From the NCBI GenBank assembly GCA_021234155.1, contig JAJEKV010000005.1, positions 12,036,787 through 12,100,786 of the forward strand: a DNA stretch of 64,000 nucleotides. Direction: 5' to 3'. The position numbers were made by a program, and so were the translations under genes. Source of the DNA: Isoetes taiwanensis (taxonomy: Eukaryota > Streptophyta > Lycopodiopsida > Isoetales > Isoetaceae). The number at the start of each line of letters is the position of its first letter. Position 1 is the first letter of the stretch. Below are positions 1-64,000 of the stretch, one piece after another. A model generated the notes under the pieces. It was not told the origin of the DNA and searched no databases. It saw only the letters and a list, made by a program, of their open reading frames with translations.

Positions 1-123
1 CTTTGTAAAAACTCAAACAGAATATTCCAAATGCTATAGGGCAACCACCTATGCTCTAGAAGCACCTCAGTCTAAAAGTAGAAAGTTTCTTGAAATCTTG
101 CAAATGCTCAAAATAGAATATTC
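1..123. repeat. Partial copy of the ~115 bp 'CTCAGTCTAAAA' repeat family
   Basis: The stretch contains CACCTCAGTCTAAAAGTAG followed by GAAAGTTTCTTGAAA and TGCTCAAAATAGAATATTC, the same order of blocks as the array at 1960-2640 and the copy at 5080-5370. No coding potential is seen. It is a member of a local tandem/dispersed family of unknown origin. Confidence 0.7.
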
Positions 124-171
124 ATGGGCATGTGTGAGTATGCTACTCATGAATTATACTTTGTTGGTAAT

Positions 172-818
172 GGAATAGAGGGAGGGAGGAGAGAGATAGG
201 GAGGAGAGAGAGAGGAGAGAGAAGAGAGAGAGAGAAGAGAAGAGAGAGAGAGAAGAGACATGGGGAGGGAAAAAAGAGGAGAGAGAAGAGAGAGAGAGAG
301 AGAAAGAGAGAGAGAGGGGAAAGAAGAGACAGAAGAGAGAGGAGGAGGGAGAAGAGAGATGAGAGAGAAATAGAAATAGAGAGAGGAGAGAGGAGAAGAG
401 AGAGGGAGAAAAAGAGAGGAGAGAATAGAGGAGGAGAGAGAAAGAGAGAGAGAGAGAATAGAGAGTAGGGAGAGGAGGGAGAGAGGGAGAGAGAAAGGAG
501 AGAGATGAGAAAGAGGGAGGAGAGAGATGAGAAAGAGAAAAGAGGCAAGAGAGAGAGAAAGGAGGAGAGAGAAGATAAAAAGGAGAAAAGAGAAGAGAGA
601 GGAAAGAGAAAAGAGAGAGAAGAGAGAGAGGGGAGAGAGGAGAGAGAGAAAAGAGAGAAGAAGAGAGAGAGAGAGAGAGAAGAGAAAGAGGAGAGAGAAG
701 AGGGAAAGAAGAGAGGGAAGAGAGAGGAGAGAGATGTCCTGGAGGGAGAAGAGATGGAGGGGGGGGAGAGAGAAGACATGGGAGAGAGAGGAAGAGAGAG
801 AGAGGGGGGAGAGAAGAA

Positions 819-874
<56 letters not shown>

Positions 875-936
875 CTAGAATCTTGAAAAGATAGAAGAGA
901 GAGAGAGGAGAAGAGAGGAGAGAAATGGGCAATACC
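172..936. repeat. GA-rich polypurine tract
   Basis: About 765 bases in which the top strand is almost entirely G and A, built from irregular (GA)n, GGA and GAAA blocks with only a few pyrimidine interruptions. Long open frames on both strands here (Arg/Glu-rich on plus, Ser/Leu-rich on minus) are by-products of the dinucleotide repeat, not genes. Related tracts lie at 1173-1487, 5515-5668 and 5768-5890. Confidence 0.95.
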
Positions 937-1172
937 TATGAGGGATAGAGAGTTTAGGAGAGAGATTAGAAGAGGAGAGAGAGAATGAAAAAAGAGATGC
1001 TGGTAAGGGAAGGGGCTTCACCTCCCCAGTCAAAAATAAGAAGTCTTAAAATAGGTCCAAATCGAAGGCTTTGCTCAAATAGAATGTTGGTTGAAACTTT
1101 TAGAGGCTCACCTCCAAGAATTGTTTTAGGAATGGTCTACAAAAGAAGAAGGGCATGGGTAGTCAAAGTCCA

Positions 1173-1219
1173 GAGAAGAGAGAGAGGAATAGAAAAGAGA
1201 GAAAAAGATAGAGAGAGGG

Positions 1220-1262
<43 letters not shown>

Positions 1263-1487
1263 AGAGAGAGAGAGAGAGAGATGGAGAGAGAGAGAGAGAG
1301 GAGGGAGAGGAGAAGAGAGAATGAGAGATGGGAGAGAGAGATGGGAGAGAGAAGAGATGAGATAGAAAGAAGAGAGAGGAGAGACACACCAAAATAGGGA
1401 TAGGAGAGAAGAGAAAGAGAGAGAGAGAAAGGGTAAACCTGAGGGAAAAGAGAAAGAGAGGAAATAGAAGGAGAAAAAGAGAATTGG
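1173..1487. repeat. GA-rich polypurine tract
   Basis: Second strand-asymmetric purine tract, mostly (GA)n with a few C/T interruptions. It is separated from the first by about 240 bases (937-1172) that include blocks related to the 115 bp repeat family (TCAAATAGAATGTTGG). No gene is supported. Confidence 0.9.
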
Positions 1488-1610
1488 AGAAAATGGAATG
1501 GGCCCAAATGCTCAAAAATAGAACCTGAATTTGTTACAGAGGCTCAAGCAGCCGAATCAAAAATAAGGAGGTCGAATCAGAAAGTTTGGCCCTAAAATAG
1601 AAATGCCTTT

Positions 1611-1853
1611 TCTAGTCTAATATTATAAAGAAATAGTGTCCGTAAGTGAGTGAGTGAGTGAGTCTGTCTGTTTGTTTTCCACGCCCCATCGACGGTGGAG
1701 GATGCGCCACGTGGCGCGATCTGGGCCGTCCGTGGGCCTTGGCCTCTCAAAAGCTCCCAAGTTTGGTGGACAAAATTTTTTTGGTTTACCACGGACTCGA
1801 ACCCTGAACATTGCCCCCCAAACCCCCCACCCTTACCACTAGACCAACCAGTC
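1611..1853 (-). mobile_element. tRNA-related SINE-like element
   Basis: Read on the minus strand, an A-box-like TGGTCTAGTGG (1847-1837) is followed about 45 bases later by a B-box GGTTCGAGTCC (1803-1793), the two internal RNA polymerase III promoter elements of tRNA genes. Downstream there is a non-tRNA body, a (ACTC)n tract and an AT-rich end near 1611. The tRNA cloverleaf is not maintained, so this is a tRNA-derived SINE rather than a tRNA gene. The left end TCTAGTCTAATATTATAAAG also resembles the Helitron 5' ends at 6533 and 26424, so a Helitron fragment is an alternative. No clear target duplication was found. Confidence 0.6.
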
Positions 1854-1959
1854 TTTTCTTGATAGAATATGAAGTCCATGCTTAGTTAAGGCTGGAACGT
1901 AATTAATTCAAGGATACTCTAGGATGTTCTAGAATGTTCTAGAATCTTTTGGAATGTCC

Positions 1960-2640
1960 TATAATGTTCCAGATGCTCATGAGTAAGCACCTCAGTCTAA
2001 AAATAGAAAGTTTCAGTCTAAAAATAGAAGTTTTTTTGAAACTTTGCAAAAGCTCAAAATAGAATGTTGTGGAATGTTCCAGGTGCTCATGGGTAAGCAC
2101 CTCAGTCCAAAAATAGGAAGTTTCAGTCTAAAAATAGAAAGTTTTTTGAAACTTTGCAAATACTCAAAAAAGAATGTTCTGGAATGTTCCAGATGCTCAT
2201 GGGTAAACCTCAGTCTAAAAATAGAAAGTTCCAGTCTAAAAATAGAAAGTTTTTTGAAACTTTGCAAATGCTCAAAATAGAATGTTATAGAAACTTTGCA
2301 AATGCTCAAAATAGAACTGGAATGTTGCAGATGCTCAAAGGTAAGCACCTCAGTCTAAAAATAGAAAGTTTCAGTCTAAAAATAGAAAGTTTGCTTAAAC
2401 TTTGTAAAAACTCAAATAGAATGTCCTAGAATGTTTCAGATGCTGTAGGGTAAGCATCTCAGTCTAAAAATAGAAAGTACGGTAGTCTAAAAACAGAAAA
2501 GTTTGCTAAAACTTTCCAAAAACTCAAAATAGAATGTTCTAAGTGTTCCAAATGCTATAGGACAACCACCTATGCTAGAAGGACCTCAGTCTAAAAGTAG
2601 AAAGTTTCTTGAAACCTTGCAAATGCTCAAAATAGAATAT
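1960..2640. repeat. Tandem array of ~115 bp repeats
   Basis: The block order (A/C)CTCAGTCTAAAAATAG, GAAAGTTTCAGTC, TTTTTTGAAACTTTGCAAA, TGCTCAAAATAGAATG, GGAATGTTCCAGATGC recurs with starts near 1987, 2099, 2206, 2347, 2455 and 2583. Units are 105-140 bp and diverged by small indels. Further single units lie at 1-123 and 5080-5370, flanking the 430 bp array. No gene is supported. Confidence 0.9.
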
Positions 2641-2780
2641 TCTGGAGGTGATACTTTGGAATTGGTAGTAAGTGTGGTGGGTATGATGGGTGTGTGTAAG
2701 CTTCACATGGGTGATACTTTAGAATTGGCATACTTTAGAATTGGTAGTAGAGGCAGTAAATGTGGCCTCATGGACCCTGG
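2641..2780. other. Spacer with short 'GTGATACTTTGGAATTGG' motifs
   Basis: Contains two copies of a ~20 base motif GTGATACTTTRGAATTGG, which recurs at about 4988, 5027, 5374 and 5439 and, more diverged, at 6065-6260. It links the 115 bp and the 430 bp repeat fields; nothing else is recognised. Confidence 0.6.
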
Positions 2781-4907
2781 ACTACCACAATCGTCGGATC
2801 TGTCAATCCGACGGCCCAGACTGTATGTTGGAGCCTCTGGACACCTCTCGTTTCGATTATGCTCAATTATGATTGGGGACGCCTATGATTTTAAGATGTC
2901 GAATACGAGTTTGCCTAAGGTTTTGATGGTATATCGAAAGCCTCTATCTGGTTTAAGCTTAAGCTTTTAGAATATGAAATACGGGGATTCAACCTCTACC
3001 AAAATAACTCAATGTCCTAATAAGACTACTTTAACCAATCTAACCAAAGGAGCTAATGTGACTATTTTTTTATCTTAAATCTATGTTTTTTTTATAATAA
3101 CCCATTGAATTGTTTTAGGGATATGGTCTATGGTTTCAAGAATTATATCTATATCAAATCCCCGAACCCCTGTTATTTTGCTACATATTCTAAGCGAGGT
3201 GCACCACGGACTACCACAATCGTCGGATCTGTCAATCCAACCCCCATCAGATATGTTGGAGCCTCTGGACACCTCTCGTTTCGATTATGCTCAATTATGA
3301 TTGGGGCGCCTATGATTTTAAGATGTCGAATCTGAGTTTGCCTAAGGTTTTGATGGTATATCGAGCCTCTATACGGTTTTAAGCTTAAGCTTTTAGAAGA
3401 TGAAATACACGAGGATTCAACCTCTACCAAAATAACTCAATGTCCTAATAAGACTACTTTAACCAATCTAACCCGGTGAGCTAATGTGACTATTTTTTTT
3501 ATCTTAAATCTATGTTTTTTTTTTATAATAACCCATTGAATTGTTTTAGGGATATGGTCTATGGTTTCAAGAATTATATCTATATCAAATCCCCGAAACC
3601 CCTGTTATTTTGCTACATATTCTAAGCGAGGTGCACCCTGGACTACCACAATCGTCGGATCTGTCAATCCGGCGGCCCGCATTTGTATGTTGGAGCCTCT
3701 GGACACCTCTCCGTTTGATTATGCTCAATTATGATTGGGGGCGCCTATGATTTTAAGATGTCGAATCACGAGTTTGCCTAAGGTTTTGATGGTATATCGA
3801 GCCTCTATACTGGTTTAAGCTTAAGCTTTTAGAAGATGAAATACGGGGATTGAACCTCTACCAAAATAACTCAATGTCCTAATAAGACTACTTTAACCAA
3901 TCTAACGGTGAGCTAATGTGACTATTTTTTATCTTAAATCTATGTTTTTTTTTTTATAATAACCCATTGAATTGTTTTAGGGATATGGTCTATGGTTTCA
4001 AAAATTATATCTATATCAAATCCCCACGGAACCCCTGTTATTTTGCTACATATTCTAAACGAGGTGCACCACGATTCACTACCACAATGCGGGATCTGTC
4101 AATCCAATCCTGACGCCCGATCAGTATGTTGGAGCCTCTGGACACCTCTCGTTTGATTATGCTCAATTATGATTGGGGGCGCCTATGATTTTAAGATGTC
4201 GAATCTGAGTTTGCCTAAGGTTTTGATGGTATATCGAGCCTCTATACGGTTTAAACTTTAAGCTTTTAGAATATGAAATACGAGGATTCAACCTCTACCA
4301 AAATAACTCAATGTCCTAATAAGACTACTTTAACCAATCTAACCAAAGTGAGCTAATGTGACTATTTTTTATCTTAAATCTATGTTTTTTTTATAATAAC
4401 CCATTGAATTGTTTTAGGGATATGGTCTATGGTTTCAAGAATTATATCTATATCAAATCCCCACGAACCCCTGTTATTTTGCTACATATTCTAAGCGAGG
4501 TGCACCCTGGACTACCACAATCGTCGGATCAAATGTTGGAGCCTCTGGACACCTCTCAAGTTTGATTATGCTCAATTATGATTGGGGGCGCCTATGATTT
4601 TAAGATGTCGAATCTGAGTTTGCCTAAGGTTTTGATGGTACCTATATCGAGAGCCTCTATCTCGGTTTAAACTTAAGCTTTTAGAATATGAAATCTGAGG
4701 GATTCAACCTCTACCAAAATAACTCAATGTCCTAATAAGACTACTTTAACCAATCTAACCAGTGAGCTAATGTGACTATTTTTTATCTTAAATCTATGTT
4801 TTTTTTTTATAATAACCCATTGAATTGTTTTAGGGATATGGTCTATGGTTTCAAGAATTATATCTATATCAAATCCCCCTGGAACCCCCTGTTATTTTGC
4901 TACATAT
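2781..4907. repeat. Five-copy tandem array, ~430 bp unit
   Basis: The anchor ACTACCACAAT occurs at 2781, 3210, 3642, 4078 and 4511, giving periods of 429, 432, 436 and 433 bases. Each unit contains GGAGCCTCTGGACACCTCT, TGATTTTAAGATGTCGAAT and TAACCCATTGAATTG blocks. On the minus strand each unit has a degenerate tRNA-like stretch, GGTTAGATTGGTTAAAGTAG followed by GAGGTTGAATCCCC, resembling weakened A and B boxes. Copies are very similar except at a few hotspots (just after GTCAATCC, around the CCCCTG near the unit end, and after GGACACCTCT). The array is flanked by members of the 115 bp family on both sides. Confidence 0.92.
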
Positions 4908-5514
4908 TAGAATAGAAGGTTGAGCAGTATGTGTGAATAAGACTGTGAAATACCATGGAGTGCAGTAGATCTGAGTAAGATCCTCATAGGTGATACTTTG
5001 GAATTGGTAGTGTTCTCCTCATGAGTGATACTTTAGAAGTGGTAGTAGGGCATGTGTGTATATAGACTTGCATGGTAGTAAGTGTAGAAAGTTTCAGTCT
5101 AAAAATAGAAAGTTTGCTAAACTTTGTAAAAACTCAAATAGAATGTCCTGGAATGTTTCAGATGCTCTAAGGTAAGCATCTCAGTCTAAAAATAGAAAGT
5201 ACGGTAGTCTAAAAACAGAAAAGTTTGCTAAAACTTTGCAAAAACCCAAAATAGAATGTTCTAGAGTGTTCCAGATGCTGTAGGGCAAGCACCTATGCTC
5301 TAGAAGCACCTCAGTCTAAAAGTAGAAAGTTTCTTGAAACCTTGCAAATGCTCAAAATAGAATATTCTGGAGGTGATACTTTGGAATTAGTAGTAAGTGT
5401 GATGGGTATGATAGATGTGTGTAAGCTTCACATGGGTGATACTTTAGAATTGACATACTTTAGAATTGGTAGTAGTGGGTGAGTATGTTACTCATGAATG
5501 ATACTTTGTTGGTA
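4908..5514. repeat. Mixed spacer with 115 bp family copies
   Basis: 4908-5080 carries the GTGATACTTTGGAATTGG-type motif twice. 5080-5370 is a run of the 115 bp family that mirrors 2380-2640 almost block for block, including the TACGGTAGTCTAAAAACAG variant seen at 2478. 5371-5514 repeats the sequence that follows the family at 2641. The arrangement suggests that the 430 bp array sits inside a duplicated segment. Confidence 0.75.
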
Positions 5515-5578
5515 AGAGGGAAGAGAGGGAGAGGAAAGAGAGGGAAGAGAGACAAAAGAGAGGAGAAAGAAAGGAGAA

Positions 5579-5670
<92 letters not shown>

Positions 5671-5890
5671 TATTTTTCGAAGAAAGCACAAGCCAAAGAT
5701 CCTTTAGGGACATCTTGAAACCTTGCTCTTCAAGGAGCACCACCCCCTACAAGGATACCAGGGGCCAAAGGAGAGAGAGAGAAGAGGGAGAGAAGACAGA
5801 GGAGGGAGAAGAGAAAGAAAAGAGAGGAGAGGAAGAGAAGGGGGAGAGAAGAGATAGGAGAGAGGACAAAGAGGAGAGGGGACATATAGA
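5515..5890. repeat. GA microsatellite and polypurine tract
   Basis: 5580-5668 is a nearly pure (GA)n run of about 44 units, preceded by irregular GGA/GAAA. After a 100 base non-repetitive gap, a second purine tract runs 5768-5890. Open frames over this part are repeat artefacts. Confidence 0.95.
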
Positions 5891-6302
5891 GGTAATAGGC
5901 GTGAGTAAACTCCTCTTGCACGGGTGCCAACTAATAAACATGGTAAAAGTCCTCATGGGTGTAGATATGGTATAAGCCCTCATGGTTGTATGTGTGAGTA
6001 TGCTCCTCATGGGTGGTTGAGCAATGGATGCTTAATTACATGGAAAGTTTCTTGATTCTTGAATATATAGGGGTTGTACTTTGGAATTCATAGTAGATAT
6101 AGCAAGCTCCTAACGGCTGATACTTTAAAAGTAGTAGTAAGTGTAGGTAAGCTCCCAATGGTTGATAATTTGAAATTAGTAGTCGCTGTAGTAAATGTGA
6201 GTCAGCTTTTAATGGATGAGACTTTGGTGTGACTGAGCTGCTCAATGTGTGATGGTTTGGAATTGGTAGTATGTATGTATCTGAGGCAATGTTGAACCGA
6301 GG
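5891..6302. repeat. Degenerate short tandem repeats
   Basis: Successive ~45-55 base units share GTAAGCTCCTAATGG-like and GATACTTTGGAATTGGTAGTA-like blocks (for example near 6060, 6108, 6160, 6205 and 6245). They are diverged relatives of the GTGATACTTT motif family further left. No gene is seen. Confidence 0.6.
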
Positions 6303-6532
6303 TTGATTAAGCTCCCTATAGGCGACACACGGGTGGACCCAAACCGAGGCGAGGCCTCCTCGGCTGAAGGCCGAGGCGAGCCGAATAGTCCCAGGAATGT
6401 CAAAGCGGCCGAGGCCGAGAGGGCCGAGCCGGTAGGAAGGGGTGCAAGAGAAAAGGTGGGTGGGCCCCGAACGGCCGAGGAGGCCGGAGGGGCCGGCCGG
6501 AAAAAGGGAAAGAAGGCCGGCCGTCGGGGCTT
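6303..6532. other. GC-rich GGCCGAG-repeat island
   Basis: About 230 bases much richer in G+C than their surroundings, with repeated GGCCGAGG and GGCCGGCC blocks. A 94-codon open frame over it is very Ala/Gly/Arg-rich and unlike any protein I recognise; I treat it as compositional. It ends directly at the putative 5' end of the Helitron at 6533. Confidence 0.5.
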
Positions 6533-6804
6533 TCTAGTATATTATAATGTTATCACCGTAAGTGGTAGTGCAATCAGCCTAAATTAGGCGGTCCGGGATT
6601 AATCTACCCAACGGTGTAGATGATGTCACGTTAAAAGCCTTTTAGTTAGCTTAAAAAAGCAAAAAAAAAAAAAAGGGTTTGGGCGTATTAGGGTTCTGTT
6701 AGTTTTTGTGGCTATGGCGGCCCGGCGGCCACCCGCGTGCCCAAGGGAAAAAATTGGGCGAAAATAGTGGCGAAGATCTAGCCTATGCGATTAAGTACAA
6801 ATCA

Positions 6805-7240
6805 AATTCCTTCATATTCCTTAGAGGTTTGAAGGCGGGTGATTGTGTAAAAGCAGCCCGATTGTGAGGAAGAAAGTTGTTGAGTTGTTGATTGGCGAGT
6901 CACCTGAAAGCACTTCGATATCGAGTTTGATTATGCATCATCTTTGGGGGCAATCTTTGTGAAAATGGTTATTGGGCATGTGCAAATTCCTGTTGGTATT
7001 CTTTGGACCATTAAAGCTTGATGGCATAGAGTTTATGATTCAATGGCCACCACAGAAGGTTGCCTTGTGGCGGTACAAATCGTGGTTGCAAGGCCATATC
7101 TCAATCGGGAGGTGCTACAAGCGTTCTACTACGAGATGGTATGACCCGAGCCCCTTACGCAAAAAACGTCTGCGGCGAACTTAAGTTTTACTTGGAAGAT
7201 GAGAACAACTTTCATACCATCTCTCGTGTTCAACGGGTAA
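6805..7240 (+). pseudogene. HMGR: HMG-CoA reductase fragment (broken)
   Basis: HMG-CoA reductase makes mevalonate from HMG-CoA in the ER membrane. In shifting plus-strand frames this segment spells IPSYSLE (near 6812), GDCVKAAR, FDYASSLG, GHVQIPVGI, MATTEGCLVA and SGGATSVLLRDGMTRAP, then ELKFYLEDENNF (near 7180). These follow the order of the start of the catalytic domain in plant HMGR. Frameshifts and stops separate the blocks (for example TGA after KAARL and a shift after TTEGCLVA), so it cannot encode a working enzyme. Similarity ends near 7240 at a GTAACA that could be the 5' splice site of the parent gene, pointing to capture from genomic DNA. It lies inside the Helitron 6533-9379. The membrane region and the rest of the catalytic domain are absent. 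Confidence 0.85.
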
Positions 7241-7689
7241 CATATATTTTTTGTGTTGCTTCATCATATAGCTTTTTAGTGCCCCGCAAGCGAGGCGTTA
7301 CGTGGCATCTGAGGGTTACGTGGCTCATGCATGTCGCCTTGATGTATGTCTTGCGGCCCTGTAATATAAAAAAGCAGAACCATTGTGCATATCCCTAGCA
7401 TATCCCAAAGAAAGCGGTATAGCGACAAATGCATTTCTTAATCTGGAAGATGATTGAAATTTAGAGGAGTAGATTCTTTGGTAGGTAAAGGCGTACTCAT
7501 TATTCTCTATTTGCATTGCGATAACTCCATTCCGGTGAGCTCAAGATGAAAGATGAACACCCCAACTAAGGCAATGCCTTTCTTATTTATGGCTGTCCAT
7601 TGGGCTGCGGTTTTCATTTTATGATTTTTTCTTTAAGAATCATTGATCAAACCGGACACAAGGTGAGCATATTTTAAGTTTACATTATT

Positions 7690-7908
7690 CCTTAGTTCTG
7701 AGATCTATTCATAGATTCATCCCGAATCATGAGTTCTATTTTATTTGTCACAATAATTCTCGGGCCATTTCTTATCCTAGCTTTTTCTTTATGTTATGCC
7801 TTAGTTCTCTGAGATCTTTCCGTAGATCCATTTGAATCATGAGTTCTACTTTATACATCACAATATTATCGGGCCATTTCTTACCTTGCTTTTTCTTTAT
7901 GTTATGTT
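7690..7908. repeat. 109 bp tandem duplication
   Basis: Two consecutive copies (7690-7798 and 7799-7908) beginning CCTTAGTTCT and ending CTTTTTCTTTATGTTATG, with scattered differences. The flanking 7241-7689 and 7909-8993 show no recognisable gene or repeat. Confidence 0.85.
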
Positions 7909-8993
7909 GATACGAAGCGACGATTTGAGCATGAATTAGGGTATGAAGTTATAGCTGGTAGGGGGTCGCTATGTTCAGAGATGGGGTTATGTTTCAACAG
8001 CAAGGCTTATGCATTGGCATTTTAGAATCCCAAGCCAAAGATCAAAATCCTTTTTTTGACCATGGGAACACTCCCAAGAGCTTCAGTTTATTGATTTCCA
8101 GATTCAAAATGACTGCCATGTTAGGCAATATATAGAAGTTTGGGTATTTGTGGATGTCCATATACCAAGCACATGAGACCAAGGTACATTTAATATATTG
8201 CTTGGCCTTATCCTTACAACATCGTTCTTTGGTGCTCAATGCTAGCATGAACAATTTAGCCATATAAAATTTGTGGATCAAAATGGAACAGATAATGTAG
8301 CTGAAGGTGTTCACGCACTTTGTGGCAAAATAATTTATGAGCCTAGACATTTGCCGGGAAGCAATACAAAAATTACAACAGCAATACAAAAATTACAACT
8401 TGCTCTTCGATCCAGATAATTGGAAATTGGTGTATGACTTAATCATTATATTCTAGCATGTTTTAAGTGTAAGTGATGTGTCATTGACTTCATAGATTTT
8501 ATAGGCGTGTCGTAAATTACCAACAAATGCATTCGATCGGATCTGATCCCTATCACGAACATTTTTCCTATGTTAATATTATTTTGTTAATCTTCGCGCC
8601 TTTGTAGTGTTCTCAGTTTTCAAATGAAAGCTTGACAGGTTTCCTCCTACTTGAGCTGCTAACGTTCCATCGCAGTAAGAACGCAATTACAAAAATTAGT
8701 TTGACAATTCACAAATAAAGCATGAATGTTCTCATAAAGTATGAATGGTCTGTGCATGCATGAATGCTTTCTATCGGTCTCCAAATTGTTTAGAAAATCA
8801 ATGAAGGGAAGTCGCCTATGAGGAAGAAACCTCAAGGGCTTTTTAAATTCAAAATTCAATGCTTGGTTTTGGACCTGGTAGTTATTTTACATAAATGTAA
8901 CTTAAGAACACACGTTTTGATGATTGTGAGCTTGGAGATTGGATATAGCATACAACACTACAATACATAAATTACAATGTAATGTTGATTCTA

Positions 8994-9107
8994 CAATATG
9001 GACCTTTGACAAAGAAGGCCAGACATTAAAGTTCCTAGCACAACCTTTTGCAATATGGACCTTTGACAAAGAAGGCCAGACATTAAAGTTCCTAGCACAA
9101 CCTTTTC
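8994..9107. repeat. 57 bp tandem duplication
   Basis: CAATATGGACCTTTGACAAA starts at 8994 and again at 9051, with the rest of the 57 base unit identical. It lies inside the Helitron 6533-9379; the rest of 9108-9360 holds nothing I recognise. Confidence 0.9.
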
Positions 9108-9379
9108 CAGGGATGTATATTAGAGGCTCCCTTAACAAGAGCAAACTAATATACACCTTCTAACAAGTGTCTTTATTGAGTGTCCCATTATAAAGTGGCA
9201 AGGTGATGTGCTAAAAAAGGCAGGTTGCAGCTTCTTGAGCACTAAAGACAAGTAAGAAACATGAAGCTTGATTAGGGATAAAAAAGCATGGTTAGAGAAC
9301 AAAGAGTTCGCAGGAAGCTGGATTGGAGGAACAAAGAGGTTCCAAATATTTACAGGTCGTTGCTGGGCACCATTACTAG

Positions 9380-9452
9380 TTTGCAATAAAGTAAGCAGTT
9401 GTTTGAACAGTAAATATAGCAATAAATGCTTTTCAACCTAATGTCACGATAA
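9380..9452 (+). repeat. Left part of an orphan ERF 3' flank
   Basis: The sequence from TTGCAATAAAGTAAGCAGTT through AATAAATGCTTTTCAACC matches the sequence following the ERF pseudogene (35468-35530) and the ERF genes at 54604 and 56052. It is interrupted at 9452 by a Helitron and resumes at 13567. No ERF coding sequence remains to its left. Confidence 0.85.
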
Positions 9453-9652
9453 TCAACTTTTTTAATTTGGGATTTTCCGGTCTGGCTAAAAAGCTTTTTG
9501 GAATTTTTTCTTTCCTAATTTCCTAAGATTTTAAGGAGTTTAGACGCCGTGAAAAATTCCGATTGTCCAAAAATCGAAAAAAAATCAACTTGCTATGATT
9601 TTGAAATTTGGGATTTCATTTACCTCCACCTTAGGTTAGAGTTCGTCTATGG

Positions 9653-10128
9653 AAAAACCTCCTCAGCTTTGAGATGAAGTGCCTCTAATTTTTACCACCA
9701 GAACACAATAGCAAGTCTTTTGGTTCCTCTTCTTGCAGTGCAGCAGTATCTTCATCTGTCATGGCCAGAGGATCCTTTGCAAATTATAAAAGATCGAGAA
9801 TTTGCAAGGTCTGACATATCTCTTGAAGTAGTATGATTGCTTTTGGGATTTATGAACCAGGTAAGATAAGCATTTTTTTTCCTTAGTCTGCAAAAACCTC
9901 CTCAGCTTTGAGACGAAGTTGCCTCTAATTTTTACCACCGGAACACAGTAGCAGGTCTTTTGGTTCCTCTTCTTGCAGTGCGGCAGTATCTTCATCTGTC
10001 ATGGCCAGAGGATCCTCTGCAAATTATAAAAGATCGAGAATTTGGAAGGTCTGACATATCTCTTGAAGCAGTATGATTGCTTCTGGGATTTATGAACCAG
10101 GTAAATAAGCATTTTGTTTCCTTAGTCT
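9653..10128. repeat. 239 bp tandem duplication inside a Helitron
   Basis: AAAAACCTCCTCAGCTTTGA begins at 9653 and again at 9892, and the copies match through CCTTAGTCTGC with few differences. On the minus strand one frame of each copy reads DPLAMTDEDTAALQEEE before a stop, which could be a captured exon, but I do not recognise it. Confidence 0.9.
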
Positions 10129-13100
10129 GCCAGATCTTAGGAGAAACTAGCTGGTAAGAAGTGCATCTTTGTCCCATATTTTTCACCATGTATGTAGTGA
10201 CCCTCTTAATGTTTGTATTTAGTCCTGTACAAAATTTGCAAATCCGATGCATGTATTCGAAAGCTTTGCTATGATTGCCAAATTTTCTTTCTTTATATAG
10301 TTAAGAAGTAAAAGCATAGAATTATGCTTGCATCTACATTGAATTATATATAACACAGTAACAAATTAACAACATTGATATGTTTGAAGGGAAAATGTTT
10401 TCTATACGTTTGCATTGGGAGTACTTTGAAGATGTATTGAAGTTTTTTCCTGTGCATGCATGCCATGATCAGCAGATGGGTATGCTTAAATGCTATGGCA
10501 CCAATTGTTAACTCCAATTGCTGAAGCTCCAGAGTTGGAGTTGGCAGTAGACTTTATGTTTGACAAGCAATGCAGTTAAAGAAGTGAAGATATGGCTACT
10601 ACCCATGATCATGAAAGTGGTGTAATGGATGAATCCATCAAATACAGTTTTGTCATGTGCACTGGTTGAGACTTGGCCTGTAATTCTAAGAGGAGACAGA
10701 TATTCTGGCGCAGAAAAATGGTGTTCTTAACAGCGTTAAAATTGCACCTTATACAATAGGATCCTACATGTTGGAGAGCTATGATGAGTTTATCATTGTT
10801 GGTTTATTCTTATTTCAGTGGGACTATTGTTGTTTTATGCTTGATTGCAGGCATTTGCCAATCAACAGCCAAGTGGTTTATTCTTATTTCAGAGGGACTA
10901 TTGTTGTTTTATGCTTGATTGAGGCCTCTCAGGCATTTTTAAATCAACAACTAAGTGTATACACATGGATTGAATTTATTTCAGCATATGGCAATGTTGG
11001 ACAAGGACAGGAATTGTAGCAGAAGATGTACTTGGAGTGCAATGATTGCAACCTTTGTACAACACGGTACAGAGTATGGACCAAAATTAAGAAAAAAAGT
11101 GATGGCTCAGCCAAAGGTACATGATGACAGCTAGCTGCGATTGTCCCTTTGTGAGGGCATTGAAAGAGCATTGATTTTGCTTAAATATGGTAGCACTAGC
11201 TCTTCTCATAACAGTTGCGTAAGTATGGATTTGGCTCCATATTTCTTCCTTCTTGAGATTTCTTTATGACTCTACAACTGGATGCTTTAAATGTGGATGG
11301 AAAACTTTACACACAAGTTATGGACGATTTACCTACTTGCAGATCATTTAAAAGCAATGCAGTATCATGCTTCTGAATTGCCCAATATTTATGCTGGTGA
11401 CCATCTCAGGCCGTGTTCAAAAGGTACCCATTTGCAAATATAATTTTGTCGCTGAAATATTCTTATTCTCAGTTTGTAATGTTTTTTTTTTTGCCTCATT
11501 TATTAAGTTTTGACCTCTCTACAACTTTTCCTTGAGCTTTTAGGGATTCCTTGATAAGTAACGAATACGTGAAATATGTGAAACACGTTTGCTCTACCAC
11601 ATATGATTTTGATTTGAATTTGTTGGTTAGCTTGGTCTATCAAGTGGTCTGAAGTGCAATATTTTCAGGTATATGCAGCATAGTAACGCCTAGCTATGTC
11701 CAATGATGTGAAACGATGAATTTGACTTCAAATTGTACTGTTACATTTGGGCCAAATACCAATGGTTTATATGTTAATCAGCCAGGCAAAACATAAAATG
11801 CAGTAGGATTGCTTCCTTGATCTATGAAGAATCATCTTTAAATTGTGCAGGATTTCCTTGGACTTCTACTTGGTAATTTCTGTGAGCCCAACAGACAATC
11901 TTTTCTTCAGTCTAGGAGTATCCAGATCTGAAGAAGTCAATAGCTACTTCCATAAACATGAACAAAATTACAGATGTAATTATTGGAATTGCTACTTCAA
12001 AACGCCTGGCTATTTTAGATCCAAGCAATTGCCTATATACTACAAGTCAGATCTTTTCACTTAGCACAACATATTTCCATCAGATGTAACACTACAAGTT
12101 CGATCTTTTTGCTTAGCAGAAAACTAGATATGTCGATCTCAAAACGATGAAAGATACAAACTCTTTGCTTAGATATCTGAAATCGATAGCCTATGCAGTT
12201 GGAACGATGAATATATTGGCAACCTCATCTATCTTGACAAGAGAAAGTTCTTACGCATGGATTATACCTTATCCCTTAGAGCATATGACAGAGATACTAA
12301 TGATCAAATTTTGGACATGGGGAACAATTGATATTAGTTGGACATGCACTCTCTGTTTCCAGCATTTGTAAAACTCATATTTCTGCGAATGAATTTTAGT
12401 ATATTGATGACATCACAAGATAGTCTCTTTTGTTTACGATAGTGCACAACGGATTATCAAAGTTAGTCTGTCAAGAAATTATTTTCCTATCTAGGTATTT
12501 CCTTTGATATTTTTGCATCTGGATTGAGCGTACTTTGTTTTGTATGTGTTGCATAGGATAATTTTTGTGAGTAATCTATTTTGTCAAACATCATATTCTA
12601 ACTAGATATTCTGACATGCTCAAGAACTAATATTCCAAAACATTTTTTTGTACATAATGTTATTCCATAACTTTGTTTCACTCTTTTATCTTATAATATA
12701 CTGAAATATATTTCCCATCCGCTCACCTGGCTACATTTAGTGTTGTGTCTGTTGCAATTTCAAATCATACATTTGAGATTTATAGCAACTGCAAATGCTG
12801 AATATAACTTTTTACGCGTGTTTTCATCGTTTGAGTGTTGTGTGAGTTTGCACAGAGAAAAAAGAATAATTGACAATAATTGGGTCCAAGCTTTGAGAAT
12901 TGCAAGCAACTTATTCAGTTATTGTGCATGATATACATGTTCAACAAATCACATTTTCATTGCATAGTTTAAAACCTTTTTCCATCATTCATTAGGACAT
13001 CATAATCTATCAAGAGTAAGGTTATGTTTCCTCATAATGTTTGTATTCTACTCATTTCCTCACAAATGGTTTGAACCAATAGCTATAGTGCACTTTAAAA

Positions 13101-13539
13101 TATGTTACCCTTACTTTATCATAATGTTTGTGATTCCCTCATTTCGATACAAATGGTTTGAGGTGCTTTCTAAACTATGTTTCTCTTGCTACTATTGTAT
13201 GACTCAAGAGTGGCATATATAAACACACATTGTTCATAGCATGAAAGTTATTGAGAATGAGCCGAACCACCAACAGACAACTTACACTATGTTGACCAAA
13301 TCACAAATAAACTTACTATTATATAACTCCTCCATAAACCAGCACCAACTAATTCTAAGACTTTTCTAAAAATTCTTGAATAAAAACAAAGTACTCACAC
13401 CAGCCAATGGTACAAGCCATCTCTAATATGAGATATTTCTAACATCATCCCATCTACACAACTTCAGGTCTTAATAGAATTTGAGTAATAACTATAATGT
13501 GACCATAGTCACCTTGAAAATAACATGTTGTAGCTAAAT
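10129..13539. other. Helitron interior without recognised genes
   Basis: About 3.4 kb of AT-rich sequence. A short duplicated block, TTTATTCTTATTTCAG(T/A)GGGAC through TTATGCTTGATTG, occurs at about 10803 and 10877. Open frames of 60-83 codons are scattered and unlike known proteins. Nothing else is supported. Confidence 0.6.
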
Positions 13540-13567
13540 CCCGGCAACGCCGGGCACAATAACTAGT
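13540..13567 (+). other. Helitron 3' hairpin and CTAG terminus
   Basis: CCCGGC-AAC-GCCGGG forms a perfect 6 bp stem with a 3-base loop, followed about 8 bases later by CTAG and host T. This is the signature where rolling-circle transposition of Helitrons ends. Confidence 0.88.
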
Positions 13568-14289
13568 TTATATTATTTTAGGGAATGTCCCTTGCATGCT
13601 TTTCAACCTAATGTCATGACAATTTATATTGTTTTATGGAAATGTCCTCTTACATTGCGTGCCATTTGAGAGTGACAAACAATAAATAAATCATAAATTT
13701 GGTAACTCTCTACATCAAAGTGGAAAACCAAACTATATTTTATCCCATATTGGTTAACATAGTAGATGGGTGATATAAATTTTGACACTTAACCATGTAT
13801 CTAAGCTAATTAAAGAACAGATCTTATCTAGGCTAGCTAAGAATTAATCTTTCCCTAACAACGTATACCCTAACAAGGAAAGGTGTCAATTTTCATAAAC
13901 TTATACAACTTACACCCTAATGAGGAAAGGTTATATATGTATAATTAAAATTGGGAAGGGCAAAGAAGATGCGGGTTGACCTAATTTGGATGAATGGTTC
14001 AGAGGTGAGCTTTTGAACGGTGCATATTAAAAGTGCTCTAATACATCTGGATGTTGGCAGGATTGAAAAGGTAGAGTGGAATAACGTGGCCAAAAAGGAC
14101 TTTTTTTATACTTCGGTGACGTTTTTAGAAAAATGTCGTTTAATCCTTAATTAATTCACATGGCTCTCTAATAAACATACAACAGATATAACCTTTGCTA
14201 CTTTTCAATGATGCATTGAGTAAACAAAGGCCAAAGAAAAAGGAAGAAATAGCTATGAGTGACAAAATTGACCTACATTATTTGTTCTA
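13567..14289 (+). repeat. Right part of the orphan ERF 3' flank
   Basis: Colinear with 35540-36350 (downstream of the ERF pseudogene), sharing CCCTTGCATGCTTTTCAACC, GGTAACTCTCTACAT, GAGGAAAGGTTATATATG and GACCTACATTATTTGTTC. Together with 9380-9452 it marks an ERF duplicate whose coding part is gone. Its right side is cut by the LINE beginning at about 14302. Confidence 0.85.
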
Positions 14290-14301
14290 ATATAACGGCA
14301 A

Positions 14302-17300
14302 GAATAGAATAGAATAGTTTTTTTAATGTCCACGGAGACCAATAGGTCATGGGACCCATATAATGGGCTAATACAATCATTACTACTAGGATTAAAAAAC
14401 CCCTGCCTCGAAAGGTTTTCAAGGGAAAAACCTTTGCAGTAATGATGATACTAGACAAACGGAGATAATGACTACTGAGGGCTCAGTAATTGCAGACGTT
14501 TATCTAGAACCTCAGTATGTATAATGCCAAGTCATGCACAGATGGTGCTCTGAGAAGTTGTGGAAGCGTGGAAATGGAATGCTAAGGTCAAAAAATGATT
14601 CCAGACTATCTCAAAAGCGGGGGCAACTTCGGAAAGAGTATGGCTTTCATCTTCAATAACCATGGCGGCACCGGGCACATAGTCTCACTTCTCAGCGGCA
14701 ATTCGCGGCCGCTCCCATCTACTGTCTCAATCAAGTAGCTGTGGGGACCCCGCGAATTGATGCAATAGCTACAAGCTTGTTCTGGACAATGAAGCAAGCA
14801 AATAAGCTTGGGGCCCCGGTGCCAAGGTGGGATTTATGTGTGCATGATAATGACCGGTTTTCACTTGGGCCAAAATAGCTGATTTCCCATATCTTTTGAG
14901 AAAAAGCGACCATTGAGATATTGTTGCAAAAGCTTCGGGATCCAGCCCGGCAAGCATCGGCGATGTAGTGCAATGCTCTTTCCAACATCGTTTCAAATCT
15001 TTGAGGAGATTCAGCCATGGCAAGTGCAAAACAGGATACCTAACATCATCCATGTGGTGCACCTTGCGGATATAGTGGAGATGGCTTCATGGCGGAATGT
15101 TGAAGAGGCCAAAAACCTGTCTCTTGTAAAAAGAATAGCATAGGGCACCGTTGTTTTAACTCAGAGGCTGTAAGTGAGAAAGGACTTTTGCACCCACCAA
15201 GCTCTCCCAAGCACTAGCACTAATGGCGTGCCCCCACACTTGAGAACCATACAAGAAAAAGCGGGGCTCTACCAAAGCCCGAAACAAGTGGGCTTTCCGT
15301 GGCCAATCATGAATTTCTCTTGAAAACAATTGTCTTGCATTGCATAGAGTGCTCTCCATCCGGCAGACCACCGCTTGGTAATACATTGTTCCCAAAGTGT
15401 GTTCTTCTGAAATTCTACACCAAGATACTTGTAGCTATCTATAACTTCAACCCAGCGGCTATCATAGTGCATAGGGGAACATTGTGACGAGAAGATTGAA
15501 CTACCAAAAGCTTGGTCTTTTGGAGATTAACACTGTGAGACTGTGTTCTCACAAAAAGCTGTCGCGAGCATGTAAATGTTCTTTGCATACTAGCGGCGGT
15601 ATGTGCGAGAAGTGAAACATCATCGGCATACATAAGTTGCCTAATGATATAGTGTGCCAAATGTGGACCTCCGCCGCCATGATTATCAAGCCAATCTTCC
15701 AATTGATCAATGTACATGCCAAAGAGTGTAGGAGATAAAGGGCAACCCCGGCGAACTCCAATATTCTAGTGATTTGAGTACCGATCTTTGGAAATTTAGC
15801 AAAAACCCTTTCATAGAGCCGATAAACTACATTTTGAAGATCTTGTAGAACCCCAAGTGCACGCAAGTGCTTGCCAAAGAAGCTTCAGCGTGGTAATTGT
15901 ATCAAAAGCGTATAAAATCAACAAAGCATATATAGAGGTCTTGTTTCAAACTTGACTATGTTCAATAAGCATGCGCAATTGTGAAAATATGGTCTATTGT
16001 AGAATGGCATGGACGAAAGCCTGCCTCCGCAAAGACACCCCAAGATGTTCTGCCCATGATGTCAACTCGCTTCTCGGTAAAGACCGGGCTAAGAGCTTTG
16101 AAAATATGGAACTTACCATGATCATGTGATAATTAGAAGGGTCATGCTTATCACCGCTTTGTAAATTGGTGCGACCTTCTTGACAGCCCAAGTTTCTAGC
16201 AAGCCTTCTTGCAAAGCTTGATTTAAAAAGAGTAGTGATGATTGGAAGCAATAGCGGACCCCCCTTCCCCCCCCCCATTTAAGCAATTACGCTTTGCAAA
16301 CCTTGAAGATCGGGGAGACTTGCCATTATAAATGCCGCATCCTTCTTTGACTTCCTCCTCTGTGAATTGAAGAATATCACCTACCAAAGGAGGCCGCAAA
16401 TTAAGGACCCCGGGATGATCATATAAGTGGACCAATCGCTCATCCCATTCTTTGCATAGAAATAGGTCCAAGGGTAGGAGGTGGTCGATATAATATTTTT
16501 TGCTAGAAGGTCCGAGGCTCACGTGCGATAATTCAAACATTTGCTTCGATGCTTTCGGCAACAAAGCGTGCCTTCTTCTGCGTTTCAAAATAGACTTATA
16601 ATTACGAATGGCATTATGTGGCGTATCGGCTCAACTATCATTCGCAATTGTTTTTAAAGGCTGCTGCGGTCTTCATCAAACCGCATTTCTAGAAAAGGAT
16701 TTCCTACCAAATGAGCAACACCAGTCGTGTACCAAAGCAAGAGAGGCCAGAAGTAAGCAAAGCATCGGCAAAATCTTTGCATTACGCTCTTGAAGAGTTG
16801 GGTAATCAAAATACACAAGCCGCGAGAGCTAATGTCTGTTCATATTCAAAAGATCTAGAATAAGTCAAAGCGAATCACGAGGCGAGAACTGAATAGCAAT
16901 GGGTTGAAGAGGTGGAAGCTGCCACTTTAATGACAAATAAAGTGGATAGTGATCGATTTTATCTCCTCATCTCTATGCCTTGTGCCAATTCGAAAAATCT
17001 GAAATGAGATCCAAGGCTTGCACTTGGGAAATGACATAATCAACAACACTAGTACCACCACCACTGCCTATCACATGCGCATGTAATACCTTTAGAGTGT
17101 GGCCATTGCTCTAAGCCATTACAAAGTACCATCTCAAAGACTTCACACAAATGGATGAGCTCCCTTCCAAATGTTGAGACGGGTTTGTTAGCATCGGCGA
17201 TGAGCGTGGAAAAGCTCAGATCATTAGCGGACATCCATAAAGGGTCCGCGAACATCCTCAAGTATGAGTTGAGCGGTTTGCATTTCAGCGGTCGCGAGCA

Positions 17301-17866
17301 TTGAAATCACCAAGAAGAATAACATGCCCCAACTGTTTGAATTGAGCAATGTCATCATAAAGATCACCATAGGGATCATCTGCTTACATCATATTCATCA
17401 TAAAAAGGTGATGATATAGGTGGGAAGTAACAGGCAGCAACAAAAATGGTACTACTATTGTGGCAATGAAGTTTGATCCACATGTAGCGATTATATCTAT
17501 CAGCTTTATGAAGCGTGATATATGGAGCAAGGGCATCCTTGAAATAGCAAGCAACTCCACCGCAACCCCGTTGCCCATGACATTCATTAAATAATGAAAA
17601 GAATTGATAGCCTGTAAAATGAGGTAGCCGTTTGGCTGAATGCTCCCACGTTTCCATGAGCAGAAGGATATCCATATCTTTTGCAATGGGATTCAAGCCA
17701 TCACCTTTACGCCAGGGAAACCCTCGACAATTCCAAGACACCAACCGAAGGCACATTTCCTAGGAAGATACATGTGAGGTATGAGCAGTGCGAACTGAGG
17801 AGGCTGGAGCAAGAGAGGCGGCAGCAGCAGCAGTAGCAGCAACATCAGCAGCAGCATCAAGGGTGC
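14302..17866 (-). mobile_element. Decayed LINE (non-LTR retrotransposon) 1
   Basis: On the minus strand the order is endonuclease, reverse transcriptase, then a 3' region ending GGTCTCCGTGGACATT, a short A run and (CTATT)n at about 14302-14320. The same 3' end is present as a 5'-truncated copy at 59832-60126. The 5' boundary is set near 17866, where SINE sequence begins, after a GCAGCA-rich stretch (17818-17865). All frames are interrupted. It inserted into the ERF flank ending at 14289. Confidence 0.8.
15156..17756 (-). pseudogene. LINE 1 ORF2 remnant (endonuclease and reverse transcriptase)
   Basis: Starting at 17756 the translation reads MCLRLVSWNCRGFPW, then LLLMETWEH (endonuclease N and E motifs), and at 17261-17049 a second endonuclease piece. 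Reverse transcriptase fragments follow: EEVKEGCGIYNGKSP (near 16325), a 16278-15994 segment, and IRQLMYADDVSLLAH (near 15640), which retains the YADD catalytic motif. VIDSYKYLGVEF follows (15450-15400). These parts lie in different frames with stops between them. The protein would cleave target DNA and copy its RNA into DNA at the break, but this copy is dead. Confidence 0.85.
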
Positions 17867-17867
17867 C

Positions 17868-18566
17868 AAAAAAAAGTGTTCATTTGGTCATGGGTTCAAA
17901 CCTTGGCAATGTCACTTATATTTGGAAGTTGGTTACTAGGGATATACGATGATGATCCCCGATGTGGTAGAACTTAAAAGCCTATACATGTCCTCCACTT
18001 TGGCTGCTCGTTGGCAGTGGGACAAAAACTAGCTAGTCTGTAAAAAGACTAGTCTAGACCAGTAAAAGTTGGTTTACAGATTACTGTGGCTGGTTTACTG
18101 GTTACTGTAAAAAAAAAAAGCCCTCTGGTCCTAGGATGCCCAAAAAGTCATACGTGGCAGGCGGCACTAGGCTGGTGACGCTGGGTTCAGCGATGCCCCT
18201 AGAGTTGCCCCTAGGATCCGAAAACTTCCTCAAGGCGTGATTAAATCCTGCCTACAAAATGTGCATGTAAGGCCAAAGTTTTGCCCAACGGATGTGTGGT
18301 GAGTTGGTATAGGCCTAGTAATGCCAAAAAAAAAGTGTTCATTTGGTCATGGGTTCAAACCTTGCCAATGTCACTTATATTTGGAAGTTGGTTACTAGGG
18401 GTATACGATGATGATCCCCGACGTGGTAGAACTTAAAAGCCTATACATGTCCTCCACCTTGGCTTTCGTTGGCGATGGGACAAAAAACTAGCTAGTGCGT
18501 AAAAAGACTAGTCTAGACCCGATAAAAGTTGGTTTCACGATTCTTGTGGCTAGTTTACTGAGTTCT

Positions 18567-18597
<31 letters not shown>

Positions 18598-19065
18598 GCC
18601 CTCTGGTCCTAGGATGCCCAAAAAGTCATACGTGGCAGGCGGCACTAGGCTGGTGACGCTGGGTTCAGCGATGCCCCTAGAGTTGCCCTAGGATCCGAAA
18701 ACTTCCTCAAGGCGGGATTAAATCCTGCCTACAAAGTGTGCATGTAAGGCCAAAGTTTTGCCCAACGGATGTGTGGTGAGTTGGTAGTAATGCCAAAAAA
18801 AAGTGTTCGTTTGGTCATGGGTTCAAACCTTGCCAATGTCATTTATATTTGGAAGTTGGTTACTAGGGGTATACGATGATGATCCCCGACATGGTAGAAC
18901 TTAAAAACCTATACATGTCCTCCACTTTGCTGCTCGTTGGCAGTGGGACAAAAACTAGTGGGACAAAAACTAGCTAGTCTGTAAAAAGACTAGTCTAGAC
19001 CAGTAAAAGTTAGTTTACAGATTACTATGGCTAGTTTACTGGTTACTGTAAAAAAAAAAAAAAAA
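17868..19065 (+). repeat. Head-to-tail SINE-like copies (a, b, c)
   Basis: Three consecutive copies: a partial one at 17868-18118 and fuller ones at about 18119-18592 and 18597-19065. Each has an upstream ~165 bp block (CCTAGGATGCCCAAAAAGTC...), then a tRNA-like head with A-box-like GAGTTGGTATAGG (18301) and B-box GGTTCAAACC (18352), a body, and an A-rich tail. Internal Pol III boxes plus a poly(A) tail fit a tRNA-derived SINE. Tandem rather than dispersed placement is unusual. Copies d and e are at 21235-21885. Confidence 0.75.
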
Positions 19066-21234
19066 ACCCGGACATAACTAGCCTCGACAACAGCCTTACT
19101 AGCAACTCCAACCACCTCAGTCAATCCCTCAGTAGCTTTATCATCCCATACATGGACCGAGCTAATCCAAGATGGCATATTTCTCCGTGATCCTTTAATG
19201 AAACATGTTCATGCTTTAGTTCAGCTGTACAACTATACCACTTAGAACTAATCATTTCAGCATTACTACTTACATGATCATTTTCTGTATCCTCCATGGT
19301 TAGCATATCTGATCATGTGCATATTTTAGCACTTAAAAATTTCAAAGCTAAGCACTTTCTTCAATTAAGTAATATATCGAATGTGTCGACTTATCATTCT
19401 AGGCATCATACATAAGCCATGGCAAAAGCCGACCAAATTGAGATATCCAAGTTTCAAGATCATTGCTCATGCATTAACTTATGCAGATGAGATAATAGAA
19501 TAAATTAAGCTTCTTGCTTACAACAACAGAAAATATTATCTAGCATAAACCTCTTTCGTTTTATCAGATAAACCTTCATGAGAGCCTAAGGATTTCAACT
19601 TGTCGCACAAACTCTTGAAATTGTTGTACGCGATGATGTGTAGCAAAGCATCATTATTCTTCATTATTATTACGCGCTTGAACTTGGCGGCTCGATTCCA
19701 TCATCCATGCAAACAACTTTACGTTAGAACAAAGAGAACCACATTAAGAGGAGAATATCCGCATTCTGCAGCGACCAAACAAGCAAACATTAGCATGAAT
19801 ATGGTAATGATGCGAGGGTTAAAAGGTACATTGGGTATTCTCGATCTTCGCCCTTCACCCAATGTAGCCTCTTGCCCTTCGGTAATGTAAAGCAAATGAA
19901 TTTTGGAATGAAAAAATAAAAGAGCAAATTCAGTAAATTCTTCCTGAACTTTTAGTCAGAAGAATCATTATACAACCAATCAAACTTAGTTTGTTAGGCT
20001 CAGCTTCACGTTTAAACTTCCTGCTTTTGCAAGCCGTAATATCTTTACAAATGTGCAGGCTATCATAACCTTGCAGAATGGTGAATCACATGCCATACTA
20101 CAATATTTAAACTAACAATAACGAAACTGCAGCTTGTAAATTTTCTGCAATATTCCACTGGTTAAGACAAAATAATAAATTGAGCAGGACCAGTCACCTG
20201 AAATTTGTCTTGCTTAGAATTAGCCTTGTACTCAAATTGGCGCTTATCCTGGCAGGCAATGGGCACATCATTTGCACTGTAGTAAATGCCATCTTATTAG
20301 ATACAATGCTTTTCTTGTCATCCATGATCAATATATGAATATCCCAGGACTGCTCTGCTTGAAAAACTGGGACCAGGAACTTCAAATCATAAGGCAAAAT
20401 CTTTCCAGGTCTCCATTCAAGCCATGGGATCAGCTTGCGAAAAATATATTCAGATTGTGAAAGCATGCAAAAACGGCTCCAGCTTGAAGCTCAAAAAAGC
20501 TTAGAGCATCAAACAACATGTTTTCAGGATGTAGAACAGATCTTTGAGGCAGAAGGAGCTGCAAAAGATCTCCGAAATTTCATAGTCTTGCTTTGAAACC
20601 TGTTAACGGCAAAGCAAATGTGCCGGCTCCTCTTGTGCCAAGGAAATAGCCATCTACTTTTTGCCAAAGATAGGCCAAACTATTGGAAGGGCGCAAATCT
20701 TAATCTACAGATCAAATGCCAAGTCTCAGGCTTGCTCTCAATACAACTTTTACAGCTGCGAACCCTAAGAGCTTTTTACTGCATATAAGCTTCGCTTTAT
20801 TTTTGGCATTCCATAAATGGCCCACAACCCAATACCACGAATTTTAAATGCTATTTTGAAGACAAGGCCAACTAAAAGTTTAACCACTATATCCATCAAT
20901 ATTGATTAAATTCTATATCACATATATGATATCTTAATGATTGAGAAAATCTCTCATATTTTCCATGTGATAGCTCCCATTCCCGAAAGACATGTAGCTA
21001 GATATACTAAGTATATCTCAAATCTACCAAATCTACTATGGTAAACGGCTTATTCACCTTTCATGGCAATTGCAAGTACAAGTTCTCCAATTTACAGAGT
21101 ACATAGCTGTTATGCTATGAACAAATGTAGTAATATCTACAAGAAAGAAATCTCGTATGTCTCCTACGTGAGAGCTCACATTCAAGAAACACATGTTAAT
21201 CAATAATAATAATAAAAAAAAAAAAAAAAAAAAC
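19066..21234. other. Unassigned sequence between SINE arrays
   Basis: About 2.2 kb lying between two groups of identical SINE copies. Minus-strand open frames (for example 20466-20194, 90 codons, with LIPWLEWRPGKILPYDLKF) have protein-like composition, but I do not recognise them; captured exons are possible. Nothing firm is supported. Confidence 0.4.
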
Positions 21235-21885
21235 CCTTCTGTCCTAGGATGCCCAAAAAGTCATACGTGGCAGGCGGCACTAGGCTGGTGACGCTGGGTT
21301 CAGCGATGCCCCTAGAGTTGCCCCTAGGATCTGAAAACTTCCTCAAGGCAGGATTAAATCCTGCCTACAAAGTGTGCATGTAAGGCCAAAATTTTGCCCA
21401 ACAGATGTGTAGTGAGTTGGTATAGGCCTAGTAATGCCAAAAAAAAAGCGTTCATTTAGTCATGGGTTCAAACCTTGCCAATGTCACTTATATTTGGAAG
21501 TTGGTTACTAGGGGTATACGATGATGATCCCCGACGTGGTAGAACTTAAAAGCCTATACATGTCCTCCACTTTGGCTGCTTTCGTTGGCGATGGGACAAA
21601 AACTAGCTAGTCTGTAAAAGACTAGTCTAGACCGATAAAAGTTGGTTTCTGATTCATCGTGGCTGGTTTCTTGGTTCTTGTAAAAAAAAACCCTCTCGGT
21701 CCTAGGATGCCCAAAAAGGCATATTGGCGGCGGCACTAAATTTGGTGGTGGCCCGGGGGTTCAGCGATGCCCCTAGAGTTGCCCCTAGGATCCGAAAACT
21801 TCCTCAAGGCGGGATTAAATCCTGCCTACAAAGTGTGCATGTAAGGCCAAAGTTTTGCCCAACGGATGTGTGGTGAGTTGGTATA
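21235..21885 (+). repeat. SINE-like copies d and e
   Basis: A full copy (21235-21686) with the CCTAGGATGCCC block, B-box GGTTCAAACC and A-rich end, followed directly by the 5' block of another (21690-21885). The second stops abruptly where Copia sequence begins at 21886, so the SINE array and the retrotransposon abut. Confidence 0.75.
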
Positions 21886-23220
21886 TAGAAAGTTCCCATA
21901 AATCATTACGTCTGTGTGCTACAGTAAGAAGCTTTCTATTCTGTTTGATCTTACACTGTGCATCAATGAATGTGACCTTGAGACCAAGATCAACAAGTCG
22001 TGCCACAGAAATAAGATTCTTGGCTAACCTTGGCACGTATAGAACTCCCGGCAACACCCGAGGTCCTGCAATAGTAGAAATAGCAATGTTGCCAATACCA
22101 ACAACTTCTTGTGTACCATGATCAGCCATATAAACAAACTTTTTGACAGTCAAAACATGATAACTTTGTAACCACTGAGTAGAGCTAACCATATGGGCAA
22201 TAGCACCAGAATCAATGAGAAAATTAGCAAAATCAGAAACATGGAAGACTCTGGAATAATCTATCAATTAGCAAAATCAGAAACATGGAAGACTCTGGAA
22301 TAATCTGTCATGACACAACTGGCATGCTTAGGAAGAGTAATGGTTGTAGCATGCTTTTCATCATAAGCCTTTTTATGACATGTTTCCTCAAGATGACCAG
22401 ACTTACGACAATAAGTGCATCTATCACGATCAGATCTAGCATCATAGTCAGGTTTATGAGGGCATGGAGGAAATACAACACGTGGCCGACGAAACAGACG
22501 ACCATGACCTCTACCACGAGCAAATTTATTAGACAGACGTCTATCAATAACAACATTGGCAGTATCAGATGGCTCTTCACGGTCTTTAATCTGCTGGAAA
22601 TGCTCAAGCAAAGATATACAGATACTATCAAAATCAGGATTGTCTTTTTCAGCTAAGACAACTACAATTGTTTCAAATTCAATTGGCATAGACTGCAACG
22701 GCATAGTAGGTAATTTATTAGATGGAACAGGTTCACTGGCTGCAACCAATTGTTCTACCAAGGACTTAAATTTATCAATATGGCCTTCAAAGATTCAGTA
22801 ATTTTATACTTAAGTTCATCTAACTGATGATCTATATGGATGCGCTCATTCACAGTCTTTTTCTGATATAATTTTTCTATATAGGCCCACATATCATGAC
22901 TATTGGAATAAGAAACAACATGAATCTTCTAAAGCAGACAAAAGATATCGTTTCGCCACAGTATTCTTTTTGTCCCAGGTTTGAGTCTCAAGCACCCATT
23001 GAACATATGAGGTCCCTTTTGTGATTTTGGCACCAGTATTATCGACCGGTTGCACGGGACGAAGGCAAGAATCTTGCACATTATCAAGTAGATCATCAGC
23101 TTCAAAAAGTAATATCATTTTAATCTTCCAGATAGGAAAACCAGTTCTATCAAAAATGGATACAGTCCTTTGACCTGTAGGATATCTGCTGATCACAATA
23201 TTAGACAATGTTGTTGCCAT
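21886..23220 (-). pseudogene. Copia retrotransposon gag and protease remnant
   Basis: Minus-strand frames give a Gag N-terminus from 23220 (MATTLSNIVISRYPTG), then after a frame break a Gag C-terminus with zinc knuckle CTYCRKSGHLEETC (CX2CX4HX4C, near 22400). The aspartic protease signature LIDSGAIAHM (near 22220) and a pre-integrase stretch VLYVPRLAKNLISVA follow. These package RNA and cleave the polyprotein in Copia elements. The protein is cut at 21886 by SINE sequence, so integrase and reverse transcriptase are missing. A 44 base direct duplication (22224 and 22268) breaks the frame between knuckle and protease. Confidence 0.9.
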
Positions 23221-23259
23221 GCCTGCTCTTTTCCTGTGAAGAATGGCAGAAGATAATCA

Positions 23260-23830
23260 GATTAGAACTAAATGTGGAATGTCACTCCATTTAGTATATA
23301 AGAAATAAAGTTTAGCATATGGGGAATGTCGCTCCATTGCTTTCATATTAGCATATGAGGAATGTCACTCCATTGCTTTTCAGAAGTAATTTTATTACGA
23401 GCATATGAGAAATATCATTCAATTATTTTACATGGTCCTTCATGGCCATAGAAGAAATCATAAGCTTTTTATCATGTATACAACCTATATGACGAGATGT
23501 TTTATAAGCATGAGTTATACTATTGATCTTTTATTGTTTTTCAAGAGTAACCAAATGATAGTTTCTCTTATGTTTGAATGAGACTTTGAAACTTTTAGTG
23601 ATCACAAAATAAGCAAAAACAAACTAATAAAACATATCTAGGCATCCATCAACACCGTTTTTCTTTTACAATTTTAAACAGGCATATAACAACAAGAAGC
23701 ATATGGGGTAATCTCTCCATCATTATTTGTCATAAATATAAACTTATATTAGCATATGGGGAATATCGCTCCACTGCTGCCATAAATAAAACTTGTATTA
23801 GCATATGGGGAATGTCGCTCCATTGCTTTC
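23260..23830 (-). repeat. Short motif array upstream of Copia gag
   Basis: A ~30 base motif, AGCATATGGGGAATGTCGCT plus CCATTGCTTTCAT, occurs at about 23314, 23350, 23400 (diverged), 23699 (diverged), 23751 and 23800, with a partial copy near 23270. It lies upstream of the gag start on the minus strand, so it could be LTR or leader sequence. Its role is unknown. Confidence 0.7.
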
Positions 23831-24300
23831 ATAAATAAATTTGTATTAGAACATGGGTTTGATAAATCACATGGCTTGTCCATGATGTTTCAATTTAACC
23901 TCATGGTTCTCAATAAATCACATGGCTTTTCTTTCCATGGTTTTGAATTCAATCATATAGTTTAGCAAAACATATCAATTTGCATGCATGACTCCAAGGA
24001 GAAACCATACCTTTCCATCTGGTCTGTATGCATGATTCGAAGGCTTTTCTTTGCAAGTAATCACATGACTTTTCTTTCTATGATTTTGAATTCTATCATA
24101 GTTAGCAAACATATCAATTTGCATGCATGACTTCAAAGAGAACCCATATCTTTCCATCTGGTCTGCATGCATGATTTCAAGAAGAACCCATGCATTTCCA
24201 TCTGGGCCAATCACGTAAATAGTTTTATCACGCTCAATAATCAAAATATTCGTAGTAGCTTTCAAAATTATGAATTACGTCTGACATTCTTAAGGTCATA
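23831..24300. repeat. ~130 bp imperfect tandem repeats
   Basis: Blocks CATATCAATTTGCATGCATG, CTTTCCATCTGGTC and AATCACATGGCTTTTC recur two or three times (for example near 23968, 24110 and 24170). No coding sequence is supported. Confidence 0.7.
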
Positions 24301-25039
24301 TAATATCAGTATGTTTAGTTTTTATCCTCAACAATCATGTCATGTGCAGTATTAATCAATGTGATAGGAATCTTTCACTGCAAGCCAACACCTATTAAAC
24401 ATATAACAGATTCAAAAATTGCATGCTACACCTCTAGGAATATGTATGGCCGAATCAGAGGAAAATGAAGGTTTTAGATTATAAATAAAACAAAGCATGT
24501 CGCAGAGACTCGTTTGTTCTATTTCTGATGATCCTTTTGCAACTTCAAATTTAACAATGATCATCCATCAAGAATGTATAGTTTATCATCAACAGAGAAC
24601 TGAAAATTCAATGTGAATACCACTTTCTATCTTTTCTTTTCTCCTACAGTCTTAAAATAGGGTTAGTCACTAAAACTTAAATAACTCAAAAAGTACTTAT
24701 CCTTTTCCGCTGATTATTATTGCCATGAGGCCTTTCCAGCAAGCCTTAAATCGCATGCATCCGAGCTACATTAAGAGAGCCTTGACCATGTAAAGTAGAC
24801 TTTGAGGCCTTTCCAGCAAGCCTTAGATCGCACGCATCCGAGCTACATTAAGAGAGCTGTGACCGTCCAAAGTCGACGTATCTTTTTGCTCTTATAGCTA
24901 CGACCTACTACTTTTGCTTTTGTCTGAAGCTCCTCCGAAGCTTTTTTTTTTTTTTTGTGTCCCTCCTGCAGTTGATCTCTAGCTCGAGTAAAAAAAACCT
25001 TTTGTGGGAATCAAAAGGAAAAAACCCGAGCTCCCTCCA
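24301..25039. repeat. Unassigned stretch with a 75 bp tandem duplication
   Basis: 24728-24802 and 24803-24877 are near-identical (GAGGCCTTTCCAGCAAGCCT...). The rest (24301-24727 and 24878-25039) shows no gene. Its position beside the end of Copia pol suggests LTR sequence, but no matching LTR pair was found. Confidence 0.5.
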
Positions 25040-25601
25040 AGTATGAGTATACTCATAGGGGGGCTAGTGTAACTCCCAAAGCAATTCTATGCTCAGATAA
25101 TGGCTTCTCAGGAAGTGCTTTTGTAAACATATCAGCACGCATTAAATATGAAGGACAATATTCAATGTTAACAGTGCCCTTTTTAACTTATTTAGAAAGC
25201 AAAGAATCATATTCATCCTGCTCATATGTAACAGGATCACGAGAAATAGCCAAGGCATCATAATCAATAATCTTCTGAGTAGGAACCCAAGTTCGAGTTG
25301 TGCGCCTTAGACTATTCTCTGGATTAGGCTCAATATTATCTGGAATTACTTCATCAACAAAATTGTCAAGAGCATCAACGTCAACAAAATCATCAACATT
25401 GGCATGGGGTGCTTCTATATTATCACTTCCGTTAGCAACATGCAAAACTGGAGTATGAGCATCAGGAGTTATACTGGTAAAATCATCATCTGGAAAAATA
25501 GTTAGAATACTATCTAAATGATTTACTGAGTTTGCATCCCCACCCATTGCAGATTCCTCAAAGATAACGCTATGACTAATGGACACCTTACATGTCCTCA
25601 C
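25040..25601 (-). pseudogene. Copia pol remnant with reverse transcriptase deleted
   Basis: 25601-25188 encodes an acidic linker ending RRTTRTWVPTQKIIDYDAL, which in Copia elements lies between integrase and reverse transcriptase. Directly after it (25185-25060, minus strand) comes VNIEYCPSYLMRADMFTKAL, typical of the RNase H C-terminus. The reverse transcriptase and most of RNase H that should lie between are absent, indicating an internal deletion at about 25187. A purine-rich GGAGGGAGCTCGGG follows the end of pol and could be the polypurine tract. Confidence 0.8.
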
Positions 25602-26338
25602 ATCTCAGTCAGCAGCTTGGGAACAGCAAAGTTGGTTCACACCCTTAACACCCATAACGTATGTAGACTTGCTGCTAGCTCGATTTTAGGCTACAACAGA
25701 TTTATTTATTTTTTTGTGGAAAAGTTTTGGTTCTACTTAGCTTGCGAGTTTGAACGTGAAATGCAGAAAACCACACATAAAGAATGATCTTGAATCAGTA
25801 CAGTGATGATCCTAGTATAGAAATTGCACAGTTCGAGGGTTTACCCTGAATCTTAAAGCCAAAAACAGAGTCCTCATAGAGACCACAGAGAAGAAAAACA
25901 TGTCGACAAAATGGCACGAATTTGGGAGAACAGAGGGCTCAAAAATCACAGACTGCTGAAAAAATATTTCCCAGCAATTCTAGCTCCAAGATTCTGCAAA
26001 TATATGACTCTCAGCCATCGGCATGCCCAAATGGACAGGGCTTTTGGTCGAAGCTTCTGCTCATCACCATGCATTTTTATTCAATTCTACCGAAATGCTT
26101 GCAAAATTGAAATATTCTCATAACGCCCCCTAGGAAAATCCGAGTGATTTCCTATAAAATCCTAGGACAATTTAGTTGCAATGTGATAAATTTTAGGCCA
26201 ATAGTGAATTATTAGTAGATAACAACTGTTGAAGGAACGGTGGAGATTAAATCTAACGGTGTAAATCCAAGGACTGGGGTGTTAAGGTGATAGACGACTT
26301 TTTAGAACAATCATAAAGTTACCAAGGTTATGGAATTT
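25602..26338. other. Unassigned sequence
   Basis: No ORF above about 70 codons and no recognised repeat. It separates the Copia remnant from the ERF upstream flank that begins at 26339. Confidence 0.5.
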
Positions 26339-26423
26339 GGCAAAAGAACTTCTCGAGTTTGTAAGTTGCTAATTTGGACATGGCAGTGAGGACTTTATTT
26401 AGAGATATATATTTGAAATGCTA
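26339..26423 (+). repeat. Upstream flank of ERF gene 1, left of the Helitron
   Basis: GTTGCTAATTTGGACATGG and TTTAGAGATATATATTTGAA match the flank at 38457-38608, which is uninterrupted there. The flank continues right of the Helitron at 32107. Confidence 0.9.
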
Positions 26424-26620
26424 TCTTATATTATAATGTTATGGCGTAAATCCTGGATTTGGATCTGCCCTAATTTGGATGGTGAGGATTGGGGAGTAAA
26501 ATAATCCGACGGCTAAAAGTGGCCCCTTCTTCTTTAAAAAAAAAAAGCCCCTATACATTATTTTCGGACCCTTTTATTCCCTTTTTAACCTAAATACCCT
26601 GCCTCCTTCTAAAAATCCCG

Positions 26621-28095
26621 CTTCCTGTAAAGTCCGGCACGCTGGAGATAGAGTCGGTTGGGGATGTGCAAGTGGTCGCATGTAGCTGGAGATCGGCAAC
26701 CAGTAATTAGGCAGACGATTTTGGCTGCATCGATTTGAGTAGTCCACGATTTTTCCTTTTTAGCTTAGGTATTTACTGCTTGGTAATTGTTTTGTTTCAA
26801 AACTGTATGATTTATGGATTTTCTCGGTGAACCAATATGGGGCCTTTATTTGTTTGTTTGCTATAGTGGTTCCTATTTATATGCTATTGTACATCCAACG
26901 ATTGCAAGGTAGTTTTTCTTGATAGATATTGAATTTGAGGTTAAGTCTGGTTATTTTACAGGTACATTATTGGAGGTTTGTGCATAAAATTATGACATAC
27001 AGGATTCTTATATCTAGGTTTATAGTACATCCGACAGAGTAATATTATGCACCTGAAGTTTTGGCCTGTGAGTCATATCTGCAAGTAGGTCTGCAATGCA
27101 GCAATGATTACATTTTCATCTCGCAAATTGCATGCTCTTCTATTGGACTTATGCAATCTTTTTTTTTTTGAAGAACTGTGTCATCAATATATTAAAAGAA
27201 TGGTAATGTGGACTTATGCAATCTTGAACTTTATGCAACTCATTATTTGACTTAGAATTATGCTACTTTATAAAGATGCAATTTACATAGAAGATAATTT
27301 ATGTAGGAAGGAGAATCACACAGGAAGGGGAATCACACACTTTCATAGAGCACTTCCAATGCACTTATTGTTGCAAGAGGGATTGTGTGTGTGCAAGTGG
27401 AAGTGATTATGGGCAAACATCTCATCGATTATCTCATACATATCCATGGAATGCAACTCCAATATCTGCCTCAGAATTTACGAAAGACGTGCAATCTATA
27501 TACAAGTTAATGTATGCAAGAAAAGGAATTACACGATTTTATAGAGCACTTCCAATGGAATTATAGTTGCAAGAGGGAATGTCAGTGTGCAAGTGATTAT
27601 GGGCAAACATCTCATCGATTATCTCATACATGTCCATGGAAAATGTCACCAATAGTGTGAGACAAATGGTATTCATTATCATTGATATTGGAGTGTTGGT
27701 GTTTAGTTTTTTCTACATATCCGAGTTCCTGAAATCCAGCCCATTGCATTTACTAAGACAAAGTTAATCAGTTCACTCTATAACTTCATTTGACAGCAAC
27801 ATTGCACATTACATTGCGTGGCATAAATTTCATTCCGAATCTGCTAATACATTATTCACAGAAATAATTACTTACACTACGAGATGACCCAAGATTAAGG
27901 TGGGTTTTATTCTTTGTTGTTTTTCTTTCTTTGGTTTTGTTCAGACAGCTAAAAGAGCATGCTTAATAATGTAATTACTTTGCACAATATTACTTCATAT
28001 TCGTTCATGTTTTATAAATTTACTTTGTTGGCCATTATCATTCTTGATGATAATCCTTATTCTTCACAAACAAACAACACATATAACAAACAACA
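26621..28095. other. Helitron interior, no gene recognised
   Basis: AT-rich sequence containing two diverged blocks around GGGCAAACATCTCATCGATT (27411 and 27601), which mark a duplication of roughly 190 bases. No coding sequence is supported. Confidence 0.5.
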
Positions 28096-28560
28096 CATAT
28101 AACAAACAACACATATGTACCATTAATATTAATTAACACAAACCATTGCATTTAACACATTCAAATTAAAATCCCCCTGAAACCCCCTTTGGTTTAGGTG
28201 CATATTCACACGGGGGGTGACTCCGGGCATCGAGAGCTGTTGGATAGGCATATTCACCCTTTATTCCTTAATCTACTCCGTACATAAAATTCCTCGTTTG
28301 TGGGGTATCCATGTACAAAATTTGCTATACTGTATAACAAGATTTGCAAAGTACTATAAGATTTGAGGTAATATACTACATGGTGTTGATTTCGTACATG
28401 CGAAACATCATTTTAGGGGCTCTCGCTGCCCTATGTCACCCCCCGTGTGAATATGCACCTAAACCAAAGGGGGTTTCAGGGGGATTTTAATTTGAATGTG
28501 TTAAATGCAATGGTTTGTGTTAATTAATATTAATGGTACATATGTGTTGTTTGTTATATG
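28096..28560. repeat. Perfect 126 bp inverted repeat with 213 bp spacer
   Basis: 28096-28221 and 28435-28560 are exact reverse complements by direct reading. Pairing continues imperfectly into the spacer (GGGCATCGAGAGC against GGGCTCTCGCTGCCC). The outer end begins CATATAACAAACAAC and the inner end is GGGGGGTGAC. No target duplication flanks it. A transcript would fold into a long hairpin. It could be a foldback element, a recent inverted duplication or an assembly artefact. Confidence 0.93.
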
Positions 28561-28874
28561 AAAAAAATTTTTGGGCCCTTCGGGCCCTAACAAAGCAAAC
28601 TCCCCAGGAATCAAGCTTGAGCTAATCCAAAGAGCAATGCACATTCAACGCCTTAGAAAAGGTATTGCATATAAACAGGCCGTTTAAATTATAATGATAT
28701 TATAAAAGAAATTTAAGAACTATAAACTATAATGAGAGAGACTGTATTAAATGAGGTAATGTGTATTTTTGGGCCCGAACACAACATGGTTTTTATGGTA
28801 GGACATCTTAACACATTTACAATATTGTAGAAGCATCTCTTACACACATTCGCAAAAAATATACAAGCAGTAAA

Positions 28875-29034
28875 AACCCCCCTGGGGAATCGAATTTGGG
28901 TACTCCAAGTCTCCGCTATCCCTTCTCTTCCAACAAATCTCTCCTTCTCGCCCTAACCCCCCTGGGGAATCGAATTTGGGTACTCCAAGTCTCCGCTATC
29001 CCTTCTCTTCCAACAAATCTCTCCTTCTCGCCCT
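28875..29034. repeat. 80 bp tandem duplication
   Basis: AACCCCCCTGGGGAATCGAA starts at 28875 and 28955 and the 80 base units are identical. It abuts, and partly overlaps, the UGT fragment. Confidence 0.92.
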
Positions 29035-29153
29035 TGCAGAACGAATGCAACGCTACCAATCATGGGCACATCCGCACATATACTTTCCAACGTCGGATTC
29101 CAACCACAATGGCTTAAAAATCTCGCAACAGCCTCATGATCCAAATGACACAT
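29015..29153 (-). pseudogene. UDP-glycosyltransferase PSPG-box fragment
   Basis: Reading down from 29153 on the minus strand gives HEAVARFLSHCGWNPTLESI and then CADVPMIGS. This is the core of the PSPG box by which plant UGTs bind the UDP-sugar donor (consensus with H, G and N in SHCGWNSTLES, then GVPM). The preceding WAPQ part and the rest of the ~450-500 residue enzyme are absent, and the frame runs into unrelated sequence after PMIGS. It sits inside the Helitron 26424-32106, so it is best explained as a captured gene fragment without function. Confidence 0.85.
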
Positions 29154-29437
29154 GTAATACTGACATTGTTTTTTATTTATCTAACCACTCTAGGTACCTT
29201 TTGTCTGATATTCTCATTTCTTCTTCGTTATCTCCTAAGCCCAAAAATGAAGATGGCAATAATGGTCTCACTTCTAAATAACTTGAACTCTGCATTAGAA
29301 TATCTCTCATTGCCCTTGTTTTACTAGTTCAATATAGAACATATTTTTGTCGGAACAATATTTGATATCCCTTATTGATCACTGCTAGCTTTCCCGATTG
29401 AGTGAAGAAGAAGATAGCCAAGTCGGTAGGCTTCAAG

Positions 29438-30404
29438 GCAAAGGTAATTCGTGAGCTGCATATCAGTTTTATTGGAAGCCACGACTGCAGATGCCAGCAT
29501 AATGTTTTCAAAGGGACTGCAACAATTCTTCATGACTCAGGGCTCAGCCGCCCTTTCTTTATATTCTCTATCATTCTTAACCACTGCCAACTACTCTACA
29601 TAAAGTTCCCTGTCATAAAATTCCTTATCATTCTCACCATTGCCCAACTGCCTTTGCATTCACAGATAAGAGGAATTTTAGCTTATTGCTAATGGGCCTT
29701 GTGAAAATAAGAGGAATTTCAGCTTATTGCTAATGGGCCTTGTGGAAAATGATAAAGGCAAACAAGAAGCACATACGGTATCCAGTTCCAACTACACAGA
29801 AAACCAGCTAATAGTGTATTGGTTCTTAGACAGATATCACTAAATTGGCAAATGCATAACCAGAATAAGTAAATAAAATAGAGATCATACATAAAAAAAA
29901 AAATCAAGCCCTGGCATTTTTAAAAATGCATACCTGTTTTCAATCTGATTATGGTTACATCATTTGGTCTTGCCATCATTTCTTAAAGCAGCATAGTATA
30001 TAAAGTTTACCGCTTCCAAATATAAGGTCGGAATGCAAAGGTAATCTGTGAGCTACATATCGGTTTTATTGGAAGCCACAACTGCAGATGCCAGTATAAT
30101 GATGCCAGTATAATGTTCTCAAAGGGACTGCATGACTCAGGGCTCAGCCGCCCTTTCTTTATATTCTCTATCATTCTTAACCACTGCGAACTACTCTACA
30201 TAAAATTCCCTGTCATAAATTCCTTATCATTCTTACCATTGCCCAACTGCCGTTGCATTCATAGATAAGAGGAATTTTAGCTTATTGCTAATGGGCCTTG
30301 TGGAGATAAGAGGAATTTCAGCTTATTGCTAATGGGCCTTGTGGAAAATGACAAAGGCAAACAAGAGGCACATACGGTATCCAGTTCCAACTACACAGAA
30401 AACC
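29438..30404. repeat. ~370 bp direct duplication
   Basis: 29438-29806 and 30035-30404 share GCAAAGGTAAT, TTTTATTGGAAGCCAC, GGGCTCAGCCGCCCTTTC and TATCCAGTTCCAACTACAC in the same order. Within each copy GATAAGAGGAATTT(T/C)AGCTT is itself repeated about 50 bases apart. An 85-codon frame at 30326-30583 begins in the second copy; it is not recognised. Confidence 0.85.
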
Positions 30405-32078
30405 CAAGTCCTGAACTCCAAGTTTTGATTGACCAAAACATCAAAGGAAGGAAATTAACTGGAGCTTGGAATTATCGGCCAAGATCGGATGCCACGGTTC
30501 AATTTCTACTAGTTTTGTTCTTGGAGGATGGAAAGTTGAGTCAATTCCGGGAATGCTTGAACACTTCGCCAATGATGTTTTAGCTCGGACACTTGTTCTA
30601 TGGGATTTGGAATATAGTGAATTGGCCTTGTTTCAATAGAGAAAACTCTTTCTTGCTTTATCACGAGATGGCTTCGAGACATTGCTCTTTCTTCACCTAC
30701 TTTCCTTGAAACCCGGGGCTTTTCCCGGTGGTGCATCGAGGAACATTTGGCATTTGGAATCATCCGCATGAATTAAATTTACACGGAAAATGCCATGCGC
30801 AATTAGAGGAGAAAAGAAGCTCAAACCTAATCAATCGGCAAACGCATGCGAAATGCCCATGCCTTCAACAATACACGATTACGTGCGATTACGATTCGAA
30901 GAAGATCTTACATCTTTCCATGACCGCCATAGGTGCCGATTACCGTTCGAAGAAGGTCTTCTGTCTTTCCATGACCGCCATAGGCATTTCAAAGCATAGC
31001 TTGCAGCAAATGAATCCTTGATTCCAAAGACGGGACGGAACGAAAAAACAAAAAGGAATGAATAAAAGAACAAAGAAACCCTAGAATAGAAGAATCGAGC
31101 TTTGCATGCGCTCGATTTTTCACAAAGGAAAGTTAGGGGTAAACCATGGAGAAATGGATGTTTAATCAAAAAAATACTAGGAACACTCTAGGTATACTGA
31201 TTAGTACACCTCCTGCAATACGCCCATCAAATCATATGAAAACCATAGCAAAAACTGTACAAAAATACAAAAAAAACCCCCTGTTATTATGCTACATATT
31301 CTATGTTAATTTTGCAGATGGTGTGCGAAATATTCCCTTCTATTGCAAAGAAGCTTGATTGAGCAAAACTCCTACAAATATTCCTCGCAAACAAATCAAG
31401 AGCTGCATAGTTTAATCGAGGCAAAATTATAGTATATACTGGACAAAGTTGTATGCTAGGCATGCAAAATAAATAGAACGTGTATGCACGAAGATCTATT
31501 GGACACAAAGTATTCACAGACCAAGCACCTTAAATAGTTGCTAAGATATGGAATAATGTCATAAGAAACAGGTTCTTTTTTATTGTCAATGTACAATGAA
31601 GTTGTACAATTTTCAAAGCACATGCCAAGCAACTACGCCCTTTCAACATTTATTGTATACACGTTATCTATTCTTCACTTTATAAAGGTATTCTATATGG
31701 AATACTATCTTGATACAAGTCAAGTCATAAACCACTCAATTAAGTTCATTTGACATTTACTAAGATATTTTGTATGGCGTAGATAACATATTGATATATG
31801 GCGTAGATAACATATTGATATGTTCATCAGTTGACATATTTGTAACTTTAGCCCAACAATGCTGGGTTTGGTTTGCCATTATGTATAACAATGTGTCACC
31901 AACTTTGCCCATCAATTTTCAAAGTAGAAGGAAGCTCTCAAATTTATAACATATTTAGTGTCTCTAGCTTTGCCCATCAATTTTCAAAGTAGAAGGAAGA
32001 AGCTCTAAAATTTATAATATATATATTTAGGTTTATGTTTGGCTCTTTTCTTCTAATCATCTGCATGTACCAACTCGT
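30405..32078. other. Helitron right part, no gene recognised
   Basis: A 40 base duplication (GATTACGATTCGAAGAAGATC and its copy, 30888 and 30939) and paired AGCTTTGCCCATCAATTTTC blocks near 31905-31990 are visible. No coding sequence is supported. Confidence 0.5.
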
Positions 32079-32107
32079 GCCCAGCAACGCTGGGCACCAT
32101 TACTAGT
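32079..32107 (+). other. Helitron 3' hairpin and CTAG terminus
   Basis: GCCCAGC-AAC-GCTGGGC is a perfect 7 bp stem, followed by ACCATTACTAG and T. The same end recurs at 36490-36517 and, with a decayed left arm, at 9359-9380. Confidence 0.88.
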
Positions 32108-32838
32108 ATGAAAAGAAGTTCGTAAAGGATTAAAGCTAACACTACTTATTGGTAGAAGAATAGATTTCTGATATTCACTTGAGATGAACCGGGCAAGTTG
32201 CAAGCCCAGTTACAAACTATGGGTGCATGTTATGTAGAATGGCATGGGGAAATTCATTCTTGCTACTGCCATGACTTGCATAATCCAAGAGTACCGTGTA
32301 GGCATGACAGGATTTTGCAGGTCATGGGGGCAGCAAGAATGGGTGACCCCATGCCATTCTATTACGTCAAGGTAAGCAAGGTAAGCACCACCGGATCAGG
32401 TTTTGTGCACCACTTTTCATTCTTACCAAGACTGATTCAAGAATCGAGCAGGAATGCAGACCCACTTACCTTGACGTGTTGTATTAAGTCGTCCACAGAG
32501 ACCTTGACGTGTTGTATTAAGTCGTCCAAAAAGACGCTCAAATTGCATGACCCAGTTAAAAATGACGGGCGCTTGTGTTGGATTAAGCAGCCCACAAGGA
32601 TACTCAAATTGCCCACAAGGTGCTAAGTGACAAATATTATGCATGACAAAAGCGCTGACAAATATTATGCATGACAAAAGGGCAGGTGTGTGTGAGAAGT
32701 CTGCAAGGCAAAGGCCCACAATGAAAGGAAACAACAAGAGCAACTGCGAACGAGCGAAAGAGCCGGCCAGGTTAAAAATGCGACAGGGAGGGGTGCATAA
32801 ATGGGGCCTGGGTTACGTAGAGCCCAAAAGCGGGAGCT
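32107..32838 (+). promoter_or_regulatory. Upstream region of ERF gene 1
   Basis: Homologous in blocks to 38617-38730 and 55060-55540 (AAGAAGAGATTTTC, AGTTACAAA, GGCAAAGGCCCACAATGA). It includes a foldback at 32235-32361, a ~37 bp tandem duplication (GACGTGTTGTATTAAGTCGT, 32474 and 32508) and a 27 bp one (GACAAATATTATGCATGACA, 32628 and 32655). A TATA-like TGCATAAATG at 32794-32803 is conserved before all three ERF starts (54073, 55505), about 40 bases upstream of the ATG. Confidence 0.5.
32235..32361. ncRNA. Candidate miRNA-like hairpin or small foldback element
   Basis: Arms 32236-32285 and 32311-32361 are reverse complements over 50 positions with about nine differences, several of which would be G:U pairs; the loop is 25 bases. 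The size and shape resemble a plant microRNA precursor. It interrupts the ERF upstream flank after GGGTGCATGT, so a small foldback transposon is equally likely. I do not recognise a known miRNA sequence in either arm. Confidence 0.4.
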
Positions 32839-33324
32839 ATGATGGGGAAGAAGCGGAGCAGAGCAGCAGTGCAAAATGGAGCAGAAGAGGGGGCTGTTTG
32901 TAAGAAGAGATACAAAGGCGTTAGAATGAGGTCATGGGGCAGATGGGTCTCTGAAATCCGGGATCCGCGCACTGGCTCCCGGATATGGCTGGGCAGCTTC
33001 GCCACGCAGGAGCTCGCCGCTCGAGCGTACGATGCTGCCCTTCTTCGCATCCACGGCCCTGATGCTGCCCTCAATTTTCCCCCACATTCTTCCCCTCCCA
33101 GATTTGCTCCCGATTCTGAGCTTCCAATTAGCCTTGATCCTCCTCCTCAACCTCTTAGACTTGCTGAGGATTTTTTGGAGCAAACCCAATCCCAAATTGG
33201 CCTGTTATTTGAAATGGCCCTTGCCATGCTTCTGCCTGCCGACCTTACCCTTCCCATTTTTAGCCCCATTAGTGCCCACCATGATCTCACATTCTGGGAG
33301 CCTGCTCTCTGGTCATATTCTTAA
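32839..33324 (+). CDS. AP2/ERF transcription factor (ERF gene 1)
   Basis: 161 residues, no intron, starting at the tandem ATGATGGGG. One AP2 DNA-binding domain at about residues 23-80: [38 protein letters not shown] and GPDAALNFP, with a basic KKR lead-in. Such proteins bind GCC-box or DRE/CRT promoter elements in the nucleus. The domain has Val at position 14 (DREB type) and Asp at 19 (ERF type); the overall sequence looks closest to the small DREB A-4/TINY-like group. A conserved block [19 protein letters not shown] and a [10 protein letters not shown] end recur in the copies at 54117 and 55550. The frame is intact and GC-richer than its surroundings. An ERF pseudogene lies 1.8 kb downstream. 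Confidence 0.88.
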
Positions 33325-34728
33325 CTCTCTGCTTTCCGAAGAATCTCCACGCTTCCGTTTTGTATGATCCGTTGGAGCTGTTCACAGCAGAAGTAATTCA
33401 CAGATGGATACAATTCTAGACTTGAAATATATTTCACCATTAGTAAAGTCCCGAAGCCTCAGGAACTGCTCAATGTAAAGGCATGCCCACCATTTCGGTG
33501 CTCCTTAGATTTCTAGAGATGTAATAAGCCATCCCTACCTGCAAACGCCAATCCAAATGGTCCAACCTATGAAATTACAGTTTCAGAACGCAATGTATTC
33601 AATATTAACGTGTAAAAAGGATCCGATCTACCAGAGACAACTGCACATATTAGAATTATTATTATACATACAACGATTACAAATGCAAACTCCTATTATT
33701 AGATCCAATCTTATCTCACACAAAACAGAAGCATTTTCTTTATCGATATGACTAATGTGCTGCTACGGATTTGCTTTCATTGCGGACTTATTGTATCATT
33801 GCTTCATCCATATAATCGGCTTCATGGAGACCATTGGATGAAGAAATATTCCCAAGAATATTCCCAACGCACCGTTTGCTAGAAATAGAGATGGGTCAAA
33901 CCCCATTTTTCATGTCACATTACGACTATGCAACCTCAGTAAGTCAAGATATCCCTAAGTCAATGCAATGTATCAAAATATACTAGTGTTATTATAGAGA
34001 TCAGATCAGACTAATGTGTGCTGCACAATTGGCTGTGTGCAACACCATAAAATTACAACCAATGCGCTCCCCTATAAAGCTTTCACAAAAAATATATGGT
34101 TCCTCTGATAGTCCTTCACAAGAAGCAAATAGAAGCAATACCATCATCATGGATAAATAGGAAAGACGTTGCACAAGCCGAGAAAAATCTGCACTATCTA
34201 AGCAAGGATTTGTACTCTGCAACAAAAAATACGAAGCTTCAACACAAGAACCGGCCTCACTACCCAAGGACTACTGTCCAAAATCCGTGAAAAAGCTGTC
34301 GGTCCAATTCCATAGCACTATCCCGTCAATTCTGAACCCTCAGCCTTGTGTCAAAGAAACTGCATTCAGAGAAACGGCCAGAGAAGATGCCATGTCAGGC
34401 CATTCTACAAGCTCTCGAAAAAGGCTTTCCAGCCGCCTTTATCCTAAAACTTTATAAACCAATAGCTTCATGTCTTGAAACCCCTTTTCTACCGGCAGCA
34501 TTATATGATACAATGTACCAATACAACTACAAAACCATGCAATACCTTAACACACTGCCCCTCAAGTTTATAGTGATCCAACGGTTCAGATCAATCTTGA
34601 TCAGTGTGTTACTGGAGCTATAACACACTGGAGCTATAACCTAGGGTGTTATGAAATGGACAGATCCAGATCGATTTTGATGGTGATCGGATGGCTCAAA
34701 ACTCTCGGGGCAGTGTGTTAAGGGCGAT
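33325..34728. other. Region downstream of ERF gene 1, no gene recognised
   Basis: The sequence after the stop does not match the 3' flanks of the other ERF copies, so the duplication boundary or a later insertion lies near the stop codon. At 34560-34680, CCAACGGTTCAGATCAATC and GATCCAGATCGATTTTGAT are related blocks leading into the foldback at 34729. No ORF is convincing. Confidence 0.5.
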
Positions 34729-34868
34729 AACGCCCTGGCCCTTGGGTGTTACTTCAAAAAAAAAAATTCGGGCCATCAAAATGGCTCGGGCGTGCGTTAT
34801 GCACACACCCTCGCCATTTTGATGGCCCTCGAATTTTTTTTTCAGTAACACCCTCGGGCCAGGGTGTT
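34729..34868. repeat. Compact foldback (MITE-like) element
   Basis: Arms 34729-34794 and 34804-34868 are near reverse complements (AACGCCCTGGCCC, GGGTGTTACTTC plus an A run, GGGCCATCAAAATGGC) around a 9 base loop. The arms include an A-run/T-run pair. The short loop and long arms fit a foldback MITE. Flanking duplications were not identified. Confidence 0.8.
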
Positions 34869-35154
34869 CATTATCTACACTATATGTTCACTCATAAGCG
34901 TTACTAATTTTGGAAACACAATGTGAAGCTATCTATACTCAGATAGTTTTAACCCAGATTTGTATATAGCACTATATTTGCATATCAAGATATAACAATT
35001 TGACCTCCAACATCTCTCATCTGTTTCCTACGGCACCCATTGGGTATGGGTATGGGGGGGAGGGGATGCCATCTACATATAAATGACCTGAAAGTTGTGA
35101 TGTTAGCAATTTCAGCCAATCTGAAGGCATCAATGTATGTCCTTACAGTTAAAA

Positions 35155-35420
35155 TCTGAAGGCCAAAATATTGAAGAAGCGGGTGGTGTTTGTATATTAG
35201 AATGAGGTCGTGGGGCAGATGGGTCTCGGATATCTGGGATCCGTGCATTGGCTCCCGAACATGGCTAGTCAGCTTTGCCACACAGGAGCTTACCACTCGA
35301 GCACATGATGTTGTCAGTCTCTTTACCATACTTCTGCCTTTTGATCTTACTGTTCGCATGTGTCGTCAAATTGGTGCCCAGCATGATACACTATGGGAAT
35401 CTACTCTTGTATTCTTAACT
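35155..35420 (+). pseudogene. AP2/ERF pseudogene with internal deletion (ERF copy 4)
   Basis: Begins AAATCTGAAGGCCAAAATATTGAAGAAG, matching the N-terminal codons of the other copies, then [20 protein letters not shown] and a decayed end of the AP2 domain. It jumps to the C-terminal region ([19 protein letters not shown]), skipping about 180 bases that include the end of the AP2 domain and the linker. A TAG stop lies just before the AP2 core (GTATATTAGAATG). It cannot encode a DNA-binding protein. Its downstream flank is of the common ERF type, unlike that of gene 1. Confidence 0.88.
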
Positions 35421-36352
35421 CTAGGCAGCCCAAAATCCTATCTAGCAATTTACTATTTGGTATATCAGTTGCAATAAGATAAGCGGTTGTTTGAACAGTA
35501 AACATAGCAATAAATGCTTTTCAACCTAATTTCACAACAATTTATATTATTTCATGGGAATGTCCCTTGCATGCTTTTCAACCTAATGTCATGACAATTT
35601 ATATTATTTTATGGGAATGGTCCCATAGACCGATTGGTCTCCGTGGACGATAAAAGTACCTTCCTTCCTTCCTTCCTTACATTGCGTGCCATTTGAGAGT
35701 GACAAACTATAAATAAATCATAAATTTGGTAACTCTCTACATGAAAGTGGAAGACCAAACTATATTTTATCCCATATTGGTTAACATAGTAGATGGTTAA
35801 TATAAATTTTGACTACTTGCACTTAACCATGTATCTAGGCTAAATAAAGAACAGATCTTATCCAGGCTAGCTAAGAATTAATCTTGCCCTAACAACTTAT
35901 ACCTTAATAAGGAAAGATGTCAATTTTCATAAACTTATACAACGTACACCCTAATGAGGAAAGGTTATATATGTGTGATTAAAATTTTGAAGGGATCTAA
36001 TTTGGATGAATGGCTCAGAGGTGGACTTTTGAACGGTGCTCATTAAAAGTGCTCTAACATGTCTGGATATTGGCCATTAAAAGTGCTCTAACATGTCTGC
36101 ATATTGGCAGGATTGAAAAAAGAGGGTGGAATAACGTGGCCAAAAGGGACTTTTTTTTATACTTCGGTAATGTTTTTAGAAAAGTGCCATTAAATCCTTA
36201 ACTCACATGGCTCTCTAATAAACACACAACAGATTTAACCTCTGCTAGTTTTCAATGACACATTGATTGAGTAAACAAAGGCAGAAGAAAAAGGAAGAAA
36301 TAGCTATGAGTGACAAAATTGACCTACATTATTTGTTCTAATATAACAACAA
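35421..36352 (+). repeat. ERF copy 4 downstream flank
   Basis: Colinear with 9380-9452 plus 13567-14289, so it supplies the empty-site sequence for the Helitron at 9453. It contains a 59 base insertion of a LINE 3' end at 35619-35677 and a short duplication AAAGTGCTCTAACATGTCTG (36046 and 36076). Confidence 0.85.
35619..35677 (+). mobile_element. Tiny 3'-end fragment of a LINE
   Basis: GGTCCCATAGACCGATTGGT and CTCCGTGGACGATAAAAGTA followed by (CCTT)n match the 3' terminus of LINE 1 (reverse complement of 14320-14350). It interrupts the paralogous flank (uninterrupted at 13643-13652). It is an extremely 5'-truncated insertion of about 40 bases plus tail. Confidence 0.7.
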
Positions 36353-36485
36353 GAGAATTGTAGGTATGCTAGCAATGTTGAAATTGCACCAAGGTCTCCA
36401 TGATATAAAGCATTGTACAAAAAAATGAAACCCAAATTGCACACCCTTAATGCTGCATGAATCCTACAACGTTGAATCCAACCTT

Positions 36486-36517
36486 GGTGCCCAACAACAT
36501 TGGGCACCATTACTAGT
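36486..36517 (+). other. Orphan Helitron 3' terminus
   Basis: GGTGCCCAACAACATTGGGCACC is a stem-loop followed by ATTACTAG and T, matching the 3' end of the Helitron at 26424-32106. No matching 5' end was found between the ERF flank (ending about 36352) and here, so it is either a very short or a 5'-truncated copy. Confidence 0.7.
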
Positions 36518-38456
36518 ATACATAAGATTTTGCACCAAATCTCACCCAAAATAGCAACTCTATCGATTATATTGCCAAAACCATTCAAAATTTGGGTCTA
36601 TTCTACAATTTCTCCACATTATTGAGTTCTTGATTTTGTACGTGCATGTTATGCAACGCTTCTTTTAAATGATAAGACCCTTCCATTTTTTTTATGTCCA
36701 GAAGTTTTATTTGCAAGTGTCAAGGTGTCGTATATAAACTTATTGAATTTTCATCATTTCAATCCTCATATATCAATTTTGACATCCATGTTCTTGGGCT
36801 TACATCATGGAGACAATATATGAGTCTTATCCACACGAGTGCACGTTAAAATGGCTTCTCAAAAATGAGAAATGCATATGTGACAAAGCTAGGCATTACA
36901 AGTATACAGGAAAAAAACGTGCAGTCCATTAGATGTGCAAGTAGGACTTTATGTCAAAATGACACAAACACAAAAAAGAGAAGGTGGAGCCCTGGCCCCC
37001 TCCTTCCCCTATGACAAAAAAAGGGAAAGAAAGTACCAATCGACGTTGGACTGCAGCAATGCCATAATTGCCATCACTTAGAGATTGGCGGTGTCAAAGT
37101 TTTTATGCCGATAGACAAAGATATTTTTTAGGATGGAGACACATTCGAGGATGTAGCATTTTCCATAGGAACTATTTACAGACATCATATATATGGTTAG
37201 ATACATTACATCTCGAAGTTTGTAAAAGATAATCCCTTTTCTTTTTTTCTTTTTCTTTTTTTGGAATGATAGAAAAACGTTCAATAATCAACAAGTACAT
37301 ATTACAAGATGTACACATTCCATCTAGTTGTTTAAGCCCAAGAAAATGATTCTAAGACATGAGCATGAAGCATTATGTACTTACTTTAGCATAGGAAACT
37401 AATGATAAAATTATCTTGAAGATATTAAATTCAAATACGGTCCTTCACCTGTTGCTCAAGGGAGGAAGACCTATAAGCCACCATATCTTAGCTGAACTAC
37501 AACAATAACACTACAAACACTAGTACGTTAAGTACTGTATTAAACAAAAAGGTGCGCAATTTGGCAGAGTAGCTTTAAGGTATAGTACGTATAGTACCAT
37601 TCATGAGGTATTATAGATACCTAAACATTAAATTTAAATATGCATACACAAATAACACTGCGTCTCCATCATTTGATCCAGCACATTCAGAATTATTATT
37701 ACCTATTGTTGGATTTCCCAAAAGAGAGGTGATGACAAAGAAAGAAGAGGCAATACACTTCTTCTCTACCATCTTGCATCTTCAGACCACATGTTTTTTA
37801 TTGCTTATAGAATAGGTAAGACACGAGCAGCTAAACGATGTCATATATTGCGTCAATTTTGAGATTGAGATAGTTGCCTTCACATTTTATGGAATGGGAC
37901 AGTAACTAGCGATGAACATCTTAATATGTTCAAGAAGATTTGGCATTGCTCAAGGAGGTCAAAATCGGCTATAGTATGACACGCACGTATAACAGTAAAA
38001 ATGGGCTATGTATAGATGGGGTCGAGCAATCATTTTCGACCAGCGAGCATTGTCCAACTTTCACTACTAGATGATGTTTGTAATACTTGTTTGGGTTACA
38101 AATAGTTTGTTTTTACATGTTGTTTTTACATGAGTTATACTTATTTTGTTTGTTTGGTTTTTTGTTTGGGATATATGTCCATTATTCGATGATGGGGTCT
38201 TGCCCCCTTGTTTGATTTGGGCTTAATGCCCTTGTGCATTTGTATTGTCCCATGGCCCTTGATGGTCGGTGTGGACGTTAAAAATATCTATTTATGCATC
38301 TGCCTACTTTCTAGTTATAAGTCAAAACTTGCCACAAACCTAACACTCTTGTCATAAAAATAAGTTTCTATACAATTTTTCTTCTCCTCCCCCTCCCCCG
38401 TTTTGTGGGGGTGGGAACTTGGACCAAGGGGTTGGGTGAGAGATGGAGATAGATGG
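36518..38456. other. Unassigned region with a LINE 3' relic
   Basis: No gene is recognised. At about 38080-38305 the stretch GGTCTTGCCCCCTTGTTTGA ... GTCCCATGGCCC ... GGTGTGGACGTTAAAAATA resembles the 3' end of plant LINEs and of LINE 1 here, so it is probably an old 5'-truncated insertion. Confidence 0.5.
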
Positions 38457-38732
38457 CAAAAGAACTTGAATTTGTCAGTTGCTAATTTGGACATGGAAGT
38501 GGAACTTTGTTTAGAGATATATATTTGAACTGCTATATGAAGAGAAGTTGCTAACTTGGAGCTTGGACATGAGAGTGGGACTTTATTTAGAGATCTATAT
38601 TTGAAATACTATATGAAAACAAGTTCGAAAAGAATTAGGTTAACACTACTTGTTGGTAGAAGAAGAGATTTTCCTATACTCAATTGAGATGAACTAGACA
38701 AGTTGCATAGTTACAAAGTATGGTTGTTGTAA
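38457..38732 (+). repeat. Detached upstream flank of ERF gene 2
   Basis: Colinear with 54985-55180 (upstream of ERF copy 3) and with 26339-26423 plus 32107-32220. It contains a local duplication (GTTGCTAATTTGGACATGG, 38480, and TTGCTAACTTGGAGC, 38549). It ends GTTGTTGTAA at 38723-38732, which recurs at 53138-53147 where the ERF 2 upstream sequence resumes. Confidence 0.85.
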
Positions 38733-38734
38733 TT

Positions 38735-38765
<31 letters not shown>

Positions 38766-38964
38766 TAAGAGTGTGTTTTTTGTTATTAATAATAATAATA
38801 AAGATACAGAGAGTCCCCAATGGGACAAATAGGAAGCATTAGGGCTATTATATGGGTTCTCTATGCATCATGATGTGCGTACTAAGGGAAGTCCTATTCC
38901 ACAACAACATAATGGTAGAGAGACCCTATCTGGTCAGTTACTCAGATTGCTTTCTCCACTAAAC

Positions 38965-41900
38965 TCAAATTATTCCACCATTAGACCTATCGTAAAAGTC
39001 CAGGTCCTCAGAGCTCATCCAATGGCACTTAAAGTAGTTATAAAATCCTTCAATCTTACCAATTCTGTCCAATCCCTTATTGTAACTCATCCCCATCTTC
39101 CTGTGGTGGGACAATGCCATTAAAGCAACTTCCTTATTAAAAAGACTCTTAAGTTTCTCAATAGAGATAGATTGCCCCCCCAAAGTGACATCGCACCGAT
39201 GTCTCCATATAATCCAGAGAGCCACACTAACCAGGGAGGCATCAATACAATCTCTGTCTAAGATCATAACAACATTCGGCCACCCAAGTTGATGCATATG
39301 CAGTCTCATAATAGGGCATGCCCAATACCAGAACTCAATAATTCTTGGACAGAAGAAGAGATGTGAAAGAGATTCGCTAGCCTGGCACCCAAGAGGACAT
39401 AGGTCTGAAGACACAATTCCTCTATGGACCAGCTTCACTTTAGTGTTGAGACCTCCTTGGAGAGCCTCCCATCTAAAAAATTGTATTCTCCTAGAGCATA
39501 AGGTTTTCCAGGAGTTTGCTAAGAGGAGCTTAGCCGCCGATCCATTCACTTGAAGCCTAGCCTCTGCTTTAAGAGGGGAGTCATCACAAAGGGCCCGATG
39601 TATACTTGCAACATTGTATGTCTCCTTACCTGCACATGACCACTTTTCCTCAGGACCAGTAGACCCTGAGAGAAGCTTAACATTACCTAGAATTTTTCGT
39701 AGTATCTTTCTATCACCCTCCCCTGCTCTTTGCACTTTGAGTCTAAATTCCATCCAAGAGATCCATCTATCGTTTTCCCAAAGATGCTGCAATTTTAAGA
39801 TCCCATGGTCTCGCCATTTCTTAAAGATCTTTTGAGGATGAACTAATGCCAAGGAACGTCCATTAAACTCCCATACATGAGTGTTCGAGAATATCTTGAC
39901 TTTCCCAAAATTTCTCGGGTATAGTCATGGGGGAGCATACTATTTGCACCTCCCTCCAAGCATGAAGAATACGCCTCATGACTGGGGAAGTGCCAGGGGC
40001 CACCTTAAAGTTACAAAAAAAAGGCTCCTAGTTCATCCCTAGGAAGAGATGGTTTACCTTGAATCTTGCCTGATCAAACCCGATTAGCAACAAATGCCGA
40101 GCGGGAGATGTATCCCCTTGTAAAACTTCGCCCGGACATATCTAGCGCCCGAGCTTGAGCTGCGTAAAAGGGTCCTTACATCCAATCCCTCCATCCCTTT
40201 TATCCCTACATAGCTCGGACCAAGCAACGTTAGCCATACCCCCCCAAATGAACTTTCTAATGATAACCTGTATTTGATTATAAATTCCTTTCTGGGCTAC
40301 CAGCACTGACGAGGAATATATGTGAGAGCGGGCGAGCGATTAGCAAGCTGTTACTCTTTCCTTCTGAGATAATCCTTTAGAGGACCATAACCCAACCTTT
40401 TTTCTAAGTTTGTCTAAAATAGGAGCCCAGAGACCCTTCATATTATCTGAGACAGAAAGGGGCAAACCCAATAGCTTAATTGTTTCCCCTGCAGCCACGA
40501 CTGGGAAGCCCAATCCATTAGCACGAGGGTCAATATCTCCCTCTAAAGCCCATAAAACGGTACATTTAGTGGCATTTAGCCCTATGCCTGATATAACCTC
40601 AAAAGCAATCAATATCTCAATTTTAAAGGAATGAAAGCCGCCATCGTCATACCCGAGGAACATAAAGGTGTCATCCGCATATTGCATGATTGTGAGTTTT
40701 TCTTGATTCGGTAAAAAGCCGCACCATTGATGCCCCTTCCAATACTTTGAGATTAACCATCCTTGTGAGAAGGTTGGCCATAATTAAAAAAAGGTATGGG
40801 GCAAGTGGGCAGCCCTGCCTAATACCCTTCCTGAGGTCAAAGAGACCAGAAGGTTCACCATTAACCAAGACAGATGCAGAGGCAAATTTGTTCATTCCCA
40901 TTGAGATGTCGATGAACTGCTTATTGAATCCCATGTGGCTCATCACTTCTCAAGAGCCATCCCACCTAAAGGGAATCATAGGCCTTTCTAAAATCCATCT
41001 TAACAAGTACACAATTTTGCGGGTGTAGATGCGCACCAATGCATACCTTCTCTAGCCGCTAGGTAATTGTCCAAAATATATCTACCTGGCAGAAAAGCTG
41101 ATTGCTCCCTTCCAATAACCCTGTTCAAGATAGGCTTAAGACGGTTGGCGATGCCTTTCATGATTACCTTATATAAGACATTTGTTAGTGCAATGGGACA
41201 CCACTCCCCAAGTGATTGAGGTCTAGAGACTTTTGGGACCATAGTGATGAATCCTGCCGCTAGAGTTGGATGTAACGAGCAAGAGGACCAAGCCCCCCGA
41301 ACAGCCTCCACAAAGTCTGGTCCAAGAGCGTCCCAAAACTCCACAAAGAATTCAGGAGGGAAGCCATCAGGGCCTGGGGACTTACCAGAGGTCAGAGAGC
41401 ATAGTACTTTAAATATCTCCTCTTCGCCCGGCTGACGCAGTAAAGTTTGGTTGTCATCCGTAGTAATCTTATGTGCCCAATCAATCTGGGCCAACCAAAG
41501 AGAGATTTGGGATTGATAAGAAGATGGGAGATTGTCTGCTTTGAATTGAGCCTGAAAGCTGTCCCGAATAAACGCCTTGATAGCCCTGGGATCAGAAAGT
41601 ATATTTTGACAGTTATCTTTAATTGAAGTGATACTGTTCTCTGCTAATCTGGCCCCTGCCATTCTAAAGAAGCACTTAGAGTTTTCATGATCTGACTCTG
41701 CGTACCACTTTGTTTTAGAACGAACCGCAGCCCCCCTAGCTTCCTCCTCCTCAATAGCTTTGGCTTTTGTTTCCAGTTCCTCCTCTAAGGATTGTTTGTC
41801 TCTGTTATGGGGATCAAGTAACAGATCCTGCTTGACTGTCCTTAGAAGGTTATACACGACATTTTTTTCTTTCTTGAATTTCAAGCACTTCTCCTTGCCC

Positions 41901-42796
41901 CATTTCTTGATCCACATCTTCATAAGGCTGATCTTCTTAACCCAAGCCTTCATGGAAGGTAGGCATTCCGTATTAGTTAGAGAAGCCAGGAAAGTCCTAA
42001 AGGGTCTGCAGAATGCCTCCTTCCCTAGTAGGGAGGTATTGAACTTGAAAGGCACATTCCCTCCTCTTCTTTTAGTAGGGATACTTTCCAACACCTTTTG
42101 TGGCACGTGGTCTGAACGAGAGAACGCAAGCTCTCCTTCAACATAACATCCGTCCATGAAGGAGGCTGTCCTATTAGCCATGTAGAACCTGTCTAGTAAG
42201 CAGTATACTCTGTCATGCCCCTTCTGTTTATTAGACCAGGAAAATGCAGCGTTAGATGGAGGAATTAGGGAGAAGCCAACGCTGTTTAAAAGTGAGTTCC
42301 ACGTAACTTCTTCCTCTTGTAGCAAATTCCTGTGCAGCCCAATTTTTTGATCCCATACATCTGTCATATTCAGATCCCCTCCAAGGATCCAGTTTTCAAC
42401 TCCAAAACCCTGATGAGTTATCCAGAGCTCAATCTCTCTCCACATAGCTGCCCTTTCTGCAGGTTTATTAGAGGCATAAATGTTGATGAGCCCCCACATA
42501 CAATTATTTGTTTCAAAAATTACACCTTGCCATCTACCAATTCCCCCTGCATATTGATACTTTTGGATTTGTCCCTTCCATAAGATACAAGTGCCTCCTT
42601 TAGTTCCTTCAGCCGCACAACTAAAGGAGGAGTAATTTCCTCCAATCCAACTGCCAATGGACCTGGCCTCAAAGTCTGGAAGTCTATGCTCCTGTAGAAG
42701 GATGACATCCGCCTTCATAGACCTAATAGCTGCTAACACTCGACCACGCTTAAGAACACCCTTGATGCCACGCAAATTCCATGAGACAATAATCAT
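38965..42796 (-). pseudogene. LINE 2 ORF2: endonuclease, reverse transcriptase, zf-RVT
   Basis: From ATG at 42796 an open frame of 598 codons carries the endonuclease motifs SWNLRG, LQEHRLPD, GGDLNMTD and SRSDHVP, and the start of reverse transcriptase (SGKSPGPDGFPPEFF, QSAFLPGRYILDN). After a frameshift near 41030 come MDFRKAYDS (motif A), then GIRQGCPLAPYLF (motif B, 40946-40671) and MQYADDTFMF (motif C, from 40687). A separate 295 codon frame, 39852-38965, holds the zinc-knuckle region CPLGCQASESLSHLFFCP. All catalytic residues are visible, but at least three frame breaks and a stop after AYDSL inactivate this copy. The enzyme nicks target DNA and primes reverse transcription there. Confidence 0.9.
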
Positions 42797-44574
42797 AAGT
42801 TGAGAGTTGTGGGACGGCCAGCTATACCATTGTCATCAGCGGAGTTGCTAAAGGAAGAGGTCGAAGCTTTCTTCCTTTTCATCTCACCAGAGTTATCTGG
42901 ACTCATATTTGCATCCAGCTTATTTTTCTTACCAAGTAGAGCAAATGGGTTCTCTAGCATCTCCACGTCATCTATTGTATCTGTATCATTATCTGCCCTG
43001 TTGGAGTTGCCTTTATGATTCCCCAGAGCCGGTTCAAGGAGCCTTGCTCCTCGTGTATTCTTGGTTATCATACCTGCGAGAGCCCCCTTCTCAGTAGAAG
43101 ATACCTCTGAGATATATTTAGACAGAGCTGACATTGGTTGTGGAGAGTCTGCACATTTTTAGTTCACCATGTCAAGAGAGCCTCTAGATTTCCTGGCTAG
43201 ATTTCTAGCTCTTATACCATGTTTGGAGGCCACCACTTGCCATTGAGTCTCCCCACCTAGGGTGTCCACTTTAGAACTTGGCACACTCGGGGTCGCGTTT
43301 CCAGGCACACCGGATGAAGAAGGGGTAGCGAAAGCTGGTGCGGGAGCAGGAGTAAATGGGGGAGTGACCGCAACCTGGAGAGGAACATGTGTCCCTTGAG
43401 GGGCTTCTTTCTATGTGTCGTCTTCAGTCACATGCACATGTTCTCTGTCATTGCCCTCGGAGGCATTTTGATCGTTGACGTTTGCATGGCTTGGTTTGAT
43501 CACCTCTTCTAGTTCCACATTGGGGAACATCCTCCTTATTTCCCATCCATTTAATAGCTTGAGTAAAAACTTAAAGCAACACATTCCACTTTTCACGGTC
43601 ACTCCTTTGGCGATCTGCGTGTTGGCTGTGATAGCAACACAGATTCTAGGTCCTTTGGCAATAGAGTGAGATACATATGAGCCTAACGTATTGGCAATAG
43701 ATTTTAGGAACTCCGGGACTAATAGGTCTGGTGGGAGATACTCTATTTCAAACCAGCAGGGGATTTTGATAGCGGAAAGCTTATTAGGGAGAAAGCCTGG
43801 CGTGTAAAACTGGTACAAAATGAAGCCTCCTGCAAATGGGTCAGCTGCACGGGCAACTAATCTATCCACAACTGCTTCACTATCAAACATGATGAGAAAA
43901 AAGTTGTTACCCAGTGCCTTCAGCGATTGGTGTTGGGGCAAACCTAACCTCTTCAGGTGAGCTGATAGCCATGAGTTTAACCTGCGCAAGTCCAGGAAGC
44001 CCCCAGTAAAGAAGCCCACTACTGAGCGCGAGATCAAACTTTCCAGATACCTTTTGTGCATCTCGTGATTAATTTCAGCCACTGGGAAATTACCCTCTGT
44101 CTCCATATTAGTGCCACTGACCAATCCAGGCTCAGTATTTGTAGTTACTACCTCAGGGTTCTGACCGAGACCTTTCTGTAATGCTTGGAGAGCCTCCGTG
44201 ACTCTTGTGCTTCTGTTAGTAGCATGGGTTTGCTTTTGAATCCACTCCGAGAATCTCGGCTTGTTCACTATTCTCACTGAATCCTGTCCTTTCCAGGCTG
44301 AACCCTTTGGATGAATCACCCTGTTTTGTGTAAAATTCCCTTGGCTAGCAACATTTCCATCATTATGATGCTCTGATCCAGTATTTTTTCCCCTGTTTGG
44401 TGCCCTGCTTTCTAGAGATGAATAATCAACTTCAGTTTCTGTCTTGTTTACTTCGGTTTCTAGTTCTTCCATAGGTGAAGCTTCCATGGATGATTCTGAC
44501 CTGCTAGATTGTATGGATATTCCCTGTCCACTCGCTCTGCCTCCTGTCCCTGCCCCTAACATTGTATCTTTCAA
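42793..44574 (-). pseudogene. LINE 2 ORF1 (RNA-binding-type protein)
   Basis: One reading frame runs from 44574 to 42793, interrupted by TAG at 43413-43411 and TAA at 43161-43159. It contains a DUF4283-like segment (VVGFFTGGFLDLRRLNSWLS ... FFLIMFDSEAVVDRLV ... GFLPNKLSAIKIPCWFEIE) and low-complexity acidic and Pro/Ala-rich linkers. No CCHC knuckle was found. In LINEs this ORF coats the RNA. Its stop TGA overlaps the ORF2 start as ATGA at 42796-42793, so ORF2 may be translated by stop-restart. The TAG and TAA make this copy defective unless they are sequencing errors. Confidence 0.75.
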
Positions 44575-44990
44575 CTTATGGATAACTCCGATAGCGCAAA
44601 CGCTTGCTTGGCAGCCAGATCTTCCCTTGCAGTTGCTTTACCTACTCCATTGTATTGTGCTGAATGGTCTATATTATGTGAAGCAGGAGAGGCAGCAAAA
44701 GGGCCTAGATTTATATCAGACAGTTTAGGGAGATGACTTACCTTGTGCTGGGCAGAAGCCCCAATTACTGGATCAGGATTGATGGAAGCCCCATCTTCTG
44801 GGGACGATTTTCTGGCCCCTGAATACCAGCCTGAACTAACGCTGGCAGGGCGAATTGGAGGCCATGGGGCCTCGTTGTGCTCACCTGGGCCGAACCCAGG
44901 TCGGTTCCCTAAAGCACAGTTTCATTATTTTTGGACAATACCTGAATTTGTGGACTTTTTTTGGACAGACTCGCTTCGATGACAGTTTTT

Positions 44991-45500
44991 GTATACTAAC
45001 AGACATCCCCAACGAGTGCTGCATATGCTTCAACAACAACCACTGGAATCTTGACAGTATTGAGTAGCTTCTTCTTATCAGAAGGAACCCAAGCATAGCC
45101 GATAGTCTTTACTTCAATGCAGTCACTAGCAGTCATTGGCCGCCAACTCTTCTTCCAACAATTAACATAATTGGATGGGTGCACCGAGTTCCTCATAGGG
45201 ACAGGCTCCCAACAAGTCACTTGGATAGTCTCAAAGTTTTCTTTCTTATCATCCATTGGGGCTCTTCAGTAGCATACCCTACCCACGTCGGACACAAGAC
45301 ATCATCAGGGCACACCATTACAAAACATGCCTTGCGGTGATGGCTTGATGCTTTGTGGTACAAAAACAAAAGGCCCAGTGTGTCCGATCAAGCTCTCATC
45401 AATATCAGAGGTGTGCACATGCTTATTGAAATATATAAAAGATATCAAATCACATACCTATTTCTATTTTGTACAAATGAATCGTCATCTGCAAAACAGA
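44991..45500 (-). other. Unassigned; 86-codon frame of unknown origin
   Basis: A minus-strand frame at 45256-44996 begins MDDKKENFETIQVTCWEPV and has protein-like composition including SWRPMTASDCIEVKTIGYAW. I do not recognise it. It could be the end of an exon or a captured fragment; no neighbouring exon is evident. Confidence 0.3.
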
Positions 45501-45512
45501 AAGATATATCAT

Positions 45513-47565
45513 TATAAATTGGGCGCCCGCCGCATTTCCAAGCACGAAACACATCTGAAAAATATACGAAAACATGGAAAAAATATGAAAAAAAAAAAAA
45601 AAATGGCCTGCAAATTGGGCGCCCGCCCTATTTGGGCTCGCTTAAGTTGAGCTTCGCCCCATTTCAATCGCGAGATTGGGCCCCCATCGTGCAAAATTTG
45701 GGCGTCTCGCTTATCTCTACATGGGATTTGGTCTTCGCCAGACCGAGCCCCACCGTTGACTTACAATCACCACAAGTTGAGCCAAACTAGTAGCGTAACA
45801 AATTATTGACAACAACATTGTTCGCTCATTCTTAAATCAAACCTTATGACAAGTAGCTATGTCATTTCGACAATAAAAGGTCATACCTCATCTTGACGCC
45901 AAAGAGTGTGTCTTATCACCTCATTATCAGTGTGGCAATGCATGCTGCAATTCTCAACCAAAGAGAAACATGGGTACTTAGAGCACTAGATAAAGGAGAT
46001 CTATTCTCCATTCGAAATTAAAATTACACTAAAATAAATCTAGAATTGCAATAAAATGACAACCTTGAATTGCAAATCACGAAAAGTCGAGTAACTGTCA
46101 CGCTAAACGCAAAGGGTTTAGTCGAGAGCGGCAATGACGAGTAGTGAGACGCTCGGAAGATGGAAAGGATAGCAAGTGCTTGGCGATATTGAGTTGAGGG
46201 GGGGAAATTTGAATTTGAATTTTGAATCTCAACAACCACGTGAATGGTCCACGTGACAATGTTGAGCTGAGGGGGGAAATTTAAGTTTTGAATCTGAACA
46301 ACCACGTGAATGGTCCACGTGGCAGCTTTATTTTGAATTTTGAAATGGTCACGTTAAGGTAGATTTAATCTGACACGCTCTATGGGCCCACTAACTACGC
46401 ATGACCTTTCATTATGAGCATGCCACTTCCCCATCATGCATGCAACCTCCTCGTCCTCCTCCTTATCTGCTCCTCTTCCTTGAAGGCGCCCATCTTCTGG
46501 AGGACCTTTTGAGGTGTTTTTCCATGTTTCATAAAGGCGCCCATCTTCTAGAGAACATTTTGAGGTGTTTTTGCATGTCCAAGGCCGCCAAAGGTTAGCA
46601 TATCTCCTTTCTTAGTGTTTTTATTCCTTTTGTATCATTTATTAGTGTTGGGTGTGCATGTTGTATTTTGCTTTAACAAGGCTCAGTTTTACTTAATAAG
46701 ATTGGGTTGTCAGTGGAAGGGGGTGTTTAATTTGGAGCCCTCCTATTTCTATTATTTTTGCCTTGAACACGACCATTGCCATATATTATTCATTAACATC
46801 TTTTCCTTTATTTTAAGTTAATCTCTTTTAATTGTTTTCTAGTATTATGTCGCCCAGACATCACCTAGACATCACCTGGGGGTGCAAATTGGGCGGGCGC
46901 CCAATTTGGCACCTCACCTTGCCTGCATAATGCCCTGCCCAGCCATCACCTGGGGGTGTAAATTGGGCGGGCGCCCAATTTGGCACCCCACCTTGCTTGC
47001 ATACTACCCTGCCCAGACATCACCTAGGGGTGCAAATTGGGCGGGCGTCCTATTTGGCACCCAAATTGGGCGGGCGCCCAATTTGGCACCCCACGTGGCA
47101 ATTTGAACACCTTGTACCTGAAATTGGGCAACCGCCCAATTTCAAGGCCCCTAACAACATATATCTAATTTCATGCCCCTAACAACATATCTCTAAAGTG
47201 AACACCTTGTACCTAAAATTGGGCCACCGCCCAATTTCAAGGCCCCTAACAACTGTCTTGTCCATCTTGTGTTGTCCATCTTGTGAAATCTGTCTTGTAC
47301 ATCTTGTGAAATCTGGCAACTCAAATAGGGTGACCGCCCGATTTGGAGGCCCCAAATATATTTCTTGTAACTAGTGTCTTGAGTTTGACTGAAATTTGGG
47401 GACCGCCCGATTTGGAGGCCCCAAATATATTTCTTGTAACTAGTGTCTTTGAATGAAATCCCGCGACCGCCGAAGTTGAAGACCCCAAACAACCGATGGT
47501 TTGTTTTTTTTACCTCTTGTCTTGCCAGTAGTATCTCGTAAGAAATCAGGCGACCGCCCAATTTG
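45513..47565. repeat. Field of diverged palindromes (AAATTGGGCG...CGCCCAATTT)
   Basis: Imperfect palindromes of ~22-26 bases occur at about 45517, 45613, 46886, 46965, 47034, 47063, 47121, 47215, 47323, 47392, 47455 and 47542, with one more at 51596. Around 46850-47100 they sit in a ~75 base tandem unit with CATCACCTGGGGGTG and GGCACCCCACCTTGC; at 47120-47560 in ~70-95 base units with AAGGCCCCTAACAAC or GAGGCCCCAAATATATT. Between 45640 and 46880 the sequence is AT-rich with a ~70 bp duplication (ACAACCACGTGAATGGTCCA at 46230 and 46298). No gene is supported. Confidence 0.8.
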
Positions 47566-47599
47566 CCCGCCTCATATGCTTTTGAAAGGTATGCTTGAA

Positions 47600-50500
47600 T
47601 ACCAAGAAGTAGATCTACAATTCCAATCATCCAGGGGGATGTCACAGGCATTCGCTTCATCCAGGGGGATGTCAGGGGTTGTAGCTGCCATGGCGGCGGT
47701 CAAATCCTTTGCTAAGGAATGGGGTCATCGTAAAGTGGTTGAGGCCAGAGGTCATTTGACAGCCTTATATCAGGAGTTACAAATATGCAGAGCTCACATT
47801 CCTTCTTCTGCATTAGAGAGAAACAGATCTTACAAGAAATTAAAGATATTGAGACTGCGCAGGTTACTGGAGCGAAGTTGAAGGCTGGTTTGCAATGGTT
47901 TAAGTCTGGTGATAGGTGTTCTCATTTCTTTTTTAGGGCGGCAAAACGGAGGAGGATGGCTACTTCTATTAACTCTCTCACTCTCCCAGATGGCTCGGAG
48001 GTTTCTGATCCGGTGCACCTAAAGCAGCACCTACATAATCATTTTGCAGTATTCTTTGCTCGACATCGCTTACCATTTCAGGAGGATATGCAATCAGCTG
48101 TGTTAACTAAAGTGCATTCTATTGTTTCAGCAGAGCAACGTTCAATTTTAGAGACAAATATCACTAGAGACGATCTAGGCGCAGCGGCTCACCTATTGGA
48201 GAAAGGAAAATGTCCAGGTCTTGATGGTTTTCCAGTAGAATTTTTTCAAGAATATTGGGAGTGGATTGGAGATGATATATATAATGCATTTTGTGAATTT
48301 AGAAGATACAGAAGTTTGGACAAAATTCTTAACACAGGTGCTATTTCCCTCATTCCCAAGTGTAAAGAGCCCAAGACCATTTCGGATTGGCGTCCTATAA
48401 CATTGCTTTCTACAGTGTATAAGATTTTTGCGAAAGCTCTGGCGGGAGAAGTTGTGTGTTGTTCTTGCTTGAGTCAATTTCGTCCCACCCAAACCGGGTT
48501 CTTGCACGGAAGGTGTATTCTTGATAATGTTGCAAATGCCTATGAAGGTATGTCTTGGGGCAAGGCTAAAGGCCCATCGTATTGTGTATCTCAAACTTGA
48601 TTTTGCCAAGGCATATGACAAAGTGGATTGGGGTTTTAGAGAAGTGTTTATTGGCTTTAGGGGTTTGGTATCCCATTCACAAGAGATGTCATGAAGTTGC
48701 ATACTTCAAAGAAGATCTACATACTCTTCCGGGAGAGCCCTCTGTTGTCTTTCCCTGTTGGTAGAGGAGTTCGTCAAGGTTGCCTCTTGGCTCCATTGCT
48801 TTTACAATAGTGGCGAGGTGCTTTCACAATTATTTTCTAGTCTTTTGCCGAGGATGATGTGATCGGGGGTCTTCCTATGGAAAATGGCTCTCAAGAAATT
48901 ATTAATCGGTATCACGATGATACCTTTCTATTTTTGAAAGCGGATCTTGATAATCTCCAAAATGCAAAGCTTACGCTTGACACATTTTCCTTAGCCTCCG
49001 GAGTTTTGGTCTGGTTGGCAAAAGTGTTACGCTTTGTGGACTTTAGATGATGAAGTCCCACCATGTGTTCTTGCTTACCCACGGAAGGTGTTACCCTCAT
49101 GGGAAGGCAACCAAGCTTCTTGGTATCCCAAAGGGTATTCATGTTTCAACTTCGATGCTTGGGATGTTATAATCGAGGGGTTGCGGAGGCACCTTTTTTT
49201 TGGTGGGATACTGGCTAAGCTATCTATGCACGGAAGGGTAATAGTTGCTAAGCATGTCTTAAGCAACACACATGTCTATATGGCTTACGCCATTCTTGCT
49301 TCCCACTCAAAAGTTTCGTGAGATTGTGGGTGTTGTTAGAAACTTTATCCGGGGTGGAAATGAAGCGGGGTAGTGGTGAAGGTTGCATGGTCTAAGTGTA
49401 TAAAACCTAAGTCTGGCCGGAGGTTTGGGCATGACAGATTTCCATTTGCGGTAAGGTTATGATCTCAAAATTCATTTGGCGGATTCTTGTAGGTAAGGAT
49501 GATTCTCCCGGGTTACGGCTTATTGCACAGGCTCTTACCTCTTCAGATCCCTTTGGTAAAGTCACACTCAAACCTGTTCTTCCATGGAGTTTATTTTATG
49601 AGTTGTGGCCTTATCATAATGCTTCTCCATTCTTAAAGGGATTGTTAGATTCCCGGCACCGCGATCAAAACTTTATTTCACATCAGTCCATTTGCTTGTA
49701 ATACAGTTGACTGCACCTTGTTGGTGGATCCCTCCGGTAGACAATCAACCACTTTGCTTTACTGATGCACCCATTGACTCAAAGACGTTGGAAAAGTGCT
49801 TGGAATCTTAACTATTGCAAAGATGGTATGACTTTCGAACCCGATTCTTTGAAATGGGAGGCTTTTTCGATTAAAGTTTCTATTGGGGCGATGGGATAGA
49901 GTTCTTTGGCAAAAGTTGCTGATTTTCTACAGCCTATTCTGCCACACCAAGAAGATATTTTGGTATGGGTTTGTCATGAAGAAATTAAGGAGTGCAAACT
50001 TGTGAACTCTATGTATCGGTTGTTGCTTGATACCGATATTCTTCCTCCGCCTAATAAGTGGTCTCTTCAACTTCCTCCTCCTCAATGGCGAGAAGGTGTG
50101 GTCTTGGGCATGGGACAAGCTACTTCATCCTAAAGTGGCGCTCTTTGGTGGCGTATTCTTCATAGGTGTCTGCAAGGGGTTAATGTGCTTGTCCATAAGT
50201 TTAACCCTAGAATATCAAATCGGTGTCCAAGATGCAAGCGTGGATCCGAGACCATTGAGCATTGCTTTTTCATGTGTGAACACCTTAGGCAATATGGGGA
50301 CTGGTTGTTTTCCCTTTTTCAGGTTTCACTAACAAGTCAACAAGCGCTTTTTGGCAATTTACCCAAGTACTTGGACAGAGTTACAAGGCCAGGCTTTTCA
50401 TCTAGCAGCAGGATGGTTGCTTTGGACTATCTAGAAAAGACGAAGATTGGTAATCTTCAAAGGTCTGGATGTGGCAGATAATCGTGTTCTCCAAGAAGCT

Positions 50501-50718
50501 CAAGGTTACATTGTAAAGTCGTATCATTGTTCTTCCTTGCCCCTGGCAAGAGGTGATTGATTTTTGAGGAGTTTTTGGATGTGCACTCTTATGCTTAGGC
50601 AGGTTGCTTCACTCGGTGGGTCTCCGCTTATCCGCTGAGATTTTATTCCTGTCTCTGCATTTATACTTGTATTTGACTCTTTGATTGAATAAAGTCTGAC
50701 GTCCTTCAACAAAAAAAA
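47600..50718 (+). mobile_element. LINE 3 (5'-truncated, decayed)
   Basis: Forward-strand LINE with reverse transcriptase and zinc-finger regions but no recognised endonuclease, so it is 5'-truncated near 47600. The 3' end is TTGATTGAATAAAGTCTGAC ... followed by A8 at 50711-50718. It lies within the palindrome field (units on both sides at 47542 and 51596). Its orientation is opposite to LINE 2. Confidence 0.82.
47785..50330 (+). pseudogene. LINE 3 reverse transcriptase remnant
   Basis: The best frame, 47785-48600, contains WFKSGDRCSHFFFRAAKRRR, KGKCPGLDGFPVEFFQEYW, ISLIPKCKEP, DWRPITLLSTVYKIFAKAL and QTGFLHGRCILDNVANAYEG. In other frames follow LKLDFAKAYDKVDWG (motif A, ~48595), GRGVRQGCLLAPLL (motif B, ~48762), and NRYHDDTFLFLKAD (motif C, ~48903), where YADD has become YHDD. 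A zf-RVT region NRCPRCKRGSETIEHCFFMC lies at ~50218. The aspartate pair is kept, but frameshifts between blocks make it non-coding. Confidence 0.88.
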
Positions 50719-50945
50719 TCCTCCTGTGGGCATACTCAATCATCCTCCTGTTTGAATCATCCTCCTGTTTGAAAATAGAGTAACGCAGGCTTTTGAAGAT
50801 CGTAGCATAGGTCTACAAAAATAGAAGCGTGGAATCTGTGGGCAACTGCATACTGAATCATACTCCTGTTTGAAAGTAGAGTAACACAGGCTTTTGATCG
50901 TAGCATAGGTCTGCAAAAATTGAAGCGAAATCGAAGGCAAAGCTT
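50719..50945. repeat. ~120 bp duplication next to the LINE 3 tail
   Basis: AATCATCCTCCTGTTTGAAA ... GAGTAACGCAGGCTTTTGA ... GATCGTAGCATAGGTCT at 50755-50815 recurs at 50858-50920, and CCTCCTGT(G/T)TG is itself repeated at 50720-50770. Confidence 0.8.
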
Positions 50946-52480
50946 TCAACAGCAGATTATGGCGGAAGATTCTTCAACGACGACAGGGCGGCTATGGCGT
51001 CTTCTTGCTTTCACATTCTTGATCTTCTGCAGGTCGGCATGAACACATAGTAGAGGCAATCAACAAAAACTTTCTAGTCTGCGGGGATCCGGGTAGGCAT
51101 CAACATTGGGGCAATTCAAGAGAACAAGGGTTGAAAAAATCAGTTATAGGGCCACTCTAGCTTCTTGCGTCAATAGATCAACACCCTGCGATTCGGCCTG
51201 CATCCTTGATTCGACACCGCTCCTTTTTGTTGCGGATATCTTTGATGCCAAGCTTCAGATTTCAAATATCTTCCCTACCAGCTCGATTTGTAAGAAACAT
51301 GCTTAAACTCTTCACCCGCTTCATTCATCTTCCGCCAAGAAATGAAGACAATACATTCTTGCCAATAAACCAAGATAATCTGACTACGCTTGGCCATACC
51401 CGATCACCGATTGCGCCATAGCTCGAACTTTGTGAGTTTCTCGTTCTTTGTGAGTTTCTCGTTAGGGTTAGCCATTAGGGTTAGGTTAGATTTAGATGGG
51501 AAATTGAATTTTTACCTACTTTTAATTGTTTAGTTATGCAATGCATTTTTTCTGAGTTAATTGAATTGTTTTTCCATAATGCCCCTTTCGGCGATCTTAA
51601 ATATGGCGGTCGCCCAATTTCTACTTGTATGTCCCTCTCGATAACTTATTACAATGCTAACATTTACATGGGTATGTGCAGGAAAATAGGATTAATCCCA
51701 GAAGAGCTCAGAAAGTCTATCAGCTGATGAGGAATTACAATCACATAATATATGGATTGGATATTTGAAACTTTAATGTTTTTAAAACATTAGCTTTACT
51801 TTCAAATGATATGAAGACTATGAAAAGTGTTTGATATTTTAATGAAAATATGTAAAATTTTAACGTCATTAAAGTTGGTCTACTTCATTTTATTGTGCAC
51901 AATATGCTCTTAGAACCCTGTATTCTAGACAATAGCTACCATTTGAGATATTTATGGACTTGCGGAAAGTCCATATTTAATGAAACTGTGCTTCCTACAA
52001 CCGCCAAGGCTACCGTTTCTGCTGCATCTTCGACCTGCATCATATTCACTGCACATAGTTCTTGGCAATCAATCTTTCTCCCAGCTACTATTGCTTCAAC
52101 TTGCACTGCAGATTGTCGCCTGAGCTCTGCTAGCTTGTTGTGAAGGGCCCCGTTCTTCCCTCTTCCTCCATTATTGTTTCTTTCTGTCACAGAGCTTTTT
52201 GTTGTCTGGAGCTCATTGCTGACTTCGATTCCATCCAATCTCTCTCTGGAAGATGGGGCTTTTGCCATATTTGCTTCATGGAATAAAATAACGGCTAAGG
52301 TTAGCCAAATGGCTATTTTGTAGCAGTTTCGCCAAGAAAAACGGCTAAAGTAAATGGAAAAAATGCCCCAAAAAAAGAAAATTTTAGCCCAATTTTTTTG
52401 CCGCCCAAGTGAGTTTTTAGGTTGAATAGCCAAACCTTTACCTCCAGACATATCCATCAGGACATCGATTAGCTAAATCT
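50946..52480 (-). other. Unassigned region with a 173-codon frame
   Basis: The minus-strand frame 52457-51936 is the longest non-transposon open frame in this part. After a hydrophobic stretch its second half reads AKAPSSRERLDGIEVSNELQ and HNKLAELRRQSAVQVEAIVA, which looks like genuine coding sequence with coiled-coil character, but I do not recognise a family. It could be an exon or a captured fragment. The palindrome at 51596 is the only other notable element. Confidence 0.3.
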
Positions 52481-52789
52481 AAGATAGAGTGGGCTTGGAA
52501 AAATGGATGGATTACCCCGAAATTCAACACCAATGTATGTACTAACTTTAAGAAATTTCAAATAGGGTTTATATTTTTCTTTTTTTTTTTCCACTTTCTT
52601 TCTTGTTCCAAGTACAAAGTTGAAGCGTTAGAGGAACAGGAACAATGTAGTCCCTTTTTTTTTAGCATGTTCATGTATGTTTGTGTCTTGATTTATGTAT
52701 TTACAATAAATTCAATGTCTTTGCCAAAATGCTTGGATTTTTTTGAATTATTATAGCGTGATGGCTAATATTTGCCTTTCTATTTTGTA

Positions 52790-52890
52790 AAAGTTTAGCC
52801 AAAAGCAAGAAACTGTGATGGAGGAAAACCATTTAATTTAGCCAAAAGCAAGAAAATGTGATGGAGGAAAACCATTTAGTTTAGCCATGT
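52790..52890. repeat. 45 bp tandem duplication
   Basis: TTAGCCAAAAGCAAGAAA(C/A)TG plus TGATGGAGGAAAACCATTTA occurs twice in succession from about 52796 and 52841. The flanking 52481-52938 is AT-rich with repeated GGCTAAA/TTTAGCC words and no gene. Confidence 0.85.
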
Positions 52891-52942
52891 GTTAGAAACT
52901 TCTAGCCCCAATTTGAAGGTTGTTTAGCTAAACCTATTTTGG

Positions 52943-53137
52943 CTACACTAAAATATAGGAGTAGTAATTTATTCCATGATTTGCTTGCAATACTGTTTGT
53001 ATCAGTGCTGGGCGATTCATGGAGGCATTACCTGGGCCCCTTCGGTCTGCATCTGCAGCAGCTTGCCAAGCAGCAACAGCAGCCGCCCGTCCCTGCGCCT
53101 GCGCCAAGACGTCCACGTCAGCGTCCATTCTCTGTTT
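52943..53137 (-). other. GC-rich Ala-coding stretch, possible LINE 5' end
   Basis: On the minus strand, from the boundary at 53137, the sequence reads RMDADVDVLAQAQGRAAAVA and onward in one frame, GC-rich and unlike its neighbours. It lies immediately inside the right-hand copy of the GTTGTTGTAA duplication. It may be the original 5' end of LINE 2, separated from the rest by later insertions (inference). Confidence 0.35.
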
Positions 53138-53188
53138 GTTGTTGTAAGTCTTCCACAAGGATGCTCAAATTGCCCACAAGGATGCCCA

Positions 53189-53728
53189 CATTAGAGGAAA
53201 AATGAGATCACATTTTGTCCCATTAAGGGATGCTTAAAATGCCATGTCAGCTTTTCAAACTGTCCAATAAGAGAAGAGCTCCAGTGTATCTTGGCAACCT
53301 ATAATTAATGCAACTGCAACTAACTTCTGTAGTATCTTTTTTTCATTATAACTTTTGATCCAGAACTCCGATTCAAAAACTTTTTGTAGCAATGGGTTCG
53401 TCTTCACAAGATCTATCTAGTGATAACCCATTCATACATCTTTTATGATATAAATATACAAGAAATAAGCAAAAAATCATATTTCCTTAAGGTTAACACA
53501 TATGACCATATTGAAACACATCATAACCATATATCATTGGAAAGATCTTTTCATTCCACATCTAATGCAACAAACGCCGCATCATTTTGATAAGTGAATC
53601 AAAAGTTATGTGGAGAAAACAATAGCAATGAAGTTGTTGGTGCTGCATTAATTGGAGTTAATAGAGGGTAGCCATTCCATTGGAGGATTCTTATAGGGAT
53701 GAAATGAGATCTCAAATTTCCTCTAATG
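53189..53728. mobile_element. 540 bp TIR element (MITE) without target duplication
   Basis: Ends are CATTAGAGGAAAAATGAGAT ... and its inverted partner ... TTTCCTCTAATG; the 33 base terminal repeats differ at five positions. The flanks GCCCA (left) and CAAGTTGCTAAG (right) join to GCCCACAAGTTGCTAAG, which is what the uninterrupted flank at 55209 reads. Insertion therefore left no duplication. No coding capacity. Confidence 0.8.
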
Positions 53729-53848
53729 CAAGTTGCTAAGTTACAAATTATGCTTGACATACGCAGATGTGTTGTATTAAGTTTGCAAGGCAAAGGCCCA
53801 CAATGACGCTCAAATAAATAAAGTGTGGACGTAGAAGCAGATGAAAGT

Positions 53849-53964
53849 CTACCTTGGCATTAGGTGGGGCCAAGATGACTCAATAGTCAAGGTTATGGGA
53901 TATTGACTACCTTGGCATTAGGTGGGGCCAAGATGACGCAATAGTCAAGGTTATGGGATATTGA
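53849..53964. repeat. 58 bp tandem duplication upstream of ERF gene 2
   Basis: CTACCTTGGCATTAGGTGGG starts at 53849 and 53907; the two units differ at one base (GACTC versus GACGC). The paralogous flank of copy 3 (55336) has a single unit, so the duplication is younger than the gene duplication. Confidence 0.92.
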
Positions 53965-54116
53965 CGAAGCAACGAGAGCTCCATCATAAAATCAGAAAGC
54001 AACAAAAGCAAAGACCTAGATTGTCAACGAGGCAAAGAGCTGTCCATATTGGAAATGTCAACAGAGAGGGCTGCATAAATGGGACTTGTCTTACTTAGAT
54101 CCCAAAAGTGGGAGCT

Positions 54117-54593
54117 ATGGTGCAGAAACGGAGCAGAGAGGCAGTCCAAAATATTGAAGAAAGGGATCATGTTTGTAAGAAGAGGTATAAAGGCGTCAGA
54201 ATGAGGTCGTGGGGCAGATGGGTCTCTGAAATCCGGGATCCGTGCACTGGTTCCCGAATATGGTTGGGCAGCTTTGCCACACAGGAGCTTGCCGCACGAG
54301 CATATGATGCTGCCCATTTTTGCATCTATGGCCCTGATGCTACCCTCAATGTTCCACTAGAGCCTTCTTCTAGCAATTTTGTTGCAAACTCTGAGCTTTC
54401 AATTAGCCTTGAGTTTCTTCCTCATCCTCGTAGCCCTGCTGAGGATTATTTGGACCAAACCCAATCCCAAATTGGTCTCTTATTTGACATGGCCCTTGCC
54501 ATGCTTCTGCCTTTTGATCTTACAGTTTGCATGTGTGGTCGAATTAGTTCCCAACATGAATTCTGGGAACCTACTCTCTGGTCATATTCTTAA
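54117..54593 (+). CDS. AP2/ERF transcription factor (ERF gene 2)
   Basis: 158 residues from ATG 54117, no intron. The AP2 domain (about residues 20-78) reads [40 protein letters not shown] and GPDATLNVP, with the same Val14/Asp19 mix as gene 1. The C-terminal half has [20 protein letters not shown] and ends [10 protein letters not shown]. The frame is intact, so it could be expressed. However, its distal upstream flank was moved 14.4 kb away by nested insertions, and a MITE sits in the proximal part; regulation may differ from that of its sisters. An upstream ATG at 54078 is out of frame. A frameshifted tandem copy lies 950 bases downstream. Confidence 0.87.
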
Positions 54594-54959
54594 CTATATT
54601 AGCTGCAAGAAAGTAAGTAGTTGTTTGAATAGTGAACATGGCAATAAATGCTTTTCAACCTCATGTCATGACAAATGATATTATTTTATGGGAATGTCCC
54701 CTTGCTTTGCATGCCATATCAGAGAAACAAAAAATAAACTAGCAATAGGGCAGGTTTGGGGCGAAGGGTCGGGCGTGTTGCATATAGGAGATCCATAATC
54801 ATTCTAACACTCTATTCTTTGTCTATATGGAGATGAAAAAAAAACAAGGTAAAGTATTATTAATTGCCTATTAATTTAAACACCCTTTCGCAAATCTCTC
54901 CTAATGCCTGATATTTTAGGTATAAGGGTATGAATTCGGTGAGAGGTGATGTGGGAGTG
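54594..54959 (+). repeat. ERF gene 2 downstream flank
   Basis: Colinear with 56016-56360: CTGCAAGAAAGTAAGTAGTT, GTGAACATGGCAAT, CATGCCAT.TCAGAGAAAC, GGTCGGGCG and TATAGGAGATCCATAATCAT recur. It defines the right part of a ~1.4 kb unit that is tandemly duplicated with copy 3. Confidence 0.85.
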
Positions 54960-55549
54960 GAACTTTGTTTTGAGAAATAAATTTGAACTGCTATGAAAAG
55001 AAGTCGCTAACTTGGACATGGGAGTGGGACTTTATTTAGAGATGTATATTTGAAAATTATATGAAAAGGAGTTTGAAAAGAATCAAGTTCACTACTTGTT
55101 GGTAGAAGAAGAGATTTTCTTATATTCAATCGAGATGAACTAGGCAAATTGCATAGTTACAAAGTATGGGTGCATGTGGTTGTAAGTTGCCCACAAGGAT
55201 GCTCAAATTGCCCACAAGTTGCTAAGTCACAAATTATGCTTGACATACGCCCATGTGTTGTATTAAGTCTGCAAGGCAAAGGCCCACAATGACGCTCAAA
55301 TAAATAAAGTGTGGACGTAGAAGCAGATGAGAGTCTACCTTGGCATTAGGTGGGGTCAAGACGACTTTTTTTAACGTAGTCAAATTTATGGGATATTGAC
55401 GAAGCAACGAGAGCTCTATTGTAAAACAGAAAGCAATAAAATCAAAGACATAGATTGTCAACGGGCAAAGAGCTGATCAGTGTGGAAATGTCAACAGAGA
55501 TGGCTGCATAAATGGGACTTTTATTACTTAGATCCCAAAAGTGGGGGCT
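54960..55549 (+). promoter_or_regulatory. Upstream region of ERF copy 3
   Basis: The only uninterrupted version of the ERF upstream flank in the window. It serves as the reference empty site for the 540 bp MITE and, with 38457-38732, for the Helitron at 26424. TATA-like TGCATAAATGG at 55504. Confidence 0.6.
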
Positions 55550-56010
55550 ATGGTGCAAAAACAGAGCAGAGAGATAGTCCAAAATATTGAAGAAAGGGAT
55601 CTTTTTCATAAGAAGAGGTATAAAGGCATTAGAATGAGGTCATGGGGCAGATCGGTCTCTGAAAGCCGGGATCCGCGCACAGGCTCCCAAATATGGTTGG
55701 GCAACTTTGCCACTCACCATATGAGTGTACGATGCTGTCTATTTCTGCATCTATGACCCTGATGTTGTCCTTAATTTTCCACTAGAGTTTTTTTCTGGCA
55801 ATTTTGTTGCAAAATTTGAACTTTCAATTAGCCTTGATCTTCTTCCTCATCCTCGTAGACCTGCCGAAGATTTTTTGGATCAAACCCAATCCCAAATTGG
55901 TCTCTTATTTGACATGGCCCTTGCCATGCTTCTGTCTTTTGATCCTACCGTTGCATGTGTAGTCGAATTAGTGCCCATCATAATACATTCTGGGCTCTCT
56001 GGTCATATTC
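55550..56010 (+). pseudogene. AP2/ERF pseudogene, frameshifted (ERF copy 3)
   Basis: Starts [17 protein letters not shown] and reads into the AP2 domain as YKGIRMRSWGRSVSESRDPR, where Trp (GRW) has become Ser and Ile (SEI) has become Ser. A frameshift in the helix (near 55715, FATHHM) moves the rest, YDAVYFCIYDPDVVLNFPLE and [18 protein letters not shown], to another frame. A second frame change occurs near 55950, so the C-terminal LWSYS (55998-56010) is read in yet another frame. The loss of key DNA-contacting residues together with frameshifts argues for real decay rather than a sequencing error. Confidence 0.88.
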
Positions 56011-57240
56011 TTAACTCTTTGCAGCCTCAAATCCTATCAAACAATTTACTATTTAGTATATCAGCTGCAAGAAAGTAAGTAGTTGTTTGAATAGTGAACA
56101 TGGCAATTTCTATTATTGTATGGGAATGTCCCCTTGCTTTGCATGCCATTTCAGAGAAACAAAGTTTAAACTAGCAGTAGTGCAGGCTTGGGGCAAAGGG
56201 TCGGGCGAGTTGTATATAGGAGATCCATAATCATTTAAACACTCTATCCTTTTTCTATATGGAGGAAGAAAAACAAGGTAAGGTATTATTAATTGCCACT
56301 TAATTTAAACACTCTTTCGTGAATCTCTCCTAATGCCAAATATTTTAGGTGTAAGGGTATGAATCTTTATTGTACAAGGATTCTACTTTAAGAAAGCGGT
56401 AATGACCCCCAAGAGGCCACTATGTGTTTTAAGGGTCTCGTAATGCAAAGGAAAAAATGTAGGACCTAGTCTCGTAATACAACGGAAAAAATGTAGGACC
56501 TAAAGGAAAAATGTAAAATGTTCTTTAAACCTTTGTCCCGTTACGTTGGCAAATAGTTTTTACAAGTTTTTTGTTGGGGAAAAAAATGTTTATTAAAAAA
56601 ATATGGGTTTTTTATGCGTGATGAACCATTGAGAGTTCATATAAATATAGAGGGAAAAGACGTAGCTAAAAATGAAAAAGAGAAATAAAGAAGCTTATAT
56701 TGTTTTAAGGGCTTATCAAGACATATATAAGTATACATCAACGTGATATGGGAACACGTGTCTGATCCAGCAACAGTGTAACGCTTGGGTTCCGGCTTCG
56801 TGAATGGTTTCCGGCTTCGTGAATGGGAAAAAAAAAATAAGGATAAGGGTCGAGGTCCGGAGCACCGCCATCGCAGCTTGGGGAAGCGACATCAAATTCA
56901 TCGAGGTCCGGAGCACCGACATCGCCACAGCTGGAAAAGGAAAGAAGTTCGTAAGAAACTCTTAAGGTTAGGTTTAGTTTTTTGGCAAGCGGTGAGTCTA
57001 AAGCACCGTTCTGGACAGAAATCCGTGAGCAGCTAAGGCCAAAATGGATTTTTGTGATAGAGAAAATGGTAATGGAGGCGCAAATAAGAGCTCCATGCCC
57101 TAATCTTCGAAGAAAGAACAGAGCTTGCCGGATTTGGATGGCCTATACTCAAATCAGAGAAGATATGTCTGATTCATGATCTGGGTAAGAGATTCAAATC
57201 ACTCTTGGTGCATTGACATCATTTTTTTCTGTTATTGAGC
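56011..57240. other. ERF copy 3 downstream flank and unassigned sequence
   Basis: 56016-56360 is the ERF 3' flank. 56361-56740 is AT-rich and without features. 56780-57180 has direct repeats GGTTCCGGCTTCGTGAATGG (56789, 56808) and GAGGTCCGGAGCACCG (56852, 56900) and frames such as EIREQLRPKW and MAYTQIREDM that may be an upstream exon of the methyltransferase-like gene. I cannot confirm this. Confidence 0.5.
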
Positions 57241-57698
57241 CTCAGATGCTAACTTGATTGATGCATGCCAAACTAGAAGGTTTTGTGCAACGACAACAAC
57301 CGACATCCTGCTTGATCATGGTTGCATTAGGAGTGAACCCATTCAGGTTTGTGCAATGTATTTGGATCCAAAACATCAGGCTCTAGATGTCGTTTACAGC
57401 TCTGAATAGCATTGGAAAATCGTTTTGGGTAACAATATTTTCTGCTTGCTGATAAAGATGATCATTATGCACAAGTTTTGTATCTATTTAGCAGGATTGC
57501 AGGCATGACCAAAGCCAAAGTTTATCATATCATCATGTTTCTCAGATCTGCCCATTTGCCAAACTACATGTACAGTCAAAGTCAGATTCAAGGTAGTTCT
57601 CATGTTTTCCTTGGGGCTTATGAAGAACAAGGCTGGGAGAGCAAAAAAAATATCAAGGAGTTCCAATATTACATGACTCATGTCACGATAAACAGAAG
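57241..57698 (+). pseudogene. Amino-methyltransferase-like gene, left part
   Basis: Two adjoining frames encode TDILLDHGCIRSEPIQVC, ALDVVYSSE (then a TAG stop and a frame shift), then LADKDDHYAQVLYLFSRIAG, VYHIIMFLRSAHLPN and SHVFLGAYEEQGW. The spacing resembles the middle part (motifs V-VIII) of beta-class DNA amino-methyltransferases, where a strand and helix precede a K-x-N-P-x-P-like loop. The catalytic (D/S/N)PP(Y/W) motif expected just upstream was not found intact. The frame ends INRS at 57698, exactly where the 4.37 kb TIR element begins; the right part resumes at 62067. Confidence 0.6.
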
Positions 57699-58047
57699 CA
57701 TTAGGGCGGATTTGGGGTCTAAAAATGGCCTCCTATCAGCCATTCCACGTCATATTTCCGCTCCTTTTTTCCCATGCCACCTAGGATACCAAAATCTCAT
57801 CATTACAGATTTACTTGGAATATTCACGGAATAAGGGGGATCGCGCATTCATGGCGCCATATGTATTTAATTCTGTTGGTTATCAGACAGACTGATGCAA
57901 CATGTGGCGCTTCTAAAAGCCACTTGCATTATAGCATACCGCAACTCATGGCGGTGTCTCTTGGTTTGTCGGATACCAAGCGTCGCGTGTCCACCGATTC
58001 TTGTGCTATTTTCATTTAGAGGCCATGGCCATACAAGCTTCCCGCCT

Positions 58048-58395
58048 TCCACATTTCAAAATTTGAATGTGTAGGTTGAAGCTTTGTATCGAACTTTCAT
58101 TTCGGTAGGCGCAGTCACGCCTTATGGGTGGTTCACATGGAGAAGTTTAGGCCCTCCCGAGTTACAGCGAAGTCGGCCGATTAAAATTCATTGTTTGCAT
58201 CGGCTCACGCAAGTTGGATCTTCGCGAGGGCTGATTTTTTTCAAAAGCGGGGCTGAATGTTTTTGCCTCGGCCCAAGTTCACATGTTTTAAGCCCGGTAG
58301 CTTCGCAGATTCGTCCATGTGAACCCGGCGTGCCGGGATCTTTACTTCATCCCAATACGGGCTTCCGCCCCTACAATTCGAAATTTGAATTTGCT
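58048..58395. repeat. Imperfect foldback inside the TIR element
   Basis: Left blocks AATTTGAATGTGTAGG, CAGTCACGCC and GGTTCACATGGA (58063-58142) have inverted partners TCCATGTGAACC, GGCGTGCCGGG and CTACAATTCGAAATT (58314-58390). Overall similarity is moderate. It is probably a nested MITE. Confidence 0.55.
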
Positions 58396-58479
58396 TAATG
58401 TATAAAAGCATGGATTGTAGGAGAATGGACTTTTCAATTTCCATATGCACGTTGCAAATTTCAAAAAGCGAGGTTAGAA

Positions 58480-58881
58480 ATGCGGACGTTAAACTCACCT
58501 GAAGCGGGTATTGTCTTTGGGGCATACAAATTGTACACCTTCATTTCTCGTAGATGCGATCCATGCAGTGTGGAAGCTCCAAATGATGTGTGGATAAGGA
58601 TCCAACTGACTCACAAATATGCTCCAGTCTTCAATCGCAAAAAAAGAGGTCTAAAAAATAAGAACTTAGACCTCGACGTGTTGCGTCTTGCAGGCTCAAA
58701 AAGTGTCGACATCTGGGAGGATGGCAGTTTATATCTATTGGATCCGTTGAGTGGCAAGAAACCGTCATTTTGGGACATTTCAAGTTTAGTCCGATTTTGT
58801 GGTGACGGTAACTCTGGCCTCCTGGGATATTGTGAGAGATTGAGAGGGGGCGAAGGCATTGAATCGAATCTGATTCCTTGA
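58480..58881 (+). other. Uncharacterised 133-codon ORF inside the TIR element
   Basis: Begins ATG at 58480 and is open to 58881, with protein-like composition: FISRRCDPCSVEAPNDVWIR, KSVDIWEDGSLYLLDPLSGK and FWDISSLVRFCGDGNSG. I do not recognise a family. It could be a captured exon, a remnant of the element's own protein, or an exon of the split host gene. No neighbouring coding sequence supports a choice. Confidence 0.35.
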
Positions 58882-59456
58882 GATGAGCCGCTTCCGAGAA
58901 GGAAGGGGAAATGTCCATGAAGATGCTAATAAATGACATTATACTTTGCAATGTGAAGGGTTTATACATTCTTGAAGTACAAAGGTTATGGTGTTTGTGT
59001 TTAGATACCTCTAATACAAGAAGTCTTTGACTACTTTTCACAATAGATTCCTTTAAAAATCTATTGCTATTTAAATTATAGCAAAAATGAGTCTTGAAAC
59101 TCTTTAAGTAGTAGAAGAACTCTTTGACTAGTTATCCATTTGATGACCATTTTTTAAGAAAATATGATATGTGACATTCTTATATGCAAACATTCATAAA
59201 ATTTATGAACATTGAAGGTCAAAGCCATCCTTGTTTAAAGAGGATCATATGATCTTGAATCTTCATGCTGTGAAGTAATTGCATATAAAGAAATTAAGCA
59301 CAGTGTGATCCTTGCGTAAAAAGTAAATAGAAACACAAATATTGAACTTACAACTTAGCGTAAACAAATAGTATTTTAATAAACCAACACTTTACATACT
59401 AACACTTTACACTTTAAATAAGATATTTCTTTCTTTCCTTTTACTTGAAAGCTATT
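58882..59456. other. Unassigned AT-rich interior
   Basis: No gene or strong repeat. CTCTTTGACTAGT/GTCTTTGACTACT words recur and CACAGTGTGATCC at 59287 is a stray half of the hairpin motif of the array that follows. Confidence 0.5.
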
Positions 59457-60480
59457 TTTTTTTCAAGATGGATCACACCAAGCGAATATTACATATGCAA
59501 AAAAAAAGGGACACACTAAATTCGCATGGTGTGATCCACTTTCTTATTTGTTGTCAAATTAAAATTAAACACAAGTACTCATTCCTATTTGTATCTAAAA
59601 TGCTTTACCACTCTTAAGTACATAAGTCATTATCCCTTTTCAAAGAGCATATTATTTTTCAAGAAGGATCACACCAAGCGAATAGTACATATGCAACAAA
59701 AATGGAACACACTAAATTCGCATCGTGTGATCCACTTTCTTATTTGTTTTCAAATTAAAATTAAACACAAGTACCCCTTCGCATTTAATGCTTTACCACC
59801 CTAAGTGCATAAAGTTATTAGTCCTTTTCAAAGAATAGAATAGAATAGAATAGTTTTTTTAACGTCCACGGAGACCAATAGGTCATGGGACCCATACAAT
59901 GGGCTAGTACAATCATTACTACTAGGATTAAAAAAACCCTGCCTCGAAAGGTTTTCAAGGGAAAAACCTTTGCAGTAATGATGATACTAGACAAGCAGAG
60001 ATAATGACTACTGAGGGCTCAGTAATTGCTGACGTTTATCTAGAACCTCAAGTATGTATAATGCCAAGTCATGCACAGATGGTGCTCTGAGAAGTTGTGG
60101 AAGCGTGGAATGGAATGCTAAGGTCAAGCAAGCATCACATCAAGCATCCTATTTGCATCTAAAATACTTTACCAACTCTAGTAGTACATAAAGTTATTAG
60201 CCTTTTTCAAAAAGCAAACACTTTATCAATAAATGAGCACGTCACATATCCACACTTAACTTCAAATAAGACACATATATATTTCTTTTATTAAAAGATA
60301 ATCAAAGTAATTTTACTATAGGAAGTCATCTTTTTCCAAAAACATCACACCAAGCGAATTTTGTATAAGCTGAAAGGTTGGAATATACTAAATTCACATG
60401 GTGTGATCCACTTTCTTGTTTGTTGTCAATAGATAATAACACCAAGTCCCTCATCAATAGTCTCCCATTTGCATATAAAA
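59457..60480. repeat. ~195 bp tandem units each containing a hairpin
   Basis: Each unit has an inverted repeat GGATCACACCAAGCGAAT ... ATTCGCATGGTGTGATCC, at 59470-59537, 59666-59733 and 60343-60409, followed by CCACTTTCTTATTTGTT and a tail block with CTTTACCAC and TACATAA. A degraded tail of a further unit lies at 60148. Subtracting the 295 base LINE insertion, the last spacing is two unit lengths. A looser relative is at 61101-61170. Confidence 0.82.
59832..60126 (-). mobile_element. 5'-truncated copy of LINE 1
   Basis: Nearly identical to 14302-14590, the 3' end of LINE 1, including the (CTATT)n tail (minus strand), GGTCTCCGTGGAC and AAAGGTTTTTCCCTTGAAAA. It is a dead-on-arrival insertion of about 295 bases within the hairpin array. 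The high identity indicates that this LINE family was recently active. Confidence 0.85.
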
Positions 60481-62005
60481 TATGTATCATTCCAAGTTAT
60501 ATTATGTTTTATGAACTAAACTTTATCAAAGAGGGTCCCAAAGCAAAATACAAACACTTAATCAATAAGCCAACACTTTACCAACAACCAAAGCTTTATT
60601 AAATAAGATTTTTATGTTATTTTATCAAACCTAACAATGTTTCCATATGTGACACTTTGAGTTAACTGATCCAAAGGCTCATGAAAGTGACATTTTATAC
60701 AATATATCTTTGGAGCTTTTGTGTCGTGGCATTAGTAAACACCTCTAATGGAGCAAATATTTTGTAACTCATTTTTTCAACAACCCTGGATGCATGTCTT
60801 ATCAAACATTTCTTCATTGCAAGGACACCATTCTCATAAGGCTTGCACAATTAAACTAAAAGAGGTCATGGGGCGACTTTCAAGCTCGGCTCCCACAACT
60901 TTACAACGTAAAACTAGATGCCCATTGCCACGAATGTATATCTTGGAAAAGCATGTCTCTTATGTCCATATGTTAGACAACAACGATGCTAGTAATGCTT
61001 TTCCCTAGTCTCAAATCCCGACATCGATAAATATAGCCCAAAGAAAATATTTGATTCGGTGAGTGAATATAAATCAAGAAGAGGGAAAAAAAAAGCAAAA
61101 GGATCACATGACGAAAATCTCACTACACATTTACAAAGTGCATATGCATTTTAAGCATGGTGTGATCCATGTATTATTGAGGGTGCAAATTTGCAAATAT
61201 CCTCCTCTTCAAATCCCCCCCCCCTCCCTTCCCTTTTTTTTTTTTGTAATATACTATCCATAGCATTTATTTTGAACCCTATAGTTCTACCTATTCATTC
61301 GCGTATGAATGTCGCTCCCACATGTAACTCCATAGTCACCCTTCGTTAAGGATAGCATTCTCACCCACGAGCCTATGGATAGATATCCTTCCACCGCCAT
61401 GCCTTTATTGTTTTGTAAGTGATGAACTACTTGAAAGCAATGTAGGAGTACTAGGAGCAATGATGGATGCAATTAGAGATACAGTCGGTCGTTGAATTGT
61501 AAGAATGAATGGCGGGGGAGCAATACGATGAATGGGAAGAGCTTTGAAAGTAGGAAAAACTTCGGAATGAAAATTTGGGTAGTAAAACATGGCATGTAAC
61601 GTACGTTTGCTTGTCCGCACATCGCCTCGCCGTTGTTGCTTAACTCTATGCTCGCCCCGCAAAAACACAGACACTATTGGAGACTTGGATTCCAAATGAA
61701 GAGCGAAGGCGGAGAGGATGCACGTAGCGGCGCTAATGTGAACAATGGAAATCTTGGTGCCAAAATTTGATAAGATGATTGGTGCATGTGGGCATGTGCA
61801 CAGTAGGCAGGAAAAATAGCCATTATTTTGGTCCGCGATACGATTTTCGAAAAATGCGGGCCATTAATGTGGTTGCAATGAATGCACAAACATGTCCTAT
61901 GAAATTTTGCCATGTGGATGCCAAGTAAGCCTGCTCCTCTTTCTACTTGCCAACTAATACTGACTTTGGAAAAAAATGCGCAAACATCATTGGTCGCGAG
62001 AAACA
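60481..62005. other. Unassigned right part of the TIR element
   Basis: No gene recognised. A C-run/T-run (61217-61246) and the loose hairpin relative at 61101-61170 are the only distinct features. Confidence 0.5.
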
Positions 62006-62066
62006 TGACGTGGAATTCTGGCATCCAAGATATGGGCCATTTTGAGACCCCAAATCCGCCCTAATG

Positions 62067-63069
62067 TGAGGCTCGTGTGTTGCCTGTGAAGCTGAAACTT
62101 GAGCTACGGCTGACTCAGGTGACCAATGCACCGAAAAGCACGCCCCTTCCGAAATATCCATTAACTGGTGACGAAGAGGTGGATATAAAAACAAAGGAAA
62201 AATATTTGGAGTATTTTACAGGTAAACCCAAGTTCTCTTGGGCAGCAATGGATGGCGATTTCGTCCATAAGAGTCAGGCAAAGACATCATATATTTACAA
62301 CATGGTAAAGGAGTTGGTTCCACTGGACGGTTGTGTTCTTGATTTTTTCTCGGCCGGCACAGCTTCAAAAGTTGCTCTGATGCAAGGAAAATGCAGTGTT
62401 TCCTTTGAATATGACGATAAGGTATGCCGTTTTCTCAGATCCTTCTTTGAAACTCTAAAGAAAATGGCAAGGCCTGCCAAAGAAGAGGAAGAAGAAAATG
62501 CTATGCCAGATAAGCCAAACAGTTCAGACATGCCGGACATCAAAATAACTCAGGAGATAGAACTTAGCAAGATGGATCAAATACTGGATGCTATGGATCA
62601 GAAAAGTTTCCAAGAGAGGTTACAGGAAACCAGGGCACTGCTAGAACAAACAGAAAAGGCAACTGCTGAGCTCGATCCATAGTTCAAAAAACTGGAGGCA
62701 CTGAACAAAAATTTTGAGAAGATTCTGTCAGTGATAACAGGTTCTGTAGAAAAGCCGCTTCATAATTTCGAATATATGGGAATGTCTGATGATGCATCTG
62801 GAAGTGGTAGACTCGATGGCGATCATTCACCAAAAAGACAGAAGTTGGTTCGCTCTACAAAATACTCTATGGCATTCGAGGATGAATTGATGGATAGTTA
62901 TCAGATGTCAAGGCATGTGCAAGAGATAGCTATCGCAATGGATGTGGATATGCCAAATACTACAGGATATACAGAAATGGACACATCACAGGCAATTGCC
63001 GCAGGAAAGGAGCACGTTAGAAGAATAGCTGCAGAGGTTGGCAATCATGTAGAAAATATCAATCCATGA
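62067..63069 (+). pseudogene. Amino-methyltransferase-like gene, right part (with in-frame TAG)
   Basis: From 62067 one frame runs to the stop at 63067-63069, broken only by TAG at 62680-62682. It reads EARVLPVKLKLEL, GKPKFSWAAMDGDFVHKSQA, then TSYIYNMVKELVPLDGCVL and LDFFSAGTASKVALMQGK with CSVSFEYDDK. This corresponds to the C-terminal motif X/I region of N4-cytosine/N6-adenine (beta-class) methyltransferases (bacterial consensus VLDPFCGSGTT ... GIEID), which binds S-adenosylmethionine. An acidic KEEEEE segment, a heptad-like stretch (MDQILDAMDQKSFQERLQET, ALNKNFEKIL) and a nuclear-localisation-like SPKRQKL follow. The Gly positions of motif I are altered (AGTAS). There is no evident 5' start; the gene continues from 57698. 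Confidence 0.6.
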
Positions 63070-64000
63070 TTACCTTTTCTGTAATTATACTTCTTTGAAA
63101 ATACATGCTTTCTGATGTGTGCGAATTTTAATGAATATATTTGTCTAAAAGATCGCGACCGCGATTATTCCGACAAGATCTGTCTATTTTTTAGATTAAT
63201 ATTAGGTAATTGCAAGCAGTAAACTCTTTACATGTTGCCTTGCTTTCTTGTCCAAACTATCGCCATGGCGATCTTTGGGAGCAGGAGTGATGCTTTTGGA
63301 ACCCCATAGTTAATGTTATGAAACCTAGAAGCTATAGTTGTACAAGAGATTTTCGCGCTTGTAATTTTTTCAAGCTGATTTACTAATTAGTAACACTTCA
63401 TTCTGATTGCATACAACCATTTTTTAGTTTGCCTGACATGACCACGACCTATTTCGTTCTCAAACGAGAAAAATAATTAATGAAATCTTGCTTTTTGATT
63501 CATAGTTCCATGCTCATGAAGACCATTTCTAGCGCATTTAAAGTTATCCATCATGATGTGTGTGTGTTGAAATTGGAGACAAGGAAAATAAACATTTTTG
63601 CATCAAATTTAAGTTGTTACATGATTTTCTTATACCAGAGGCAAGTGTAATCAATCAATAAATTTAAGGAAGTATAATTTGGTCATGGAAAGTTATGAGT
63701 TTAGCAAATGTTTGCTTAGGTACATGTGGTGGTGCCATCTACGTAATGGTATCGTCCTTTAGTATATTGACTACCATTTGCAAAATGCTTTATTGGGTGG
63801 GGAAAAAAAAGCATACAAACGAAAAGGGTTGAGGGTTTAGGTATTTAACAACGATCTTATAGGTGTTTCAACCTTGAAATTTTTTGTTTTAGTATTGAAC
63901 GAATAAGTTTTAAGCTAGCTGGTTAACTCTTTACAATTGATTTTGCCCTACACTCTATTTTCTCAACTCTCAACGGATTGGTTGAAAATGTTGTGGCAGA
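63070..64000. other. Downstream of the methyltransferase-like gene, no gene seen
   Basis: AT-rich non-coding sequence. AATGAATATATTT (63131) could serve polyadenylation. A palindrome ATCGCGACCGCGAT lies at 63152. No ORF or known repeat is supported to the window end. Confidence 0.5.

Follow-up and report, generated by a model that had tools for sequence, protein, structure and literature searches.

How is a DNA transposon inserted when its target shows no duplication, and what kind of enzyme would do this? The question is raised by a 64,000-nt window of the lycophyte Isoetes taiwanensis (GCA_021234155.1, contig JAJEKV010000005.1, 12,036,787-12,100,786), where a first-pass annotation proposed a distinct family of terminal inverted repeat (TIR) elements lacking target-site duplications. 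The size of the target duplication reflects how far apart the two strand-transfer sites lie in a transpososome, and serves as a criterion for classifying DNA transposons. All coordinates are positions within this window (Table 1), and genome-wide counts refer to this single species. On its own, the hexamer CATTAG is not notably enriched in the window (52 occurrences versus 42.9 expected, with 11 of 100 shuffles equally high), unlike the long TIRs, which are.

Table 1. Positions of the elements, their empty sites and associated features in the 64,000-nt window.
Feature	Position	Strand	Basis or remark
E1, non-autonomous TIR element of 4368 bp without target duplication	57699..62066	.	TIRs, empty sites, 4-kb copies
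E1 left TIR, starts CATTAGGGCGGATTTGGGGTCT	57699..57730	+	TIR comparison
E1 right TIR	62035..62066	-	TIR comparison
Transposase-gene N-terminal remnant inside E1	58663..58845	+	match to intact relative L064:375-3065
Nested later insertion in E1, not the element's own	59835..60129	.	absent from four 4-kb copies compared
Host-repeat reading frame, left half (used in empty-site search)	57493..57698	+	
Host-repeat reading frame, right half	62067..62682	+	weak DNA-methylase-like match
E2, 540-bp TIR element (MITE), related TIR CATTAGAGGAAATTTGAGATCTC	53189..53728	.	
E2 paralogous empty site	55175..55300	+	
Third paralogue of E2 site, without element, ambiguous at joint	32592..32724	+	
E3a, possible 164-bp member, CAATAGGGC...CTAATG	54743..54906	.	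ends inferred from TIR likeness alone
E3b, 161 bp, paralogous to E3a (87%)	56175..56335	.	

The larger element, E1, ends in CATTAG...CTAATG and has 32-nt TIRs that are 97% complementary. Its excision had been claimed to restore one reading frame, and joining 57698 to 62067 indeed gives AACAGAAG|TGAGGCTCG, a single frame (NRS|EARVLPV). The genome was searched with 386 nt of joined flanks, with the joint at position 206, and 40 of 433 candidate places were scored. Forty of the 41 matches span the joint at 90-97% identity, the 41st being a 49-nt piece; target and query lengths agree in 30 of the 40, while the remaining 10 are off by -15 to +11. In six empty sites that were fetched, the joint is intact base for base (AACAGAAG|TGAGGC). 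The interrupted "gene" is itself a repeat present at hundreds of genomic places, and its right half matched the Pfam model N6_N4_Mtase with an E-value of 0.012, short of the cut-off.

Additional copies confirm that the family inserts without target-site duplication and that its empty sites reflect clean joining, not deletion. For C72, all 40 matches span the joint and are of equal length (GAAGTT|TCAGTT), and the C208 empty site is likewise clean (CTAGTTAG|TCCCTC). For C35a, C35b, C307 and C133, which together gave 40 matches, the joint is spanned by 7, 27, 1 and 5 of these, respectively; six of seven sites for C35a are shorter than the joined flanks by 5-7 bases, 25 of 27 for C35b are longer by one base, and three of five for C133 are longer by 6-9, differences that apparently stem from indels in homopolymer runs away from the joint. 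C35a interrupts a gene that we take to be histone H3-like, with nothing added, and the joined reading is KRVTIMPKDLALARRIRG across the joint. An empty site for C308 in the window (28590-28411) and C36 sites in 13.5-kb copies were too diverged at the joint to be used.

The flanks of 26 elements were compared, the end of the left one against the start of the right one: the longest match is 0 bases in 17, 1 in 7 and 2 in 2, which is chance level. Shifting the boundaries by up to 12 bases each way yielded only matches of 3-4 bases, at offsets inconsistent between elements. The first-pass annotation had called for a comparison of genomic copies with empty sites, naming duplication at other boundaries, or deletion in place of clean insertion, as grounds for abandoning its proposal; the comparison gave zero duplication, neither outcome was seen in these elements and empty sites, and the proposal of a distinct family is supported. 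At the insertion points, any T|A preference in the flanking bases is weak at best (one-sided p 0.02 in a post hoc test).

E2 has TIRs that are identical over their first 12 bases and in 18 of 20 overall. It had been noted to have the same first six bases as E1, which is correct but too modest, as 18 of the first 24 bases of the right-hand TIRs agree; E2 is a member of a second TIR group related to that of E1. Its removal had also been described as clean by comparison with a paralogue. The empty site in this AP2 paralogue reads cleanly as CCCA|CAAG, but a 12-base tandem unit beside the joint is not the same in both, and the third paralogue gives no unequivocal joint; for these reasons the E2 case alone is weaker evidence than originally stated. 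Counted genome-wide, E1-type long TIR ends number 1140+1166, versus 119+114 for the reversed pattern, and E2-type ends 1228+1241 (2,469), versus 0+0 for the control. The two related groups thus comprise ~2,300 and ~2,470 near-exact ends, the first including ~230 expected from the control. E3a may be a further member; the scoring matrix was built from ends later found, so the scores of E1, E2 and E3a are circular, and the ends of E3b score inside the shuffle range.

Compared piecewise, E1 shows 87-97% similarity to 4-kb copies at other genomic places, and is a 4-kb non-autonomous form of 13.5-kb transposase-encoding elements. Nine of these longer copies (12.1-15.5 kb, picked by their CATTAG ends) were fetched, and they carry a broken transposase-like gene, frameshifted in all nine, that is related to an intact 897-aa open reading frame (L064:375-3065). 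The remnant in E1 corresponds to residues 67-127 of that protein (44% identity over 61 aa, E 1.2e-13), and relatives of the gene occupy 3,279 candidate places in the genome. The intact relative has the residues D436, D541, C562/C565, H776/H781 and E801, a D-D-C(2)C-H(4)H-E pattern of catalytic and zinc-binding residues with a spacing of 105/21/3/211/5/20; in the CATTAG family's own gene, H(4)H and E were read directly and the other residues only in broken frames. Pfam assigned no known transposase domain to the 897-aa relative, and NCBIfam returned coiled-coil models only. In two collections with few or no plant sequences, viral_contigs and genome_contigs, 38 and 27 pattern matches to the transposase relatives were found, respectively, none of which was confirmed. 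The 13.5-kb copies also hold further open reading frames without a Pfam match.

The residue spacing resembles that of RAG1, the enzyme by which human antibody genes are cut, for which D600, D708, C727/C730, H937/H942 and E962 have been reported (PMC4914335), giving 108/19/3/207/5/20. At the sequence level, RAG1 turns up repeatedly among the matches, though never with a significant score. With the Pfam RAG1 model, the best E-value among family members was 0.0082 (6 of 7 members), and RAG1 made up 15/15, 15/17, 3/3 and 15/16 of the matches in PDB searches, the best (E 0.028) coming from a hand-joined read-through. Searched whole, the 897-aa protein did not retrieve RAG1 from Pfam at E<=5, and its top PDB match is a coiled coil. 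A genome scan with the RAG1 model gave a best E-value of 0.43, with none over the cut-off; its 22 matches at E<=10 all fall in the 517-619 segment of the model, which surrounds the final catalytic residue (E962), and at least 8 of them overlap listed transposase places, while 14 control genomes gave none at the same threshold. This family differs from RAG1/Transib in that whole-protein similarity is not significant, the TIRs do not start with CAC, and the host is a plant. Transib makes a 5-bp duplication, which is absent here. The CMCT clade is described as having 5'-CA..TG-3' termini and, in its described lineages, 2-5 bp duplications (PMC12730594). The intact relative shows the CMCT residue set (D, D, C(2)C, H(3-4)H, E) and the elements have 5'-CA..TG-3' termini, the CATTAG ends being confirmed as true by the empty sites, whereas duplications of 2-5 bp are not found; zero duplication is therefore new within CMCT, given the 2-5 bp reported for its described lineages.

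We consider it likely that the family consists of cut-and-paste transposons of RAG1/Transib-like (CMCT) type, which are joined to a target cut without stagger. E1 and E2 would be non-autonomous members of a large lycophyte TIR DNA transposon group, whose 13.5-kb relatives would encode a DDE transposase built like RAG1/Transib (CMCT type), and a protein of the 897-aa type presumably moves both. The transposase would excise the element at CATTAG...CTAATG and attach its two ends to opposite target strands at directly facing positions, leaving no gap to fill and therefore no target-site duplication.

The symmetrical terminal CATTA...TAATG would mask a TA duplication, and there are CMCT and PHIS elements described as duplicating TA (PMC12730594), such that the true ends could be GGGCGG...CCGCCC, with CAT-TA...TA-ATG representing a duplicated TA in a preferred CATTAATG target of a Tc1/mariner- or ESTA/PHISTA-like transposon. 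However, CATTAATG is missing from the empty sites of E1, C208, E2 and C72, which refutes a TA or TTA duplication and leaves this explanation with hardly any probability. Tc1/mariner (Stowaway) was rejected on the same absence and the lack of a TA duplication, CACTA/EnSpm for want of a CACTA TIR and a 3-bp duplication, and PIF/Harbinger for want of a 3-bp TWA duplication. The inner TIR GGGCGGATTTGGGG, which we take to resemble Tourist ends, points towards a Spy/PIF-Harbinger (PHIS) lineage, as does zero duplication, known from Spy (PMC4482050; PMC11304231). Such a lineage is nevertheless very unlikely, because none of the 26 flank pairs has the AAATTT target, the 897-aa relative has no known Pfam transposase domain, and the C(2)C and H(4)H pattern suits CMCT/RAG1 instead.

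Only finished insertions are seen, with at most a weak flank preference, and a CMCT-type enzyme might merely excise the element while host end joining inserts the excised DNA into breaks, in which case zero duplication would be uninformative on the target cut. End joining frequently trims or adds bases. The readable joints are instead clean, without loss or filler, and more than 2,000 near-exact ends in each of the two TIR groups are unlike end joining, making this route unlikely. It is rather improbable, too, that another enzyme moves the CATTAG elements and that the RAG1-like gene is a passenger: the gene is disrupted in all nine 13.5-kb copies, which also hold the unmatched reading frames, but it has DDE transposase residues, a fragment of it is kept in E1, and its relatives are widespread. 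Under the favoured CMCT-type explanation, the target cut itself is probably non-staggered.

In the literature on duplication-free TIR elements and on Isoetes or lycophyte transposons, Spy is the described eukaryotic case; the main text of the Isoetes genome paper makes no mention of TIR, transposase, CACTA or DNA transposon. Spy, of the PHIS superfamily, is reported to insert within AAATTT without target-site duplication (PMC4482050; PMC11304231), and non-staggered insertion has been proposed for it (PMC11304231). Both are TIR cut-and-paste elements with zero duplication, but the AAATTT target is Spy's, with no AAA|TTT in our 26 flank pairs, and the transposase residues here are unlike PHIS in a motif test. 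Bacterial IS1272 is reported to replace an inverted repeat upon insertion, whereas nothing is replaced here. Lanisha, reportedly from a moss, is a CMCT-type lineage. This element (Repbase Reports 2020) has been assigned to the clade whose duplications measure 2-5 bp (PMC12730594). Fungal Plavaka B has termini, CATCA..TGATG, that resemble CATTAG..CTAATG, but differs in its host and its duplications of 2 or 3 bp (PMC12730594).

On balance, we lean slightly towards an undescribed, superfamily-level branch of RAG1/Transib (CMCT), abundant and partly intact in a lycophyte, with a zero-stagger target cut; cut-and-paste transposition free of duplication would then have arisen independently a second time, beside Spy, in a RAG1-like catalytic core and in plants. 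Very few elements without target duplication are known. If a RAG1-like enzyme does operate with zero spacing, it would reveal how readily this geometry can vary within one catalytic architecture, and would provide a natural comparison for Spy. Annotation pipelines that require a duplication will miss such elements, here two TIR groups in one plant genome, and gene-transfer tools could profit from insertions that add nothing beyond the element, an argument already made for Spy. The insertion nested in E1 was rejected as a duplication control because its target is rearranged; it is SINE-like by appearance, and a second copy (97%) lies at 14301-14591.

Genome copies of the insertion sites that lack the element decide the question of zero duplication. 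Joined flanks of E1, a 4368-bp non-autonomous element (206 + 180 nt, with the element cut out), gave 41 matches, 40 of which span the joint at 90–97% identity (40 scored); 30 of these 40 are of the same length as the query, the remainder differing by −15 to +11, and in all six empty copies retrieved the sequence is uninterrupted through the joint. For C72, a 2367-bp element whose host site looks by eye like the RNase H region of a Gypsy element, 40 of 40 matches span the joint at equal length and 97–99% identity. The joined flanks of four further elements, C35a, C35b, C307 and C133, were searched as one four-pair query, and each of the 40 matches spans a joint (7, 27, 1 and 5, respectively). 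Six C35a matches are shorter than the query by 5–7 bases and one is longer by 1; two C35b matches are equal and 25 longer by one base; the single C307 match is longer by one base, next to a run of A; and two C133 matches are equal (97%) and three longer by 6–9 (87–90%). We read these differences as indels away from the joint, because the C35a joint (GTAGGAT/AAGGGGG) has no repeat matching the 6-base shortening and the frame across it is KRVTIMPKDLALARRIRG, as in histone H3. C208 is exact at the joint against L016 (87% over 300 bases).

Left-flank end and right-flank start were compared in 26 elements (23 sampled pairs, E1, E2 and E3a): their longest exact match is 0 in 17, 1 in 7 and 2 in 2, about the chance level. 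The duplication-free CATTAG elements reported in the first-pass annotation are thus confirmed by E1, C72 and other empty sites, together with these flanks, and its proposal of a distinct TIR family is strengthened by the genome copies. Its second case, the 540-bp MITE E2, stands in part: the joint is clean against 55175ff, but an adjoining 12-base tandem unit differs, and against 32592ff the joint is ambiguous.

Across the genome (1,658,258,908 bases in 1110 contigs; the window is C1056:12036787-12100786), CATTAGGGCGGATTTGGGG occurs with ≤3 mismatches at 1140+1166 places, versus 119+114 for a reversed-pattern control, and the E2-type repeat CATTAGAGGWAATTTGAGATCTC at 1228+1241 versus 0+0, with numerous facing CATTAGAGGWAATTTGAGATCTC pairs spaced ~555 bases. 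From the listed CATTAGGGCGGATTTGGGG places we sampled 23 pairs that face each other and have perfect ends of 19 bases; their CATTAG ends were the selection criterion, and their flanks were free of selection. Lengths run from 103 bp to 15.5 kb, including a 4-kb class that contains E1 (87–97% alike in pieces) and nine copies of 12.1–15.5 kb (~87–92% alike over long pieces). A T/A preference at the flanks is weak (23 of 52 positions, one-sided p 0.02, with a background of 0.30 assumed and the pattern picked after looking at the data). The right ends of E1 and E2 agree at 18 of the 24 outermost bases, and the E3a/E3b pair may, by its repeats, belong to the same group.

The 13.5-kb copies carry a transposase-like gene on one strand, frameshifted in 9/9 copies read; some frameshifts may be sequencing error, since the assembly was built from nanopore reads, according to the available text of PMC8566536. 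The C-terminal part of this gene has 1830 candidate places, with several long open frames (150 scored). A relative on C931 (L064:375-3065) is intact, encodes 897 aa and is ~60% identical to it in the C-terminal part; its own C-terminal half has 3279 candidate places, with many further long open frames among 96 scored. Copies such as L031 and L037 also hold ORFs for an acidic protein of ~250 aa and a coiled-coil protein, neither with a significant Pfam match, and one long copy (L061-L062, C22:300650-316189) has an extra ~2 kb that is nearly pure pyrimidine on one strand.

Features of the window by position
Feature	Position	Observation
E1	57699-62066	inverted repeats of 32 nt, complementary at 97%
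E2	53189-53728	TIR related to that of E1
E3a	54743-54906	possible member, from TIR likeness only
E3b	56175-56335	possible member, from TIR likeness only
Gene fragment in E1	58663-58845	44% identity to residues 67-127 of the C931 relative, E 1.2e-13
SINE-like pair	59835-60129 (within E1), 14301-14591	97% identical; GAATA-type repeat at one end; target of the copy within E1 rearranged
Frame split by E1	57493-57698, 62067-62682	repeat family member, 433 candidate places
AP2/ERF-like gene	32749-33326, 54108-54593, 55541-56078, 35160-35313	three or four paralogous copies; insertions differ among them
Tandem units	2760-4900	about five, ~430 bases each, CTAATG in every unit

The relative's D436, D541, C562, C565, H776, H781 and E801 (spacings 105, 21, 3, 211, 5, 20; D and C residues picked with the RAG1 pattern in mind) may be set beside RAG1 D600, D708, C727, C730, H937, H942 and E962 (108, 19, 3, 207, 5, 20), as listed in the available part of PMC4914335. 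All members of alignment A4 share H(4)H, and 6/7 have the E. Sequence searches point the same way, to RAG1, all below significance: Pfam RAG1 matches a 217-aa piece (E 0.024) and 6/7 aligned members (best E 0.0082), and RAG1 makes up 15/15, 15/17, 3/3 and 15/16 of matches in PDB searches (best E 0.028). Speaking against RAG1, the whole 897-aa protein gave no Pfam RAG1 match at E≤5, and in PDB RAG1 made up 3/6 matches, ranked after a coiled coil. A genome-wide scan with the RAG1 model yielded 22 matches (E≤10), all at model positions 517–619 and none passing the cut-off (best E 0.43), versus none in 14 control genomes; at least 8 of the 22 overlap transposase places, in a comparison limited to 21 listed places.

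The residue pattern and CA..TG termini match the definition of the CMCT clade in PMC12730594, a clade whose lineages "generate 2 to 5 bp TSDs"; we therefore file the CATTAG elements as CMCT-like rather than as members, given their zero duplication. Spy is the described duplication-free TIR group that we found; blunt, non-staggered insertion is proposed for it, and it targets AAATTT, as described in the accessible portions of PMC4482050 and PMC11304231; AAATTT was not seen in the flanks here. Judging from the products only, the simplest mechanism would have both element ends joined in concert to phosphates that face each other on the two target strands. If the RAG1-type transposase does make such a zero-stagger joint, cut-and-paste transposition free of duplication would have originated a second time.

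The frame split by E1 is weakly DNA-methylase-like (N6_N4_Mtase, E 0.012, below cut-off), and a multi-copy methylase-like gene in Isoetes taiwanensis would merit attention. A 13.5-kb element (C35:85420; L031 ~59-550) interrupts a histone H3-like gene copy, possibly CENH3-like, within its final conserved codons. From unit to unit, the tandem array in the window varies in odd short insertions close to CGG or CCGG; these may be errors of assembly where such sites are methylated.
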